A stretch of 64,000 bases of DNA from Thioalkalivibrio thiocyanodenitrificans ARhD 1 (GTDB lineage: Bacteria > Pseudomonadota > Gammaproteobacteria > Ectothiorhodospirales > Ectothiorhodospiraceae): the NCBI RefSeq assembly GCF_000378965.1, contig NZ_KB900536.1, positions 2,038,052-2,102,051 of the forward strand, in the 5' to 3' direction. The notes below the pieces were generated by a model. It was given only the letters and a program-made list of their open reading frames with translations, had not been told where the DNA came from and searched no databases. This document shows positions 1 to 64,000 of this stretch, in pieces. Numbering within the stretch: position 1 is the stretch's first letter; the number at the start of each line of letters is the position of its first letter. The position numbers and the translations under genes are program-made.

Positions 1-2
1 AC

Positions 3-35
3 GGCATCGATCTGCTGAGCCGGACAAAAACTTAA
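3..35 (+). CDS. C-terminal tail of an upstream gene (partial)
   Basis: In the third forward frame the window opens with ten codons reading GIDLLSRTKT and then TAA. An element of the short-repeat type seen elsewhere in this window begins at the next base. At other sites in the window such elements start directly after a stop codon, so this is probably the end of a forward gene that converges on the kinase gene at 163-897. Nothing can be said about function from ten residues, and the call could be wrong. Confidence 0.35.
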   Translation, partial: GIDLLSRTKT

Positions 36-164
36 GAAGTGGGAAGGGAGAATTGGGAAGCGGGAACCGGCCCCGCTCTTTCGTACCTCCCGATTCACGC
101 TTCACACCTCACACTTCGCCCTACATTTCCCACTTCGCACTTCGCACTTCGCACTTCGCACTTC
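36..164. repeat. Inverted short-period repeat, GAAGTG/GGGAA family
   Basis: The left side (36-66) is made of GAAGTGGGAAGG- and GAATTGGGAAG-like words. The right side (100-164) carries the complementary words and ends with four exact tandem copies of CACTTCG plus six bases (131-164). The two sides can pair across the spacer. The right arm runs into the stop codon (TGA, complement of 163-165) of the kinase gene. The same word family recurs at 7733-7795. No U-tract is present, so this is not a standard terminator. Confidence 0.8.
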
Positions 165-897
165 AACCCCATTCCATCGTCTCCAGGTATTCCTTCAGCT
201 GCCCCGCCGTACGGAATTTCCTGAGGATCAGCGTGCGCTTCAGCCCGCAGCAGATGGCCTTCACTTCCGGGGGCAGCCTGGCGTAGCGGGCAGCGCCGCC
301 CAGGGATTCATGGAAGATGTGAATGAGGTTGACCACATCGTCGTGGATGTTCTCGGCACGCGGGCGGCCCCAGTGAAACAGGTCCAGCAGGCGCAACTCG
401 AAACCCAGCCCGTAGCGGCTCACGATCACGTTGTCGGTATGCAGGTCACCGTGATAATCGCCCATCTGGTGAATGCACTCGATACCCCGGGCCAGGGCGT
501 GCAGCAGGTGCAGTGCCGGGAACGGGGAGAGTCTGCGCCCCTTCTGGCGGCGGATGAACGCCGAGAGCAGCTCGCCTTCCACGAACTCCGACACCAGGAA
601 CGTGACAGGCATACCCTCGAGGATCACCCGCTCCTGGGTGAAGTACTGGATCACGATGGGGCACTGGCGCAGCTTGTGCAGCTTGCGGGCGTAGAAGATT
701 GCCGCCCGGTCCCGGGGGTTGCGCCGGGGAAAGAAGAACTTGGCGGTGCGCTCGATGCCGGTGGCCAGCTCGCGCACCCGGTAGACCTCCCCTTCCCAGC
801 CGGCGCCCAGGTAGTCCATGACGACGTACTTGCCCAGCAGGCGCCGGCCCGGCTCCAGGGCAAAACCATCGATGTGCCTCGACTTGGCCAGACGCAC
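163..897 (-). CDS. Atypical serine/threonine protein kinase-like protein
   Basis: The product is about 244 residues with the core of a eukaryotic-like protein kinase. There is a glycine-rich loop (LGAGWEGEVYRV, about residues 30-41), a lysine in a TAKFFF strand (about 53), a catalytic loop HGDLHTDN with Asp and Asn, and a DLF triplet where DFG is usual. The middle Phe-to-Leu and Gly-to-Phe changes are unusual. The frame stays open to 1101, but starting there would overlap the divergent membrane gene. A strong ribosome-binding sequence, AGGAGG, sits at 902-897 on this strand. It overlaps the GTG used here and lies five bases before a CTG at 891, so the true start may be that rare CTG. No transmembrane segment or sensor domain is visible. 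The substrate is unknown. Confidence 0.65.
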   Translation of the reverse strand: MRLAKSRHIDGFALEPGRRLLGKYVVMDYLGAGWEGEVYRVRELATGIERTAKFFFPRRNPRDRAAIFYARKLHKLRQCPIVIQYFTQERVILEGMPVTFLVSEFVEGELLSAFIRRQKGRRLSPFPALHLLHALARGIECIHQMGDYHGDLHTDNVIVSRYGLGFELRLLDLFHWGRPRAENIHDDVVNLIHIFHESLGGAARYARLPPEVKAICCGLKRTLILRKFRTAGQLKEYLETMEWG

Positions 898-946
898 CTC
901 CTGCCGGCTCCCGCCCCATGAACAATGGTGCTGTGGGAAACTGGGA

Positions 947-974
947 ACTATACACTCCGGAAAACGCTGATCAA
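947..974 (-). promoter_or_regulatory. Probable sigma-70 promoter for the kinase gene
   Basis: Reading the minus strand, TTGATC (974-969) is followed after 16 bases by TATAGT (952-947). This places transcription start near 940, upstream of the AGGAGG site at 902. It supports a translation start near 890-897 rather than at the upstream in-frame ATG. Confidence 0.5.
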
Positions 975-1072
975 GCACATGCGGGTCGACTGAGATTGCC
1001 CGGCAATTCCTCGGCAGACCCGCGAGATAAATGAGAGGATATCGGCAGCACACCCGCATCGAGGAGGCATTC

Positions 1073-1858
1073 ATGGACAAGGTCTTCAATACCTCACCCA
1101 ACCTTCATATACCCACCCTGTACCGGGTGGAGCCGGACCGGCCCTACCAGTGGCTGGCACGGGGTTGGAAAGACATCAAGCGCACACCGGTGCTGAGTCT
1201 CGGGTATGGCCTCTTCTTCACCCTGGTGGGCTATGCCCTGATGCTCGGCGCATGGAACGAGCCCTGGCTGGTACTCATGTTCCTGGCCGGCTTCCTGCTG
1301 GTGGGCCCGCTCTCCGCCCTGGGGCTCTACGAGATCAGCCGACGCCAGGAGCGCGGGGAACCGGTCACCCTGAGGGACACCCTCACGTCCTGGCGCCGGA
1401 ATCCCCTGGGGATCTCCCTGTACACGGTGTTCCTGGGTCTGATCATGATCGCCTGGATTCGTTTCACGAGCCTTATGATCGCCCTGTTCTTCCAGGCGGT
1501 CCCGGACAAGCTGCAGGAGAGCTGGCTGGCCCTGTTCACCACCGAGCAGGGCTTCGGCTTCTTCCTGGTATTCAGCGTCAGCGGCGGGCTGGCGGCCCTG
1601 GTGGTGTTCATCACCGGCGTCGTTACCCTGCCCATGATGAAGGAACGCCGGCAGGACGTGATCACCTGCGTGGTCACCAGCGTAAGAGTCGTTCAGCATA
1701 ACCCCGCCCCGATGCTCCTCTGGGCGCTGATGCTGGTCACGCTGATCGGCCTTGGGTTCGCCACCTTCATGCTGGGCCTGATCGTGATCCTGCCCCTGCT
1801 GGGCCATGCCACGTGGCACGCCTACCGGGACCTGGTGGACCGGGAGGTCGTCGCCTGA
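1073..1858 (+). CDS. DUF2189-type integral membrane protein
   Basis: A 261-residue membrane protein with about six hydrophobic segments (for example LSLGYGLFFTLVGYALMLG near residue 45 and the C-terminal segment LLGHATWHAYRDLVDRE). Its layout resembles the DUF2189 family of predicted bacterial inner-membrane proteins: a soluble N-terminal stretch ending PYQWLARGWKDIKRTP, then membrane helices. The start at 1073 is chosen because GAGGAGG (1061-1067) lies six bases upstream; an in-frame ATG at 1031 has no such site. The gene is divergent from the kinase gene and appears to be a single-gene unit. The function of the family is not established. Confidence 0.75.
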   Translation: MDKVFNTSPNLHIPTLYRVEPDRPYQWLARGWKDIKRTPVLSLGYGLFFTLVGYALMLGAWNEPWLVLMFLAGFLLVGPLSALGLYEISRRQERGEPVTLRDTLTSWRRNPLGISLYTVFLGLIMIAWIRFTSLMIALFFQAVPDKLQESWLALFTTEQGFGFFLVFSVSGGLAALVVFITGVVTLPMMKERRQDVITCVVTSVRVVQHNPAPMLLWALMLVTLIGLGFATFMLGLIVILPLLGHATWHAYRDLVDREVVA

Positions 1859-1967
1859 CGCGGGCGGCCGTGGCTACCGTTCGAACCCCGGAAGCACGGC
1901 GCGGCCAAGGCACCTGCCCGGGGCAGTGCAGGCTTCTCCCCAAAAGCCTGATGACCATCCTCGGCCT

Positions 1968-1997
1968 TTGGCAACGAACGGAGCGCTGTGCTATACA
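1968..1997 (+). promoter_or_regulatory. Candidate promoter upstream of fccAB
   Basis: TTGGCA (1968-1973) and TATACA (1992-1997) are separated by 18 bases in the 349-base spacer before the sulfide dehydrogenase genes. This predicts an RNA leader of about 200 bases before the fccA start at 2208. I see no recognisable operator or riboswitch in that leader. Confidence 0.45.
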
Positions 1998-2207
1998 AGA
2001 ATGCGACAGTCTTTAATTCCTGAATGCCTGAGGAGCACGGGATCCCGGTCGGAATGGGGAACCGTGCGCCGGCAAGGACCCGGACCGGTGAGCACCGGGT
2101 ATCCATAACCACAGGCGGGACCCTTCCGCACCCGCCGATCAAAGCAACAACCACCAACGTAAAAACAACAGATCACGAGCGACTGTTCTCGGAGGAGCTT
2201 GCACACC

Positions 2208-2525
2208 ATGAAATACACACAACTGGCGGCCGTTGCCCTGACGGCCACACTCGGGGGGCTGATGGTTTCCCAGAGCGCTCTGGCGGAAGTCACCCGCGCG
2301 GAGCTCATGGCACAAACCTGCCTGGCCTGCCACGGCTCTGTCGGCACGGGCCCGGACGCCACGATCCCGTCGCTGAACCGCGGCTTTCCCCGCGACCTCA
2401 TGATCCAGAACATGCGCGCCTTCCGGGACGGTACCCGGGCCGCCACGGTCATGAACCGGCACGCCACCGGCTACACGGACGAGGAAATCCAGCTCCTCGC
2501 CGATTATTTCGATGCGCGACGCTGA
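2208..2525 (+). CDS. fccA: Sulfide dehydrogenase cytochrome c subunit
   Basis: A 105-residue exported c-type cytochrome. It has a signal peptide (residues 1-26, ending SALA), one haem-binding motif CLACH (Cys38, Cys41, His42) and a likely axial methionine at Met82 (MNRHATGY). It should pass electrons from the flavoprotein encoded immediately downstream to the respiratory chain during periplasmic sulfide oxidation. The Allochromatium subunit carries two haems; this one has room for only one, as in shorter SoxE/FccA-like cytochromes. The start at 2208 follows GGAGGAG (2191-2197). The downstream fccB start lies 13 bases after the stop, so the two genes form a unit ended by the terminator at 3857. 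Confidence 0.88.
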   Translation: MKYTQLAAVALTATLGGLMVSQSALAEVTRAELMAQTCLACHGSVGTGPDATIPSLNRGFPRDLMIQNMRAFRDGTRAATVMNRHATGYTDEEIQLLADYFDARR

Positions 2526-2538
2526 GGGGGCCACGACC

Positions 2539-3831
2539 ATGACGATTTCACGCAGACATTTCCTCAAGGCCCTCGGCATCGGCGGTGCGGCCTCTGCGCT
2601 GGCGGCCTGCGCCCAGATGCCCGGCGAACGCACCAGGGGTGCACACGTGGTGGTGGTGGGCGGCGGTTCCGGCGGCGCCACGGCCGCCAAGTACCTGCGG
2701 CGCTTCGATCCGGATCTCCGCGTCACGCTGGTGGAACCCAACGCCACCTATCACACCTGCTATGGAAGCAACTGGGTGCTCGGCGGTGTCCGGCGGATGG
2801 ACGACATCGTCCAGACCTACGGGACGCTTCGCGATATCCACGGCGTCAACGTGATCCAGGACACGGTGACCGGCATCGACGCCGGTGCACGCAAGGTCAC
2901 GCTGGCAGGCGGGCAAACCCTCGACTATGACCGGCTGGTGGTATCCCCCGGTATCGACTTCGACTGGGAAGCCGCGGCCCACGGCACGAGTGCCAACACG
3001 GTGGAGCAGATCCCCCATGCCTGGAAGGCCGGGCCCCAGACGGCGCTCCTGCGCCGACAGCTGGAGGCCATGCCCGACGGGGGCGTGTTCGTGATGGTGC
3101 CGCCGCCCAACCCGTTCCGCTGCCCGCCCGGGCCCTACGAACGGGCAAGCATGGTGGCCCATTACTTCAAGACCCACAAACCGCGCTCCAAGGTGCTGAT
3201 CCTGGACGTCAAGGAGCGCTTCTCCAAACAGGGCCTGTTCATGGCAGGCTGGAGAGAAAACTACGGAGACATGATCGAATGGGTCTCGGCGAACGACGGG
3301 GGTATGGTGCAGTCCATCAACCCGACCCAGAAGATTGCCGTCTCCGACGGCGGGCTGAACCGCTTCAACGCGGACGTGCTCAATTACATCCCACCCCAGA
3401 AGGCCGGGCAGATCGCCCACGATGCGGGACTCACCAACGATTCGGGCTGGTGCCCGGTCAACCAGGTGACCTTTGAGTCCTCCATCCATCCGGGCATCCA
3501 TGTGATCGGCGACGCCAGCATCGCCGGTGCCATGCCCAAGTCCGGGCACTCGGCCAACAGCCAGGGCAAGCTGGTGGCGGCGGCCATCGTCAACACCCTC
3601 AAGGGCCGCGACCCGGTGGCACCGTCGATGGTGAATACCTGCTACAGCCTGGTCACCCCGGACTGGGGCATCAGCGTGGCGGCGGTGTACCGCTTCGATG
3701 ACGGTTCCATCAAGGGCGTGGAAGGCGCAGGCGGGGTCAGTCCCGCCGACGCGGACCGCAATTTCCGTATGCTGGAGGCCAACTACACCCGCGGCTGGTA
3801 CGACAGCATCACCACCGACATCTGGGGTTGA
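2539..3831 (+). CDS. fccB: Sulfide dehydrogenase flavoprotein subunit
   Basis: A 430-residue FAD-dependent flavocytochrome c sulfide dehydrogenase subunit that oxidises sulfide in the periplasm. The N-terminus is a twin-arginine signal (SRRHFLKALG, residues 4-13), followed by LAAC (21-24), which resembles a lipobox. A Rossmann FAD site follows (VVVGGGSGG, 38-46). Cys74 (in TYHTCYGSN) matches the position of the covalent FAD-linking cysteine. Cys195 and Cys368 match the pair that forms the redox-active disulfide in the Allochromatium enzyme; their separation of 173 residues is close to that enzyme. Cys305 is extra. The start at 2539 follows GAGGGGG and gives a clean Tat signal. Folding before export fits a Tat substrate with bound flavin. 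Confidence 0.9.
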   Translation: MTISRRHFLKALGIGGAASALAACAQMPGERTRGAHVVVVGGGSGGATAAKYLRRFDPDLRVTLVEPNATYHTCYGSNWVLGGVRRMDDIVQTYGTLRDIHGVNVIQDTVTGIDAGARKVTLAGGQTLDYDRLVVSPGIDFDWEAAAHGTSANTVEQIPHAWKAGPQTALLRRQLEAMPDGGVFVMVPPPNPFRCPPGPYERASMVAHYFKTHKPRSKVLILDVKERFSKQGLFMAGWRENYGDMIEWVSANDGGMVQSINPTQKIAVSDGGLNRFNADVLNYIPPQKAGQIAHDAGLTNDSGWCPVNQVTFESSIHPGIHVIGDASIAGAMPKSGHSANSQGKLVAAAIVNTLKGRDPVAPSMVNTCYSLVTPDWGISVAAVYRFDDGSIKGVEGAGGVSPADADRNFRMLEANYTRGWYDSITTDIWG

Positions 3832-3856
3832 CGCTGCCCTGACAGCAAGGCAAGCA

Positions 3857-3889
3857 AAAACGGCGGCGCGAAAGCGCCGCCGTTTTCTT
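3857..3889 (+). terminator. Rho-independent terminator of fccAB
   Basis: A perfect nine-base-pair stem CGGCGGCGC / GCGCCGCCG (3861-3869 and 3874-3882) encloses a GAAA tetraloop and is followed by TTTTCTT. An A-run precedes it, so it could also act on the convergent DUF465 gene, although that gene ends 65 bases away. Confidence 0.9.
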
Positions 3890-3953
3890 GTTCACGGGCC
3901 AGGATCATCATGACCGGATTGCCCGCCGCTTTCTGGCCCTTTAGCCAACGCCT

Positions 3954-4160
3954 TCATGCATTCAGATCGGGGATCAGCCGGCTCTCCAGCCGCGCAATCA
4001 GGTCCTTGATCTGCAGCTTTCGCTTCTTCAGGCGGCCCATCTGAAGCTGATCCACGAACGGACCCTCCGCCATGCGCGCGATGGCCTCGTCGAGATCCCG
4101 GTGCTCCAGTCTGAGTTCGGCCAGGCGCAACCGGATGGCGTCGGTGTCGATCTCGTCCAC
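3954..4160 (-). CDS. Small DUF465 (YdcH-like) protein
   Basis: A 68-residue, highly charged alpha-helical protein. It matches the DUF465/YdcH pattern: a central LRLEHRDLDEAI helix, then RLKKRKLQIKDLIARLES. These proteins are short coiled-coil hairpins of unknown function that are common in proteobacteria. The start is GTG at 4160-4158, preceded by AGGA with seven bases spacing; an out-of-frame ATG overlaps it. The gene is monocistronic, convergent with fccAB and divergent from zur. Confidence 0.75.
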   Translation of the reverse strand: MDEIDTDAIRLRLAELRLEHRDLDEAIARMAEGPFVDQLQMGRLKKRKLQIKDLIARLESRLIPDLNA

Positions 4161-4313
4161 ACATGCGTCCTGCTGGAAATGAATCTCCTATCATCACAAA
4201 TCACCCGCAAGGACACCAGAAAAAGTCTTTGGAAGCATAACCGGCACGAACTGGCGGGATATTCGCACACGCGGCCGCGGACCGCGGGCACGGCCATCCC
4301 ATGGGCGTTATTG

Positions 4314-4319
4314 TATAAT
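4314..4319 (+). promoter_or_regulatory. Candidate -10 element upstream of zur
   Basis: A perfect TATAAT lies about 113 bases before the zur start. No good -35 is visible at the usual distance, so an activator or a weak promoter is possible. I see no convincing Zur box next to it. Confidence 0.35.
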
Positions 4320-4431
4320 CCGGTCAGGGCCTGCCGGGCGCAGGGGTACCGGTGCGCCTGCGTCGCCCGGGCACCTGGGCGAGGCACGGGCAGTTTGACA
4401 TATCAGCCAGCACCCGGTAGAGAAGAACCCG

Positions 4432-4905
4432 ATGACAGCCAACCACAACCAAGCCAGTTGCATCAGCGAAGCCCTTGAACGGGCCGACCAGCTCTGCGCC
4501 GAACGCTCGGTGCGCCTCACACCCCTGCGGCGGCGTGTACTGGAGCAGATCTGGCAGAGTCACGAGGCGATCAAGGCCTACGACCTCATCGGAAGGCTGA
4601 GTTCCGCGGATCATACGGTCAAGCCGCCCACCGTATACCGGGCCCTGGACTTTCTGCTCGAGCAGGGCCTGATCCATCGCATCGAAAGCCTCAATGGCTT
4701 CGTGGGTTGCGACCGCCCCCACAAGGTACACGAGTCCCACCTGCTCATCTGCCGCCGCTGCGGCCGGGTGAGCGAATGCGGTGACGACGGCGTGAAACGC
4801 GCCCTGAACCGCGAGGCGGAACGCCAGGGGTTTCTTGCCGAAGAACACATCGTCGAGATCCGCGGCCTGTGTTCCCGCTGCCGGAGCACGCACGCACCGG
4901 TCTGA
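4432..4905 (+). CDS. zur: Fur-family zinc uptake regulator Zur
   Basis: A 157-residue Fur-superfamily metalloregulator. The winged helix is seen in LTPLRRRVLEQIW and KPPTVYRALDFLLEQGLIHRIESL (about residues 29-85). The dimerisation/metal region contains HKVHESHLLICRRCG and a C-terminal CSRC pair that would hold structural zinc. The ESLNGFVGC segment after the winged helix and the HxxHESH pattern are more like Zur than Fur. It would repress zinc uptake genes when zinc is plentiful. The next gene starts within the stop codon (TGATG at 4903-4907), so the two are translationally coupled. Confidence 0.85.
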   Translation: MTANHNQASCISEALERADQLCAERSVRLTPLRRRVLEQIWQSHEAIKAYDLIGRLSSADHTVKPPTVYRALDFLLEQGLIHRIESLNGFVGCDRPHKVHESHLLICRRCGRVSECGDDGVKRALNREAERQGFLAEEHIVEIRGLCSRCRSTHAPV

Positions 4906-5672
4906 TGCCCACCGAATCGGTGTCCTTCGAGAACCGCCGGGGACAACGGCTGGCGGGCCGCCTGGAACGGCCCCCGGGACCGGTACGCGCCTGGGCCATT
5001 TACGCACATTGTTTCACCTGCTCCAAGGACAGCCTCGCTGCGGTACACATCAGCCGCGCACTGTCGGCACGGGGGTGGGGTGTGCTCCGTTTCGACTTCA
5101 CGGGCGTGGGAGACAGTGAGGGGAAATTCGAGGAGAGTCACTTCAGCGCAAATGTCTCCGACATCGTCAGTGCCGCGCACTGGCTGGATGAACGGAACCG
5201 CGCGCCCGCGCTGCTGATCGGTCACAGCCTGGGCGGAGCGGCGGCCCTGGCGGCGGCCGGCGACATCCCGTCGGTGCGTGCCGCGGTGACCATCGCCGCG
5301 CCCAGCGTACCCGCCCACGTGCGGCACGCCTTTTCGCAGCACCTCGACCGCATCCGCGACCATGGCGCGGCGGAGGTGGAGATCGGCCGCACCGGCACCT
5401 ACCGGATCACGCGGGAGTTCCTGAACGACATGGAAGCCGCGACCCTGGATGACAGGGTGCGCACGCTACGCTGTGCGCTCCTGATCATGCACGCGCCGGA
5501 GGATACCGTGGTGGAGGCGGACCATGCTTCGAATCTCTTTCGCATCGCCCCTCATTCCAAGAGCTTCGTGTCCCTGGATGGCATGGATCATCTGATCACG
5601 GACGCCGCCGATGCGCGGTACGTGGCGAACGTGATCGACGCGTGGTCTTCGAGGTATGTAGGAGGACACTAG
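4905..5672 (+). CDS. Alpha/beta hydrolase coupled to zur
   Basis: A 255-residue alpha/beta hydrolase with the nucleophile elbow GHSLGG, an acid residue in HAPEDTVV and a C-terminal histidine in GMDHLI. It resembles the hydrolase half of the two-domain hydrolase/OsmC proteins (AHCFTCSKD, FDFTGVGDSEG), but the OsmC part is absent here. The ATG overlaps the zur stop by one base; starting further upstream would run inside zur. The substrate is unknown. The last codons and the stop TAG (5670-5672) lie inside the left arm of a 37-base inverted repeat, so the C-terminal VGGH is encoded by repeat DNA. Confidence 0.8.
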   Translation: MPTESVSFENRRGQRLAGRLERPPGPVRAWAIYAHCFTCSKDSLAAVHISRALSARGWGVLRFDFTGVGDSEGKFEESHFSANVSDIVSAAHWLDERNRAPALLIGHSLGGAAALAAAGDIPSVRAAVTIAAPSVPAHVRHAFSQHLDRIRDHGAAEVEIGRTGTYRITREFLNDMEAATLDDRVRTLRCALLIMHAPEDTVVEADHASNLFRIAPHSKSFVSLDGMDHLITDAADARYVANVIDAWSSRYVGGH

Positions 5673-5748
5673 AGACAAGATACAAGAGGCAAGAAAATCG
5701 GTCTTCTTGTATCTTGCCTCTTGTATCTTGTCTCTAGTGCCCTCCTAC
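5658..5748. repeat. 37-base inverted repeat spanning two convergent stop codons
   Basis: Left arm 5658-5694 and right arm 5712-5748 are complementary at 36 of 37 positions. Each arm begins GTAGGAGG and contains CACTAGAGACAAGATACAAG. The left arm contains the hydrolase stop at 5670-5672; the right arm contains the fpr stop at 5747-5745. The same AGACAAG/TACAAGAGG words recur near 44196-44254 and, in weaker form, at 46183-46215. The 17-base loop has no U-run, so ordinary termination is not obvious. Confidence 0.92.
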
Positions 5749-6485
5749 CAATAATGCTCCGTCGTGATATGCCCCGGGGAGCGGCGGCGGTTCTTTCGCA
5801 GGCCCTTCGCCTTGAGCACCTCCGTGGCGTCGCGCACCATGTCCGGGTTGCCGCACAGCATCACCTGCGCGGCATCGTGGCTCAGCGGGAGATCCACGCG
5901 GCGCTCCAGCGCGCCGCTTTCCATGGCGGCGGGCACCCGCCCCGTCAGGGCCTGCGGATGCGCCTCCCGACTGACGAACGGCACAAAACTGAACTGCGCC
6001 CCGTGTTCGCGGAATCCCTCGATCACGTCCCCATAGGTCAGTTCCTCCGCGGTGCGCACCGCGTGAACCAGCACCACCCGCTCAAAGCGCTTCCAGGGCG
6101 TCTCGGTGCGCAGCATGGAGAGATACGGACCAATCGCCGTGCCCGTCGCGATCAGCCACAGCACATCGGCATCCGGCAGCTCCGAGAGGGTAAAGAATCC
6201 CTGCGGCCTGGACATGAGCTGGACGGTGTCGCCCGGCTCCAGGGCGGCCAGCCGGTTGCTCAGGGGGCCGTCGGGTACCGTGTTGAAGTAGAAGTCCAGC
6301 GGTGTCTGCGAGGGCGGATTGACGTAGGAGTACGGCCGGCCCACCCGTTCTCCGTCGATGTCCAGCGCCAGGCGATTGAACTGGCCGGGCTCGAAGGGAT
6401 CCACCGGCGCGTCCACCCGCAGGGAGTGGAGCCGTTCGGTCCAGCGCTTGCGTTCCACCACCTCACCCTGCAGCCAACCTGCCAT
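5745..6485 (-). CDS. fpr: Ferredoxin/flavodoxin-NADP reductase
   Basis: A 246-residue two-domain flavoenzyme that moves electrons between NADPH and ferredoxin or flavodoxin. The FAD domain shows RPYSYVNPP (about residues 50-58). The NADP domain shows GTAIGPYLSML and LCGNPDMV. The C-terminus HITTEHYW ends in the aromatic residue typical of bacterial subclass I reductases. Length is normal. It is convergent with the zur-hydrolase unit and its stop codon lies within the right arm of the 5658-5748 inverted repeat. Confidence 0.88.
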   Translation of the reverse strand: MAGWLQGEVVERKRWTERLHSLRVDAPVDPFEPGQFNRLALDIDGERVGRPYSYVNPPSQTPLDFYFNTVPDGPLSNRLAALEPGDTVQLMSRPQGFFTLSELPDADVLWLIATGTAIGPYLSMLRTETPWKRFERVVLVHAVRTAEELTYGDVIEGFREHGAQFSFVPFVSREAHPQALTGRVPAAMESGALERRVDLPLSHDAAQVMLCGNPDMVRDATEVLKAKGLRKNRRRSPGHITTEHYW

Positions 6486-6586
6486 GCGGCCCTCCCGGAC
6501 AACATTCTGGAATTTCCCGTTGATTCAACGTTGGCGCCGGAACGACCGGTTTCAACCCGGGGGAAACTGCTGGATTGACCGAAATT

Positions 6587-6937
6587 TCAGCCGCGCGTCG
6601 CCTCGTGGCGGGACGCGCAGTCCGCGCACATGCGGGCATGGGGCAATGCCCTGAGCCTGGCCGGGGCAATGGGCTCCCCGCAGGATTCACACACGCCGAA
6701 ACGACCCTCATCCATGCGTTTCAGGGCGTCGCGCACCCGGGCCAACTCCCGGCGCGCCTCGTTGCCCAGAGCGTCCACCACCTCCTCGTTTTCCCGCTGC
6801 ACCGCCTGCTCGGCGAAATCCTGGTCCAGCGGCTCGCCTTCATGGCGCACGTTGCGCTCCACCCGCTCGAGACGGGCCTGGAGATCTTCCCGCAACTGCT
6901 CCAGTTGTGCGCGCAGATCCTCATGGAGGTCGCTCAT
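6587..6937 (-). CDS. DksA/TraR-type C4 zinc-finger protein
   Basis: A 116-residue protein with an N-terminal helical region and a C-terminal C4 zinc finger of spacing C-x2-C-x17-C-x2-C (CESCG ... CADC). This is the DksA/TraR architecture, whose members bind the RNA polymerase secondary channel. The N-terminal coiled coil is shorter than in true DksA. The start at 6937 follows AGAGGA at good spacing; an upstream ATG at 6973 lacks one. It lies 100 bases before fpr and is divergent from the thioredoxin-fold gene; the heptamer array at 7004-7072 occupies the shared upstream region. Confidence 0.8.
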   Translation of the reverse strand: MSDLHEDLRAQLEQLREDLQARLERVERNVRHEGEPLDQDFAEQAVQRENEEVVDALGNEARRELARVRDALKRMDEGRFGVCESCGEPIAPARLRALPHARMCADCASRHEATRG

Positions 6938-7003
6938 GATGTCCTCTTGTCCGACTGAATCAGTCTCCAGCATGGGCCAGCCACATCACATGTCAAGTCA
7001 TGC

Positions 7004-7072
7004 TGTCAGTTGTCAGTTGTCAGTTGTCAGTTGTCAGTTGTCAGTTGTCAGTTGTCAGTTGTCAGTTGTCAG
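7004..7072. repeat. Heptamer tandem array (TGTCAGT)9 plus TGTCAG
   Basis: Nine exact copies of TGTCAGT (7004-7066) are followed by a partial copy. The array lies between the divergent starts of the DksA-like gene and the thioredoxin-fold gene, about 30 bases upstream of the latter's -10 element. A two-copy remnant of the same word is at 11988-12002. The exactness suggests recent expansion or active copy-number change. Confidence 0.97.
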
Positions 7073-7101
7073 GATTGTGGCCGGGCCGGGGTGGGGCGTC
7101 C

Positions 7102-7110
7102 TGTTATAAT
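7102..7110 (+). promoter_or_regulatory. Extended -10 promoter of the thioredoxin-fold gene
   Basis: TGT followed by a perfect TATAAT (7105-7110) forms an extended -10 element 45 bases before the ATG at 7155. No -35 match lies at the standard distance; that position falls just after the end of the heptamer array. Confidence 0.55.
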
Positions 7111-7154
7111 GATTGATTCCTAATCGCATATCCGGATTCCCAAGGAGCCGAACC

Positions 7155-7727
7155 ATGGTACGCACCCCCTCCGTCATGCTGGAACTGGGCACGCCGGCCC
7201 CCGATTTCCGCCTGCCCGATCCGAGCACCGGCAAGACAGTCTCCCTGGACGACTTCCCTGATGCCAGGGGCTATGTGATCGCCTTCATCTGCAATCATTG
7301 TCCCTTCGTTCAGTTGATTCGCCACGAGTTCGCCCGCTTCGGGCGTGAATACACGGACAAGGGCCTGGCGGTGATCGCCATCAATTCAAATGACGTGGAG
7401 AATTTTCCGCTGGACAGCCCGGAGCACATGAAGGATGAAACCCGCCGGTTCGGTTACACCTTCCCGTACCTGTTCGACGAGGATCAGTCCGTGGCCAGGG
7501 CCTATCAGGCGGCCTGCACACCGGACTTCTTCATGTTCGACGCCGACCGAAAGCTGGTCTATCGCGGGCAATTCGACGCGGCGCGTCCGGGCAGTGACCT
7601 CGCGGTCACCGGCAAGGATCTGCGCGCCGCCGCCGACGCCCTGCTGGCGGGAAGCCCCATCCCCGAGGACCAGAAGCCCAGCATCGGCTGCAACATCAAG
7701 TGGAAGCCGGGGAACGAACCCTCATGA
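7155..7727 (+). CDS. Thioredoxin-fold peroxiredoxin/redoxin-like protein
   Basis: A 190-residue AhpC/TSA- or redoxin-type protein. The active-site region is FICNHCPFV, a CxxC pair at the end of the first strand, preceded by TPAPDFRLPDPSTGKTVSLDDF. A cis-proline-like CTPDFFMFD follows. It lacks a signal peptide, so it is probably cytoplasmic. Such proteins are usually annotated as thioredoxin family proteins and probably reduce peroxides or disulfides; the exact substrate is unknown. The start follows AAGGAG. It is convergent with the HDAC-like gene across an inverted repeat. Confidence 0.78.
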   Translation: MVRTPSVMLELGTPAPDFRLPDPSTGKTVSLDDFPDARGYVIAFICNHCPFVQLIRHEFARFGREYTDKGLAVIAINSNDVENFPLDSPEHMKDETRRFGYTFPYLFDEDQSVARAYQAACTPDFFMFDADRKLVYRGQFDAARPGSDLAVTGKDLRAAADALLAGSPIPEDQKPSIGCNIKWKPGNEPS

Positions 7728-7732
7728 GGTGG

Positions 7733-7795
7733 GAAGTGTGAATTGGGAATTGGGAAGTGAAAGGCCTTTACTTCGCATTTCCCAATTCACACTTC
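7733..7795. repeat. Inverted short-period repeat between convergent genes
   Basis: GAAGTGTGAATTGGGAA (7733-7749) and its exact complement (7779-7795) form a 17-base-pair stem; extra TTGGGAAGTG and CACTTCGCA words lie inside and outside. It fills the whole spacer between a stop at 7727 and a stop at 7801. The words match the family at 36-164. Confidence 0.92.
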
Positions 7796-7800
7796 GCAAT

Positions 7801-8727
7801 TCACAAGAGCGCTTTGAGGTGCGCCACCACGCTGCGACCGAGGGCGGACAGGGCATAGCCTCCCTCCAGGGTCGACACGACGCGTCCTTCGGCGTGGCGC
7901 CCGGCGAGCGCCCTGAGTTCCCGCGTCACCCACTCGTAGTCGGCCTCCACCAGACCCAGGCCGGCCATATCGTCCTCCAGGTGCCCGTCAAATCCCGCGG
8001 AGATCAGCAGCAGCTGCGGGCGAAACGCATCAAGCGCCGGCAGCCACTGCTCGCGCACCGCTGCCCGGAACCCCTCGCCGCGAGTGCCCGCAGGGAGGGG
8101 CACATTCACCCGGGGTGCGCCATCCCTCGCCTCGGCACCCTCGTGCGGATAGAAGGGATGCTGAAAGGTGGAACAGAACATTACGCGCGGCTCATGCAGG
8201 AAAATGTCATCGGTACCGTTCCCGTGGTGCACATCGAAATCCACGATGGCGACCCGCTCGAGACCATGGGCGTGGAGCCCATGGGCGGCACCGACAGCGA
8301 TATTGTTGTACAGGCAAAAACCCATCGCCCGGTCGCGGGTGGCATGGTGGCCGGGCGGGCGTACTGCACAGAAGGCGGCCGAGCCCGGCTCGGACATTAC
8401 CAGATCCACGCCCATCACCACGGCACCGGCGGCGCGGCCTGCCGCCTCCAGGCTGTGTGCCGACATGAAGGTGTCCCCCCCGTCCACGCACACGGCCCCC
8501 TCTCCGGCCGGCACTTCACGCGACAGTTCATCCAGGTAGGCCGCCGAATGGACCCGCAGCAGCTGTTCCCGTGTCGCCCGTGGCGCCTCCCGGTGATGCA
8601 CCCAGGAATCCACGCCCGACGTAATGAGCTGATCGTTGATGGCCGACAGGCGCTTGGGGCGTTCCGGATGATGAGCCGGCGTGAGGTGTTGCAGACAGTC
8701 GGGATGGGAGATGAAGTACAGGGCCAT
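7801..8727 (-). CDS. Histone-deacetylase-family (AcuC-like) deacetylase
   Basis: A 308-residue class II-type HDAC superfamily hydrolase. The zinc and charge-relay motifs are all present: RPPGHHA (about residue 122), DFDVHHGNGT (about 165-174) and SAGFDGH (about 246). In bacteria such enzymes remove acyl groups from lysines (AcuC acting on acetyl-CoA synthetase) or from polyamines. Next to it, divergently, is a Pat-type protein acyltransferase, which favours a protein-lysine substrate here. Length and motifs are complete. The alternative is acetylpolyamine amidohydrolase. Confidence 0.85.
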   Translation of the reverse strand: MALYFISHPDCLQHLTPAHHPERPKRLSAINDQLITSGVDSWVHHREAPRATREQLLRVHSAAYLDELSREVPAGEGAVCVDGGDTFMSAHSLEAAGRAAGAVVMGVDLVMSEPGSAAFCAVRPPGHHATRDRAMGFCLYNNIAVGAAHGLHAHGLERVAIVDFDVHHGNGTDDIFLHEPRVMFCSTFQHPFYPHEGAEARDGAPRVNVPLPAGTRGEGFRAAVREQWLPALDAFRPQLLLISAGFDGHLEDDMAGLGLVEADYEWVTRELRALAGRHAEGRVVSTLEGGYALSALGRSVVAHLKALL

Positions 8728-8978
8728 GGCACACCACGCAGCAAAAGCCGATCACCGGCGGGTTCAGGATCCGGATCCGTGTCTCCGCGCGGCCACAAGC
8801 GGGCGTCAATCCCTGCGCCACCGCTTCCGGAACCGTCCGGGGCGGGGCTGAACGCCTACCGCCTCACACCTGACCCTTCACGAAAGCCACCAGCTTACAC
8901 ATTGGGTGCCCGGGTACGCCATTGATCCGTGCCTGCCGGCGTGGAACACTGAAACCTGTCGCCGTACCGGAACCCCCC

Positions 8979-11657
8979 ATGGGCCCCCATTACCTCCATC
9001 GCATCCTGTCCGCACGCGGCATCGCGATCATCGGTGCCAGCGAGCGCCCGGAGTCTGTCGGCGCCCGGGTCATGGAGAACTTGCGCGCCATGGGGTACAA
9101 GGGCGCGCTGCATCCGGTCAATCCGCGCCATCGCAGGATCATGGGCCACAAGTGCCATCCGGACGTGAAGGGCATCGACCGACCTCCCGAACTGGCGGTG
9201 ATCGCCACCCCCGCAGCCACGGTACCCGAGATTGTGCGCCAGTGCGGTGAAGCGGGGGTGCTCGGGGTGATCGTGATGTCGGCAGGCTTCGCGGAAGCGG
9301 GCGACGACGGCGTGCGCCTGCAGGAAGCGATGATGGAGGCGGCGCGCGAGTCGGGGGTGCGCATCATCGGTCCCAACTGCCTGGGCGTCATCCGCCCGAG
9401 CCAGCGGATCAACGCCACGTTCAGCCGGAACACCGCCCTGCCCGGCCACTTGGCCCTGGTGTCCCAGTCAGGCGCGATCTGCACCGCTATCCTCGACTGG
9501 GCGGAAGCCCAGCACATCGGATTCTCCCTGGTGGCCTCGCTCGGGGACGCCGCGGACGTGGATTTCGGTGATGTGCTGGACTACCTGGCCCTGGACCCGG
9601 AGACGCGCAGCATCCTGCTCTACGTGGAGGGCATCCGCCATGCCCGGCGCTTCATGAGCGGCCTGCGCACGGCGGCGCGCATGAAGCCGGTGATCGTCAT
9701 CAAGGCAGGCCGCCGCGGGGAAGGTTCACGTGCGGCCATGTCCCATACCGGCGCGCTGGTGGGGGCCGACGACGTGTTTGACGCGGCCCTGGAACGGGCC
9801 GGCGCGGTGCGCGCCGACACCGTGCAGCAACTGTTCTCGGCCGCGCGCATGCTCTCCACGGGCATGCGGGTACGCGGCAACCGGCTGGCCATTGTCACCA
9901 ACGCAGGCGGACCCGGCGTGATGGCCACTGACCGGGCCGTGGAACTGGACGTGGCCATCACGGAACTGTCGCCGGACACCCTGAAGCTCCTCGATGCCGC
10001 GCTGCCCGGACACTGGTCCCACGGCAATCCGGTGGACGTGCTGGGTGACGCGGATGCGGCACGCTACGAAACGGCCATCAGCACCTGCCTGCAGGATCCG
10101 CAGGTGGACGGTGTCCTGACCATGCTGACACCCCAGGCCATGACCGACCCGGACGCCGTGGCCGACGTGGTGATCGGCGCAAGCCGGGGGGTACGCAAAC
10201 CACTGCTGGCATGCTGGATGGGCGAGCATCACGTGAACGCGGCACGGGCACACTTCAGCGAGGCCATGCTCCCCCATTTCGCCACGCCGGAGGCCTCGGT
10301 GGAAGCCTTCGCCTTTCTGGCCGCCCATCAGCGCAACCAGCGCCTGCTGCTGCAGGTGCCCGGTCCCCTGAGCGATCGCAGCGAGGCCGACGTGGACGGC
10401 GCACGCATGATCATCGAGGGCGCATTGTCGGAGGGCCGACACATCCTCGGGAGCCTGGAGGCCAAGGCGGTCCTGTCGGCATTCCGGATCCCCGTCACCC
10501 AGACATTGCAGGCTCACACCGCGGGCGAGGCCCTGGTGGCCGCCAGTACCCTGGGCTACCCGCTGGCCATGAAGATCGCCTCCCCGGACATCACCCACAA
10601 ATCCGATGTGGGCGGCGTGCGTCTCAACATCACCGGCGGGGAGGCGGTGCGCAAGCACTTTGCGGACATGACACAGGCGGCGCGGGAGGCCCGGCCGGAC
10701 GCCCGTATCGACGGCGTGACCCTGGAGCGCATGTACCGGGGCAATTACGGGCGGGAACTGATGGTCGGGGTGCTGCGCGATCCGGTGTTCGGCCCGGTGA
10801 TCAGCTTCGGCTCCGGCGGCACCTCGGTGGAGGTGCTTCAGGACCGGGCCGTGGCACTGCCACCGCTCAACGAAACGATCATTCGCGGCATGATCGGCCG
10901 TACCCGTGTGGCGCGTCTGCTGGAGCGGTTCCGGCACATGCCGCCCGTGGACGCGGCGGCACTGGAGCAGGTGCTGCTGCGCATCTCGGAACTGGTGTGC
11001 GAACTGCCCCATGTAACCGAACTGGACATCAACCCCCTGATCGTGGACGAACACGGCCTTGCCGCAGTGGATGCCCGAATCGGTGTCGACTTCCCGTCCG
11101 CCTCGGCCGCGCCCTACGCGCACATGGCCATCCACCCCTATCCGGCCTACCTGGTGAGTCAATGGCAACTGTCCGACGGCACACCCCTGACCATCCGGCC
11201 GATCCGCCCGGAGGACGCACAGATCGAACAGGCCTTCGTGCGCGGTCTGTCCGAGCAGTCCCGCTACTTTCGTTTCATGCAGGCGGTCCATGAACTGACC
11301 CCGCAGATGCTGGTGCGCTTCACGCAGATCGACTACGACCGGGAGATGGCGTTGATCGCCGTGGTCGATCACGACGGCAGCGAACTGCAGGTGGCGGTCG
11401 CCCGCTACACGGCCTACCCGGATCAGCGCAGTTGCGAGTTCGCGCTGGTGGTGGCGGATCAGTGGCAGCGCCGCGGTATCGGTTCACATCTGATGCAGGC
11501 GCTGATGCAGGTGGCCAAGAGCAAGGGCATCGCCCTGATGGAAGGGGAAGTGATCGCCGGCAACACCAACATGCTGACGCTCATGAAACACCTGGGCTTC
11601 AGCAGCCGTGCGCAGCCGGGTGACGAAGGGGTCGTATGGGTCGGCAAACAGTTGTGA
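8979..11657 (+). CDS. Pat-type protein acyltransferase (acyl-CoA synthetase-like plus GNAT)
   Basis: An 892-residue fusion. An NDP-forming acyl-CoA synthetase-like part contains a CoA-binding Rossmann domain (IAIIGASERPESVG, about residues 13-26), ligase domains and an ATP-grasp region (about 490-690, MKIASPDITHKSDVGGVRLN). A GNAT acetyltransferase domain follows (about 730-890, QWQRRGIGSHLMQALM as acetyl-CoA-binding motif). This is the layout of E. coli PatZ/YfiQ and Salmonella Pat, which acetylate lysines, notably of acetyl-CoA synthetase. The start at ATG 8979 puts the conserved HYLHRIL opening at the N-terminus; a TTG at 8922 would add 19 unconserved residues. It may alternatively have real acetate-CoA ligase activity. 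Confidence 0.85.
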   Translation: MGPHYLHRILSARGIAIIGASERPESVGARVMENLRAMGYKGALHPVNPRHRRIMGHKCHPDVKGIDRPPELAVIATPAATVPEIVRQCGEAGVLGVIVMSAGFAEAGDDGVRLQEAMMEAARESGVRIIGPNCLGVIRPSQRINATFSRNTALPGHLALVSQSGAICTAILDWAEAQHIGFSLVASLGDAADVDFGDVLDYLALDPETRSILLYVEGIRHARRFMSGLRTAARMKPVIVIKAGRRGEGSRAAMSHTGALVGADDVFDAALERAGAVRADTVQQLFSAARMLSTGMRVRGNRLAIVTNAGGPGVMATDRAVELDVAITELSPDTLKLLDAALPGHWSHGNPVDVLGDADAARYETAISTCLQDPQVDGVLTMLTPQAMTDPDAVADVVIGASRGVRKPLLACWMGEHHVNAARAHFSEAMLPHFATPEASVEAFAFLAAHQRNQRLLLQVPGPLSDRSEADVDGARMIIEGALSEGRHILGSLEAKAVLSAFRIPVTQTLQAHTAGEALVAASTLGYPLAMKIASPDITHKSDVGGVRLNITGGEAVRKHFADMTQAAREARPDARIDGVTLERMYRGNYGRELMVGVLRDPVFGPVISFGSGGTSVEVLQDRAVALPPLNETIIRGMIGRTRVARLLERFRHMPPVDAAALEQVLLRISELVCELPHVTELDINPLIVDEHGLAAVDARIGVDFPSASAAPYAHMAIHPYPAYLVSQWQLSDGTPLTIRPIRPEDAQIEQAFVRGLSEQSRYFRFMQAVHELTPQMLVRFTQIDYDREMALIAVVDHDGSELQVAVARYTAYPDQRSCEFALVVADQWQRRGIGSHLMQALMQVAKSKGIALMEGEVIAGNTNMLTLMKHLGFSSRAQPGDEGVVWVGKQL

Positions 11658-11957
11658 GTTGTGATGATGATCCCCGCGGGTCCCGCGGCGGCGGAGCCGC
11701 TTTCCCGCGTGCCATCGCAGGTGGAAACACGGTTCCCCGGTAAACGGCGGGCGACGGTGTGATTGGGCGCACATTTCCCCTGTCCCCCGATGCCCACAAT
11801 TCACTGCATGGCCGGAACACGGGCGCTCGGGAGCAGTCAGCCCCGTCGCCAGGCGGGGACGAAACCGGCCCGCCGCTCACCCCGCCGACCAGGGCGGCAC
11901 GCTGCCGGCAAGGGACTTCCGGTACCGATCCTCCGCCTACCTCCTCCCAGGAGTTCG
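11658..11957. other. 300-base spacer with possible RNA structure
   Basis: No coding potential is convincing here. The stretch is GC-rich and contains several short complementary pairs, for example CCCCGTCGCCAGGCGGGG near 11845. It leads directly into the terminator at 11958. I could not match it to 6S, SRP, RNase P, tmRNA or common riboswitch cores. It may be only the 3' untranslated region of the acyltransferase gene. Confidence 0.3.
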
Positions 11958-11985
11958 GGGGCGGCCGCAGGGCCGCCCCTTTTTT
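11958..11985 (+). terminator. Rho-independent terminator
   Basis: GGGGCGGCC (11958-11966) pairs with GGCCGCCCC (11971-11979) around a GCAG loop and is followed by six T. It ends transcription from the acyltransferase side, about 300 bases after that gene's stop. Confidence 0.92.
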
Positions 11986-11987
11986 CG

Positions 11988-12070
11988 TTGTCAGTTGTCA
12001 GGAGCGAAATCGGGCGCTATGGCTTGTCAACGGTTTCCTGAGACTGGCCACGGACAACCGACCACGGACT
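11988..12070. repeat. Degenerate repeat words overlapping the acuI-like 3' end
   Basis: Two copies of GTTGTCA (11988-12002) belong to the TGTCAGT family of 7004-7072. A second word, CCACGGACAACCGACCACGG (12051-12070), repeats CCACGGAC. The second word lies inside the reading frame of the reductase and encodes its C-terminal tail. Confidence 0.65.
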
Positions 12071-13057
12071 CACCAGTATCCGTCCATGGGTGCGGCCCGC
12101 GAGCATGCGGGCGCTGACATCCACCAGTTCATCCAGACCAACGGTTCCCGTATGCACGGAGGCCAGATCCCGGGGCATCAGGTCCGAGGCGAGCCGCCCC
12201 CACAGTTCCCGCCGCCACGGCATGGGGCAGCGGGCGGAGGTCAGACCCAGCAGACTCACGCCGCGCAGGATGAAGGGCATCACAGTGGTGTGAAGCTCCG
12301 CACCACCCGCGAGACCGATGGACACCACGTTGCCCCAGGGACGAATGCTGCGCACCACCGAGGAAAGCAGATCACCGCCCACCAGATCCACGGCGCCCGC
12401 CCAGCGGGCCTTTTCAAGCGGTCGCCTGCCCCATGTCACAGCGGCGCGATCCAGCACCTCGGACGCCCCGAGGGACTTGAGCCAGTCGGACAGGGCGGGC
12501 TTTCCGCTCAGCGCGATGACCTCGAATCCACGGGCCGCGAGCATGTTGATCACCAGGCACCCCACACCGCCGGAGGCACCGGTGACCAGAATCGGTCCCG
12601 CCGAGGGCTCCTGCAGATTGAGTTCCAGTCGACTGATCGCCATGGCGGCGGTGAAACCGGCAGTGCCCAGCAGCATGGCCTTCCGTGCGTCCAGGCCCTC
12701 GGGCATCGCCACCACCCAGTCGGCAGGCACCCGGATGCGGCCGGCAAATCCCCCGTGGTGGAATTCCCCCAGACCGCACCCCGTGACGATGACTTCCGTG
12801 CCGACACTGAACTCCGGCGCGACGGAGTGCATCACGCGCCCGGCGGCGTCAATGCCGCCCACCAGGGGTGAGTGGCGCAGGATCCGCCCGCCACCGGTCA
12901 CTGCCAGCGCATCCTTGTAGTTGAGGCTCGACCAGGCCACCTCGATCTCCACATCGCCTTCCATGAGATCCGCGGAGGTGAGCGTCACGACCTGCGCGCG
13001 GTCGGCCCCGGCGACCTCCTCGCGAATCATCAGTGCGGGAAACGACTGATCAGCCAT
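12017..13057 (-). CDS. acuI: Acrylyl-CoA reductase-like MDR oxidoreductase (YhdH/AcuI family)
   Basis: A 346-residue medium-chain dehydrogenase/reductase of the YhdH/AcuI type, which reduces acryloyl-CoA or related enones with NADPH. Diagnostic parts are SSLNYKDALAVTGGGRI (about residues 45-60), GTAGFTAAMAI, the nucleotide site TGASGGVGCL, and SARCPMPWRRELW near the end. The start at 13057 gives the normal N-terminus; the frame remains open much further upstream into the FadL gene. The family body ends near GRILV. The last residues here (SPWSVVRGQSQETVDKP) are encoded by intergenic-type repeat words, so the tail looks like a recent extension. The symbol is given by family; the substrate is not proven. 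Confidence 0.78.
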   Translation of the reverse strand: MADQSFPALMIREEVAGADRAQVVTLTSADLMEGDVEIEVAWSSLNYKDALAVTGGGRILRHSPLVGGIDAAGRVMHSVAPEFSVGTEVIVTGCGLGEFHHGGFAGRIRVPADWVVAMPEGLDARKAMLLGTAGFTAAMAISRLELNLQEPSAGPILVTGASGGVGCLVINMLAARGFEVIALSGKPALSDWLKSLGASEVLDRAAVTWGRRPLEKARWAGAVDLVGGDLLSSVVRSIRPWGNVVSIGLAGGAELHTTVMPFILRGVSLLGLTSARCPMPWRRELWGRLASDLMPRDLASVHTGTVGLDELVDVSARMLAGRTHGRILVSPWSVVRGQSQETVDKP

Positions 13058-13189
13058 ACCTGGACACCGCCTTCCTTCCGGGGAAAACGTTCGCAGAAAC
13101 CCCAAGGATATACCGAAAGGGCGCCGCGTGACGCCCGGGCGTGCAGAAACGCGAAGAAAAACGCTGAAATTCAGTAAGATATGAAGACT

Positions 13190-13227
13190 GCCCACCGGGC
13201 TCAGGGCGTGCCATGAGCCCGGTGGGC
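13190..13227 (-). terminator. 14-bp hairpin downstream of the FadL gene
   Basis: GCCCACCGGGCTCA (13190-13203) pairs perfectly with 13214-13227 around a ten-base loop. It begins five bases after the FadL stop. No U-run follows on the minus strand, so it may be an RNA-stabilising or partial-termination hairpin between fadL and acuI rather than a strong terminator. Confidence 0.6.
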
Positions 13228-13232
13228 GCCCG

Positions 13233-14561
13233 TCAGAACCGGTAACGCAGGGCGGCGGCCAGGATGTGTACGCTGCCCGTGGTCGTGCCCTCCAGTTCCA
13301 CCGCGGAGGCGACCGGCGTGCCCGCGTAGAACGTGCGGGTAAGGTCCAGGGACTCACTGCCCACGTGGAAGTAGGTGTAGGCGAATTCGAAACCCAGGCG
13401 GGGGCCCCGTTCATAGCTGGCGCCTGCCGACAGCCAGGTGCGGTCGCCGTCCGGCGTGCGGGTGTTGCGAAATCCGTCCCGGGTGGGGGTGCGGTCGTAC
13501 TGGATCCCGCCGCGCAGGGTCCATCGGTCATTCAGCAGGTACTCGGCCCCCAGGGCCAGGGCCCAGCTGTTGCGGTAGTTCTGCTGAACCGGATCCGGGT
13601 CCGGGCCCGCATCCAGCTTCACGGCAATCTCGTCGAAGTTCGACCAGTTGAACCATGTGTACTGGGCAAGCCCCGTCCAGCGTTCCGAGAAGCGGTGACT
13701 GAGCCCCAGGAAGACCATGTCCGGCAGTTTCAGGTCGGCCTGGCCGCGATCGCTCTCCGAGGCCCCGCCCAGGCCCACGGGCATACGGGTGGTGGCGGTA
13801 CCCTTGAGGGTGTGGGTGATGCCCTGGCGGTAATGCAGGCCCAGACGGGTGGCCTCGTCCAGATCCACCAGCACGCCCACGTTGAAGCCGTAGTCCCAGC
13901 TGTCGCCCGCCAGGGCAAACTCGCCATCGGTCGCCGGGGTGGGCCCGCCGGGCACGGTGGGATCGGGCAGGGCGTTCCTGAGCGTGGCATCCGCGTACTG
14001 GACATTGATCCCGCCGCCCACCGAAACCCGGTCGTTGATCTGTACGGCCAGGCTCGGCTGCAGATCGACCACCCGAAGCGAACTCCGGGATGAGTCGTAG
14101 CGGGCGAAGAAGTCGTCATCGTAACCGTTGGCCAGCCCGAAGGGGGTGGTCAGGCCGAACCCGTACCAGGCTCGCTCGTTGATCGGGCGGGCATAGTACA
14201 GATTGGGCACCGGGGTCGGATCATAGGGATTGCCGCCGCCACCGCCCTCGTAGGGAAGCGGATTGCCCAGCGTACCCGGCGTGGCGGCCGTGGAACCCGT
14301 ATCCCGGACCGTGGACCTGGGCATCAGCAGGATTGCCGCCGCCTGGAACTCGGGCGCCTCCAGGCGGGTCATCCCCGCCGGGTTGAAGAAGAGTGTGCTG
14401 GCATCGGCGGCGAGGGCCGCCTCGCCGGCGAAGGCCCGGCCCAGTCCGCTGACACTCTGTGCATGTATATAGAAACCGGCCGCCAGGGCAAGGCCGGGCG
14501 CCGCGCCCAGGGTCAGGCCCGCCACCCAGGCCAGGCCAGGCCTCGTCAATCGATACGTCAT
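13233..14561 (-). CDS. FadL/TodX-family outer-membrane transport protein
   Basis: A 442-residue outer-membrane beta-barrel of the FadL/OmpP1/TodX family, which lets long-chain fatty acids or other hydrophobic compounds cross the outer membrane. A signal peptide ending ALA (about residue 27) is followed by the family opening GFYIHAQSVSGLGRAFAG. The plug region has NPAGMTRL. The C-terminus ends in alternating residues and a terminal Phe (AALRYRF), as expected for barrel assembly. Its place beside an acyl-CoA synthetase and a thioesterase fits fatty-acid uptake and activation. Confidence 0.87.
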   Translation of the reverse strand: MTYRLTRPGLAWVAGLTLGAAPGLALAAGFYIHAQSVSGLGRAFAGEAALAADASTLFFNPAGMTRLEAPEFQAAAILLMPRSTVRDTGSTAATPGTLGNPLPYEGGGGGNPYDPTPVPNLYYARPINERAWYGFGLTTPFGLANGYDDDFFARYDSSRSSLRVVDLQPSLAVQINDRVSVGGGINVQYADATLRNALPDPTVPGGPTPATDGEFALAGDSWDYGFNVGVLVDLDEATRLGLHYRQGITHTLKGTATTRMPVGLGGASESDRGQADLKLPDMVFLGLSHRFSERWTGLAQYTWFNWSNFDEIAVKLDAGPDPDPVQQNYRNSWALALGAEYLLNDRWTLRGGIQYDRTPTRDGFRNTRTPDGDRTWLSAGASYERGPRLGFEFAYTYFHVGSESLDLTRTFYAGTPVASAVELEGTTTGSVHILAAALRYRF

Positions 14562-14602
14562 TGGTGCTCTCCCCCAGCTCGAGTATCTTGTTGTCGTGTG
14601 GT

Positions 14603-14986
14603 TCAGGTGTCCCTGGGCAAGGGCCGCGGACGGCCCTCTTCGTCCACGGCCACATAGACCAGACGGGCGTCGGCCACGGTCAGGGTCTCCGGATCGGCCG
14701 GGTTGCGGTCAACGCGCACTTCCACATCCACGGTCATGGAGGTGCGGCCCGTGCGGATCACGTCGGCGAACACGCTCACCATGTCACCGCGCTGCACGGG
14801 CCTGCGGAAATGCATCCGCTCCACGGCCACGGTCACCACCCGCCCCCGGGCGCGCAGCACCGCCGGAATGCTGCCGGCTATGTCCACCTGGGACATGACC
14901 CAGCCGCCGAACACGTCGCCCCCCGAATTGGTGGGCGCAGCGGCGGCGGGCATGCGGATACGGGGTTCGCGGGACGTTCCGTTCAT
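14603..14986 (-). CDS. YciA-like hotdog acyl-CoA thioesterase
   Basis: A 127-residue hotdog-fold thioesterase that hydrolyses acyl-CoA. The signature NSGGDVFGGWVMSQVDIAG (about residues 20-38) corresponds to the YciA motif with the catalytic Asp. The family body, ending near ARLVYVAVDEEGRPRPLP, is complete. The start codon overlaps the stop of the upstream acyl-CoA synthetase (ATGA at 14986-14983), so the opposing activities are translationally coupled. Confidence 0.87.
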   Translation of the reverse strand: MNGTSREPRIRMPAAAAPTNSGGDVFGGWVMSQVDIAGSIPAVLRARGRVVTVAVERMHFRRPVQRGDMVSVFADVIRTGRTSMTVDVEVRVDRNPADPETLTVADARLVYVAVDEEGRPRPLPRDT

Positions 14987-16800
14987 TCCGAATAGCCCTC
15001 GTAGAGCGCCTCGATCCGGTCGCTGTATCGGTCAAGAATGCGCGCACGCTTCATCTTGAGCGTCGGCGTGAGCATACCGTCCTCCACTGTCCAGGGCTCC
15101 AGCACCGGGATCAGGCGGCGCACCTGGGCAAAACCGGTGAACTCCCGCAACTGGCGGGAGATACGCGACCGGAGCGTCTTCTCGACGAAGCGACTGTTCA
15201 GATCTTCCTCGCTGTCCGGATCCACGTCCAGTTCCCTTGCCAGGGTGTTCCATTCGTCGGGATTGAGCACAACCAACGCTGCCAGATGCGGCCGCCCCTC
15301 GCCGAATACAATGACCTGGTCGAACAGAGGGTCCAGGGTGATGGCCATTTCCATGTCCGCGGGCGGCACCTTTTCCCCGTTGCCCAGAACAATGATCTCC
15401 TTGATCCGGCCTGTGATATAGAGATGGCCGGTCTCGTCCATGCGCGCCTTGTCGCCGCTGTGAAGCCAGCCGTCCGCGTCGATGGTCGCCCGGGTGGCCT
15501 CCTCATTATTCCAGTAACCCAGCATCACCGAGGGACTGCGTGTCAACAACTCGTCCTTCTCGCCGATCCTGACCTCCACACCGGGCAGGGGCTTGCCGAT
15601 ACTTTCGGGTACGTTGTCGTCCGGCCGATTGACGCTCACCACCGGGCTCGACTCGGTCATACCGTAGCCGTGAAACACCGGCAGGCCCAGCCCGATGAAG
15701 AACCGTGCGATCGGCGGCGGCAGAGGTGCACCGCCGCACACCGCGTAGCGCAGGCGCCCGCCGAGGCGCGCCAGCACCTTGCCGGCAACCAGGCGCTCCA
15801 GCACAGGCCACAGCAGCAGCCTTGGGCTCCAGCCCGCGCGGCCCTGCTGATGCCCGAACCGCCGCCAGCCCACGTCCACGGTCAACTGAAACAGCTTGCG
15901 GGCCAGGGGCGACTTCTCCTTGAGACCGGCCTTGATGCGGCCGTAGACCCGCTCATAGATGCGCGGCACGGAGATCAATACCGTGGGCCGTATGGTGGCC
16001 AGATCTTCGGCCAGGGTCTGGATGGACCTGGCATAGGCCACCCGGGCACCCAGCATCATGGGCATGTAGTAGCCGGCGGTACGCTCCAGGGTATGCGACA
16101 GGGGCAGAAAAGAGAGGAACAGGTCGCTGTCGTTGATGTCGGCGCATCGGCTGGAGGCGTGGGCATTGAACAGGATGTTGCGGTGACTGAGCATCACACC
16201 CTTGGGCTTTCCCGTGGTGCCCGAGGTATAGACGATGGTGGCGAGATCGTCAGGCGCCGCCTCGTGGGTCTGCAGTTCACCCTTCAGGCCGAACAACCAG
16301 TCGGACAGGGAGCACAGGCGGTCGTCGTCCGGCTTCTGGTCCGGCTCTATGGTGTTGACCGAGACGATGGACCCGAGTCCCTCCAGTTTATCCCTCACCT
16401 CCAGAAGCTTCTTCCATTGAAGCCGCCCTTCCACCACCAGCAGCTTCACACCGGCCTCGCGCACGATGTAGGCGATGTTATCGGCGCGGTCGTCCGTATA
16501 CAGGGGCACGGTGATCAACCGCAGCCCGGCGCAGGCCTGATCGAAGACGACCCACTCCCGGCAGTTGCGCAGAATGATCCCCACCCGGTCGCCGGGTTCC
16601 AGACCTTCCCTGACAAGGGCCTGCTGCCAGCGGCCCACCTCCGTGGCCACATCGTGCCAGGTGCTGTCGACCCAGGCCTTCCTTGCCATGTCGTACTGGC
16701 GATAGGCGACCGCGTCGGGCGAACGCCGCACGCGCTCCAGGAACAGGCCGGCCAGAGAACCGGCCTCCAGGGGTGTGATCACGTCAGCAGCATCGTTCAT
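14983..16800 (-). CDS. Long-chain acyl-CoA synthetase (AMP-forming)
   Basis: A 605-residue ANL-superfamily ligase that activates fatty acids with ATP and CoA. Motifs in order: IVYTSGTTGKPKGVMLSH (AMP-binding P-loop, about residues 185-202), HGYGMTESSPVVS, and GWLHSGDKARMDETGHLYI with the hinge ITGRIKEI. It resembles the FadD15-type long-chain synthetases. The start at 16800 follows GGGAG; upstream codons are unconserved. It is coupled to the thioesterase, and followed by the FadL gene 41 bases after the thioesterase, suggesting one transcription unit for lipid handling. Confidence 0.87.
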   Translation of the reverse strand: MNDAADVITPLEAGSLAGLFLERVRRSPDAVAYRQYDMARKAWVDSTWHDVATEVGRWQQALVREGLEPGDRVGIILRNCREWVVFDQACAGLRLITVPLYTDDRADNIAYIVREAGVKLLVVEGRLQWKKLLEVRDKLEGLGSIVSVNTIEPDQKPDDDRLCSLSDWLFGLKGELQTHEAAPDDLATIVYTSGTTGKPKGVMLSHRNILFNAHASSRCADINDSDLFLSFLPLSHTLERTAGYYMPMMLGARVAYARSIQTLAEDLATIRPTVLISVPRIYERVYGRIKAGLKEKSPLARKLFQLTVDVGWRRFGHQQGRAGWSPRLLLWPVLERLVAGKVLARLGGRLRYAVCGGAPLPPPIARFFIGLGLPVFHGYGMTESSPVVSVNRPDDNVPESIGKPLPGVEVRIGEKDELLTRSPSVMLGYWNNEEATRATIDADGWLHSGDKARMDETGHLYITGRIKEIIVLGNGEKVPPADMEMAITLDPLFDQVIVFGEGRPHLAALVVLNPDEWNTLARELDVDPDSEEDLNSRFVEKTLRSRISRQLREFTGFAQVRRLIPVLEPWTVEDGMLTPTLKMKRARILDRYSDRIEALYEGYSE

Positions 16801-17015
16801 GGGAACTCCCGCGCGCCATCGCCACGCAGCGATTGTGTTGTCACTGCCAGAGACGTCGCCGCTCGCCCGTGCATCGCATTCAGGGGCCCGCGGCATCGGC
16901 ATGCGCGGCCCGCGGGACGCATCCCAATACTCCCCGAAGAAGCCGGCCACTGACAACCTCGGGCGCAGGTGCACCGGTTTCCCGAACCTGACTCCGGGGC
17001 ACGCTCCCGGCCTGC

Positions 17016-17528
17016 TCAGAACACCCGTGCCAGCCACAGCCGCGTGCGCAGACCCCAGCCGGTGGTGAAACCGGTTTCCCGAAAGCGGATCTCGCCGTTG
17101 GCATCCACCACGAAGCTTGACGGCACCCCGCGCACCCCGTAGCGGGACGCCAGCGCCCCGTCCGGATCCAGGATCACCGTGTGGGTCAGGTCATTGGCCG
17201 CCATGTGGGCGGCCACTTCGGCGGCGGTGCCCGATTGTGTCGCCACGGTGATCACCGGCCAATCCCTGCTCAGGGACTCGATGGAACCCTGCTCCATCCG
17301 GCAGATCCGGCACCAGGTGGCCCAGAAGTGCACCAGCACCGCCTGGCCCCGGTAATCCGCCAGGGTCACGGGCTCGCCGGTGAGGTCCAGCCCCGCCAGC
17401 GCCGGCGCCTCGCCGGAGATCATGTCCCGCTGCACCCAGGCCTTGATGACGAGAAACAGCACCACGAAGAACAGGATCTCCAGCCCCCAGACCAGCCAGC
17501 GGCGCCGTTTGCCGTGCGTACTGTTCAT
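17016..17528 (-). CDS. Membrane-anchored thioredoxin-like protein (TlpA/ScsD type)
   Basis: A 170-residue protein with a short basic N-terminus (GKRRR), one membrane helix (LEILFFVVLFLVIKAWV, about residues 14-30), then a periplasmic thioredoxin domain. The active site is WATWCRICRME (CxxC), and a cis-Pro appears in RGVPSSFVVD. Such proteins reduce or oxidise periplasmic disulfides, for example in cytochrome c maturation or copper protection. The start at 17528 gives the anchor directly; longer starts are unsupported. It follows the metallopeptidase gene with a 49-base gap and is probably in the same unit. Confidence 0.8.
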   Translation of the reverse strand: MNSTHGKRRRWLVWGLEILFFVVLFLVIKAWVQRDMISGEAPALAGLDLTGEPVTLADYRGQAVLVHFWATWCRICRMEQGSIESLSRDWPVITVATQSGTAAEVAAHMAANDLTHTVILDPDGALASRYGVRGVPSSFVVDANGEIRFRETGFTTGWGLRTRLWLARVF

Positions 17529-17577
17529 GTCGGATTCCCGAAAACACCGGCCATGCCTCTGCGACGATGCCTCACCG

Positions 17578-18258
17578 TCAGCGCCGCAGGATGGCCAGCC
17601 AGCGCCACAGGTTGAGCATGCTGGAAAGCGACGCTGCCACGTAGGTGAAGGCACAGGCCGTGAGGATATGACGCGCCGGGGACAGGTCCCGTCTGGGCAG
17701 GTAACCGCTGGCCAGGATGGGCATGGCGCGCCGGTAGCTGGCGTCCAGTTCCACCGGAAGCGTGACAAGGTGCACCAGCGCCGCGGCGCCGAAGCTCATC
17801 AAGCCCCCCAGCAGCATGATCAGCCCGCCCACCGGAGCCCGCGTGGCCAGAAGCAGCATCGGCGCGAACATCATCAGGCCCACGCCAAGTTTCTCCGCGC
17901 TGTTCGCCACGGACACCAGCCGGGTGCGCCAGGCCAGCGGCGCATAGCCCTTGTGATCCTGAATGGCGTGCCCGACCTCATGGGCCGCCACGGTCACGGC
18001 GGTCAGCGAACGTCCGTCCATGTGCTCCGGAGACAGACGTACGGCCTTGGCTGCGGGATCGTAGTGATCGCCGCCGTCGGCAGCCTCCACCCGCACATGG
18101 CCCATGCCGAAACGGTCCAGCAGGTGGCGGGCGAACTCCCCGCCCGTTCCGGGGTAATCCTTGCGCTCGCCGCGGTGGCGGCGCAACACCGCGTTCGCCC
18201 ACCAGGACGGCAGGAACAGGACCAGCAGCACGGCAATGATGAGCACGACAAAGATCAT
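17578..18258 (-). CDS. YugP-type membrane zinc metallopeptidase
   Basis: A 226-residue membrane protein with the zinc-peptidase motif HEVGHAIQDH (about residues 94-103). It has an N-terminal helix (MIFVVLIIAVLLVLFLPSWW) and two to three further helices (GVGLMMFAPMLLLA, LIMLLGGLMSFGAAALV). This is the layout of the YugP / neutral zinc metallopeptidase family, which has no firmly known substrate. Length is normal. Confidence 0.8.
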   Translation of the reverse strand: MIFVVLIIAVLLVLFLPSWWANAVLRRHRGERKDYPGTGGEFARHLLDRFGMGHVRVEAADGGDHYDPAAKAVRLSPEHMDGRSLTAVTVAAHEVGHAIQDHKGYAPLAWRTRLVSVANSAEKLGVGLMMFAPMLLLATRAPVGGLIMLLGGLMSFGAAALVHLVTLPVELDASYRRAMPILASGYLPRRDLSPARHILTACAFTYVAASLSSMLNLWRWLAILRR

Positions 18259-18571
18259 GAGGCAAAAATGCGAACTGGATTCAATTATGGAGATTCCCCG
18301 GGGCGGGGGAAGTTCGCCATGCTACAACATTAAAGACCCATGGAGTCCGGCAAGAGCCGGGAAGCCGGGGGGCTTTGCTCCCTGCTTCCGGGAAAGTTAC
18401 GCATGCCTACGCATCCGTCAAAGTGCCCGTTGCCGGTATCCGGTCGGGGCGCGCGGCCGCTGAAGTCTGGCGGGTGGGGCCGCGGGGACAATCCCATGCG
18501 TCCGGCACGGGCAAGGATGCCAAGCGGCCTGTTCAGGGGATAGAATGACACCTGGATTGTCAAAGTAACAT
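18259..18571. other. 313-base spacer between the metallopeptidase gene and nadA
   Basis: This divergent spacer should hold promoters for both sides. I see an imperfect hairpin around GGAAGC ... GCTTCC (18361-18389) and AT-richer sequence just before nadA (GTCAAAGTAACATATG), but no clear -35/-10 pair, operator or repeat array. Confidence 0.4.
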
Positions 18572-19672
18572 ATGAGCACGAGTACAGCCCCCATGAACGC
18601 CATGTCCGCACAACCCCTCCGGGCGTTCGATGTCCCGGAAACCGCCAGGATCACCGCCCTCGTACCCCATTACACGGGCGAGGAACTGGAGGCGGTCCGC
18701 GAGCGCATCAAGCAGCTGCTCCGCCAACAGGACGCGGTGCTCGTCGCCCACTACTACGTGGACGAGGAGCTCCAGCGGCTGGCCGAGGAGACCGGCGGCT
18801 GCGTATCCGACTCCCTGGACATGGCGCGTTTTGGCCACGAGCATCCGGCTTCCACCCTGATGGTGGCGGGCGTGCGTTTCATGGGCGAAACCGCAAAGAT
18901 CCTGAGCCCGGAAAAACGCGTCCTCATGCCGACTCTGGAAGCGGAGTGCTCCCTGGACCTGGGCTGCCCGGCCGACGAATTCAACGCCTTCTGCGACCGG
19001 TATCCGGACCGCACCGTGGTGGTCTATTCCAACACCTCTGTGGGTGTGAAGGCGCGGGCCGACTACGTGGTGACCTCCAGTATCGCCCTCAAGCTCGCCG
19101 AACACCTCAAGACCCGGGGCGAGAAGATTCTCTGGGCGCCGGACAAGCACCTGGGCGACTATATCCGCCGCCGGACCGGCGCCGACATGGTGCTCTGGGA
19201 CGGCTCCTGCGTGGTGCATGACGAGTTCAAGGCCGATGCCCTGCGCGAACTCAAGACCGAGCATCCCGAGGCCGCCGTGCTGGTGCACCCGGAATCCCCG
19301 GCGGGCGTGATCGACCTGGCCGACGTGGTGGGCTCCACGACACAGCTGGTCAAGGCGGCCGCCTCGCTGCCCAACAGGACCCTGATCGTGGCCACCGACT
19401 CCGGCATCTTCTACAAGATGCAGCAGGGCGCGCCGGACAAGACGCTGATCAAGGCGCCGACAGGGGGCCACAGCGCCACCTGCCACAGCTGCGCCCACTG
19501 CCCGTGGATGGCCATGAACGGCCTGCACAACCTGCTCTCGACACTTGAATCCGGGGACAACGAGATCCATCTGGACGAGACGCTGCGTGTCAAGGCGCTG
19601 CGTTCCACCCAGCGCATGCTGGAGTTTGCGCGCAGCCTGGATGCGCCCGTCATGGGGCAAGGGGACGCCTAG
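18572..19672 (+). CDS. nadA: Quinolinate synthase
   Basis: A 366-residue quinolinate synthase A, which condenses iminoaspartate with dihydroxyacetone phosphate to make quinolinate for NAD synthesis. The three [4Fe-4S] cysteines are visible: in LEAECSLDL, in WDGSCVVH, and in the C-terminal [10 protein letters not shown] cluster. [11 protein letters not shown] and [10 protein letters not shown] are family signatures. Length is normal. The next gene begins inside its stop (TAGTG at 19670-19674), coupling them. Confidence 0.93.
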
Positions 19673-20898
19673 TGCAACCGCCAGGCGATGCCCCGGACGA
19701 CAGGCAGGCGCTCATGAGCGCATCCTCGCGGCGTCGTCCGCCCATCCCCATGTCGGTGTTCCGCAAGATGGTGAATTCGCTGTCACCGGAAGAACTGTCC
19801 CGGCTGCCGCCGGAGAAGCTGCCCGACAATATCCCGCCCGACATCATCGAACACGCCCCCCTGTATTCAAGAAATGCCGTGGAAGGCCTGATCCTGGCCG
19901 CCAATGCGCATCATCTTCAGCAGCGCATCCGCATTCAGGAGGATCACGGCGAAGAGGTGCTCAGCGCGCTGGACCGGGCCAAACGCACCGGCGACAGGGC
20001 CAACGTGAAGATCTTCCGCCAGAAACTGGAAGACATCGAGAAGCTCCTTGCTCAATGGCGCACCGACGGCCAGCCCGACTCGCTGACGGTGCTCACCAAC
20101 AAGGTGAGAACCCTGAACGGCCTCCTGATGGACGTACGCACCGAGGCGGCGGAGACCGCAGAATCAGCACGGCTGCTGCGCGAGGAGAACGCCTCGGATG
20201 AACTCATGGATGCCTTTATCGAGGCCAACGCACGACTCCATGGGCACGCTGAGGACATCGAGCATCTGCTGGCCCGATACTATATGGTGCGCATCGCCGT
20301 CACCCAGCACGAAATGCAGACCAAGGCCCGCCAGGTCGGCATGCTCGATCAGGAGGCGCGCATCCTGGCGGAACAGATCGAGGGTCTGCGTCAGGAACTG
20401 GAGCAGTCACAGGCCATCTGGCGGCGTGCCGTGAGCCGGGGCAAATCCAACCAGGAGGGAGAGCAACTCCAGCAGCGCATCTCCGAGCTGGTGGCCGAGC
20501 AACGCGCCCGGGAGGTGGCCATCTCGGAAAGCGATCTGACCTTGTGGCTGGACGCCATCGTGGATGCTAGCCTCCACCCGTTCACCCGCAACAAGGTCCC
20601 GAAGAACATCAGCGAAGCGCGCATGGCGCTCTACACCCTGCTCAACCGCTACTGCCAGCAGCAGGAGCAGTCCGCCATGCAGATTGCGCGCAACCCCTTC
20701 CTGCAGGTGGACCCGGCCCAGGCCATTCGCTTCATGCTCATGTCCGAAGAATTCATCCTCAACTACTTCGCCCACAAGCGCAATCAGACCACCGCGTGGA
20801 TCAGCGACGTCGCACAGGTGAAGAAGGAAGACCTCGACAGCCTGGAACGTGACATCCTCGTCGAGCTGAAACGCTCCAGCAGGTTCCGGCGGAAATGA
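19672..20898 (+). CDS. Coiled-coil protein of unknown function coupled to nadA
   Basis: A 408-residue soluble protein I do not recognise. It opens with a proline- and basic-rich segment (RRRPPIPMSVFRKMVNSL), then a region with SPEELSRLPPEKLPDNIPPDII. Long charged heptad-like helices follow (about residues 80-300). The C-terminal part (NPFLQVDPAQAIRFMLMSEEFILNYFAHKRN) looks globular and helical. No signal peptide, membrane helix or catalytic motif is visible. The GTG start overlaps the nadA stop by one base; an ATG at 19714 is an alternative. It ends next to an inverted repeat. A structural or scaffold role is possible, but I have no family to cite. Confidence 0.72.
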   Translation: MQPPGDAPDDRQALMSASSRRRPPIPMSVFRKMVNSLSPEELSRLPPEKLPDNIPPDIIEHAPLYSRNAVEGLILAANAHHLQQRIRIQEDHGEEVLSALDRAKRTGDRANVKIFRQKLEDIEKLLAQWRTDGQPDSLTVLTNKVRTLNGLLMDVRTEAAETAESARLLREENASDELMDAFIEANARLHGHAEDIEHLLARYYMVRIAVTQHEMQTKARQVGMLDQEARILAEQIEGLRQELEQSQAIWRRAVSRGKSNQEGEQLQQRISELVAEQRAREVAISESDLTLWLDAIVDASLHPFTRNKVPKNISEARMALYTLLNRYCQQQEQSAMQIARNPFLQVDPAQAIRFMLMSEEFILNYFAHKRNQTTAWISDVAQVKKEDLDSLERDILVELKRSSRFRRK

Positions 20899-20900
20899 GG

Positions 20901-21010
20901 AGAATTCGGGATTCAAGATTCAAGATTCAAAGGTAAGGGCGGCGGCGATGTTCAGCATCGCAAAAGATCCGCGTCCTTGAATCTTGAATCTTGAATCTTG
21001 AATTCTCCTT
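20901..21010. repeat. Inverted heptamer repeat (ATTCAAG) between convergent genes
   Basis: The left arm 20899-20933 carries AGGAGAATTC then tandem ATTCAAG words. The right arm (20975-21010) carries the complementary TTGAATC words and ends in GAATTCTCCTT. About 35 bases can pair with few mismatches. The arms reach from just after the stop at 20898 to the first base of the opposite stop codon at 21010. Confidence 0.93.
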
Positions 21011-21210
21011 CAACGGTCCGCCAGCCACGCCGCCCACTGGCTGTGGGTGGACACATCCACTCCGTCCCGGGTGGCGCGTTCCTGCAGAAAGCGCTGCAAG
21101 TCGTCAAGAAGCTCGCTGTCCATGAGTTCCGGCTCGCCCGGAAGGCTGGCGTGCAGGGCACGATAGACCAGCTTCAGTTCGTTGATGGGATACTCCTTGA
21201 GTGTGCGCAT
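21010..21210 (-). CDS. Small hypothetical protein
   Basis: A 66-residue acidic helical protein (MRTLKEYPINELKLVYRAL, later FLQERATRDGVDVS). It is preceded by CAGGAG with eight bases spacing, which supports it being real. No domain is recognised. The stop codon sits on the edge of the ATTCAAG inverted repeat. It is divergent from the LexA-like gene and might share its SOS promoter region, but no separate LexA box is seen on its side. Confidence 0.6.
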   Translation of the reverse strand: MRTLKEYPINELKLVYRALHASLPGEPELMDSELLDDLQRFLQERATRDGVDVSTHSQWAAWLADR

Positions 21211-21303
21211 CGGTCATGCTCCTGAAGAAGGTGGGCGACATTATGGACGCCGGGCGCGGCGGCGACAAAAGACCGGACTGGAACCCGGATTCCTCGTGAT
21301 CCA

Positions 21304-21331
21304 CTGTAAATATCAACAGGCGTGCTATCCT
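21304..21331 (+). promoter_or_regulatory. LexA box and -10 of the S24/LexA-like gene
   Basis: CTGTAAATATCAACAG (21304-21319) fits the gammaproteobacterial LexA consensus CTGT-N8-ACAG exactly in its conserved ends. It overlaps the expected -35 position of a -10-like TATCCT at 21326-21331, 40 bases before the start codon. This arrangement predicts SOS repression. Confidence 0.72.
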
Positions 21332-21370
21332 CATCCCCACAAGTACGCCACAGACCTCAGGAGTCCATCC

Positions 21371-21835
21371 ATGCCCGGCATTGACCTGCTGATTCCGAAA
21401 CCGTCACGCCCCGTGTGGCCCGAGGGGCTGAGCCGCCAGGAGATGGATGCCGCCGAGACGCGCCGGATCCCTCTCCTCGGCTGGGTGGCCGCCGGCCTGC
21501 CCGTGGACCTGTGCAATGACAACGAGCGGGTCACGGTACCCGCCCATATGGTGCGCCGGAACACCTATGCCCTGCGCGTTCGCGGGCATTCCATGATCGA
21601 AGACAACATCCAGGATGGAGACATCATCGTGGTGGAGCGCCGACAGAGCGCCGAGAACGGACAGACGGTGGTCGCCATGATCAACGGCGAACAGGTCACC
21701 CTGAAGAGGTTCTACGTGGAACGCGAAGGCATTCGCCTGCAACCAGCCAACCCGGAGATGGAACCCATCATACTCAGGAACGAGGAGATCGAGATTCTGG
21801 GTATCGTGACCGGTGTGATCCGTGAGATGGGGTAA
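21371..21835 (+). CDS. LexA C-terminal-type S24 peptidase lacking the DNA-binding domain (UmuD-like)
   Basis: A 154-residue protein homologous to the self-cleaving half of LexA/UmuD. The cleavage site is LGWVAAGLPV (Ala41-Gly42). The catalytic Ser74 is in VRGHSMIEDNI and the Lys112 is in EQVTLKRFY, a complete Ser-Lys dyad. The N-terminal 41 residues are not a winged helix-turn-helix, so it cannot bind a LexA box as LexA does. It could act like UmuD in translesion synthesis, but no umuC follows. CAGGAG lies seven bases before the ATG. An SOS box precedes it. The downstream gene (21879) is 43 bases away and may be co-transcribed. Confidence 0.82.
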   Translation: MPGIDLLIPKPSRPVWPEGLSRQEMDAAETRRIPLLGWVAAGLPVDLCNDNERVTVPAHMVRRNTYALRVRGHSMIEDNIQDGDIIVVERRQSAENGQTVVAMINGEQVTLKRFYVEREGIRLQPANPEMEPIILRNEEIEILGIVTGVIREMG

Positions 21836-21878
21836 GGATCGGAGACCAGGGCAAGGGTGAGGATAGGGGGAACAGACG

Positions 21879-22241
21879 ATGTACAAGCGGCCTGCGCACG
21901 TCCTGTTTCTTGCCGGATCCGGTGACCGGCGCGTCGAGACGGCGACAAGGCTGACGGCCGATATCGGGGCCGGATGGATGGAAGCACGCGGCGCGTCCGT
22001 CCAGGACGTCGGTTTGGACGCCCTTCACTGGGCCGATCTGGTCATCCCGCTCGATGCCGACAGCCGGCGGCGATGCCCTGCTCTGCCCGCCACGGCACGC
22101 CTGAAGGTCTGGGATCTGCCCGATCTCCCGGGCGAGGAAGGCGAGGCAATCATCCGTGAACGCGTTCACGCCATGCTGGGAGGCCTGCGCATGCTTTCCA
22201 GGCTGGACACACGGCGCGATGGACAGGACTCACGGGCCTGA
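21879..22241 (+). CDS. Degenerate low-molecular-weight phosphatase/arsenate reductase-like protein
   Basis: A 120-residue protein with the fold pattern of low-molecular-weight tyrosine phosphatases: a first strand VLFLAG, a middle segment LHWADLVIPLD equivalent to the usual DLVLTM(D/C) region, and a late acidic KVWDLPDLPGEEGE loop corresponding to the DPxx general-acid loop. However, the P-loop that should read C-x5-R is AGSGDRR, without the nucleophilic cysteine. It is therefore probably catalytically dead and might bind a phospho- or nucleotide ligand. It lies just after the SOS-controlled LexA-like gene. I am confident of the reading frame, less so of the family. Confidence 0.6.
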   Translation: MYKRPAHVLFLAGSGDRRVETATRLTADIGAGWMEARGASVQDVGLDALHWADLVIPLDADSRRRCPALPATARLKVWDLPDLPGEEGEAIIRERVHAMLGGLRMLSRLDTRRDGQDSRA

Positions 22242-22246
22242 AGGGA

Positions 22247-22269
22247 TTGACCCGGATATTTCATCAAGG
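22247..22269 (+). repeat. Interspersed TTGAYCCGGATATTTCA element, copy 1
   Basis: TTGACCCGGATATTTCATC here and TTGATCCGGATATTTCACC at 26801-26822 are nearly identical over about 22 bases. Both are intergenic and on the same strand. Confidence 0.6.
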
Positions 22270-22311
22270 CGTCTGGAGATCCCGTGAATCCCGTCCATTA
22301 TGGAGACCGGC

Positions 22312-23505
22312 TCACAGCCGCTGCACCTGGTGCTTGAGCTGCAGCAGACTGCCATCCATGCCCAGTCGCAACTGGCGATTGGCATGCACCAGCAGGGGCA
22401 GGACCTTGCTCACCAGGGGTTTGAGCTGTTCGTTCACCAGGTCCGTGTCTCCGGCCCGCAGCAGCACCAGGGCCTCCTCCAGTGAAAGCTGCTCACGGCG
22501 GCCTTCGGGAGCCGCCCGGGACGCCGCAGGAGGGCCTTCGTCAAAGACCACCCGGTTGCCGCCGGAAGCCAGGGCCTGGGCCAGCCGGCCTTCGGCCAGC
22601 TTGAGCACGTCCTCGAACTGCAGGTGCTCATACAGGGCAGGAGTGACCAGCCCGGCACTTACGGTCATGCGGAAACGCGTATTGCCCAGGCGATAACCGG
22701 ATTTTTCGTTGAGGGAGTGGATCTTGCCGGCCACCTGCCGGGCGATCTCCTCTCCGGCACCGGGCATCAGGACCGCAAACTTGGCGAGCCCCAGACGGGC
22801 CACCGTGTCCTCCTCGCGCACGCAGCCGGAGATGATACTGGCCACGTTCACCAGGATCTTTTCCGCCACCTGGCGCCCGCGTTTCTGAAACAGGTCTTCG
22901 TACTGGTCCACATCGATACGCAATACGGACAGCTCCTTGCCCTGACGCACGGCGAAGGACAGCAGCGTGGGTCCGTGTTCGCGAAAATAATTGAGATTGG
23001 CCAGCCCGGTCAGCGGGTCGATCGTGGTGTGCTGTTCCAGTGCCCGGGTGGCCTGATGCAGGCGCCGCTGGGTATGCTCGAAACGGGCATGAGCCTTGGC
23101 GCGGGCGCGAAGCTCCAGTGAGTCGAAGGGTTTGGTGACGAAGTCCGTGGCCCCCATGGACATGGCCTGGCGGCGCATCTTCTCGTCATCCTCGTGGCCG
23201 GTGATGATAATGACCGGCAGGCCGCTGATCCTTTCATGAATGGATTCGCGGATCTGACGCAGCAGCATGAAACCGTTCATCCGCGGCATGATCAGGTCGG
23301 TAAATACCACCTGGATGCTGGGATCGTCCCGGATCTGCTCCCAACCCGTGTCACCGTCGTCCGCCTCCAGCACCTGGAAATCGCTGCTGAGGAGCCGGCG
23401 AATGGCCTTGCGCATGGTGGGGGAGTCCTCCACCACCAGGATGCGGGGCCGTTCGATGGTGTAGTTCTCCGCGCCCCCGGGGCGCTCGCCAATGGACCCT
23501 GGCAT
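22312..23505 (-). CDS. Response regulator with a degenerate GGDEF domain
   Basis: A 397-residue protein. The N-terminal receiver domain (about residues 20-140) has Asp27, phospho-acceptor Asp70 in VVFTDLIMP, and Lys125 in TKPF. A GGDEF-fold domain follows (about 155-330), but its signature reads GLAKF (239-243) in place of GGDEF, losing the metal and catalytic acids. The substrate Asn-Asp pair is also missing. In contrast the c-di-GMP inhibitory site RxxD is intact (Arg230, Asp233) at the canonical five-residue distance. It may thus bind c-di-GMP without making it. A helical tail of about 60 residues follows. The start at 23505 has GGAGGGAG upstream; an ATG at 23523 does not. No partner kinase is adjacent. 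Confidence 0.8.
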   Translation of the reverse strand: MPGSIGERPGGAENYTIERPRILVVEDSPTMRKAIRRLLSSDFQVLEADDGDTGWEQIRDDPSIQVVFTDLIMPRMNGFMLLRQIRESIHERISGLPVIIITGHEDDEKMRRQAMSMGATDFVTKPFDSLELRARAKAHARFEHTQRRLHQATRALEQHTTIDPLTGLANLNYFREHGPTLLSFAVRQGKELSVLRIDVDQYEDLFQKRGRQVAEKILVNVASIISGCVREEDTVARLGLAKFAVLMPGAGEEIARQVAGKIHSLNEKSGYRLGNTRFRMTVSAGLVTPALYEHLQFEDVLKLAEGRLAQALASGGNRVVFDEGPPAASRAAPEGRREQLSLEEALVLLRAGDTDLVNEQLKPLVSKVLPLLVHANRQLRLGMDGSLLQLKHQVQRL

Positions 23506-23593
23506 GGCCTCTCCCTCCACCATTTTTCAAAAGGTTAGCACCAAGACGGCCGGATGTAATGAGGCGTGGGACACACTTGCCCGCCTTTGGCGG

Positions 23594-23693
23594 GAAGGTT
23601 GAAGGTTGAAGGTTGAAGGATGAATGGTCCCCCGGAGCGGGGGGATGGGCTCTTATTCCACCTTCATCCTTCATCCTTCATCCTTCATCCTTC
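23594..23693. repeat. Inverted heptamer repeat (GAAGGTT / CCTTCAT)
   Basis: Three copies of GAAGGTT plus GAAGGAT (23594-23621) face four copies of CCTTCAT plus CCTTC (23661-23693). The two arms are complementary apart from a T/A position that differs between arms. A small CCCCC/GGGGG hairpin lies in the loop (23628-23643). The element starts nine bases after the typA stop and precedes the response-regulator gene on the same strand. Confidence 0.92.
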
Positions 23694-23702
23694 GCGCAGC
23701 GA

Positions 23703-25520
23703 CTAGCTTGCCGCGCGCGAGGCCCGCTTGCGTTCATGTTCGAGCAGCAGTTTTTTGCGAATACGGATGGACCCGGGGGTCACCTCCACCAGTTCATCAT
23801 CCTCGATGAACTCCAGCGCCTGCTCGAGGGTCATGCGCACAGGCGGGGTGAGGATGATGTTCTCATCGGTCCCCGCGGCGCGGATGTTGGTGAGCTGCTT
23901 GGCCTTGAGCGGGTTCACCACCAGATCGTTGTCGCGACTGTGGAGGCCGATGATCATGCCTTCGTATACCTCCTCGCCGTGGCCGATGAACAGCCGGCCG
24001 CGTTCCTGGAGGTTGAACAGGGCATAGCCCAGTGCCTTGCCGGCGCCGTTGGCGATGAGCACGCCGTTGTTGCGCGCCCCCACCCCGCCCGGGCGGTACT
24101 CACCGTAGCTGTCGAACACATGGTGCAGGATGCCGGTGCCGGAAGTGGCGGTGAGAAACTCGGTCTGCAGGCCGATCAGGCCGCGCGAGGGGACCCTGTA
24201 GTCCAGGCGCACGCGTCCCTTGCCGTCGGGGATCATGTCCAGCAGTTCGCCGCGGCGGCTGCCCAGCTTTTCCATGATGGCACCCTGATGCTGCTCCTCC
24301 ACGTCCACGGTCACCATCTCGTAGGGCTCTTCCTTGATCCCGTCACGCTCACGCACGATGACCTCGGGCCGGGACACCCCCAGCTCGAAGCCCTCCCGGC
24401 GCATGTTTTCGATGAGGATGGACAGGTGCAGCTCGCCACGCCCGGAGACGCGGAACCTGTCCGGATCATCGGTCTCCTCCACCCGCAGGGCCACATTGTG
24501 CTTGAGTTCCTCGAACAGCCGCTCCCGGATGTTTCGGGAGGTAACGTACTTGCCATCCCTGCCGGCGAACGGCGAGGTGTTGACCTGGAAGGTCATGCTC
24601 ACCGTGGGCTCGTCGACGGTGAGCGCCTTGAGCGCCTCCACCGATGCCGGATCGCACAGCGTGTCGGAGATATAGAGCTCGTCCATGCCGGAGAACGCGA
24701 TGATGTCGCCGGCCCGCGCCTCGGACACCTCGACGCGCTCCAGCCCGTTGAAGCCCAGGATCTGCAGGATGCGTCCGGAACGCACGTTGCCCTCCCGGTC
24801 CACGGCCTTCACCGGGGTGTTGGTCCTGACCCTGCCCCTGCTGATGCGGCCGATGCCGATCAGCCCCTGGAAGCTGTTGTAGTCCAGGGACGAGACCTGC
24901 ATCTGGAAGGGGCCTTCCGCATCCACCTCGGGCGGGCTGACCTTGTCGACGATGGTCTGGAACAGGGGCGTCATATCGCCTTCGGTCACGTCCTTGGCGA
25001 GGCCGGCGTAGCCCTTGAGCGCCGAGCAGTACACCACGGGGAAATCCAGCTGCTCCTCCGTGGCGCCCAGACGGTCGAACAGGTCGAAGACCTGGTCCAC
25101 CACCCAGTCGGGGCGGGCGCCCGGACGGTCGATCTTGTTCACCACCACGATGGGCTTGAAGCCCATGGCGAAGGCCTTGGCGGTGACGAACCGCGTCTGA
25201 GGCATGGGCCCGTCCACCGCGTCCACCAGCAGAAGGACCGAATCCACCATGGACAGCACGCGTTCCACCTCGCCGCCGAAATCCGCATGTCCGGGCGTAT
25301 CCACGATGTTGATGTGGTATCCGTTCCAGTTCAGCGCCGTGTTCTTCGCCAGGATGGTGATTCCGCGCTCCTGTTCCAGGTCACCGGAATCCATCATCCG
25401 CTCGGTCAGGTGGGCGCGCTCCCCGAAGGTGCCGGACTGTTGCAGCAACTTGTCCACGAGCGTGGTCTTGCCATGGTCCACATGGGCGATGATGGCGATA
25501 TTGCGAAGCTTGTCGGTCAT
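23703..25520 (-). CDS. typA: Ribosome-associated GTPase TypA/BipA
   Basis: A 605-residue translational GTPase that binds the 70S ribosome and supports large-subunit assembly and stress growth. G1 is [12 protein letters not shown] (about residues 11-22), G3 [17 protein letters not shown]4 NKID. EF-G-like domains III and V and the BipA-specific C-terminal domain ([19 protein letters not shown]) follow. Length is typical. The start at 25520 gives the conserved [17 protein letters not shown] opening; longer starts add unconserved residues. Confidence 0.93.
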
Positions 25521-25566
25521 ACTGGGGCAGGCCCTGCCTGGGCGGGTGACGGGAAAAAGGTGCAAA

Positions 25567-25595
25567 ATTATACCCGAGTCCCGAGAGGAAAGACG
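25567..25595 (-). promoter_or_regulatory. Candidate typA promoter
   Basis: On the minus strand a perfect TATAAT (25572-25567) lies 47 bases before the typA start. At 17 bases upstream is CGTCTT (25595-25590), a weak -35. The assignment rests mainly on the -10. Confidence 0.5.
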
Positions 25596-25661
25596 GAATT
25601 CTTTTAATCCCGTTGATTCTGCCGGAGGATAAACGCCCCCGGGGCCGATCAGGAGCATTCA

Positions 25662-26018
25662 ATGAAGTCCCAGTACCAGGATATCCAGGTCTACGAGACC
25701 AGAGACGGCTCGATGATCCGGGAGCTGATGCACCCGGATCAGCACGGCAACCGGGCCCAGAGCCTGGCGGAGGCCGTTGTGGCGCCCGGGCAGGAGACCT
25801 GCCTCCATCGCCACGGCCGCACCGAGGAGATCTACCACATCACCCGTGGCGAGGGCCTGATGCGCCTGGGCAGTGAGCGATTTCCCGTCGCCGTGGGCGA
25901 CACCGTGTGCATCGCCCCCGGCACCCCCCACAACATCCGCAACACCGGCGCCGGCCCCCTGCACATCCTGTGCGCCTGTTCACCGGCCTACAGCCACGAG
26001 GACACGGAACTCCTCTGA
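25662..26018 (+). CDS. Single-domain cupin protein
   Basis: A 118-residue cupin beta-barrel. The two metal-binding motifs are visible: HRHGRTEEIYHITRGEG (His, His, Glu) and APGTPHNIRN (His). Small cupins of this type bind a metal and serve as isomerases, dioxygenases or sensors; the substrate is unknown. AGGAG lies six bases before the ATG. It is divergent from typA and not obviously linked to neighbours. Confidence 0.82.
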   Translation: MKSQYQDIQVYETRDGSMIRELMHPDQHGNRAQSLAEAVVAPGQETCLHRHGRTEEIYHITRGEGLMRLGSERFPVAVGDTVCIAPGTPHNIRNTGAGPLHILCACSPAYSHEDTELL

Positions 26019-26153
26019 AGGGTGCCTTGTTCGACAAGGGCTTGCCGGACGAGCCGAATGCACGTCCTTGTGTCCCGGAGATCGGGGGGCGGCTACATCG
26101 AGACCTGTCTGTCCTGTCCGTCCGTTAACCCGCGCGGCTGCCGCGGGACGGAG

Positions 26154-26696
26154 TCAGCCGGGGGCGACGTCCACCCCCCGACGGGCGGCCATGGCCCGGC
26201 CCAGGGCCTCCAGTTCGCCCGGCGTCAGCACCCGGGCGGCCAGCGGCAGGATGCGTTCCTCCTCCAGCGCCAGATGGGCCCGGGTCGCGGCGATCCACCC
26301 GGCGGCATCGCCGATCGCGTCCGCACGACCGCCGGCGACCTCTTCCAGGCTCGCGCGCAGTGCCTGCCAGCCCTGTTCCAGCAGGGGGTGTTCCGCGGCA
26401 AGGCGGGCGATCAGATCCGGCACGCCCTCATCCCAGCCGGCGCGACCCTCGGCCGCCGCCAGGAGCGGAAAGAAATCCCTGTCCTCGTCCGCGTGATGAT
26501 GGGGCGCCGCCCGGTCGAAGTACTCAAGGATCCGCCGTGCCGCCAACTGCGCCTGCGCATCCGGGCCGTGACGGCGCAGATGGGGCGGCAGTCGTTCCAG
26601 GGTATCCAGCCGCTCGATGATGCGTCCGTGACAGGCGCCCAGCAGGCCCAGGGGGTCATCGAAGCCGGGGGCGGGCGCTTTCAGAAATGCGGACAT
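26154..26696 (-). CDS. Hemerythrin-domain protein
   Basis: A 180-residue four-helix protein of the hemerythrin/HHE superfamily. Iron ligands are suggested by LGACHGRIIERLDTL (first His), HHHADEDRDFFPLL (second), AAEHPLLEQGW (third) and THAHLALEEERILPL-like ATRAHLALEEERILP (fourth). Such proteins bind a di-iron site and sense or buffer oxygen, nitric oxide or iron. It lacks a signal peptide. No partner domain is present. Confidence 0.82.
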   Translation of the reverse strand: MSAFLKAPAPGFDDPLGLLGACHGRIIERLDTLERLPPHLRRHGPDAQAQLAARRILEYFDRAAPHHHADEDRDFFPLLAAAEGRAGWDEGVPDLIARLAAEHPLLEQGWQALRASLEEVAGGRADAIGDAAGWIAATRAHLALEEERILPLAARVLTPGELEALGRAMAARRGVDVAPG

Positions 26697-26800
26697 GTTT
26701 CACCTCACTGGATCTGCCGGACGCCGGGTGTCCATGCGCAGGCGCCGGCCATGCCCGGGCGCCGCTACGTTGATACACTGACCGGGTCGCAGCCGACACC

Positions 26801-26822
26801 TTGATCCGGATATTTCACCAGG
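26801..26822 (+). repeat. Interspersed TTGAYCCGGATATTTCA element, copy 2
   Basis: This copy ends six bases before the ATG of the next gene and supplies its CCAGGA ribosome-binding region. It matches the copy at 22247-22269. Confidence 0.6.
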
Positions 26823-26828
26823 ACAACC

Positions 26829-27200
26829 ATGAACGAACTACGGGAACCACCGACGCAGGACACCCGCCCCGCGAATCTCAAGAGCGGGCCGGCCATGATC
26901 GTCTACGTCCTGTATCTGATCGGCTTCCTGGTGGGCCTGACGGCCCTGGCGGGCGTGATCATCGCGCACTTGAAATTCGGCGAGGCGGATCCAGCAAGCC
27001 GCAGTCACCATCAGTACCAGATCCGCACCTTCTGGTTCGGCCTGTTGATGGTGGTGGTCGGCATGCTGCTGTCGGTGACCGGCATCGGCTACCTGATCCT
27101 GCTGTGGTGGTTCGTGTGGACCCTGGTGCGTTGCATCAAGGGCATCCTGCGCCTGCTGGACGAGAGGCCCATGGAACACCCGGGGACGCTGCTCTGGTGA
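26829..27200 (+). CDS. Small inner-membrane protein (DUF4870-like)
   Basis: A 123-residue membrane protein with about three hydrophobic segments: AMIVYVLYLIGFLVGLTALAGVIIA, FWFGLLMVVVGMLLSVTG and YLILLWWFVWTLVRCIKGI. The pattern resembles DUF4870-type small membrane proteins of unknown role. The start is supported by CCAGGA six bases upstream, within an interspersed repeat. It is convergent with the ycgL gene. Confidence 0.7.
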   Translation: MNELREPPTQDTRPANLKSGPAMIVYVLYLIGFLVGLTALAGVIIAHLKFGEADPASRSHHQYQIRTFWFGLLMVVVGMLLSVTGIGYLILLWWFVWTLVRCIKGILRLLDERPMEHPGTLLW

Positions 27201-27221
27201 CCTGAGCCCTGAAACCCTCCC

Positions 27222-27467
27222 TCACTGGGGGCGTTCATTCTCGGCCGGCATCTGCAGATGAAAGCCCCTCTCGCGCAGGCTGACCCGCACGGCCTCGGGG
27301 TCCTCCTGCGCCAGGGCACGCCCCGGCGTGAGGTCGAACTCCAGCGCAAAGCAGGGCGTTCCGAACACCTTCCTGAGCGGTTCCGGAATCATCTCGAAAG
27401 CGTCCTTGCTGGCCAGGTATACATAGGTATCCCGCCTGCGGCTGCTGCGATAGACGTACACACGCAT
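27222..27467 (-). CDS. ycgL: YcgL-domain protein
   Basis: An 81-residue protein matching the YcgL family: VYVYRSSRRRDTYVYLASKDAFEMIPEPLRKVFG near the start and GFHLQMPAENE near the end. The family is small, gammaproteobacterial and of unknown function; in many genomes it sits near cell-division or RNase D genes. Its ATG overlaps the stop of the upstream membrane-protein gene (TGATG near 27467), so the two are co-translated. Confidence 0.85.
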   Translation of the reverse strand: MRVYVYRSSRRRDTYVYLASKDAFEMIPEPLRKVFGTPCFALEFDLTPGRALAQEDPEAVRVSLRERGFHLQMPAENERPQ

Positions 27468-28216
27468 CAGGCATCGCCTCCGGCCGCCACCGGCTGTTCG
27501 TCCCCGCCGCCGGCCTCCGGCTCCGGGATGCGCGGCCCGGCGCCCTCCACGTCCCAGACACTCATGGACTCCACGTCGCGCAGCCGATACTCGAAACCGA
27601 CGGTGCCATGGCGCATCACCTGCTTGAGAAACACGCTGGCGGAAGTGACGCCGGCGAGGGTACCCTCGCGCATCGTGCCGCCCGGCGATGTCACGAGGCG
27701 GACGTACTCCCCCACCAGCTGCGGCAATTCCTCTTCAAACGCGTCACGCCAGGCCCGCTCGACCGGCGGCGCGCGGTCTTCCGCGCGGAAACTCCCCAGC
27801 GGAGAACGCGGCCGCGCCTGCCCGAGGGCACCATCCTGTACCGTATCGTCCAGCTGCTGGCCGGCCTCCTCCTCCATGCGCCGCACCTGTTCCTCGTTGG
27901 GAATCGGCGTGTCCGCGGGACGCTGCACGGGCATGGGGACCTCCACCGTGTAGCCCATGCGCGTCAGTTCGCGCTCCACCCGGGCATCGGCGCCGCCATA
28001 GAGGGCACCCGCCGCCACCAGCAGGCCGAGGATGCTCAACAGGAATCCGAAACGGGCCTGACGCCAGTGGAGCAGCACAAAGGCCAGCGACACCACCGGA
28101 ACCAGATTGATGACACCCCAGATAAATTCCCTTCGAAAACCGGCCCGTACCACCAGGAGATAGCCCAGCAACACGCCCGCCATGCCCACCAGCAGCGCAG
28201 TCTCCATCAGGTCCAT
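27467..28216 (-). CDS. Membrane protein of unknown function coupled to ycgL
   Basis: A 249-residue protein. The first 80 residues form about three membrane helices (LMETALLVGMAGVLLGYLL, IWGVINLVPVVSLAFVLLHW, FGFLLSILGLLVAAGALY). A soluble C-terminal region then contains EEQVRRMEEEAGQQLDD and a small beta-like domain (LVGEYVRLVTSPGGTMREG ... EYRLRDVESMSVW). I do not recognise the family. The start at 28216 follows GAGGGCGGG; an in-frame ATG at 28207 is possible. The frame stays open upstream into speA but that part is antisense-like noise. Confidence 0.68.
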   Translation of the reverse strand: MDLMETALLVGMAGVLLGYLLVVRAGFRREFIWGVINLVPVVSLAFVLLHWRQARFGFLLSILGLLVAAGALYGGADARVERELTRMGYTVEVPMPVQRPADTPIPNEEQVRRMEEEAGQQLDDTVQDGALGQARPRSPLGSFRAEDRAPPVERAWRDAFEEELPQLVGEYVRLVTSPGGTMREGTLAGVTSASVFLKQVMRHGTVGFEYRLRDVESMSVWDVEGAGPRIPEPEAGGGDEQPVAAGGDA

Positions 28217-28364
28217 ACCCGCCCTCGCCGATCGGATTCGGGATCTGAGTATAACCGCATCGGGCGGCGACGGTCTGTGATGCGGCCCCTGCGCCGGATG
28301 CGCCGGGCACGCGCGGGCGATCCGTAGTGCACGACGCCCCGGGACGGGCCACCTGCCGCAGCGC

Positions 28365-30248
28365 CTACTCCTCCAGGTAGGTGTAACCGGACAACCCTTG
28401 CTCCAGCTCCCCCAGGACCTGTTCGCCCAGGTCCTTCTCCAGGCCGGCGGTCGCCACCTTGTCACGGTACGCCGCAACCAGGGCCCGGGGATCGAAATGC
28501 ACATAGCGCAGCAGTTCGTCCACGGTATCGCCGCGTTCAGGCTGCACCAGGCGGTGACCGCCGCCCGGTTCCAGCACCACATTGATCGAATCCGTATCGC
28601 CGAACAGATTGTGCAGGTCCCCGAGGATCTCCTGGTAGGCCCCCACCAGGAAGATGCCCAGCAGGTAGGGCTCACCCTCCCGCGGGGCGTGCAGCGGGAG
28701 GCTCGTCTCCACACCCTCGCCATCCACGTAACGCTCCACGTGACCGTCGGAATCGCAGGTAAGGTCCTGCAGCACCGCCCGGCGCGTGGGACGCTCGTCC
28801 AGCCGGTGCAGCGGCATGATGGGGAAGATCTGGTCGATGGCCCACACGTCCGGGATGGACTGGAACACCGAGAAGTTGCAGAAGAACTTGTCCGCCAGCT
28901 TCTCGTTGATCTCCTCGCGGATCTCGCTGCTCAGGCGATGGGAGGCATCCGCAGCCAGGCGCCGGCAGGTGGCGAAGTACAGCGTCTCCGCCCGCGCCCG
29001 TTGCGCCAGGTCCAGGACGCCGTGGGTATACATGGCCTGCACCTCCGACAACCAGTGAGCCATGTCGTGGTAGACCTCGTTGGGGGCAATGCCCTCGGTG
29101 TTCTCATACAGGCGCCACATATCCTGCAGGACCAGGGGCTCATCCCCGGTCGGGGCCGGCAGATCGTCCTGCGCCGGGGCGCGCTCTGTATCGATCACGT
29201 TGGTGACCAGTACCGCGTGATGCGCGGTAAGTGCCCGGCCCGATTCGGTGAATATCTGCGGGTGGGGAAGATCGTACTCGATGCAGGTATTCATCAGGCT
29301 GCGAACGATGTTGTTGGCATACTCCTGGAGGCTGTAGTTGATGGAACAGTCGTTGCGTGAGCGGCTGCCCTCGTAGTCCACGCCCAGTCCTCCGCCCGCA
29401 TCCACCACCAGGATGTCGGCGCCCAGACGGCGCAGCTCGGCGTAAAAGCGCCCCGCCTCGCTCATGCCGGCCTGTATATCCCGGATGTTGGCGATCTGTG
29501 AGCCCATGTGGAAGTGCAGCAGCTGCATGCAGTCGAGCATGCCCGCATCGCGCAGGCGATCCAGCATCCCGAGGGACTGGCTGGCGGAGAGCCCGAACTT
29601 GGCCTTCTCGCCGCCGGTGTTCTGCCACTTGCCCTTGCCGATGGAGGCCAGCCGCACCCGCATGCCCAGCATGGGGCGAACGCCCAGGTCGCGCGCCTCG
29701 GCCATGACACCGTCAAGTTCCGAAGGCTTCTCGATGACGATATAGACCCGGAGCCCGAGCATCTGCCCGATGAGGGCAAGACGCAGGTACTCCCGGTCTT
29801 TGTAGCCATTGCACACGATCACCCCGCCGGGGCGCGACAGCGCCAGCACCGCCATCAGCTCGGGCTTGCTGCCGGCTTCCAGGCCCACGCGCTCGCCGCC
29901 CTCGCCCAGGATGCGCTCCACCACGCTGCGCTGCTGATTCACCTTGATGGGATAGACCGCGGTATAGGTGCCCTCGAAACCGGACTCCTCCCGGGCCTGG
30001 TCAAAGGCCTGGCGCAGGCGGTGCACCCGGTCGCCGAGGATGTCCTCGAAGCGGATCAGCACGGGCAGGCCCGACTGTCCCGAAGCGCGCAGGGACTGCG
30101 CCAGCTCGTAGAGATCGACGCCGGGATGGCCGTCCAGGCCCGGCACCCGCAGACACACCCGTCCATGGCCGTTCACATGAAAGTAGCCGCCGTTCCAGTT
30201 GGCGATATTGTAGAGTTCGCGGGCTTGATCCAGGTTCCAGGCAGTCAT
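28365..30248 (-). CDS. speA: Biosynthetic arginine decarboxylase
   Basis: A 627-residue PLP enzyme that converts arginine to agmatine for polyamine synthesis. The PLP lysine is in TAVYPIKVNQQ (about residue 95). GLEAGSKPELMAVLAL, HFHMGSQIANIRDIQ and VDAGGGLGVDYEGSRS are typical barrel motifs. Full length. The start at 30248 matches the usual MTAWNLDQARELYNI-type opening. It is divergent from speE, so two polyamine genes share one 109-base regulatory region. Confidence 0.93.
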   Translation of the reverse strand: MTAWNLDQARELYNIANWNGGYFHVNGHGRVCLRVPGLDGHPGVDLYELAQSLRASGQSGLPVLIRFEDILGDRVHRLRQAFDQAREESGFEGTYTAVYPIKVNQQRSVVERILGEGGERVGLEAGSKPELMAVLALSRPGGVIVCNGYKDREYLRLALIGQMLGLRVYIVIEKPSELDGVMAEARDLGVRPMLGMRVRLASIGKGKWQNTGGEKAKFGLSASQSLGMLDRLRDAGMLDCMQLLHFHMGSQIANIRDIQAGMSEAGRFYAELRRLGADILVVDAGGGLGVDYEGSRSRNDCSINYSLQEYANNIVRSLMNTCIEYDLPHPQIFTESGRALTAHHAVLVTNVIDTERAPAQDDLPAPTGDEPLVLQDMWRLYENTEGIAPNEVYHDMAHWLSEVQAMYTHGVLDLAQRARAETLYFATCRRLAADASHRLSSEIREEINEKLADKFFCNFSVFQSIPDVWAIDQIFPIMPLHRLDERPTRRAVLQDLTCDSDGHVERYVDGEGVETSLPLHAPREGEPYLLGIFLVGAYQEILGDLHNLFGDTDSINVVLEPGGGHRLVQPERGDTVDELLRYVHFDPRALVAAYRDKVATAGLEKDLGEQVLGELEQGLSGYTYLEE

Positions 30249-30357
30249 GGGAGTTCCGATGGCATTGGCGGGATGTCGGGCGGAGATACCGCGATGGACA
30301 TGAGACGTGCGTGCTTTATCATACTGCCTCCACCCATCCCGTTGGGAGCCCGAACCC

Positions 30358-31209
30358 ATGTCACTGGACGCCCACTGGTTCTCGGAAGCAGACAAGGGCC
30401 TGGCCTTGTCGCTGCGCATCCGGAAAAAGCTCCATGAGGAGCAGACGCCATTCCAGAAGATCGAGATCTACGAGACCGACTCCTTCGGGAACCTGATGGT
30501 GATCGACGGCTGCGTGATGCTCACCGGCCGGGACAACTTCATCTACCATGAGATGATGTCGCATCCGGTGCTCTATGCCCATGCCGACCCCGGCAACGTG
30601 CTGATCATCGGCGGCGGCGATTGCGGGACACTGCGCGAGGTGCTCCGGCATCCGGAGGTCAGGCAGGCCACCCAGGTGGACATCGACGAGCGGGTCACGC
30701 GCCTGTCGGAGGCGTATTTCCCGGAGCTGTGCGAATCGAATCACGACCCGCGTGCACGCCTCCTGTTCGATGACGGCATCAAGTTCGTGCAGGAGGCGAA
30801 ACCCGGCTCCATCGACGTGATCATCGTCGACAGCACGGATCCGGTGGGCCCCGCGGCCGGCCTTTTCTCCACCGACTTCTACAGGGACTGCATCAAGGCC
30901 CTGGGCGCCGGCGGACTGCTCGTCCAGCAGAGCGAGTCGCCGCTGCTGCACACCGAGTCCATCATCAGGCCGATGCACGACAGCCTGCGGGCTGCCGGCT
31001 TCCACGATCCGGTGGCCCTGCACTTCCCCCAGTGTACCTATCCCTCGGGGTGGTGGACCGCCACCATGGCCGGCAAGGACGGGCCTGTCACCTTCCGGCG
31101 CGAAAAGGCGGCCGAACAGAAACCCTTCGAGACCCGCTATTACAACGCCGCCATCCAGCGTGCCGCCGGGGCCTCCCCCGAGTTCTTCCGCAAGGCGCTG
31201 CTCGGGTGA
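30358..31209 (+). CDS. speE: Polyamine aminopropyltransferase (spermidine synthase)
   Basis: A 283-residue enzyme that transfers the aminopropyl group from decarboxylated S-adenosylmethionine to putrescine. Seen are ADKGLALSLRIRKKLHEEQTP-like start region, GGGDCGTLREVLRH for the nucleotide-methionine site, and the catalytic-loop DSTDPVGPA. The start at 30358 follows TTGGGAG with seven bases spacing. The C-terminus is complete. Its role pairs with the divergent speA. Confidence 0.92.
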   Translation: MSLDAHWFSEADKGLALSLRIRKKLHEEQTPFQKIEIYETDSFGNLMVIDGCVMLTGRDNFIYHEMMSHPVLYAHADPGNVLIIGGGDCGTLREVLRHPEVRQATQVDIDERVTRLSEAYFPELCESNHDPRARLLFDDGIKFVQEAKPGSIDVIIVDSTDPVGPAAGLFSTDFYRDCIKALGAGGLLVQQSESPLLHTESIIRPMHDSLRAAGFHDPVALHFPQCTYPSGWWTATMAGKDGPVTFRREKAAEQKPFETRYYNAAIQRAAGASPEFFRKALLG

Positions 31210-31231
31210 CGGTCAACGCGAAAGCCTCTCA

Positions 31232-32038
31232 TCACTTGCCGCGTCCGTGCTTCAGCCTGTCCAGGCGCAACCGCTGACGTTCGTCGAACAGGCGTCTTGA
31301 ACCCAGCCACACCGCACCCAGGGTGCCGAAGCCGGTACCCGCGGCAATCAGGAACATGATCAGGATCTGGTATTTCACCGCCTCCATGGGCGGTGCGCCC
31401 GCGAGGATCTGACCGGTCATCATGCCCGGCAGGCTGACGATCCCGGCCGCCGCCATGGCGTTGATGATCGGCATCAGTCCGCTGCGGGCCGCGTCGCGGC
31501 GGATCGAAGAGATGGACAAGCCCCAGGCCTGGCCCATCATGAGCCGTGCCTCGATCACCCGGCGCTGCTGCCAGGCGGTCTGGGTGAGACGATCGAGGCC
31601 CAGCGCGATACCGGTCATGGTATTGCCCAGCAGCATGCCCAGCAGCGGAATGGAATACTGGGGCTCCCACCAGGGCGAGGGGCCGATCATGATGGTGAGC
31701 GCAAGCACCGTCACCGCGAACGCGGAGACGAACATGGACGAAGTGCCGATGCCGTAACCCCACCAGCCGGAGAAACGCCGCCCCTGGCGCGCCATCACCT
31801 CATAGCCCGCCACCGCCAGCATCACCAGGGACAACCCCGCCACCCAGTAGAGCTGAGCGTTGTCGAACAGCACCTTGAGGACCAGACCGATGAGCAGGAG
31901 TTGAACCACCGTCCGGGTGCCCGCCACCAGCAGGCTGCGGGACAGACCCATGCCGACTCGCGCCGTCAGCACGGCAAGCACCACCACGAGAAAGGCGGCG
32001 ATGGACAGGTCCAGCGGCGACAGAATGATCAGACTCAT
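31232..32038 (-). CDS. fetB: Iron-export ABC permease FetB
   Basis: A 268-residue inner-membrane protein with about six to seven helices of the FetB/YbbM family. Signatures include GTRTVVQLLLIGLVL (about residue 40), PLLGMLLGNTMTGIALGLDR (about 132-151) and GLMPIINAMAAAGIVSLPGMMTGQILAG. Together with FetA it exports iron and helps oxidative-stress resistance in E. coli. Its ATG overlaps the fetA stop by four bases (ATGA, 32038-32035). Confidence 0.87.
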   Translation of the reverse strand: MSLIILSPLDLSIAAFLVVVLAVLTARVGMGLSRSLLVAGTRTVVQLLLIGLVLKVLFDNAQLYWVAGLSLVMLAVAGYEVMARQGRRFSGWWGYGIGTSSMFVSAFAVTVLALTIMIGPSPWWEPQYSIPLLGMLLGNTMTGIALGLDRLTQTAWQQRRVIEARLMMGQAWGLSISSIRRDAARSGLMPIINAMAAAGIVSLPGMMTGQILAGAPPMEAVKYQILIMFLIAAGTGFGTLGAVWLGSRRLFDERQRLRLDRLKHGRGK

Positions 32039-32658
32039 GCCGCCTCCTCCCGGAGTCCTCCCGACCCCATCAACAGTGACCGCCCGCCCACCCGCTGGCG
32101 TTGCAGCGGATCATGGCTCACCCAAAGCGCAGCCGCGTTGTGCTCCGACACGTAGTCACGCACCAGCCGTTCCACGCTGCGCGTATTGGCAGGATCCAGA
32201 TTGGCGGTGGGCTCATCCAGCAGCAGCACACGGGGCCGGTTCTCCAGCAGCCTCGCCAGCGCCAGGCGCTGGCGCTCGCCGCTGGACAGCCGCTCGACAT
32301 CCCATTCCCGCACCTCCGGTTCGAAACCGAGGTCCCGGAGCATGGTGTCGCTCCCCGCCGGATCCAGGTGCAACCCCACGCGCTCTTCCCACCACATGGG
32401 TTCCGCCGGCAGGTACGCCACCTGCCGGCGCCAGAGCGTGGGCGGTATGCCGGTGCGTTCCACGCCGTCCAGCAGCACCTCCCCCTCACTGGGATCAAGA
32501 TCCGCCAGGGCGCGCAGGAGCAGCGTCTTGCCCGAGCCCGAAGGACCGTGAAGCTTGCAGATCTCCCCGGCCAGCAGCCGGAAGTCAACGGGTCCGACAT
32601 GGGCGGCGCGCAGGCCGCGGACGTCGAGCACGGTCTGTGAGGAGGCAGGTTCAGACAC
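32035..32658 (-). CDS. fetA: Iron-export ABC ATPase FetA
   Basis: A 207-residue ABC ATPase: Walker A GPSGSGKTLLLRAL (about residue 38), signature LSSGERQRLALARLL, Walker B VLLLDEPTANLDP, and the switch His in LWVSHDP. The Q-loop region includes RQVAYLPAEPMWWEERV, typical of FetA/YbbL. It is the first gene of a two-gene operon with fetB. No iron-responsive box is apparent in the 218-base spacer upstream. Confidence 0.87.
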   Translation of the reverse strand: MSEPASSQTVLDVRGLRAAHVGPVDFRLLAGEICKLHGPSGSGKTLLLRALADLDPSEGEVLLDGVERTGIPPTLWRRQVAYLPAEPMWWEERVGLHLDPAGSDTMLRDLGFEPEVREWDVERLSSGERQRLALARLLENRPRVLLLDEPTANLDPANTRSVERLVRDYVSEHNAAALWVSHDPLQRQRVGGRSLLMGSGGLREEAA

Positions 32659-32876
32659 CGGTCTCGGAACTCCAGGTCAGGTGGGCTGAAGCGAACGACC
32701 GCAGCATCATACGGCATGCGCAGCCATTCCCTGAAACGCGGTTACGGCACGGCGTCCGCATGAACGCGGTGATCGCGACGAGGTGTCCTGGCGTGTAGCG
32801 GTGGAAATCGGGCCGGAGGGGTTTCGCGCGTGGCGGGCGGCGCGCGGGTTCACTGAATTCGGCGTCAGTGCAATGC

Positions 32877-33809
32877 TCAGCGCAATGCCTTGGGCAGCGA
32901 AAACGTGATGGTCTCCTGCCGGCCGTCATGCTCGGTCACGGAATCCGCACCGGCCTGTCTCAGGTGTTCAATGACATCCCGTACCAGCAGTTCCGGGGCC
33001 GACGCACCGGCCGTCACGCCGATCCGGGTTTTGCCCGCAAGCCACCCGTCGCGAATCTGATCGACACTGTCCACCAGGTAGGCCTCGACGCCCAGTTTCC
33101 CGGCTATCTCACGCAGGCGGTTGGAGTTGGAACTGTTCGGCGAACCGACCACAAGGAAAAGGTCGCAGCCACCTGCCAGCGCCTTGACCGCATCCTGGCG
33201 GTTCTGGGTGGCGTAGCAGATATCGTCGCGCCTCTGGCCATGAATATTCGGAAAACGCCGCTTCAGGATACCTATGATGTCCTGCGTATCGTCCATGGAC
33301 AGGGTGGTCTGGGTGACGTAGGCGAGCCCGTCGGGATTCTTCACCCGGATGCGCTCCGCATCCTCCACGGTCTCCACCAGGTAGATCTCGCCGCCCTGGC
33401 TGCGGTCGTACTGTCCCAGGGTACCGTCCACTTCCGGATGGCCCGCATGTCCGATGAGAATGACTTCCTCGCCCCGCCGGGCATGACGGTCCACCTCCAT
33501 GTGTACCTTGGTGACCAGCGGGCAGGTGGCATCAAATACCTTCAGGCCGCGACGCTCGGCTTCCCGAACGACACTGCGGGCCACTCCGTGGGCACTGAAG
33601 ATCACCGTGGCGCCATCCGGCACCTGATCGAGTTCCTCCACGAACACCGCCCCCTTGTCGCGCAGGTCGTCCACCACGTAGCGGTTGTGCACCACTTCGT
33701 GGCGCACGTAAACGGGATGTTCGAACAGGGCGAGGGCGCGCTCGACGATGTCGATGGCGCGGTCCACGCCCGCGCAGAAACCGCGGGGATTGGCGAGAAT
33801 GACCTGCAT
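32877..33809 (-). CDS. ispH: 4-hydroxy-3-methylbut-2-enyl diphosphate reductase
   Basis: A 310-residue [4Fe-4S] enzyme for the last step of the MEP isoprenoid pathway. The cluster cysteines are in [13 protein letters not shown] (about residue 12), [11 protein letters not shown] and [13 protein letters not shown]. Substrate-binding SNSNRLRE is present. Complete length. It is the last gene of the conserved ileS-lspA-slpA-ispH order, but is separated from slpA by a 204-base repeat-filled spacer. Confidence 0.94.
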
Positions 33810-33880
33810 GGGAGATGACCGGCTGTCTTGAGACGAGGGATTATTGTCCCATCAATGATGTCGGGAATGAACCTTTAGGA

Positions 33881-34019
33881 GCAGTGGCAAGTGGCCTTGA
33901 AGGCAGTGGCAAGTGGCAAGTCTCAAGGGAATTCGTCTTCTCCCCAGGCTCTCCCCAGGGGCGCAGCCCTTGGGGTTTCCTTGCCACTTGCCACTTGAGA
34001 CTTGCCACTGCCTTCAAGG
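33881..34019. repeat. Inverted AGTGGCAAG/TCTCAAG repeat between slpA and ispH
   Basis: The left arm (33895-33928) reads CCTTGAAGGCAGTGGCAAG then GTGGCAAGTCTCAAGG. The right arm (33979-34019) carries the complement, TTGCCACTTGCCACTTGAG then ACTTGCCACTGCCTTCAAGG. The right arm contains the slpA stop codon (34016-34014). A second hairpin of CCCCAGG/TTGGGG lies in the loop. The words recur at 40673-40718 and 41942-42055. Confidence 0.92.
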
Positions 34020-34451
34020 GAGCATGCTGGTGCCCACGTCCAGGATCTCCACGGAGTAGGTGATCTCGTGGCCCGCCAGCGGGTGATTGAAGTCCACCTT
34101 GACCGTTTCGTCGCTCACCTCCTTGACGGTGCCCGGCAGCTCGTCACCGCCGGGGGTCACGAAACTCACGATCAGACCGGGCCTGAGGTCCATCTCCGGG
34201 GGGAAATCCCGGCGCGGCACGTCGTGGATCGCAGCGGGGCTCGGGTAGCCGAACGCCTGATCCGGGGTGAGCTTGACGGTCTGCCTGTCCCCGGGCTGCA
34301 GGCCGATCAGTGCCAGCTCCAGGCCCTCCTCCAGGTCACCCGCGCCCATGACGAACTCAAGAGGCTCCTCGCCCTCGGTGGTGTCGGCCACCATCCCGTC
34401 TTCCAGGGCGATGGTGTAGTGCATGCGCACCTTGCTGCCATAAGCGATCAT
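34014..34451 (-). CDS. slpA: FKBP-type peptidyl-prolyl isomerase SlpA
   Basis: A 145-residue SlpA/SlyD-class FKBP: SKVRMHYTIALEDGMVADTTEGEEPLEF at the start and the inserted-flap region FPPEMDLRPGLIVSF. It catalyses proline isomerisation and acts as a chaperone. The start (34451) overlaps the lspA stop by four bases. The C-terminal residues TSMLP and the stop reach into the AGTGGCAAG repeat. Its position after lspA is conserved in gammaproteobacteria. Confidence 0.88.
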   Translation of the reverse strand: MIAYGSKVRMHYTIALEDGMVADTTEGEEPLEFVMGAGDLEEGLELALIGLQPGDRQTVKLTPDQAFGYPSPAAIHDVPRRDFPPEMDLRPGLIVSFVTPGGDELPGTVKEVSDETVKVDFNHPLAGHEITYSVEILDVGTSMLP

Positions 34452-34936
34452 GAACGTTCCCCGCCGGCGGTATCGGAATTCCGGGCGAAGAACAGACTGT
34501 ACCCCACCAGGATCACCGCGCCAACGGTGATGGCGGCATCGGCGACATTGAACGCCGGCCAATGCTGGCCGGCATAGTGAAAATCAAGGAAATCGATCAC
34601 GTGTCCGTGCCAAAGCCGGTCGATCACGTTGCCGACGGCACCCCCGAGGATCAGGGCAAGGCTTGCCGCCGTCCAGCGCTCACCGGCATGCAGCATCCTC
34701 AACCACCAGACGATGAAGATGCTCGCACCCAGGGCTACGATTACGAAGAACCACCGCTGCCAGCCTGAGGCGTCACTCAGGAAACTGAAGGCGGCACCGG
34801 GATTGTAGACCAGCGTGAAGTTGAAGAACGACGTGACCTCCACCGGCGCATAGAGCACCAGCGCGCGCTCGGCGATGTACTTGGTGATCTGATCCAGCAC
34901 GATCACCGCGCCGGAAAGCCATAACCATTTCAGCAT
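34448..34936 (-). CDS. lspA: Lipoprotein signal peptidase
   Basis: A 162-residue four-helix inner-membrane aspartyl peptidase that removes prolipoprotein signal peptides. Catalytic aspartates lie in GGAVGNVIDRLWHG and FNVADAAITVGAV. YNPGAAFSFL is another family motif. It starts 55 bases after ileS and overlaps slpA by four bases. Confidence 0.93.
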   Translation of the reverse strand: MLKWLWLSGAVIVLDQITKYIAERALVLYAPVEVTSFFNFTLVYNPGAAFSFLSDASGWQRWFFVIVALGASIFIVWWLRMLHAGERWTAASLALILGGAVGNVIDRLWHGHVIDFLDFHYAGQHWPAFNVADAAITVGAVILVGYSLFFARNSDTAGGERS

Positions 34937-34991
34937 TCGGGCGCTTCCCGGGAAAACGTCTCCGCGCCACCAGGGCAGTTCGGCAGATCCA

Positions 34992-37805
34992 TCAGGCAAA
35001 CCGCCGCCGTTCGCCGTCGCCGGCCACGTTCTCCACGCAGCGCCCGCACAGCTCCGGATGCTCGGCGCTCGTGCCCACGTCTTCACGGCGATGCCAGCAG
35101 CGGGGGCACTTGGCATGCCCGCTGCGGGTGATGCGGGTCCACAGGGGCGTGCCGTCCTCCAGCGGGGTCTCCACGGCATCCGACGGGCGCTCGTCCAGTG
35201 AATGTACCCGCGCGTAGGAGGTGATCAGCACGAAGCGCAGTTCCCCCTCCAGGCGCGACAGGGTGTCCGCCAGGGCGGCGTCACAGTAAAGGTCCACTTC
35301 CGCATCCAGGGAACCGGCCTTGGCGGCACGGAGTTTCTCCATCTCCCGGTTCACCGCCTGGCGCACCGACAGCAGGGTCGTCCAGAAGGCGTCGTTCATG
35401 GACTCGTCTTCGTCCAGTGCGAACAGGCCCTCGTACCAGGTGCTGAACAGCACCGATTCGCCGCGCTCGCCGGGGATCTCCTGCCAGATCTCCTCCGCGG
35501 TGAAGCTGAGGATGGGCGCAAGCCAGCGCACCATGGCCTCGATCACGTGGTACATGGCGGTCTGGGCCGAGCGCCGGGCGATGCTGTCGGATGGTGTGGT
35601 GTACTGGCGGTCCTTGATCACGTCCAGGTAGAAGCTGCCCAGTTCGACGGAGCAGAAGTTGTGTACCCGCTGGTAGATCTGGTGGAACTGGTAACTGTCG
35701 TAGGCAGTGGTGACGCGTTGCTGCACCTTCAGGGCCTGATCCACCGCCCAGCGGTCCAGCGGCAGCATGTGTTCGGGGGGCAGCATGTCCCGCGCCGGTT
35801 CAAAGCCGTTCAGATTCGCCAGCAGGAAGCGCGCGGTATTGCGCATGCGCCGGTAGGCATCCGCCGTGCGCTTGAGGATCTCGTCGGAGACGGCCATCTC
35901 GGCACTGTAGTCGGTGGCCGCCACCCACAGGCGCAGGATGTCGGCCCCCAAAGTGTCCACCACCTTCTGCGGCGCCACGACGTTGCCCTTGGACTTGGAC
36001 ATCTTCTGACCCTGGGCGTCCACGGTGAAACCGTGGGTAAGCACCGCCCTGTACGGGGCTTCGCCGCGCATGGCCACGGCCGTCAGCAGTGATGACTGGA
36101 ACCAGCCCCGATGCTGGTCGGAGCCCTCCAGATACAGATCCGCCGGCAGGCCCAGGCCTTCGCGCTTCGCGGTCACTGTCGCATGGGTCACACCCGAATC
36201 GAACCACACATCCAGGGTGTCACCGACCTTCTCGTAATCGGCAGCCGTCTCTCCCAGCAACTCCTTCGGGTCCAGGGAGAACCAGGCTTCGATGCCCGCC
36301 TGCTCGATGCGCTGGGCCACGGCTTCGATGAGCGCCGGTGTGTCGGGGTGCAGGCGTCCGGTGTTCACATGCACGAACAGCGCAATGGGCACGCCCCAGT
36401 TGCGCTGGCGCGAGATGCACCAGTCCGGTCGGCCGGCCACCATGCCTTCGATGCGTGCCTGGCCCCACTGCGGCACCCACTGCACCTGCCTGATGGCGGC
36501 GAGCGCCGTTTCGCGCAGCTCCGCCTGGTCCATGCTGATGAACCACTGGGGCGTGGCGCGAAAGATGATCGGGGTCTTGTGGCGCCAGCAATGCGGGTAG
36601 CTGTGGCGCAGCTTCTCGGAGACCACCAGCGCACCCCGCTCGCGCAGCACCTCGATCACATGACCGTTGGCCTGGTGCACCGATTCACCGGCGAAGTGCT
36701 CGGTACCGGGCAGGAACCGGCCGTCGGGGCCCACCGGGTTGTCCACGGGCAGGCCGTAACGCTGACCCACCATGAAGTCGTCCTGGCCGTGGCCCGGGGC
36801 GGTGTGCACGCACCCGGTGCCGGCCTCCAGGGTGACGTGCTCGCCCAGGATCACGGGCACCTGCCGATCCACGAACGGGTGGTGCAGATTCACGCCTTCC
36901 AGGGTCGCGCCCCGGCAACGCCCGACGATACGCGCATCTCCGAAGCCGTAGCGCTGCATGGCGGAATCCACCAGATCCTCCGCCAGCAGCAGGCGTTCGC
37001 CGTTCACGCGCACCAGTGCATAGTCCAGTTCCGGATGCAGGGCCACGGCCTGGTTGGCGGGCAGCGTCCAGGGGGTGGTGGTCCAGATGACCACGGAGAC
37101 GGGGCCGTCTTCGTCGTCATCCAGGGTGCAGCGGCGCAGGAAGTCGAGTTCGTCCTCCACCCGGAAACGCACATCGATGGCATGGGAGGTCTTGTCCTCG
37201 TACTCCACCTCGGCCTCGGCCAGGGCGGAGCCGCAGTCCACGCACCAGTGCACGGGCTTCTCGCCCTTGACCACATGCCCGCGTTCGATGATGCGCCCCA
37301 GGGCACGCACCGTGTCGGCCTCCACCTGGTAATCCATGGTGAGATAGGGCCGCTCCCAGTCGCCCAGCACGCCCAGGCGCCTGAAATCGCTTCGCTGCCT
37401 GTCCACCTGTTCGGCGGCATACGCCCGGCAGGCCTCGCGAAACCGCCTGGCGTCAACTTCGTGGCCCACCTTGCCGATACGCTTCTCCACCTGCAACTCG
37501 ATGGGCAGGCCGTGACAGTCCCAACCCGGAATGTAGGGCGCATCGAACCCCGCCAGGGTGCGGCTTCGGACGATGATGTCCTTGAGGATCTTGTTGACCG
37601 CATGCCCGATATGGATATCGCCGTTGGCATACGGGGGGCCGTCGGCCAGTACGAACCGGGGCCGGCCGGCGCAGGCCTCGCGCAGGCGCCGGTACAGTCC
37701 GTCTCGCTCCCAGGCCTCGAACATCTCCGGCTCCCGCCTGGCCAGATTGCCGCGCATGGGGAACTCGGTCCGGGGCAGATTCAGTGTGTCCTTGTAGTCA
37801 GTCAC
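34992..37805 (-). CDS. ileS: Isoleucyl-tRNA synthetase
   Basis: A 937-residue class I synthetase. HIGH motif: [15 protein letters not shown] (about residue 60). KMSKS motif: [10 protein letters not shown] (about 604). The editing domain includes [15 protein letters not shown]. The C-terminal zinc site has [10 protein letters not shown] and LCGRCVENV. Bacterial type. Located between ribF and lspA in the conserved order. Confidence 0.95.
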
Positions 37806-37879
37806 GAGGTCGTTTCACCATTGGGCGCCCCATGGGCGCCGAGCATGTGTCGTATCGAACCGGGCGCCCGCGGGGCGCC

Positions 37880-38806
37880 CTACAGTCGCAGAAGTTGTCG
37901 GGCCTGCTCCGCGTCGCGGGCGATCTGCGCCTTGAGCGCCTCCAGGGACTCGAAGCGCCGCTCATCCCGGATGCGCCCCAGCAGGTCCACGTGCAGATGC
38001 CGGCCATAGATGTCGCCGTCGAAATCGAACAGATGCACCTCGAGACGGTTCTGCGTCCCGTCCACCGTCGGGCGCTTGCCGACATTGGCCACACCGGGCA
38101 CCGGCTCATTATCCAGGCCGAACACCTCAACGGCGTAGACCCCGCGTACCGCCAGCGGCCGGGGGCCAAGCCTCAGGTTCGCGGTGGGGAAGCCGATGTG
38201 CCGGCCGCGCCTGTCTCCGTGCGCCACCCGTCCGCTCAGCCGGTAGGGCCGGCCCAACAGCCGCTGGGCGGTGTCCATGTCGCCCCGGCCGAGCGCCTCG
38301 CGGATGCGCGTGCTGCTGACCCGCTCCCCGTCCACCTGGAAGCTGTGCATGCGCGCCACGTGAAAGTCCAGCCGCCTGCCCATCTCGAGCAGCAACTGAA
38401 AATCCCCGGACCGGTTGCGCCCGAAGCGAAAGTCATCGCCCACCACCAGGTAGCGGACCCCGAGCCGATCCACCAGCAACTCCTGCACAAAGTCGGCGGC
38501 TTCCTGTTCGGCAAGACGGCGGTCGAAGTGCAGGCACAGCAGCCGGTCCACGGAGAAACGGCGCATGGCCAGAAGCTTGTCCCGGAAGCGCTGCAGGCGC
38601 GGCGGAGCCTTCTCGCCCTGAAAATATTCCCGGGGCAGGGGTTCGAAGCTGATGGCCACAGTGGGCAGGCACAGCTCCGCACCCTTCTCCGCCAGCTGCC
38701 CGAGCACCGCCTGGTGGCCCAGGTGCAGCCCGTCGAAGTTGCCGATGGTGGCCACCGTCCCCCGGTGCCTCGGCCGCAGGTTGTGCGCGCCGCGAATCAG
38801 TTCCAT
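37880..38806 (-). CDS. ribF: Bifunctional riboflavin kinase/FAD synthetase
   Basis: A 308-residue enzyme making FMN and FAD. The N-terminal adenylyltransferase shows TIGNFDGLHLGHQAVL (about residues 19-34) and VVGDDFRFGRNRSGDF. The C-terminal kinase shows GRHIGFPTANLRL (about 190). Complete. It lies 74 bases upstream of ileS. Confidence 0.94.
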   Translation of the reverse strand: MELIRGAHNLRPRHRGTVATIGNFDGLHLGHQAVLGQLAEKGAELCLPTVAISFEPLPREYFQGEKAPPRLQRFRDKLLAMRRFSVDRLLCLHFDRRLAEQEAADFVQELLVDRLGVRYLVVGDDFRFGRNRSGDFQLLLEMGRRLDFHVARMHSFQVDGERVSSTRIREALGRGDMDTAQRLLGRPYRLSGRVAHGDRRGRHIGFPTANLRLGPRPLAVRGVYAVEVFGLDNEPVPGVANVGKRPTVDGTQNRLEVHLFDFDGDIYGRHLHVDLLGRIRDERRFESLEALKAQIARDAEQARQLLRL

Positions 38807-38935
38807 GCCGGTTCCGCAAAAGCGCCGATTATACCAGCGTTGCGGAGCTACCGCGGCAAAAGCGCCGGGAACCCCGGTGATCCATCGAACCCGGCGAGGC
38901 GGTCAGCCGGGCGCGGGTCGTCGGAAATGTGATTG

Positions 38936-39062
38936 GCCACAGAGGACACAGAGGGCACAGAGAAAAAAGCAAGAGATGTCCGTTGGCTTGATGCGGCCAC
39001 TGCCCCTGTACCACCGGGGTCATTCTCCAGACCTTCTCTGTGGCCTCTGTGACCTCTGTGGC
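38936..39062. repeat. Inverted CCACAGAGGACACAGAG repeat between murJ and ribF
   Basis: The left arm (38936-38963) is GCCACAGAGGACACAGAGG plus GCACAGAGA. The right arm (39034-39062) is TTCTCTGTGGCCTCTGTG plus ACCTCTGTGGC. They can pair over about 28 bases with few mismatches. The 310-base spacer otherwise holds no gene. The same word occurs in the cbbQ-cbbO spacer at 50556-50675. Confidence 0.9.
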
Positions 39063-39116
39063 TTACACATGTCCGACAGCGAAGCCCATTCGGCCCCACC
39101 GAACGGATGCACCGGG

Positions 39117-40676
39117 TCATCGCATCAGGAACTGGCCCGGGCGCACGCCGAGCACCCACAGGGTGGCCCCGTAGGCGGCGGCACCCAGGGCGATCAGGCC
39201 CAGCAGACGCATGACACGATCCAGGGCCGGCCAATCGCCCCAGGCCGCCAGGGCCGGGGTGGCGAGCCACAGGACCACGCTCATGACGACGGCCGCCGCG
39301 GCGATACGGACGATGAAGGTGCGCCAGCCGGGGGGCGGCCGGTAGACCCCGTCCCGGTAGAGCCCCCGGAACAGCAGACCCGCATTCAGGAGGGCCGAAA
39401 TCCCCGTGGCCAGTGCCAGCCCCGCATGAGGGCCCGGCAGCCCCAGCATCACCCAGGGCACCACGATGGCCACGTTGAGCCCCATGTTGGCCAGCATGGC
39501 GATCACACCGATCTTCACCGGCGTCCGGGTGTCCTGGCGGGAGAAGTAGCCCGGTGCGAGGATCTTGATGAGCATGAATGCGGGCAGCCCGGCCGCGTAG
39601 GCAACGAGCGACATGGCCGCCATGCGGGTGTCGAAGGCGGTAAAATCCCGGTACTGGATCAGGCTCGCCAGAATGGGCCCGGCCAGCCAGATCAACCCCA
39701 GCATGGCGGGTACCGCCACCACCAGGGTGAGCCTGAGCGCCCAGTCCAGCGTGTTATTGAAGGCCTCGGGCGTCTTCGCGGCATGCTCGCGGGAGAGCCG
39801 GGGCAGAATCACCGTGGCGATGGCGACACCGAACAGGGCGAGGGGCAACTCGACGAAACGGTCCGAGAAGTACAGCCAGGTGATGGAACCTGCCATCAGG
39901 AAGGAGGCGATGAGCGTATCCACCAGCAGATTGATCTGCACCACCGAGGAACCGAAGATCGCCGGGAGCATGAGACGGATGATCTTCTTTACCCCGTCAT
40001 GGGCCCGCCGCAGGCGGGGCCGGGGCAGCAGCCCCCGGCGGACCAGAAAGGGGATCTGAAACAGCAGCTGGGCCGCCCCGCCGATGAACACGCCCCAGGC
40101 CAGCGCCTTGACGGGCTCCTCGAAAAGCGGCGCCCCCCACAGGGCGGCGCCGATCAGCGAGAGGTTCAGGAACACCGGCGTGAAGGCGGGCACAGCGAAG
40201 CGCCCGACACTGTTCAGGATCCCGCCCGCCATGGCGGTCAGCGAGATGAACAGCAGGTAGGGGAAGGTCACGCGCAGCATGTCGGCGGCCAGCACCTGGC
40301 GGCCGTTCTCCTCGCCCACGAAACCCGGCGCGAAGACCATGATCAGCAGCGGCGCGGCCAGCATGCCGACGGCCGTGACAATGAAGAGCGTCAGCGTGAG
40401 CGCGCCGGCGGTATGGTCCAGCAGGTCCGTCAGGGCCTCGCGCCCGCGCTGCTCCCTGTATTCGGCAAATACCGGCACGAAGGCCTGGGAAAAGGCCCCT
40501 TCCGCGAACAGCCGGCGCAGAAAGTTGGGGATGCGGAAGGCAACGAAGAAGGCGTCGGTCGACCCGGTCGCCCCGAAACTTATGGCCAGCACCATGTCCC
40601 GCAGAAAGCCGAACAGGCGCGAGATGAGCGTCATGCCGCCGACCACGGCGGTGGATTGCAGAAGCCGGCTCTTCAA
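39117..40676 (-). CDS. murJ: Lipid II flippase MurJ
   Basis: A 519-residue polytopic MATE/MOP-superfamily protein with about 14 helices that flips lipid II across the inner membrane. The N-terminal signature GSTDAFFVAFRIPNFLRRLF and AEGAFSQAFVPVFAEYRE (about residues 38-75) is diagnostic. The start at 40676 gives MKSRLLQSTAVVGGMTLISR. It begins the murJ-ribF-ileS cluster; repeats lie on both sides. Confidence 0.93.
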   Translation of the reverse strand: MKSRLLQSTAVVGGMTLISRLFGFLRDMVLAISFGATGSTDAFFVAFRIPNFLRRLFAEGAFSQAFVPVFAEYREQRGREALTDLLDHTAGALTLTLFIVTAVGMLAAPLLIMVFAPGFVGEENGRQVLAADMLRVTFPYLLFISLTAMAGGILNSVGRFAVPAFTPVFLNLSLIGAALWGAPLFEEPVKALAWGVFIGGAAQLLFQIPFLVRRGLLPRPRLRRAHDGVKKIIRLMLPAIFGSSVVQINLLVDTLIASFLMAGSITWLYFSDRFVELPLALFGVAIATVILPRLSREHAAKTPEAFNNTLDWALRLTLVVAVPAMLGLIWLAGPILASLIQYRDFTAFDTRMAAMSLVAYAAGLPAFMLIKILAPGYFSRQDTRTPVKIGVIAMLANMGLNVAIVVPWVMLGLPGPHAGLALATGISALLNAGLLFRGLYRDGVYRPPPGWRTFIVRIAAAAVVMSVVLWLATPALAAWGDWPALDRVMRLLGLIALGAAAYGATLWVLGVRPGQFLMR

Positions 40677-40718
40677 GGCAGTGGCACGTGGCTGGTTACG
40701 AGTGGCAAGGAAGACCCT
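40673..40718. repeat. Partial AGTGGCAAG-family repeat at the murJ 5' end
   Basis: TTCAAGGCAGTGGCACGTGG and later GAGTGGCAAGGAAGACC match the words at 33881-34019 and 41942-42055, in a more degraded form. It overlaps the murJ start codon and covers the upstream region. Confidence 0.6.
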
Positions 40719-40758
40719 GACTTTACTGGCTTTTACGTGCCGGTGGCCACCTCTTTGA

Positions 40759-40816
40759 AGGGTGAGGGGTAAGGGGTGAGGGGTGAGGGGTTCGCGCCTA
40801 TCCCCTCTCCCCTATC
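40759..40816. repeat. GGGGTGA heptamer array
   Basis: GGGTGAGGGGTAAGGGGTGA with further GGGGTGA copies (40759-40790) is followed by CCCCTCTCCCCTATCGCC (40802-40819) as a partial opposite arm. Related GTGAGG words occur at 49090-49159 and 56262-56300. Confidence 0.8.
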
Positions 40817-40825
40817 GCCTTGCGC

Positions 40826-41359
40826 TCATTCGATTTTCAGATACGCAAAGCCTTCCTCGTTCTGAAGCTGCGCAATGCGCACCACGCCGGAGGGGACCAG
40901 GTCCACGGCGTCGTAGAGCTCCTCATTAGCCAGCTGGATCGCGGCCCGGGTGATGTCGCACAGCTCCAGTCTTACGCCGTGCATGTTCACCAGGCTCACC
41001 AGCCGCCCGCGCAGGTTGTCGCGTTCCTCGGCCAGAGCCTCGTCTTCGGCAAACGGAGTGCCTTCCAGGGGGTTGTCGGTGATGAAACGGATGCCGTGCG
41101 AGACGAACACGATGCGCACGTCATAGTCGATGAAGTTGTTCTGGTAATGGGTCACCATGTTGTTGATGCTGGTGAGCATGGCGCTGAATCGGCGTGGATC
41201 GGCATAGTCCGCGTGATAGACCACCTTCGCCTCGGCGTCCGCGCGAGCCTGGGGCATGGAGAATCCCATGGCCAGCGCCAGTGCGATGAAAGCCGTCAAT
41301 GCCAGCCAGGGCGCGCGGTGGCGAGCCTGCGTGCAGCGGGATACTCGGGATATGTTCAT
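40826..41359 (-). CDS. Exported DsrE-family protein
   Basis: A 177-residue protein with a long N-terminal signal (basic start, then WLALTAFIALALAMGFSM, ending QARADA). The mature part has the DsrE/DsrF-like fold pattern: KVVYHADYADPRRFSAMLTSINNMVTHY and VRIVFVSHGIRFITDNPL, with one cysteine in RLELCDITRAA. Cytoplasmic DsrEFH proteins carry sulfur as cysteine persulfide; a secreted relative in a sulfur oxidiser could act on periplasmic sulfur, but this is inference. It sits between rpsT and murJ, where most gammaproteobacteria have nothing. Confidence 0.78.
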   Translation of the reverse strand: MNISRVSRCTQARHRAPWLALTAFIALALAMGFSMPQARADAEAKVVYHADYADPRRFSAMLTSINNMVTHYQNNFIDYDVRIVFVSHGIRFITDNPLEGTPFAEDEALAEERDNLRGRLVSLVNMHGVRLELCDITRAAIQLANEELYDAVDLVPSGVVRIAQLQNEEGFAYLKIE

Positions 41360-41538
41360 GGCGAATCTCCTGGGCGGTTTTCAGACGTCCGGGTCGAGGG
41401 AATCCTCATGGACATCGTGTGGGTTTGTTCTGCTATTGTATGGCCACCTAAATTCTCAGACCCGGGGGGGGATTGCAGGGTTCCTTCCCCGAGGCGTTAA
41501 GCGGGCGGTCCGTCGGCGCCGGCAGGCCCATACCGGCA

Positions 41539-41567
41539 TTGACAGGAACGTGCCGATCAGGCAAGAT
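41539..41567 (+). promoter_or_regulatory. rpsT promoter
   Basis: A perfect -35, TTGACA (41539-41544), is followed after 17 bases by CAAGAT (41562-41567), a weak -10. It lies 50 bases before the rpsT start codon. Confidence 0.55.
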
Positions 41568-41616
41568 CCTCGCCCTTTAGCGTTCGTTGCATCCAGGATT
41601 TTTCAGGAGCATTACC

Positions 41617-41877
41617 TTGGCAAACATTGCATCCGCCCGCAAGCGCGCCCGCCAGGCAGAGAAGAACCGCCAGCACAACGTGGCGCTGCGCTCCCGTTTC
41701 CGCACCTCCGTGAAGAAGGTGCTCAAGGCCGTGCAGACCGGCGACAAGGAGGCCGCCCAGGCCGCCCTGAAGGACGCCGTCCCCGTGATCGACGGCACCG
41801 CCACCAAGGGCCTGATCCACCCTAACAAGGCCGCCCGCCACAAGAGCCGGCTGAATGCGCGCGTCAAGGCGCTTTAA
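41617..41877 (+). CDS. rpsT: 30S ribosomal protein S20
   Basis: An 86-residue basic helical 16S-rRNA-binding protein ([20 protein letters not shown] at the N-terminus, [19 protein letters not shown] at the end). The start is TTG at 41617, seven bases after AGGAG; the normal S20 N-terminus begins exactly there. E. coli rpsT also starts with UUG, which is part of its translational self-control, so the rare start is likely functional. A strong terminator follows at once. Confidence 0.95.
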
Positions 41878-41878
41878 G

Positions 41879-41943
41879 CCCTTTTCTGCAGGCAACAAAA
41901 AAGCCCGGTCAAGCCGGGCTTTTTTGTTGCCTGCAGAAAAGGG
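41879..41943. terminator. 30-bp perfect inverted-repeat terminator of rpsT
   Basis: Arms 41879-41908 and 41914-41943 are perfectly complementary over 30 bases with a TCAAG loop. The core is GCCCGG/CCGGGC flanked by A6 and T6, so it should terminate in both directions. It begins two bases after the rpsT stop. Confidence 0.95.
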
Positions 41944-42052
41944 CAGTAGCGAGTGGCAAGGGAAAACACCCTACTTTCCGGCCCTCCCCCGCTTGCGGGG
42001 GAGGGCCGGAAAGGAAGTCCTCGCCACTTGAGACTTGAGACTTGCCACTGCC

Positions 42053-42055
<3 letters not shown>
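41942..42055. repeat. Nested repeat: AGTGGCAAG arms around a 19-bp hairpin
   Basis: GGCAGTAGCGAGTGGCAAGG (41942-41961) faces TCGCCACTTGAGACTTGAG then ACTTGCCACTGCC (42021-42052). Inside lies a perfect 19-base-pair hairpin, CTTTCCGGCCCTCCCCCGC (41974-41992) against 41995-42013, with a TT loop. The outer right arm ends at the proB stop (42055-42053). Confidence 0.92.
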
Positions 42056-44195
<2,140 letters not shown>

Positions 44196-44254
44196 CTAGA
44201 GACAAGGTACAGGAGCCAAGATACAAGAGGGGGGGTTACTTGTCTCTTGTCTCT
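44196..44254. repeat. AGAGACAAG/TACAAGAGG repeat upstream of obgE
   Basis: CTAGAGACAAGGTACAGGAG and CAAGATACAAGAGG (44196-44230) face ACTTGTCTCTTGTCTCT (44238-44254). The words match those in the 5658-5748 inverted repeat. Confidence 0.8.
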
Positions 44255-44261
44255 GTGCAAT

Positions 44262-44288
44262 GAAAAAGCCCCGACAGGTCGGGGCTTC
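44262..44288 (-). terminator. Terminator after rplU-rpmA
   Basis: On the minus strand AAGCCCCGAC pairs with GTCGGGGCTT (44287-44278 with 44275-44266) around a two-base loop, followed by a T-run. It separates the ribosomal-protein genes from obgE and may allow partial read-through. Confidence 0.9.
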
Positions 44289-44316
44289 ACGTGAGTTCCT
44301 TAAGGGCTGCCTGACC

Positions 44317-44574
44317 TCAGGCCTGCACCACACTCACGTATTTCCTGTTCTTGGGACCCTTGGTCTCGAAGACCACGGTACCGTCGGTCGTGGCAAACAG
44401 GGTATGGTCCTTGCCGCAGCCCACGTTGGGGCCGGGGTGGAAGCGCGTGCCGCGCTGACGCACCAGGATGTTGCCGGCCAGCACGCTCTGACCGCCGAAG
44501 CGCTTCACGCCCAGTCGTTTGGATTCCGAGTCGCGGCCGTTACGGGTGCTGCCGCCTGCCTTTTTGTGTGCCAT
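44317..44574 (-). CDS. rpmA: 50S ribosomal protein L27
   Basis: An 85-residue basic protein with the conserved [22 protein letters not shown]-terminus that reaches the peptidyl-transferase centre, and [18 protein letters not shown]. No N-terminal cleavage extension. It follows rplU by 20 bases. Confidence 0.96.
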
Positions 44575-44594
44575 TTCCTGTTACCTCGTCGACT

Positions 44595-44906
44595 TCAGGC
44601 GGAGATACCGGTGATCTCCACCTCGGTGTAATCCTGACGGTGTCCCATCTGCTTGCGGTGGTGCTTGCGGCGGCGGAACTTGATGATGCTGATCTTCTCG
44701 CCGCGGCCATGGGTCTTGACCGTGGCGGTCACCTTGCCGCCCTCGACCCGGGGGGTGCCCACCTTCACGTCGTCGCCGCTGCCGACCAGCAGGACGTCGT
44801 CGAATTCCACGGTGGCGCCCGCTTCCGCCTCGAGCTTCTCGATGCGAAGCACGTCGCCCTGGGCGACCCGATACTGTTTGCCACCGGTTGCAATGACCGC
44901 GTACAT
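44595..44906 (-). CDS. rplU: 50S ribosomal protein L21
   Basis: A 103-residue 23S-rRNA-binding protein: [18 protein letters not shown] at the start and [17 protein letters not shown] near the end. The start at 44906 matches the family; GGGAG lies ten bases upstream. Divergent from ispB across a 254-base spacer, as in many gammaproteobacteria. Confidence 0.96.
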
Positions 44907-45160
44907 CTTGATGTGTCTCCCGAAAAGGGTCTGGCCAATCCAAAGGAGCGGAATGATACCGGGCGCCCGGGCACAGGTCAAACCCCGCGGAGCCGGGCAC
45001 CCCGGCGTCCGGAACGCCGCCTCTCACTGCAGCGTCAGGCAGGTCGCCGCTGCCACGAGGGCGTGCCCCGCGGCGGCGCATCCGGGGCACTGCCCCCGGC
45101 TCGACAAGCATGACACGGTGCACTAGCATGCGCAGTTCCCAGCCGCCCCCGTGCCGCCCC

Positions 45161-46129
45161 ATGGATCTCGACCAGATACGCGAGCTCGTCGCCGATGACA
45201 TGAATGCGGTCAATGACCGCATCCGGGAGCGTTTGCAGTCCTCCGTGGTGCTCATCAACCAGCTCGGCGGGTACATCATCAACAGCGGCGGCAAACGGCT
45301 GCGCCCGCTGCTGGTGCTGCTCTCGGCCCGGGCCTGCGGCAGCACGGACCTCCGCCACGTGGACCTGGCGGCCATCATCGAGTTCATCCATACCGCCACG
45401 CTGCTGCACGATGACGTGGTGGACGCCTCCGAACTGCGCCGGGGCCGCGAGACCGCCAACGCCCTGTTCGGCAACGAGGCCAGTGTCCTGGTCGGCGATT
45501 TCCTCTACTCCCGCGCCTTCGAGATGATGGTGGAGATCGGCTCCATGCGGATCATGGAGATCCTCGCCCGCACCACCAACACCATCGCCGAGGGCGAGGT
45601 GCTGCAGCTGCTCAACTGCCACGACGCGGACACCACCGAGGACCGCTACATGGAGGTGATCCGCTCCAAGACCGCGAAGCTGTTCGAGGCGGCCGCGCGC
45701 ATCGGCTCGGTGCTGGGCGGACAGCCGGACCCGGTGGAACGCACCATGGCCGATTACGGCATGCACCTGGGCACCGCCTTCCAGCTCATCGATGACGTGC
45801 TCGACTACGGCGCCTCCTCCCAGGAGATGGGCAAGAACATGGGCGATGACCTGGCCGAGGGCAAACCCACCCTCCCCCTGATCCACGCCATGCGGGTGGG
45901 CGACCCGGACCAGGCGGGACTGGTGCGCGAGGCCATCGAAAAGGGGGGCCGGAACTACGCGGAACGGGTGCTCGCGATCATTCATGCCACCGGCTCCCTG
46001 GAGTACACGCGCTCCGTGGCCGCCTCCGAGGCCTCCCGGGCCGAGGCATGCCTCTCGGTGCTGCCCGAAACGCCGGAACGGGCGGCCCTGGAGGCGCTGG
46101 CGCGGTTCTCGGTCGACCGCGGCTTCTAG
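45161..46129 (+). CDS. ispB: Octaprenyl diphosphate synthase
   Basis: A 322-residue trans-prenyltransferase that makes the ubiquinone side chain. First Asp-rich motif LLHDDVVDASELRRG (about residue 86), second FQLIDDVLDYGAS (about 212), and GGKRLRPLLVLL. The start at 45161 matches the usual MDLxxIxxL opening; ATGs at 45110 and 45128 would add unconserved residues. Confidence 0.93.
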   Translation: MDLDQIRELVADDMNAVNDRIRERLQSSVVLINQLGGYIINSGGKRLRPLLVLLSARACGSTDLRHVDLAAIIEFIHTATLLHDDVVDASELRRGRETANALFGNEASVLVGDFLYSRAFEMMVEIGSMRIMEILARTTNTIAEGEVLQLLNCHDADTTEDRYMEVIRSKTAKLFEAAARIGSVLGGQPDPVERTMADYGMHLGTAFQLIDDVLDYGASSQEMGKNMGDDLAEGKPTLPLIHAMRVGDPDQAGLVREAIEKGGRNYAERVLAIIHATGSLEYTRSVAASEASRAEACLSVLPETPERAALEALARFSVDRGF

Positions 46130-46182
46130 CCCGGATCCTGCACCAGGGCCGCCACCGACCGGGGCCCGGCGCTCTCATTTCT

Positions 46183-46215
46183 CTTGTATCCTGCCGCCCG
46201 GATCTTGTATCTTGC
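46183..46215. repeat. Remnant TCTTGTATC repeat before tRNA-Pro
   Basis: CTCTTGTATCCTGCC and GGATCTTGTATCTTGC (46182-46215) are words of the 5658-5748 family. They lie between the ispB stop and the tRNA. Confidence 0.6.
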
Positions 46216-46224
46216 GCAATTCTT

Positions 46225-46301
46225 CGGAGTGTAGCTCAGCCTGGTAGAGCACTGCCTTCGGGAGGCAGGGGTCGAAGGTTCGAATCCTTTCACTCCGACC
46301 A
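46225..46301 (+). tRNA. tRNA-Pro (anticodon CGG)
   Basis: A 77-base tRNA with an encoded CCA end. The acceptor stem CGGAGTG pairs with CACTCCG. The anticodon loop TTCGGGA gives anticodon CGG (reads CCG). The T arm contains GGTTCGAATCC. The first base C is typical of bacterial tRNA-Pro. It is followed by a terminator. Confidence 0.97.
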
Positions 46302-46324
46302 GATCCCATGTACGTCTGATGCAA

Positions 46325-46358
46325 GCCTGACCGGCTGTTGGCCGGTCAGGCTTTTTTT
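46325..46358 (+). terminator. Terminator of tRNA-Pro
   Basis: GCCTGACCGGC (46325-46335) pairs perfectly with GCCGGTCAGGC (46341-46351), with loop TGTTG and seven T after it. Confidence 0.95.
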
Positions 46359-46505
46359 GTTTCGGCCGTATGGAATCCGGGCCACGTGCGCCAGACCCGC
46401 CCGCGTAAAGGGTCCCCGGCCCGGAGCCGCCTCGTCGGCCGCCAATAGAGGCGACCGGCAACCAGAAAAACCATAATCTGGCGGGCACCATCGCGGCGCC
46501 ACCCG

Positions 46506-47423
46506 TCAGGCCGCTTCCAGCGTAGGCATCCTGAGGATGCCCTGCGCCTCCTGGAGTGTGAAATCCAGGAAGGCCTGGCCCACCTGCGAGAACCGCTTGC
46601 CCTGGGGATAAACCACGTACCACTGGCGCCGGATTGGGAAACCCGCTACATCCAGCACCGCCAGCCGCCCGAGCGCCAGTTCCATCTCCAGCGTGTGCAG
46701 GGAGAGCACCCCCAGTCCGAGACCGGCCTCCACCGCCTGCTTGATGGCTTCGCTGCTGTGCATCTCCTGGCCGGCCGTGAGCTGTTCGCCGTGCTGCTCG
46801 AAGAATCGCTCCGTGGCGGCCCGGGTGCCGGAGCCCTGTTCGCGCACGATGAAGGGTTCACTGCGCAGCCGTTCCAGGGGGATCGCCTTCTCGGCCACCA
46901 GGGGATGCTCCGGCGGGGCGATCATCACCAGGGGATTCTCCATGAACGGATGTGCCACCAGACCCTTGCTGGGGGGCTGGCCCATGATGGCCAGATCCAT
47001 GGTGTTGGCCGTGAGCATGCTCAGCAGCGCCTCCCGGTTGGTGACCTCCAGCGTCACGGACACCCCGCTGTGGCGCTGGCAGAAAGCGGCGATCATCCGG
47101 GGCACGAAATAGTTGGCGGTACTGGCCACGGCGATGGTCAGCCGGCCGCGCTTCAGGCCCCTCATCTCGTCCATGACCATCTCCGCCTCCGAGAGCTGGG
47201 TGGCGATGGCGCAGGCGTAGTGGTGCATCTCCCGGCCGGCGTCGGTGAGAAAGATGCGCTTGCCCACCTGCTCGAACAGGGGCAATCCCACGTGCTCCTC
47301 CAGCTGCTTGATCTGCATGGAGACCGCCGGCTGGGTCAGGTGCAACTCCTCCGAGGCCCGGGTGAAACTGAGATGCCGGGCCACGGCCTCAAAGGCCTTG
47401 AGTTGCCTGAAGGTGAAGTTCAT
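46506..47423 (-). CDS. cbbR: LysR-type regulator CbbR
   Basis: A 305-residue LysR-family activator of the Calvin-cycle genes. Winged helix at residues 1-60 (FRQLKAFEAVARHLSFTRAS, LTQPAVSMQIKQLEEHVG). The effector domain includes STANYFVPRMIAAFCQRHSGV and GSGTRAATERFF. Its divergent position next to cbbL is the classical cbbR arrangement. Two adjacent ATGs (47426 and 47423) are possible; GGAGGA precedes both. Confidence 0.9.
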   Translation of the reverse strand: MNFTFRQLKAFEAVARHLSFTRASEELHLTQPAVSMQIKQLEEHVGLPLFEQVGKRIFLTDAGREMHHYACAIATQLSEAEMVMDEMRGLKRGRLTIAVASTANYFVPRMIAAFCQRHSGVSVTLEVTNREALLSMLTANTMDLAIMGQPPSKGLVAHPFMENPLVMIAPPEHPLVAEKAIPLERLRSEPFIVREQGSGTRAATERFFEQHGEQLTAGQEMHSSEAIKQAVEAGLGLGVLSLHTLEMELALGRLAVLDVAGFPIRRQWYVVYPQGKRFSQVGQAFLDFTLQEAQGILRMPTLEAA

Positions 47424-47505
47424 CATGACCGTCCTCCCCGGCCCGAAAGGCCTCGTGGGCTGCGGGCTCGCCGGCCCGGACGAACCCATAAATGATCGCT
47501 TATCG

Positions 47506-47555
47506 TAACAATCATTATAACTGATTGTTAATTATGAAGCCGCATCCACTAGGAT
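47506..47555 (+). promoter_or_regulatory. CbbR operator and candidate cbbL promoter
   Basis: TAACAATCA (47506-47514), seven bases, then TGATTGTTA (47522-47530) form a perfect palindrome, which includes the T-N11-A spacing of LysR-type sites. Its right end, TTGTTA, overlaps a possible -35, with TAGGAT at 47550-47555 as a weak -10. A second, less symmetric AT-rich half-site (GATCGCTTATCG) lies on the cbbR side. Confidence 0.72.
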
Positions 47556-47662
47556 GTGCCCCCAGAGTCGCAACCGGGCTGTCCGGCCGTCGCGCGGGCC
47601 GCGCCGTCGGACACATGACTGGATCACTCGACCTCACTGTCCCCTCAATCAGGAGTCACAAC

Positions 47663-49084
47663 ATGGCTGTCAAATCCTACAGCGCGGGCGTCAAGGAGTA
47701 CCGCGAAACCTACTGGATGCCGGAGTACACCCCGGCCGATACCGACATTCTGGCCTGCTTCAAGATCACCCCGCAGCCGGGCGTGCCCCGCGAGGAGGCC
47801 GCCGCCGCCGTAGCCGCCGAGTCCTCCACCGGCACCTGGACCACGGTGTGGACCGACCTGCTGACCGACCTGGACTACTACAAGGGCCGCGCCTACGCCA
47901 TCGAGGACGTGCCCGGTGACGACGAGTCCTACTACGCCTTCATCGCCTACCCCATCGACCTGTTCGAGGAAGGCTCCGTGGTGAACGTGTTCACCTCCCT
48001 GGTGGGCAACGTGTTCGGCTTCAAGGCCGTGCGTCACCTTCGCCTCGAAGACGTGCGCTTCCCCATCGCCTACGTGAAGACCTGCGGCGGTCCGCCGAAC
48101 GGCATCCAGGTCGAGCGCGACATCATGAACAAGTACGGCCGGCCGCTGCTGGGCTGCACCATCAAGCCCAAGCTGGGCCTGTCCGCCAAGAACTACGGCC
48201 GCGCCGTGTACGAGTGCCTGCGCGGCGGCCTGGACTTCACCAAGGACGACGAGAACATCAACTCCCAGCCGTTCATGCGCTGGCGCCAGCGTTTCGACTT
48301 CGTCATGGAGGCCATCCACAAGGCCGAGGCGGAGACCGGCGAGCGCAAGGGCCACTACCTGAACGTGACCGCACCCACCCCGGAAGAGATGTACAAGCGT
48401 GCCGAGCACGCCAAGTCCCTGGGTGCGCCCATCATCATGCACGACTACCTGACCGGCGGCTTCACGGCCAACACGGGTCTGGCCAACTGGTGCCGTGACA
48501 ACGGCCTGCTGCTGCACATCCACCGTGCCATGCACGCCGTGCTCGACCGCCATCCCAAGCACGGCATCCACTTCCGCGTGCTGGCCAAGGCCCTGCGCCT
48601 GTCCGGCGGTGACCACCTGCACTCCGGCACCGTGGTGGGCAAGCTTGAGGGCGACCGCGAGGCCACCCTGGGCTGGATCGACATCATGCGTGATTCCTTC
48701 ATCAAGGAAGACCGCTCCCGCGGCATCTTCTTCGATCAGGACTGGGGCTCCATGCCGGGCGTGTTCCCGGTGGCCTCCGGCGGTATCCACGTGTGGCACA
48801 TGCCCGCGCTGGTCACGATCTTCGGCGACGACTCCGTGCTGCAGTTCGGCGGCGGCACCCTGGGCCATCCCTGGGGCAACGCGGCCGGCGCCGCGGCCAA
48901 CCGCGTGGCCCTGGAGGCCTGCGTCGAGGCCCGCAACGAGGGCCGCGCCGTGGAGAAGGAAGGCAAGGAGGTCCTTACCGCCGCTGCCAAGCACAGCCCC
49001 GAACTCAAGGCCGCCATGGAAACGTGGAAGGAGATCAAGTTCGAGTTCGACACGGTCGACAAGCTGGACGTCAAGCACAAGTAA
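47663..49084 (+). CDS. cbbL: RuBisCO large subunit, form IA
   Basis: A 473-residue catalytic subunit that fixes CO2 onto ribulose bisphosphate. Motifs: [22 protein letters not shown] (abbreviated: [10 protein letters not shown] with catalytic Lys), [10 protein letters not shown] with the carbamylated Lys, and [20 protein letters not shown] near the end. The sequence type and the cbbLSQO gene order fit form IA of the non-carboxysomal, CbbQO-activated kind. AGGAG is seven bases before the ATG at 47663; upstream in-frame codons are leader. Confidence 0.95.
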
Positions 49085-49089
49085 CCGCG

Positions 49090-49159
49090 GCGTGAGGAGA
49101 CAGGGGTCAGGAGTGAGGTGCAGACCCGCTCCTTTCCCCTGACGCCTTGCCCCTCACCC
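49090..49159. repeat. Inverted GTGAGG/GTCAGG repeat between cbbL and cbbS
   Basis: GCGTGAGGAGACAGGGGTCA with GGAGTGAGG (49090-49118) faces CTCCTTTCCCCTGACGCC and TTGCCCCTCACC (49129-49158). The spacer between the two RuBisCO genes is almost wholly this element; it leaves the cbbS ribosome-binding site free. Confidence 0.85.
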
Positions 49160-49183
49160 AGACTTTTTTCGAGGTAACTGACA

Positions 49184-49540
49184 ATGAGTGAAATGCAGGA
49201 TTACAAGTCGAGCCTGACGGACGCGAGCAGCCGCAAGTTCGAGACCTTCTCCTACCTTCCGGAGATGAACAAGGACCAGATCCGCAAGCAGGTGGAGTAC
49301 ATCGTCAGCAAGGGCTGGAACCCGGCGATCGAGCACACCGAACCGGAGAATGCCTTCGATCATTACTGGTACATGTGGAAGCTGCCCATGTTCGGCGAGA
49401 CCGACGTGGACCGCATCCTCGGCGAAGCCGATGCCTGCCACAAGGCGCATCCGAACAACCACGTGCGCCTGATCGGCTATGACAACTTCGCCCAGTCCCA
49501 GGGTGCGTCGATGGTGATCTACCGCGGCAATCCCGTTTAA
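49184..49540 (+). CDS. cbbS: RuBisCO small subunit
   Basis: A 118-residue small subunit: [20 protein letters not shown] near residue 17, [12 protein letters not shown] and [15 protein letters not shown] near the end. Complete. It follows cbbL by 99 bases that contain an inverted repeat; a hairpin terminator follows it. Confidence 0.95.
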
Positions 49541-49568
49541 GCACCGGCCAGGGCCAGTACCTGCACGC

Positions 49569-49604
49569 AAAGCCCCTGGCCGGTCAGTCCGGACAGGGGC
49601 TTTT
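49569..49604 (+). terminator. Hairpin terminator/attenuator after cbbS
   Basis: AAAGCCCCTG (49569-49578) pairs with CAGGGGCTTT (49594-49603), and an inner CCGG/CCGG pair extends it, followed by TTTTC. It should reduce transcription of cbbQO relative to cbbLS. Confidence 0.8.
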
Positions 49605-49707
49605 CATTTTCCGGAGTCGTCAGTCCCCAGGCCACGCCGCCGGCGCGGCGCTGCCTGAGGAGTGATGACTTGCAACCCCTCATTCCCGTTTTCGAGGTAA
49701 TGGACTC

Positions 49708-50514
49708 ATGAGCGCGAAGACCGAACAATACAAGATCAGGAAAGAGCCCTACTACCGTGCCGTCGGCAACGAGGTGGACCTGTACCAGGCCGCTTACTCG
49801 GCGCGCATGCCGGTCATGCTCAAGGGCCCCACCGGCTGCGGCAAGTCGCGTTTTGTCGAATACATGGCCTACAAGCTGGGCCGCCCGCTGATCACCGTGG
49901 CCTGCAACGAGGACATGACCGCCTCCGACCTGATCGGCCGATTCCTGCTCGACAAGGACGGCACCGTCTGGCAGGACGGCCCGCTCACCACCGCGGCACG
50001 CATCGGCGCCATCTGCTACCTGGACGAGGTGGTGGAGGCCCGTCAGGACACCACCGTGGTGATTCACCCCCTGACGGATCACCGCCGCACCCTGCCCCTG
50101 GACAAGAAGGGCGAACTGATCGAGGCGCACGAGGACTTCCAGCTGGTGATCTCCTACAACCCGGGCTATCAGAGCCTGATGAAGGACCTCAAGCAGTCCA
50201 CCAAGCAGCGTTTCGCCGCCATGGACTTCGATTATCCGGAGGCCGGGATCGAGACCGAAGTGGTGGCACAGGAGACCGGCGTGGATGCCGAGACCGCCGG
50301 CAAGCTGGTGCAGATCGCCCACCGCGCGCGCAACCTCAAGGGTCACGGTCTGGATGAGGGGATCTCCACGCGCCTGCTGGTCTACGCCGCCACCCTGATC
50401 AACAAGGGCGTCGACCCGCTGGCCGCCTGCAGCATGACCCTGGTGCGCCCGCTCACCGACGACCCGGACATGCGCGACACCCTGGACGCGGCCGTTTCCA
50501 CATTCTTTGGCTGA
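49708..50514 (+). CDS. cbbQ: RuBisCO activase AAA+ subunit CbbQ
   Basis: A 268-residue MoxR-type AAA+ ATPase. Walker [12 protein letters not shown] (about residue 42), Walker [11 protein letters not shown] (about 106), sensor region [15 protein letters not shown]. With CbbO it forms a hexameric activase that removes inhibitory sugar phosphates from RuBisCO. Position after cbbLS supports this role over NirQ/NorQ. ATG preceded by GAGGTAATGGACTC. Confidence 0.93.
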
Positions 50515-50555
50515 GGGAACAACCAAGTTGTAGGCCCGCGTGAAGGATTCAATTA

Positions 50556-50675
50556 GCCACAGAGGACACAGAGGACACAGAGCCACAAGATCACCTCATG
50601 CCGTCCGCCGACGTCACGTTTTATCGAGGCCCCGATCTTCTTAGCAGTCTCAGTGACCTCTGTGTCCTCTGTGGC
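50556..50675. repeat. Inverted CCACAGAGGACACAGAG repeat between cbbQ and cbbO
   Basis: GCCACAGAGGACACAGAGGA plus CACAGAG (50556-50582) faces CCTCTGTGTCCTCTGTGGC (50657-50675). At least 19 bases pair perfectly. It is the same word family as at 38936-39062. Confidence 0.92.
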
Positions 50676-50704
50676 AATCTGTCAACGCCCAACCACGAGC
50701 AGCC

Positions 50705-53757
<3,053 letters not shown>

Positions 53758-53798
53758 AATACTGAGTTCGAGCGAATTTTTTCGGAGCAGAGGATTTC

Positions 53799-54059
53799 AT
53801 GGCCCGTATCACCGTAGAAGATTGCCTGGAACACGTGGATAACCGCTTTCAACTGGTGTTGGTCGCCGCCAAACGCGCCCGCCAGCTCTCCATGGGCCAC
53901 GAGCCCCACGTGGACAGCGAGAACGACAAGCCCACCGTGATCGCGCTGCGCGAGGTCGCCGAAGGTCTCGTCGGGCCCCGGGTATTGGATGAGGTGGTGG
54001 CGGAGGAGCATGCGGCGGCTTCCGAGATCTCCGAGGACGAGGTGCGCGCGGAGCTCTGA
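53799..54059 (+). CDS. rpoZ: RNA polymerase omega subunit
   Basis: An 86-residue subunit: [20 protein letters not shown] at the start, [11 protein letters not shown] and [13 protein letters not shown]. It helps assemble RNA polymerase and contributes to one ppGpp-binding site; spoT follows 21 bases later. Confidence 0.95.
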
Positions 54060-54080
54060 AGGCATGCGCGCAGCCAGCCT

Positions 54081-56258
54081 ATGGTGGAAACCGTCACATC
54101 CCCGCCCTCCACCACAGGTGTCGCGTCCAAGGAGAACACGCGATTCCTGGCGAGCGACCTGTGCGCCTACCTGGATAGCTATCTCGAGCCCGAACAGGTC
54201 AGCGAGGTCTACAAGGCCTACCTGTTCGGCGCCGAGGCCCATGACGGGCAGACCCGCCTCTCCGGCGAACCCTACATCTACCATCCCCTGGCCGTGGCGA
54301 AGACCATGGCCGAGATGCGGATGGACCACAAGTCCATCATCGCCGCCATCCTCCATGACGTCATGGAGGATACCCATATCAGCAAGGAGCGCATCATCAC
54401 CGAGTTCGGTGAAGACGTGGCCGAACTGGTGGACGGCGTCTCCAAGCTCACCCACCTGAAGTTCCGTTCCAAGGCCGAGGCCCAGGCCGAGAACTTCCGC
54501 AAGATGATGCTGGCCATCACCAAGGATCTGCGCGTGATCCTGGTGAAGCTGGCCGACCGGTTGCACAACATGCGCACGCTGGGCGTCATGCGTCCGGACA
54601 AGCGCCGGCGCATCGCCCGCGAGACACTGGAGATCTACGCCCCCATCGCCCAGCGTCTGGGCATGAATGCCATCCGTCGCGAGCTGGAGCAGCTGGGCTT
54701 CGGCGCCATGTACCCGAACCGGTTCAAGGTGCTTCAGGACTCGGTCAATCGCGCCCGGGGCAACCGCAAGGAGGTGATGCAGAAGATCGAGACCGCCATC
54801 TGCGGGCGCATGGAGGAGGCCGGCATCGAGGCGCGCATCGTAGGGCGCGAGAAGAACCTCTACAGCATCTACCGCAAGATGAAACAGAAACGCCTGTCGT
54901 TCACCGAGGTGTTCGACGTGTTCGCGGTGCGCATCGTGGTCTCCGACGTGGATACCTGCTACCGGGCGCTTGGCGTGGTGCACAACCTCTACAAGCCTGT
55001 GCCCGGGCGCTTCAAGGACTACATCGCCATCCCCAAGGCCAACGGCTATCAGTCCCTGCATACAGTACTGTTCGGACCCCACGGGATCCCCATCGAAATT
55101 CAGGTCCGCACCGAGGAAATGGACCGCGTCGCCGAGAGCGGCATCGCTGCCCACTGGCTCTACAAGGCCGGCGACAGTCACTCCGCCACCGCACAGGCGC
55201 GCGCGCGGGAGTGGCTCAAGGGCGTACTGGAGATCCAGCAGAGCGCCGGCAACTCCATCGAATTCCTGGAGAACGTCAAGGTGGACCTCTTCCCCGAGGA
55301 GGTCTACATCTTCACGCCCCGTGGCGAGATCATGGAACTGCCCAAGGGTTCCACCGCCGTGGACTTCGCCTACGCGGTGCATTCGGATGTGGGCAACACC
55401 TGCGTGGCGGTGAAGATCGACCGGCGTCTGGCTCCGCTTTCCAGCCACCTGTTCAGCGGCCAGACCGTGGAGATCATCACGGCGCCGGGGGCGCGGCCCA
55501 ACCCGGCATGGTTGTCCTTCGTGGTGACCGGCAAGGCACGCAGCAGCATCCGTCATTACCTCAAGAACCTGCGTGACGATGAGGCCGTCAGCCTGGGCCG
55601 CCGCCTGCTGGACAAGGCGCTCGTCGCCTACGGGTCGTCCCTGGAGCGTGTGGCGCCGGATCGCCTGGAGTCACTGATCACGGAGCTGAAGCAGCCGAGT
55701 CTCGACGCGTTGCTGATGGACATCGGCCTGGGCAACCGTATGGCGGGCCTGGTGGCCCGGCGCCTGTGCGGCGCCGAGGATGACTCCGGCGCCGTCATGC
55801 AGACCGCTCCGGACCGACCCCTGGCCGTGAAGGGTACCGAAGGGATGGTGCTGTCCTTCGCCCGATGCTGTTACCCGATCCCCGGCGACCCCATCGTCGG
55901 CGTCATCAGTACCGGCCGCGGCCTGGTGGTCCACCGCGAAACCTGCCGCAACGTGGCCGAGTTCCGCGACAAGCCGGACAAATGGATTCCGGTGGAATGG
56001 TCGCCCGAGCCGGGCGTGGAGTACCAGGCCGCCATCCGCGTGCAGACCGCCAACCAGCGCGGCGTGCTGGCGAGCCTGGCCACGGTGATCGCCGACATGG
56101 GATCCAACATCGAGAACGTCTCCTTCGATGAACGCGACGGGGCCACCACCACCATCACCTTCACCCTGTCGACCAAGGACCGCCGCCATCTGGCCAACAT
56201 GATGCGCCGCATGCGGCGCCTGCCGGAGGTCATGAAGATCCAGCGTGCGCGCGGCTGA
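54081..56258 (+). CDS. spoT: Bifunctional (p)ppGpp synthetase/hydrolase
   Basis: A 725-residue RelA/SpoT enzyme. HD hydrolase domain: PYIYHPLAVAKTMAEM and AAILHDVMEDTHIS (about residues 55-105). Synthetase domain: IVGREKNLYSIYRKMKQK and ANGYQSLHTVLFGP. TGS (about 400-460) and C-terminal ACT domain (GVLASLATVIADMGSNIENV). With both catalytic parts intact it can make and remove the alarmone. Confidence 0.94.
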   Translation: MVETVTSPPSTTGVASKENTRFLASDLCAYLDSYLEPEQVSEVYKAYLFGAEAHDGQTRLSGEPYIYHPLAVAKTMAEMRMDHKSIIAAILHDVMEDTHISKERIITEFGEDVAELVDGVSKLTHLKFRSKAEAQAENFRKMMLAITKDLRVILVKLADRLHNMRTLGVMRPDKRRRIARETLEIYAPIAQRLGMNAIRRELEQLGFGAMYPNRFKVLQDSVNRARGNRKEVMQKIETAICGRMEEAGIEARIVGREKNLYSIYRKMKQKRLSFTEVFDVFAVRIVVSDVDTCYRALGVVHNLYKPVPGRFKDYIAIPKANGYQSLHTVLFGPHGIPIEIQVRTEEMDRVAESGIAAHWLYKAGDSHSATAQARAREWLKGVLEIQQSAGNSIEFLENVKVDLFPEEVYIFTPRGEIMELPKGSTAVDFAYAVHSDVGNTCVAVKIDRRLAPLSSHLFSGQTVEIITAPGARPNPAWLSFVVTGKARSSIRHYLKNLRDDEAVSLGRRLLDKALVAYGSSLERVAPDRLESLITELKQPSLDALLMDIGLGNRMAGLVARRLCGAEDDSGAVMQTAPDRPLAVKGTEGMVLSFARCCYPIPGDPIVGVISTGRGLVVHRETCRNVAEFRDKPDKWIPVEWSPEPGVEYQAAIRVQTANQRGVLASLATVIADMGSNIENVSFDERDGATTTITFTLSTKDRRHLANMMRRMRRLPEVMKIQRARG

Positions 56259-56362
56259 AGGTGCGCGTGAGGGGAGAGGTGTGAGGCGTAAGGCGCAGGT
56301 CGGGCTTTGACCCGGGTTGCGGCGGTCAAATCGCTTCTTGATCCTGTTAATCCTGTCCATTC
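56258..56362. repeat. Two degenerate repeat words between spoT and ridA
   Basis: GTGAGGGGAGAGGTGTGAGG with GTAAGGCG (56269-56298) belongs to the GGGGTGA group. TTGATCCTGTTAATCCTGTC (56338-56357) is another word with an internal ATCCTGT repeat. No opposite arms are obvious. Confidence 0.6.
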
Positions 56363-56392
56363 ACCATTCAAGAGAAACACAAGGAGCCAAGA

Positions 56393-56776
56393 ATGCCCCG
56401 CGAGATCATCCGTACCGACAAGGCCCCCCAGGCCATTGGTACCTACTCCCTGGCCGTCAAGGCAGGCAACACCGTTTACCTCTCGGGTCAGATTCCGCTC
56501 GACCCCGCCACCATGGAACTGGTGACGGATTCCATGGAAGCGCAGATCCGCCGCGTGTTCGACAACCTGAAGGCGGTGGCGGAGGCCGCCGGCGGCAGTC
56601 TCGCGGATGTGGCCAAGCTCAATATCTTTCTGACCGACCTGACCCACTTCGCGCTGGTGAACCAGGTGATGGCCGAATACTTCAGCGAGCCCTACCCGGC
56701 CCGCGCCGCCATCGGAGTCGCCAGCCTGCCCAAGGGGGCGGCGGTGGAGATGGACGCGATTCTGGAGCTGGGCTGA
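56393..56776 (+). CDS. ridA: Enamine/imine deaminase RidA
   Basis: A 127-residue YjgF/YER057c/UK114 protein that hydrolyses reactive 2-aminoacrylate-type enamines. Family features: [43 protein letters not shown] and the active-site Arg in [21 protein letters not shown]. Between spoT and recG, a common location. Confidence 0.93.
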
Positions 56777-56829
56777 GTCCCTGCTCTGTGCCGTTTCGGG
56801 ATTGGTGCGACGGTCGGATGCAGTGAAGT

Positions 56830-56891
56830 AACGCAGAGGTCGCAGAGATGCAGAGTGCGCGGAGCCTTTATTATGAGAGGGCCTCTGCGTT
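56830..56891. repeat. ACGCAGAGGTCGCAGAG word with inverted partner
   Basis: AACGCAGAGG (56830-56839), followed by TCGCAGAGATGCAGAG, faces CCTCTGCGTT (56882-56891), a perfect ten-base inverted pair, upstream of recG. Confidence 0.7.
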
Positions 56892-56961
56892 GATCGCCGA
56901 GCGCCTGCCATGGAGTCGGTAGAATGAAAAGCCATGAGGGCTTGCGTGAGAACAGAGAAAA

Positions 56962-59019
56962 GTGACTGAATCCGTGACCGTACTCAAGGGCGTCGGGCCG
57001 AAGCTGGCCGAGAAGCTCGAGCGGCTCGGTATCCGCTCGGTGACGGATCTGCTGTTTCACCTGCCGCTGCGCTACCAGGACCGCACCCGGGTCATCCCCA
57101 TGGGCAGTCTGCGCCCCGGCGACGAGGGCGTGGTGGAAGGGGTGGTGGAACACGCGGAAGTCGTCTACCGGGGCAGGCGCATGCTGCTGGCGCGCCTGGC
57201 CGACGGCACAGGCAGCGTCACCCTGCGATTCTTCCATTTCTCCACCGCGCAGCAGCAGGGGCTCGTGCGCGGCGTCCGGTTGCGCTGTTTCGGCGAAGCC
57301 CGGCGCGGACAGGCGGGCCTCGAGTTTGTGCACCCGGAATACCGGTCCGTGAACGACGGGTCCACCGTCGACGACACCCTGACCCCCATCTATCCCGCCA
57401 CGGAAGGGCTGCATCAGTTGAGCCTGCGACGGCTCACGGACGATGCCCTGGCGCGGCTCGACAGGCTGCCGGACTGGCTGCCGCCGGGGGTGCTGGCCGG
57501 GGCCGGACTTCCGGATCTGGAGTCCGCGTTGCGCACCGTGCACCGCCCGCCGCCCGACATCCCGGTGGCGGCGCTGCTGGACGGACGCCACCCGGCGCAA
57601 CGGCGCCTCGCCTTCGAGGAGCTGGTGGCGCATCACCTGAGTCTCGCGCGCCTGCGGGCACGCACCGCCCGGGAGCCCGCCCCGCCGGTCGCCGTCGAAG
57701 GGGTTCTCCTCAAGCAGCTCACCGACCGCCTGCCCTTTTCACTCACCGGCGCCCAGCAGCGGGTGATCCGTGAACTGGCCGCGGACATGGCGCGACCCCA
57801 TCCCATGCTGCGTCTGGTCCAGGGGGACGTGGGGGCAGGCAAGACCCTGGTGGCCGTGGCCGCCTGTCTGAACGCCGTGGAGGCCGGTTACCAGGCGGCC
57901 GTCATGGCGCCCACGGAGATCCTGGCCGAGCAGCACTTCCACAATTTCCGTGAACAGCTGGAACCGCTGGGTGTCCGGGTCGCCTGGCTTTCCGGCAAGC
58001 TCACCGCGAAGGCCCGCCGTGAGGCCCTGGCCGACGTGGCCGGGGGACGTGCCCGGGTGGCCGTGGGCACGCATGCGCTCTTTCAGGGTGACGTCGCCTT
58101 CGACAACCTCGCCCTGGTGGTGATCGACGAACAGCACCGTTTCGGCGTACACCAGCGCATGGCGTTGCGGGAGAAGGGCAACAGGGACGGCCGCCTGCCC
58201 CACCAGCTCATCATGACCGCCACGCCGATTCCGCGGACTCTGGCCATGACCGCCTACGCGGATCTGGACGCGTCCGTCATCGACGAACTGCCGCCGGGAC
58301 GCACGCCTGTCCGGACCGTGGCCGTGAGCGATGCCCGCCGGGCGGAGGTGGTGGAACGTATCAGCGCAGCCGTGGCCGAAGGCCGTCAGGCCTACTGGGT
58401 GTGCACACTGATCGAGGAATCCGAGGCCCTGCAGGCACAGGCCGCGGAGGACGCCTTCGCGAGCCTCACCGACGCGCTGCCCCACCTTAGCGTGGGCCTG
58501 GTGCACGGACGCATGAAGCCGAAGGACAAGGAGTCGGTCATGGCCCGCTTCAAGTCGGGCGGGATCCAGCTGCTGGTGGCCACCACGGTCATTGAGGTGG
58601 GGGTGGACGTGCCCAACGCCTCACTCATGATCATCGAGAACGCGGAACGTCTGGGCCTTGCCCAGCTTCACCAGTTGCGCGGCCGAGTCGGGCGCGGCAC
58701 CACGGAAAGCTCCTGCGTACTGCTCTACCGTCCACCCCTGTCGGACATCGCCCGCAAACGCCTGGATGCGCTTCGCGCCACCACCGACGGCTTCGAGATC
58801 GCGCGCATCGACCTGGACCTGCGCGGCCCCGGCGAGGTGCTCGGCACCCGCCAGACAGGCACGATGCAGTTTCGCATCGCCGACATCCTGCGCGACCAGG
58901 ACATGCTCGACTCGGTCAAGCGCACCGCCCGCAGCCTGCTGGACCGGTACCCGGAGCACGTGGACCCGCTCATCGAACGATGGTTGAGCGGCTCGGAGGA
59001 ATACGGCAGGGTCGGATAG
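56962..59019 (+). CDS. recG: ATP-dependent DNA helicase RecG
   Basis: A 685-residue fork-reversal helicase. The N-terminal wedge/OB domain (LRYQDRTRVIPMGSLRPGD) leads to the helicase core: Walker A GDVGAGKTLVA, DEQH box VVIDEQHRFGVHQR, TATPIPRTLAMT, QLRGRVGRGTTESSC. The start is GTG at 56962, beginning with TESVTVLKGVGPKLAEKL as in the family; the ribosome-binding site is weak. Confidence 0.94.
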   Translation: MTESVTVLKGVGPKLAEKLERLGIRSVTDLLFHLPLRYQDRTRVIPMGSLRPGDEGVVEGVVEHAEVVYRGRRMLLARLADGTGSVTLRFFHFSTAQQQGLVRGVRLRCFGEARRGQAGLEFVHPEYRSVNDGSTVDDTLTPIYPATEGLHQLSLRRLTDDALARLDRLPDWLPPGVLAGAGLPDLESALRTVHRPPPDIPVAALLDGRHPAQRRLAFEELVAHHLSLARLRARTAREPAPPVAVEGVLLKQLTDRLPFSLTGAQQRVIRELAADMARPHPMLRLVQGDVGAGKTLVAVAACLNAVEAGYQAAVMAPTEILAEQHFHNFREQLEPLGVRVAWLSGKLTAKARREALADVAGGRARVAVGTHALFQGDVAFDNLALVVIDEQHRFGVHQRMALREKGNRDGRLPHQLIMTATPIPRTLAMTAYADLDASVIDELPPGRTPVRTVAVSDARRAEVVERISAAVAEGRQAYWVCTLIEESEALQAQAAEDAFASLTDALPHLSVGLVHGRMKPKDKESVMARFKSGGIQLLVATTVIEVGVDVPNASLMIIENAERLGLAQLHQLRGRVGRGTTESSCVLLYRPPLSDIARKRLDALRATTDGFEIARIDLDLRGPGEVLGTRQTGTMQFRIADILRDQDMLDSVKRTARSLLDRYPEHVDPLIERWLSGSEEYGRVG

Positions 59020-59076
59020 GACGTGCGGGCCACCGCTCATTGCATCGAGCCCACCGGGCCTCCCCGGAAGTCAGTA

Positions 59077-59322
59077 CTACTGACCCAGAATCTTCAGTGC
59101 CTTCGCCAGGGTGTCCACCGACTCCCGGTGTCTGCCGGCATTGTGCAGTTCCTCGCCCTCGGCACGATACTTCCGTACTTCGGCCAGTTGCCCCTCGCTC
59201 AGCTGCGGGTTCTGGGCCAGGGCCTCGTCGATCTTGCGCATGTCGGCGGGGCAATGCATGGCGAATGCCACGGATGTGGCCAGCAGCAGCGCCACGGTAA
59301 GCAGGGTTTGCTTCAGTTTCAT
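59077..59322 (-). CDS. Small exported protein
   Basis: An 81-residue protein with a clear signal peptide (MKLKQTLLTVALLLATSVAFA, cut near residue 21). The mature part is about 60 residues, helical, with one Cys (HCPADMRKIDEAL) and a helix-turn-helix pattern (EVRKYRAEGEELHNAGRHRESVDTLAKAL, shortened) that resembles one TPR unit. Function unknown; probably periplasmic. Confidence 0.7.
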   Translation of the reverse strand: MKLKQTLLTVALLLATSVAFAMHCPADMRKIDEALAQNPQLSEGQLAEVRKYRAEGEELHNAGRHRESVDTLAKALKILGQ

Positions 59323-59520
59323 GATGGGACTCCTGGATCACGCCGGGTGGCTGGACGGGCGCGGAGGTGCCGGTCGGCGCCGGCGTCCGGTCTCGGGTCG
59401 GGGTTTGGCGCGTGGCCCGACACGCGGGCGACGCGTCTATACCCTATAGGCCCACTCGGATAAAGGGTCAAGCATGGCGCCACTTGCGGCCGGGGGTGCC
59501 ATGTTGCCGCCGCTGCCCTC

Positions 59521-59847
59521 ATGATGGAGGTCATGGACTCCCCCGGCGCCCATTCGATCCGCATTCCCTGGCCGCTCATCCGCCTGGCCGCACTGGTCGT
59601 CGTAGTGCTCGTGTTCGGCTTTGCCGGGGTATGGACCGGTATCCGCACAGCAGGCGGATTGCTCGTGGTGTTCGCGATCGTGCAACTGGCGCGGCGATTT
59701 GCCGGGGATGCCACCCGCTGCGAGATATCCGGCCAGCTCCCGGTCTGGCCGGCGCTGCTGCTCGCGGCGGTGCAGGCGAGTGTCGGGGTAGTGATGCTGG
59801 TGCGGCCCGCGGCCATTCTCGGCCTGCTCGGGGTCGAGGGCTTGTGA
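59521..59847 (+). CDS. Small hydrophobic membrane protein
   Basis: A 108-residue protein with about three membrane helices (LIRLAALVVVVLVFGFAGVW, GGLLVVFAIVQLA, WPALLLAAVQASVGVVMLV). No family recognised. Of three candidate ATGs near the start (59521, 59524, 59533), none has a well-placed ribosome-binding site; the GGAGG lies inside the proposed start region. The gene is plausible but not certain. Confidence 0.5.
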   Translation: MMEVMDSPGAHSIRIPWPLIRLAALVVVVLVFGFAGVWTGIRTAGGLLVVFAIVQLARRFAGDATRCEISGQLPVWPALLLAAVQASVGVVMLVRPAAILGLLGVEGL

Positions 59848-59902
59848 AGGCGGTGCAACGTCATCGACAGGTCATCCGGAGGACCCCCCGGGGCTATAAA
59901 GC

Positions 59903-60571
59903 ATGCGACTGAAACTCCATCATGCCCATGCTTGGAACCTCTCCCCCGCCGATGCACGCCAACTGCAGGGGCGTCTCGCCGCCTGCGTCGTGCGCGAGGA
60001 CCGCCCCGGCACGACTCACCGCGTGGCGGGCGTGGACGTGGGCTTCGAGTCGGGCGGGCGGGTCACCCGGGCGGTGGTCTCTGTCATGTCCTGGCCGGAT
60101 CTCGCGCCGGTGGAGGATGTGCTGGCGAGAAGAGCCACGACGTTCCCCTATGTACCGGGCCTGCTCTCGTTCCGGGAACTGCCGGCGGTCCTCGATGCAC
60201 TGGAACAGTTGTCCGCGCTGCCCGATCTGCTCCTGTGTGACGGACAGGGCATCGCACATCCGCGCCGGCTCGGCATTGCCGCGCATCTGGGCGTGCTGAC
60301 CGACCTGCCCGCCATCGGCGTGGGCAAGAGCCGCCTGATCGGTGTGCACGAGCAGGTCCCCGCGCATCGGGGGGCATGGCGCGAACTCCGCGACGGCGAC
60401 GAGGTGATCGGCGCCGTGCTGCGCACCCGGGCACGGGTGAAGCCGGTGTACGTCTCCGTCGGACACCGGATCTCGCTGGCAACCGCCATCGACGTGGTGC
60501 TTCAGGCCGCCCCCCGCTACCGCCTGCCGGAGCCCATCCGCCGTGCAGACCGGCTGGCTTCGCGGCACTGA
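59903..60571 (+). CDS. nfi: Endonuclease V
   Basis: A 222-residue nuclease that cuts DNA next to deoxyinosine. Catalytic acids are in [10 protein letters not shown] (Asp, about residue 45), LSFRELPAV (Glu) and [16 protein letters not shown] (Asp). GVGKSRLIG is also diagnostic. Length normal. Not clearly in an operon. Confidence 0.92.
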
Positions 60572-60716
60572 TCCGTATCCGCCGGCGCGTCCGTGCCGGG
60601 GCCTCGAAAGCGCTGTGGCCGATCGCCCTGGATGCCTCCCACCGCCTGTCGCGAGTCGGCGCGTGACCATGTTCCGAATTCTTGAGGCCAGGGGGGTACG
60701 GCGGTATGCTTGTGCT

Positions 60717-60722
60717 TATAAT
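60717..60722 (+). promoter_or_regulatory. Candidate -10 for the STAND regulator gene
   Basis: A perfect TATAAT in locally AT-rich DNA lies about 100 bases before the start codon. TG occurs three to four bases upstream of it. No clear -35 is present. Confidence 0.4.
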
Positions 60723-60820
60723 GGCAATAAAAAAATTTGGGGGCTTCTCTGGTCTTGACGCAATTCCTTTGCAGCCAGGGCGGGCAACTTGCTCAATAAT
60801 CTAGGTATTTGACGCCTTCG

Positions 60821-63800
60821 ATGTCCGCCCATCCGCTTCCGGCCTGGCTTACGCCACCCTATGCATCCGGACTCGCCCCGCGCGAGCGGCTCCTGACACG
60901 TCTGGAAAGTGCCAGCCCCGTGGTCTGGCTGCACGCCCCTGCCGGCTCGGGCAAGACCGCTCTGGTCAGTGACTGGTTCCGGCGTTCCGCCCGGCCGGGT
61001 ATCTGGTACGAGGCCGAGGCCAGCGGGCGGGATCCCGCCGGCCTGTTCCGGGTGCTGTCCACTGCGCTGGGCGATGAACCGGCACTGCCGACCTTCTCCG
61101 CTGAGCGGCAGGCGGGTCTTGAGCGGTTTTCCCGGCTCTTCTTTCGGGAGCTGTATGCCCGGATGCCGCCTGACTGCGTTCTGGTGATCGACAACTGCGA
61201 AACGATTCAGGAGGAGCCCACCTTCGCGGTTATCCTGGGCGCCGCCGTGCAGGAGCGTCTTGCCGAGACCCGGATCCTGGTGACCTCGCGGCTCGCGCCC
61301 CCGGGAGAGTGTGCCCGCATGCGCCTGCAAGGGGTCATGGAGGTCATCGAGGCGGACGAGCTGGCCCTGCAGCGTGACGAGGCGCGCGAGATCGCAAGGC
61401 TCCACGCTTCCGGGAGCGGCCCGGACGAGGCGGCCATCGATGCCCTGTGGCAACGCAGTCGCGGTTGGCTGGCGGGTTTCCTGCTCCTGCTGCAGGGGCG
61501 CGCCCATGAAGCCGGCGCGGGCGGTCCCGGTAACGCACCTCCCCTGCTCGGCGCGTACCTCCATCACGAGGTGCTGGCCTCCATCGGGGCAACCGACCTG
61601 GAACAGCTGCTGGACGTGGCGGTCCTCCCCTGGACCACGGCGGAAATGGCCACGGAACTGACCGGCAATGGCGCCTGCGCCCGGTCGCTCGAAGAGCTGG
61701 CCGAACGCCATATGCTCGTCAGCCGGCACCAGGCCGCGGAGTCCTCCCATGTCTATGAAGTCCATCCCTTGCTGCGCGACTACCTGCGGGCACGGGCGCG
61801 GGAGATCCTTCCGGCCGAAAAGCTGGCCGCATTGCACGCGAAGGCCGGCCAGTTGCTGTTGCAGGCCGGTGACCGCGAGACGGGCATCAGACTGCTGCTG
61901 GATGCGCAGGCCTGGGACGCGGCCGTGCCGATACTGCTCGATCTGGCCCCGGAACTGGCCATGACAGGCCGGTTCCAGACACTGCACGGCTGGCTCGAGG
62001 CCTTTCCGCCGGCGGTGATGGCCGGGCAGCCGTGGCTCGCTTACTGGCAGGCCGTGTGCCTCTTGCCCGTCAACCCCCTGGCCGCCCGCGAGCAATTGGC
62101 CCGCTGCCAGACCGCCTTCATGGAGGCGGGCGACCTTCCCGGCGCCCTGTCCGCCTGGATCAGCCTGATGGAAAGCGTCTGGCTGGCCTGGGACGACTGC
62201 CACCTGCTCGACCCCTGGCTGGACACCATGCCGCTGTCTCCGTCAAGCCGGGTCTGGCAGGCGCTGCCGCCCCAACTGACGGACCGGGCGTCCACCTACG
62301 CCCTGCTCGGGCTCCTGCTCCGGCGGCCCGGCGATCCCGCCGTCAGGGCCTGGGCCGGGCGGCTGCACGACGCATTGAGCGCGGGGAGCGAACCGGACAG
62401 GCAGTTGCGCCTCGCCTACCCGCTGATGATCGAGGCCCTCTGGTTCAGCGGCGACCGTGCGGCCGCCCGTCGGCTGGCCGGCTGTTATCTGCCCCTGATC
62501 CGGGACAAGGGCACGGATCCTCTGTTACGCCTGATGTGGAAGGCCGCCGAAGCGGGGCTCCATTTCTGGTGTGACGACGGACCGGAGGACTGCATCGCAT
62601 GCGTCGAGACAGGCCTGGAGCTGGCCCGGGAATCCGGCATCCCTTCCCAGGATCTGCAGTTGATCTCGCTGGCGGTGTACGCCGCCCTTGCCCACGGGCA
62701 GGCGGATGCCGCGCGCGGCTGGCTGGATCGCATGGCCCGGACCGTCCGTATGAGCCGGGTGCTGGATGTCAGCCTGCATCATTTCCTGCTCGCCTGGGAG
62801 GCCCACACACGCGGGGACACGAAGACCGCCCTTGCCCACGCCCTGGAGGCGGAAAGGCTCGGCGTGAAGGGCGGCTGGGTCCATGCGATCGTGACCAACA
62901 GGATCGGGGTGGCGCAGGCCGCCTTCGCGGCCGGCAACCGTCGCCTGGCTGCACGCATGCTCTCCGTTGCCAACCGTCTGGCAAAGACCACCGGAAGCAC
63001 CCTCTACCTGACCCAGGTGCAGCTCACCGCGGCACGCCACGCCCTTGAGGCGGGGCACCGGCGCTACGGCCTTTCACTGCTGGCCCGGGGCATGGCCGAG
63101 GCGGCCCGGCTGAATCTGCGCAGCCTGCTTTTCTGGACGCCGGCAGAGACGGCTCGCCTGTGCAGGGAAGCGCTGCTGGCCGGTGTCGAAACCGCCTATG
63201 TGCGCGACCTGGTCACCGGGCGCGGCCTCGAGCTCGCGGCGCCGCCGGTGGAGCTCCGGGACTGGCCCTGGGATCTCACCCTTGAGGCCCTGGGCGGCCT
63301 GCGCGTCACCAGGGCCGGTGAGCCCCTCGAAACGCTGGGCGCCCGTTCCAGGGAGATGCTCATGGCCGTGGTAGCCGAAGGAGGCGAAATCGCTCACGAG
63401 CAGCTCATGGATCTGCTGTGGCCGGACGCCGAAGGAGACGCGGCACGGCGTTCCTTCGACACCACCCTGCACCGCCTTCGCGCCCAGCTGGGTTGCGCCG
63501 ACATACTGCGCCTGCGCAGTGGCCGACTGACCCTGAACCCGGGGCGCTGCTGGCTGGATCTGGTCGCCTTCCGCCGCCACCTGGATCTGGCCGCCGCCGG
63601 GGGCAACGATCAGCAGCGGCTGGAACACTGGCTCGCGGCCCACGCCCTCTACCGGGGCCCCCTGCTCGACGGCGAGACGGTCCCCGGCCTCGCCACGGCG
63701 CGGCGCCGTCTGGAACGGGCCTACGTGGACGCCGTCGTGCACGGGGCGGCTACGCTGGGACGGCTCGGCCGTGACCCGGAAGCCGAGCGCCTCTGCGAGG

Positions 63801-63982
63801 AGGCCATCGAACGGGCGCCGGGGGCGGAAATCCTCTACCGCTGGCTGTTTGACCGCTATTCGGCCCAAGGCCGGCGCCACGAGGCCGCCGGCATCCTCGA
63901 GCGCTGTCGCGAGGCGCTGGAAGCTCTTGGAAGTCAGTTGTCTGACTCTTTCCGGATGGTCGACGCCAAGCGCCTGCGCTGA
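60821..63982 (+). CDS. MalT/STAND-type ATPase with C-terminal BTAD regulator domain
   Basis: About 1053 residues. An N-terminal STAND/NACHT-like ATPase has the P-loop HAPAGSGKTALVSDW (about 39-50) and Walker B CVLVIDNCE (about 120-128). A long helical TPR-like region follows (about 340-800). The C-terminus begins a winged-helix transcriptional domain (LTLEALGGLRVTRAGEPL, about 821) and a BTAD-type helical domain (VAFRRHLDLAAAGG ... RLERAYVDAVVHGAATL). This combines MalT-like ligand switching with a SARP-like output instead of a LuxR HTH. Targets and ligand are unknown. TTG at 60809 is an alternative start. Confidence 0.75.
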   Translation: MSAHPLPAWLTPPYASGLAPRERLLTRLESASPVVWLHAPAGSGKTALVSDWFRRSARPGIWYEAEASGRDPAGLFRVLSTALGDEPALPTFSAERQAGLERFSRLFFRELYARMPPDCVLVIDNCETIQEEPTFAVILGAAVQERLAETRILVTSRLAPPGECARMRLQGVMEVIEADELALQRDEAREIARLHASGSGPDEAAIDALWQRSRGWLAGFLLLLQGRAHEAGAGGPGNAPPLLGAYLHHEVLASIGATDLEQLLDVAVLPWTTAEMATELTGNGACARSLEELAERHMLVSRHQAAESSHVYEVHPLLRDYLRARAREILPAEKLAALHAKAGQLLLQAGDRETGIRLLLDAQAWDAAVPILLDLAPELAMTGRFQTLHGWLEAFPPAVMAGQPWLAYWQAVCLLPVNPLAAREQLARCQTAFMEAGDLPGALSAWISLMESVWLAWDDCHLLDPWLDTMPLSPSSRVWQALPPQLTDRASTYALLGLLLRRPGDPAVRAWAGRLHDALSAGSEPDRQLRLAYPLMIEALWFSGDRAAARRLAGCYLPLIRDKGTDPLLRLMWKAAEAGLHFWCDDGPEDCIACVETGLELARESGIPSQDLQLISLAVYAALAHGQADAARGWLDRMARTVRMSRVLDVSLHHFLLAWEAHTRGDTKTALAHALEAERLGVKGGWVHAIVTNRIGVAQAAFAAGNRRLAARMLSVANRLAKTTGSTLYLTQVQLTAARHALEAGHRRYGLSLLARGMAEAARLNLRSLLFWTPAETARLCREALLAGVETAYVRDLVTGRGLELAAPPVELRDWPWDLTLEALGGLRVTRAGEPLETLGARSREMLMAVVAEGGEIAHEQLMDLLWPDAEGDAARRSFDTTLHRLRAQLGCADILRLRSGRLTLNPGRCWLDLVAFRRHLDLAAAGGNDQQRLEHWLAAHALYRGPLLDGETVPGLATARRRLERAYVDAVVHGAATLGRLGRDPEAERLCEEAIERAPGAEILYRWLFDRYSAQGRRHEAAGILERCREALEALGSQLSDSFRMVDAKRLR

Positions 63983-64000
63983 CCTCGCGCCTCGTCGACC

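Follow-up and report, generated by a model that had tools for sequence, protein, structure and literature searches.

The repeat between two convergent genes

The inverted repeat described here lies in a 64,000-nucleotide stretch of DNA from Thioalkalivibrio thiocyanodenitrificans ARhD 1 (hereafter referred to as the window), at the point where an alpha/beta hydrolase gene and a gene for an fpr-like ferredoxin/flavodoxin-NADP reductase converge (Table 1). Its arms, each 37 nt in length, form 36 of 37 pairs (97% complementarity) and enclose a loop of 17 nt. Both stop codons are located inside the arms, the TAG of the hydrolase gene (5670-5672) in the left arm and that of fpr (5745-5747, minus strand) in the right arm, and the two genes use different TAGs of the mirrored sequence GTAGGAGGrCACTAG. 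The geometry, the position of the two stops and the coding of the final hydrolase residues by repeat DNA, all put forward in a preliminary description of this DNA, are thereby confirmed. The arms are composed of tandem 7-mers (TCTTGTA TCTTGCC TCTTGTA TCTTGTC TCTAGTG), and the inverted-repeat score of the junction is 33, while shuffled gaps always scored below 14 in a survey of 182 gaps of this genome.

Table 1. Genes, parts of the focal repeat and further heptad hairpins in the window.
Feature	Position	Strand	Remarks
alpha/beta hydrolase gene (Hydrolase_4)	4869..5672	+	actual start may be ATG at 4905; conserved up to ..AWSSRY, arm-coded tail variable
fpr-like ferredoxin/flavodoxin-NADP reductase	5745..6485	-	C-terminus TTEHYW conserved
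left arm	5658..5694	+	GTAGGAGGACACTAG, then heptads AGACAAG ATACAAG AGGCAAG; codes hydrolase end VGGH and TAG stop
loop	5695..5711		17 nt; same orientation in the nearest relative G001
right arm	5712..5748	-	TCTTGCC TCTTGTA TCTTGTC TCTAGTG, then CCCTCCTAC; contains fpr stop
heptad hairpin, TGGGAAT words	7733..7795		next convergent gap; AGTGGCA/AGTCTCA words in both arms there in G002 and G004
heptad hairpin, CTTGAAT words	20898..21009		stop to stop; loop inverted in G001 and between G003/G004
heptad hairpin, GAAGGTT/CCTTCAT words	23594..23693		after stop codon; loop inverted in G001
heptad hairpin, AGTGGCA words	33895..34019		extends into stop codon; loop inverted in G001

As RNA, the region 5640-5765 folds with a predicted energy of -69.8 kcal/mol, compared to -29.9 kcal/mol (sd 3.5) for shuffled sequences (z = -11.5), and none of 200 shuffles folded as well. 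Such a very stable stem between convergent stop codons invites the interpretation that the hairpin serves as a bidirectional intrinsic terminator. We regard this as improbable: no T-tract follows either arm, no terminator was called at the hairpin, and a stem of 37 bp is far longer than usual. Lacking a T-tract, the focal stem is consequently not a canonical intrinsic terminator. A search of the window against Rfam at the gathering score returned a tRNA as its sole match, and the focal repeat was assigned to no RNA family.

A class of heptad repeats at gene ends

The TCTTGTA/TCTTGCC/TCTTGTC family recurs at some 25 other places in this genome of 3.75 Mb, and the window contains other heptad vocabularies as well (TGTCAGT, CTTGAAT, GAAGGTT, AGTGGCA/AGTCTCA and TGGGAAT), several of them as inverted pairs. 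Across 264 kb of the genome, we found 19 intergenic arrays with a period of 7 and 18 with a period of 14; in the range of 4 to 15, period 9 was the sole other one to yield intergenic arrays (six). Arrays of period 7/14 are hence the dominant intergenic repeat. Our survey of gaps covered stretches of the genome (264 kb with 182 gaps) and relied on gene calls from a simple hexamer scorer, so that individual gaps may be misjudged; within this scope, heptad inverted pairs occur in 9 of the 41 gaps between convergent genes, in 9 of the 106 between tandem genes and in none of the 35 between divergent genes (Fisher p = 0.003 for convergent versus divergent). In relatives, heptad hairpins are present in some divergent gaps (L064:2193, L124:2211).

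In short convergent gaps, the heptad arms usually reach from stop codon to stop codon, and stop or final codons lie inside the arms also at 20898 and at three places outside the window (L132:6680, L132:11892, L134:12417). The layout of the focal junction is therefore typical rather than unique. Bases of the gene end are mirrored into the far arm at other junctions, too. The focal repeat, a hairpin of heptads where two convergent genes meet, belongs to a genus-wide class. The proposal of the preliminary description that a single element had copied itself across the junction gives way to this dispersed class with its many vocabularies. A reading of the focal repeat as a miniature inverted-repeat transposable element (MITE) was likewise dropped, as the repeat is devoid of conserved terminal ends and its arms differ between species.

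Several further repeats were observed along the way. Ten perfect direct copies of TGTCAGT are situated at 7004-7072, in the divergent gap between a DksA/TraR-like and a thioredoxin-like gene, an arrangement that contrasts with the inverted heptad pairs found where genes end. A second period in the same style is represented by 9-bp repeats (CACAGAGGA), which form inverted pairs at gene ends at 38936-39062 and 50556-50675. Finally, two contigs of the focal assembly (G000:C3:11325 versus G000:C1:2082237, at about 44186 of the window) are identical over at least 3069 bases, which reflects either a redundant contig or a real duplication.

The focal junction in related genomes

Nine relatives possess the same gene pair: three from the same genus carry a heptad hairpin at the junction, five from another genus of the family carry REP-like palindromes, and one is without a repeat. 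The nearest relative, the metagenome-assembled Thioalkalivibrio sp. CSSed162cmA_318 (G001), has the same heptads as the focal genome, while the other two of the three heptad hairpins in the genus are built of different words that are found in both arms (GGTACAAGATACAAGGGAA in G002 and AGTGGCAAGTCTCAAGTGGCAAGG in G003). In the other genus, REP-like GTAGGAG palindromes occupy this position in five of the six genomes; the sixth, L021, has conserved coding ends, no repeat and different final hydrolase residues.

The end of Fpr is conserved among these relatives as (T/L)TE-x-YW. After ..AWSSRY, the hydrolase continues with VGGH, VGER, IKQVLG or LSG, depending on the relative, and the C-terminus past ..AWSxRY varies also in relatives beyond the genus, including Massilia. 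As the hydrolase tail is variable between relatives, the codons that have been mirrored are dispensable ones.

The right arm of G001 is interrupted by an element of 176 bp that has inverted ends and a duplicated CTAG target. With this element set aside, the arms of G001 form 33 of 37 pairs, compared with 36 of 37 in the focal genome. Six pair columns differ between the two genomes; one of them shows a two-sided change (A-T to G-C), and in the other five a single arm is altered. Arm identity between species concerns few pairs and is not by itself proof of concerted change. The focal loop is not inverted relative to G001 (forward score 14, reverse score 6, of 17). The preliminary description had named a repeat-free orthologous junction with the same coding ends, and arms that diverge independently, as evidence against its own reading, and each was found in part: L021 is free of the repeat and other relatives have unrelated repeats, yet the hydrolase tails differ; most, but not all, of the changed columns are one-sided.

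Elements resembling the one in the arm of G001, about 180 bp long, ending in CCCGCATAT..ATATGCGGG and duplicating a CTAG target, were observed in that arm (L010/L059), in G004 (L124:4744-4929) and in at least 28 places in G003, and the focal genome has a few full or partial copies. Judged by its sequence, this element looks like a MITE.

In G003 and G004 (L012 and L013), the coding end of fpr is present in inverse orientation just past its stop codon (TCACCACCGAGCACTA-TTGG-TAGTGCTCGGTGGTGA), with perfect arms of 16 bp and a loop of 4 nt. This inverse copy is likely to be the scar of a template switch.

The GTAGGAG motif shared with the other genus raises the question whether the outer part of the focal repeat, GTAGGAGG, is what remains of a former GTAG-tagged REP pair, with the heptads having grown inside it. 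REP-like GTAGGAGGCCAGCCC pairs do occupy the same junction in that genus, GTAG-tagged REP elements are known in Thioalkalivibrio (PMC3733652), and REP-like pairs exist in the focal genome (L134, L137); both kinds of repeat are intergenic palindromes that start with GTAG. However, GTAG-tagged REPs have a conserved, GC-rich family sequence, while the focal arms share GTAGGAG alone and lack the GC-rich REP palindrome. Moreover, this 7-mer is not enriched in the genome (20 occurrences seen, 31 expected by base composition), and it is missing from the focal junction in G002 and G003. We consequently rate a REP ancestry as highly doubtful.

Loop inversion between sister species

Between sister species, the loop is present as its reverse complement in 9 of 15 scorable heptad hairpins, versus none of the 55 gaps that lack an inverted repeat and served as controls (p = 8e-8). 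Inverted repeats not composed of heptads had an inverted loop in one of 11 cases (p = 0.014); this lone case is a 9-mer hairpin, in which an asymmetric mismatch has turned together with the loop. Three of the inverted loops belong to the window and differ in orientation from G001: those at 20898-21009 (forward score 8, reverse 46, of 46), 23594-23693 (forward 7, reverse 32, of 38) and 33895-34019 (forward 14, reverse 59, of 85). Of the remaining cases, two lie beyond the window and distinguish the focal genome from G001, and four distinguish G004 from G003. Among the six hairpins called as having the same orientation is L118:7789, whose ortholog is not a heptad hairpin.

The flanks of the inverted loops are about 94-98% identical between the sister genomes, and the flanking genes keep their orientation. 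Exact arm runs at the inverted sites measure 11-31 nt and are shorter than sequencing reads, which makes an assembly error unlikely; G004 is a single contig.

Two classical-looking bidirectional terminators were also noticed in the window, at 3857-3886 and 41878-41944. In G001, the former has its 4-nt loop turned round (gaaa/tttc); the latter forms a palindrome of 31 bp, both arms of which differ jointly from their counterpart in G003.

These observations bear on the possibility that the paired arms are protein-binding sites, for instance of a global regulator or nucleoid protein, with loops turned either by a specialised invertase or by ordinary arm-to-arm recombination. The inversions are real on the sequence evidence, and arrays of heptads or octads on opposite strands have been read as sites of a global regulator in Geobacter metallireducens (PMC2700814). 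In that organism, 7- or 8-mers are likewise paired on opposite strands, but they follow a fixed consensus; in our class, the words change between junctions and between species at one junction, which ill suits a single protein or invertase. That the 4-nt loop of a terminator is inverted as well also speaks against such a scheme. Exact runs of 11-31 nt are short for RecA recombination. Taken as a whole, we deem this explanation quite improbable, although recombination between the arms is by itself a possible alternative to template switching.

Proposed origin and function of the hairpins

Template switching at inverted repeats is known to yield two products, homogenised arms and an inverted spacer (PMC8604942, PMC8794818), and the loop inversions and arm homogenisation of the class match this signature of replication template switching. 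We therefore think it likely that the heptad hairpin arose by slippage and template switching and that its RNA stem serves both 3' ends. According to this model, a short tandem array of 7-bp units beside a stop codon would expand and contract by slippage. A template switch during replication would then copy one arm, as its reverse complement, onto the other side of a short gap. Because the arms run from stop to stop, we infer that such copying would proceed outward and halt at coding sequence that selection maintains, which would place the stops and some expendable final codons inside the arms. Further switches from one arm to the other would subsequently make the arms alike and invert the loop. 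Since loops are inverted and words are replaced in both arms between species, this last step is supported for the class; at the focal site, the case for it is weak. The focal arms would have arisen by the same process as the rest of the class, with slippage as the presumed source of the heptads.

This also delimits the suggestion of the preliminary description that one gene end had been copied in inverse to the other. It gains from what looks like a recurrent process in the class, in which loops turn and arms stay paired while their words change, from the mirroring of gene ends into the far arm elsewhere and from the inverted fpr end in G003 and G004. At the focal site itself, the single two-sided column among six and the unturned loop weigh against it.

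Transcripts entering from either side would fold into a very stable stem directly after the stop codon. Judging from its position and from the persistence of a hairpin at the junction, the stem would most likely shield the 3' ends of both mRNAs, or set where they lie, once transcription has terminated with the help of Rho or farther downstream. Gaps with heptad hairpins did not differ significantly from others in their lack of classical terminators (p = 0.54). A serious rival to a function of this kind is that the hairpins are neutral products of mutation, building up wherever they are not selected against; the quick turnover of words, the many occupied spacers and the absence of a common sequence fit such a view. 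We nevertheless consider it the less likely view, given that some hairpin is found at the focal junction in eight of the nine relatives, that the arms are flush with stops and that the surveyed divergent gaps of this genome are free of heptad pairs, an absence which purifying selection at promoters could explain as well.

Comparison with known repeats

Inverted heptamer pairs are already known from Xanthomonas, whose genomes contain 70-75 inverted pairs of GGGAATC heptamers each, near or over stop codons; sister species carry them between the same genes, though with variable length and sequence (Rehm et al., 2015; PMC4692102). Common to both systems are intergenic 7-bp arrays, tandem units in both arms and scarcity between divergent genes. 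However, the Xanthomonas repeats use one G-rich word that has been discussed in terms of a quadruplex, and the focal words (TCTTGTA, TCTTGCC and TCTTGTC) are not of the GGGAATC type; here, we find many words, near-perfect palindromes that include gene ends, and inverted loops. The word 'inversion' does not occur in the main text of the Xanthomonas study, and our literature search, with its incomplete coverage, turned up no earlier account of inverted loops in heptad pairs of this kind. The loop inversions are the part worth following.

Beggiatoaceae, sulfur-oxidising gammaproteobacteria as well, possess intergenic heptamer arrays of TAACTGA (PMC4679880), but as direct arrays just upstream of start codons and not as inverted pairs at gene ends. 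Hairpins ascribed to template switching in yeast and in RNA genes share with our class the homogenisation of arms and the inversion of loops (PMC8604942, PMC8794818). Those cases have short arms and loops and concern coding or rRNA genes, whereas the hairpins reported here have loops of 16-85 nt and are located at bacterial gene ends.

Going beyond the origin of individual hairpins, we tentatively propose, as a possibility short of an even chance, that in this genus they form a self-renewing class of gene-end elements: slippage would supply the repeats, template switching would mirror the repeats together with the gene end and flip the loop so frequently that loop orientation is near random between sister species, and a selective advantage of an RNA stem behind the stop would retain the hairpin despite the turnover of its sequence. 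Point mutation hardly explains long, near-perfect hairpins. With loops inverted at about half of the sites that could be scored, each genome would hold many natural template-switch events, and the class would consequently allow a direct measure of template switching and of its share in the RNA structures at gene ends and in variable protein C-termini.
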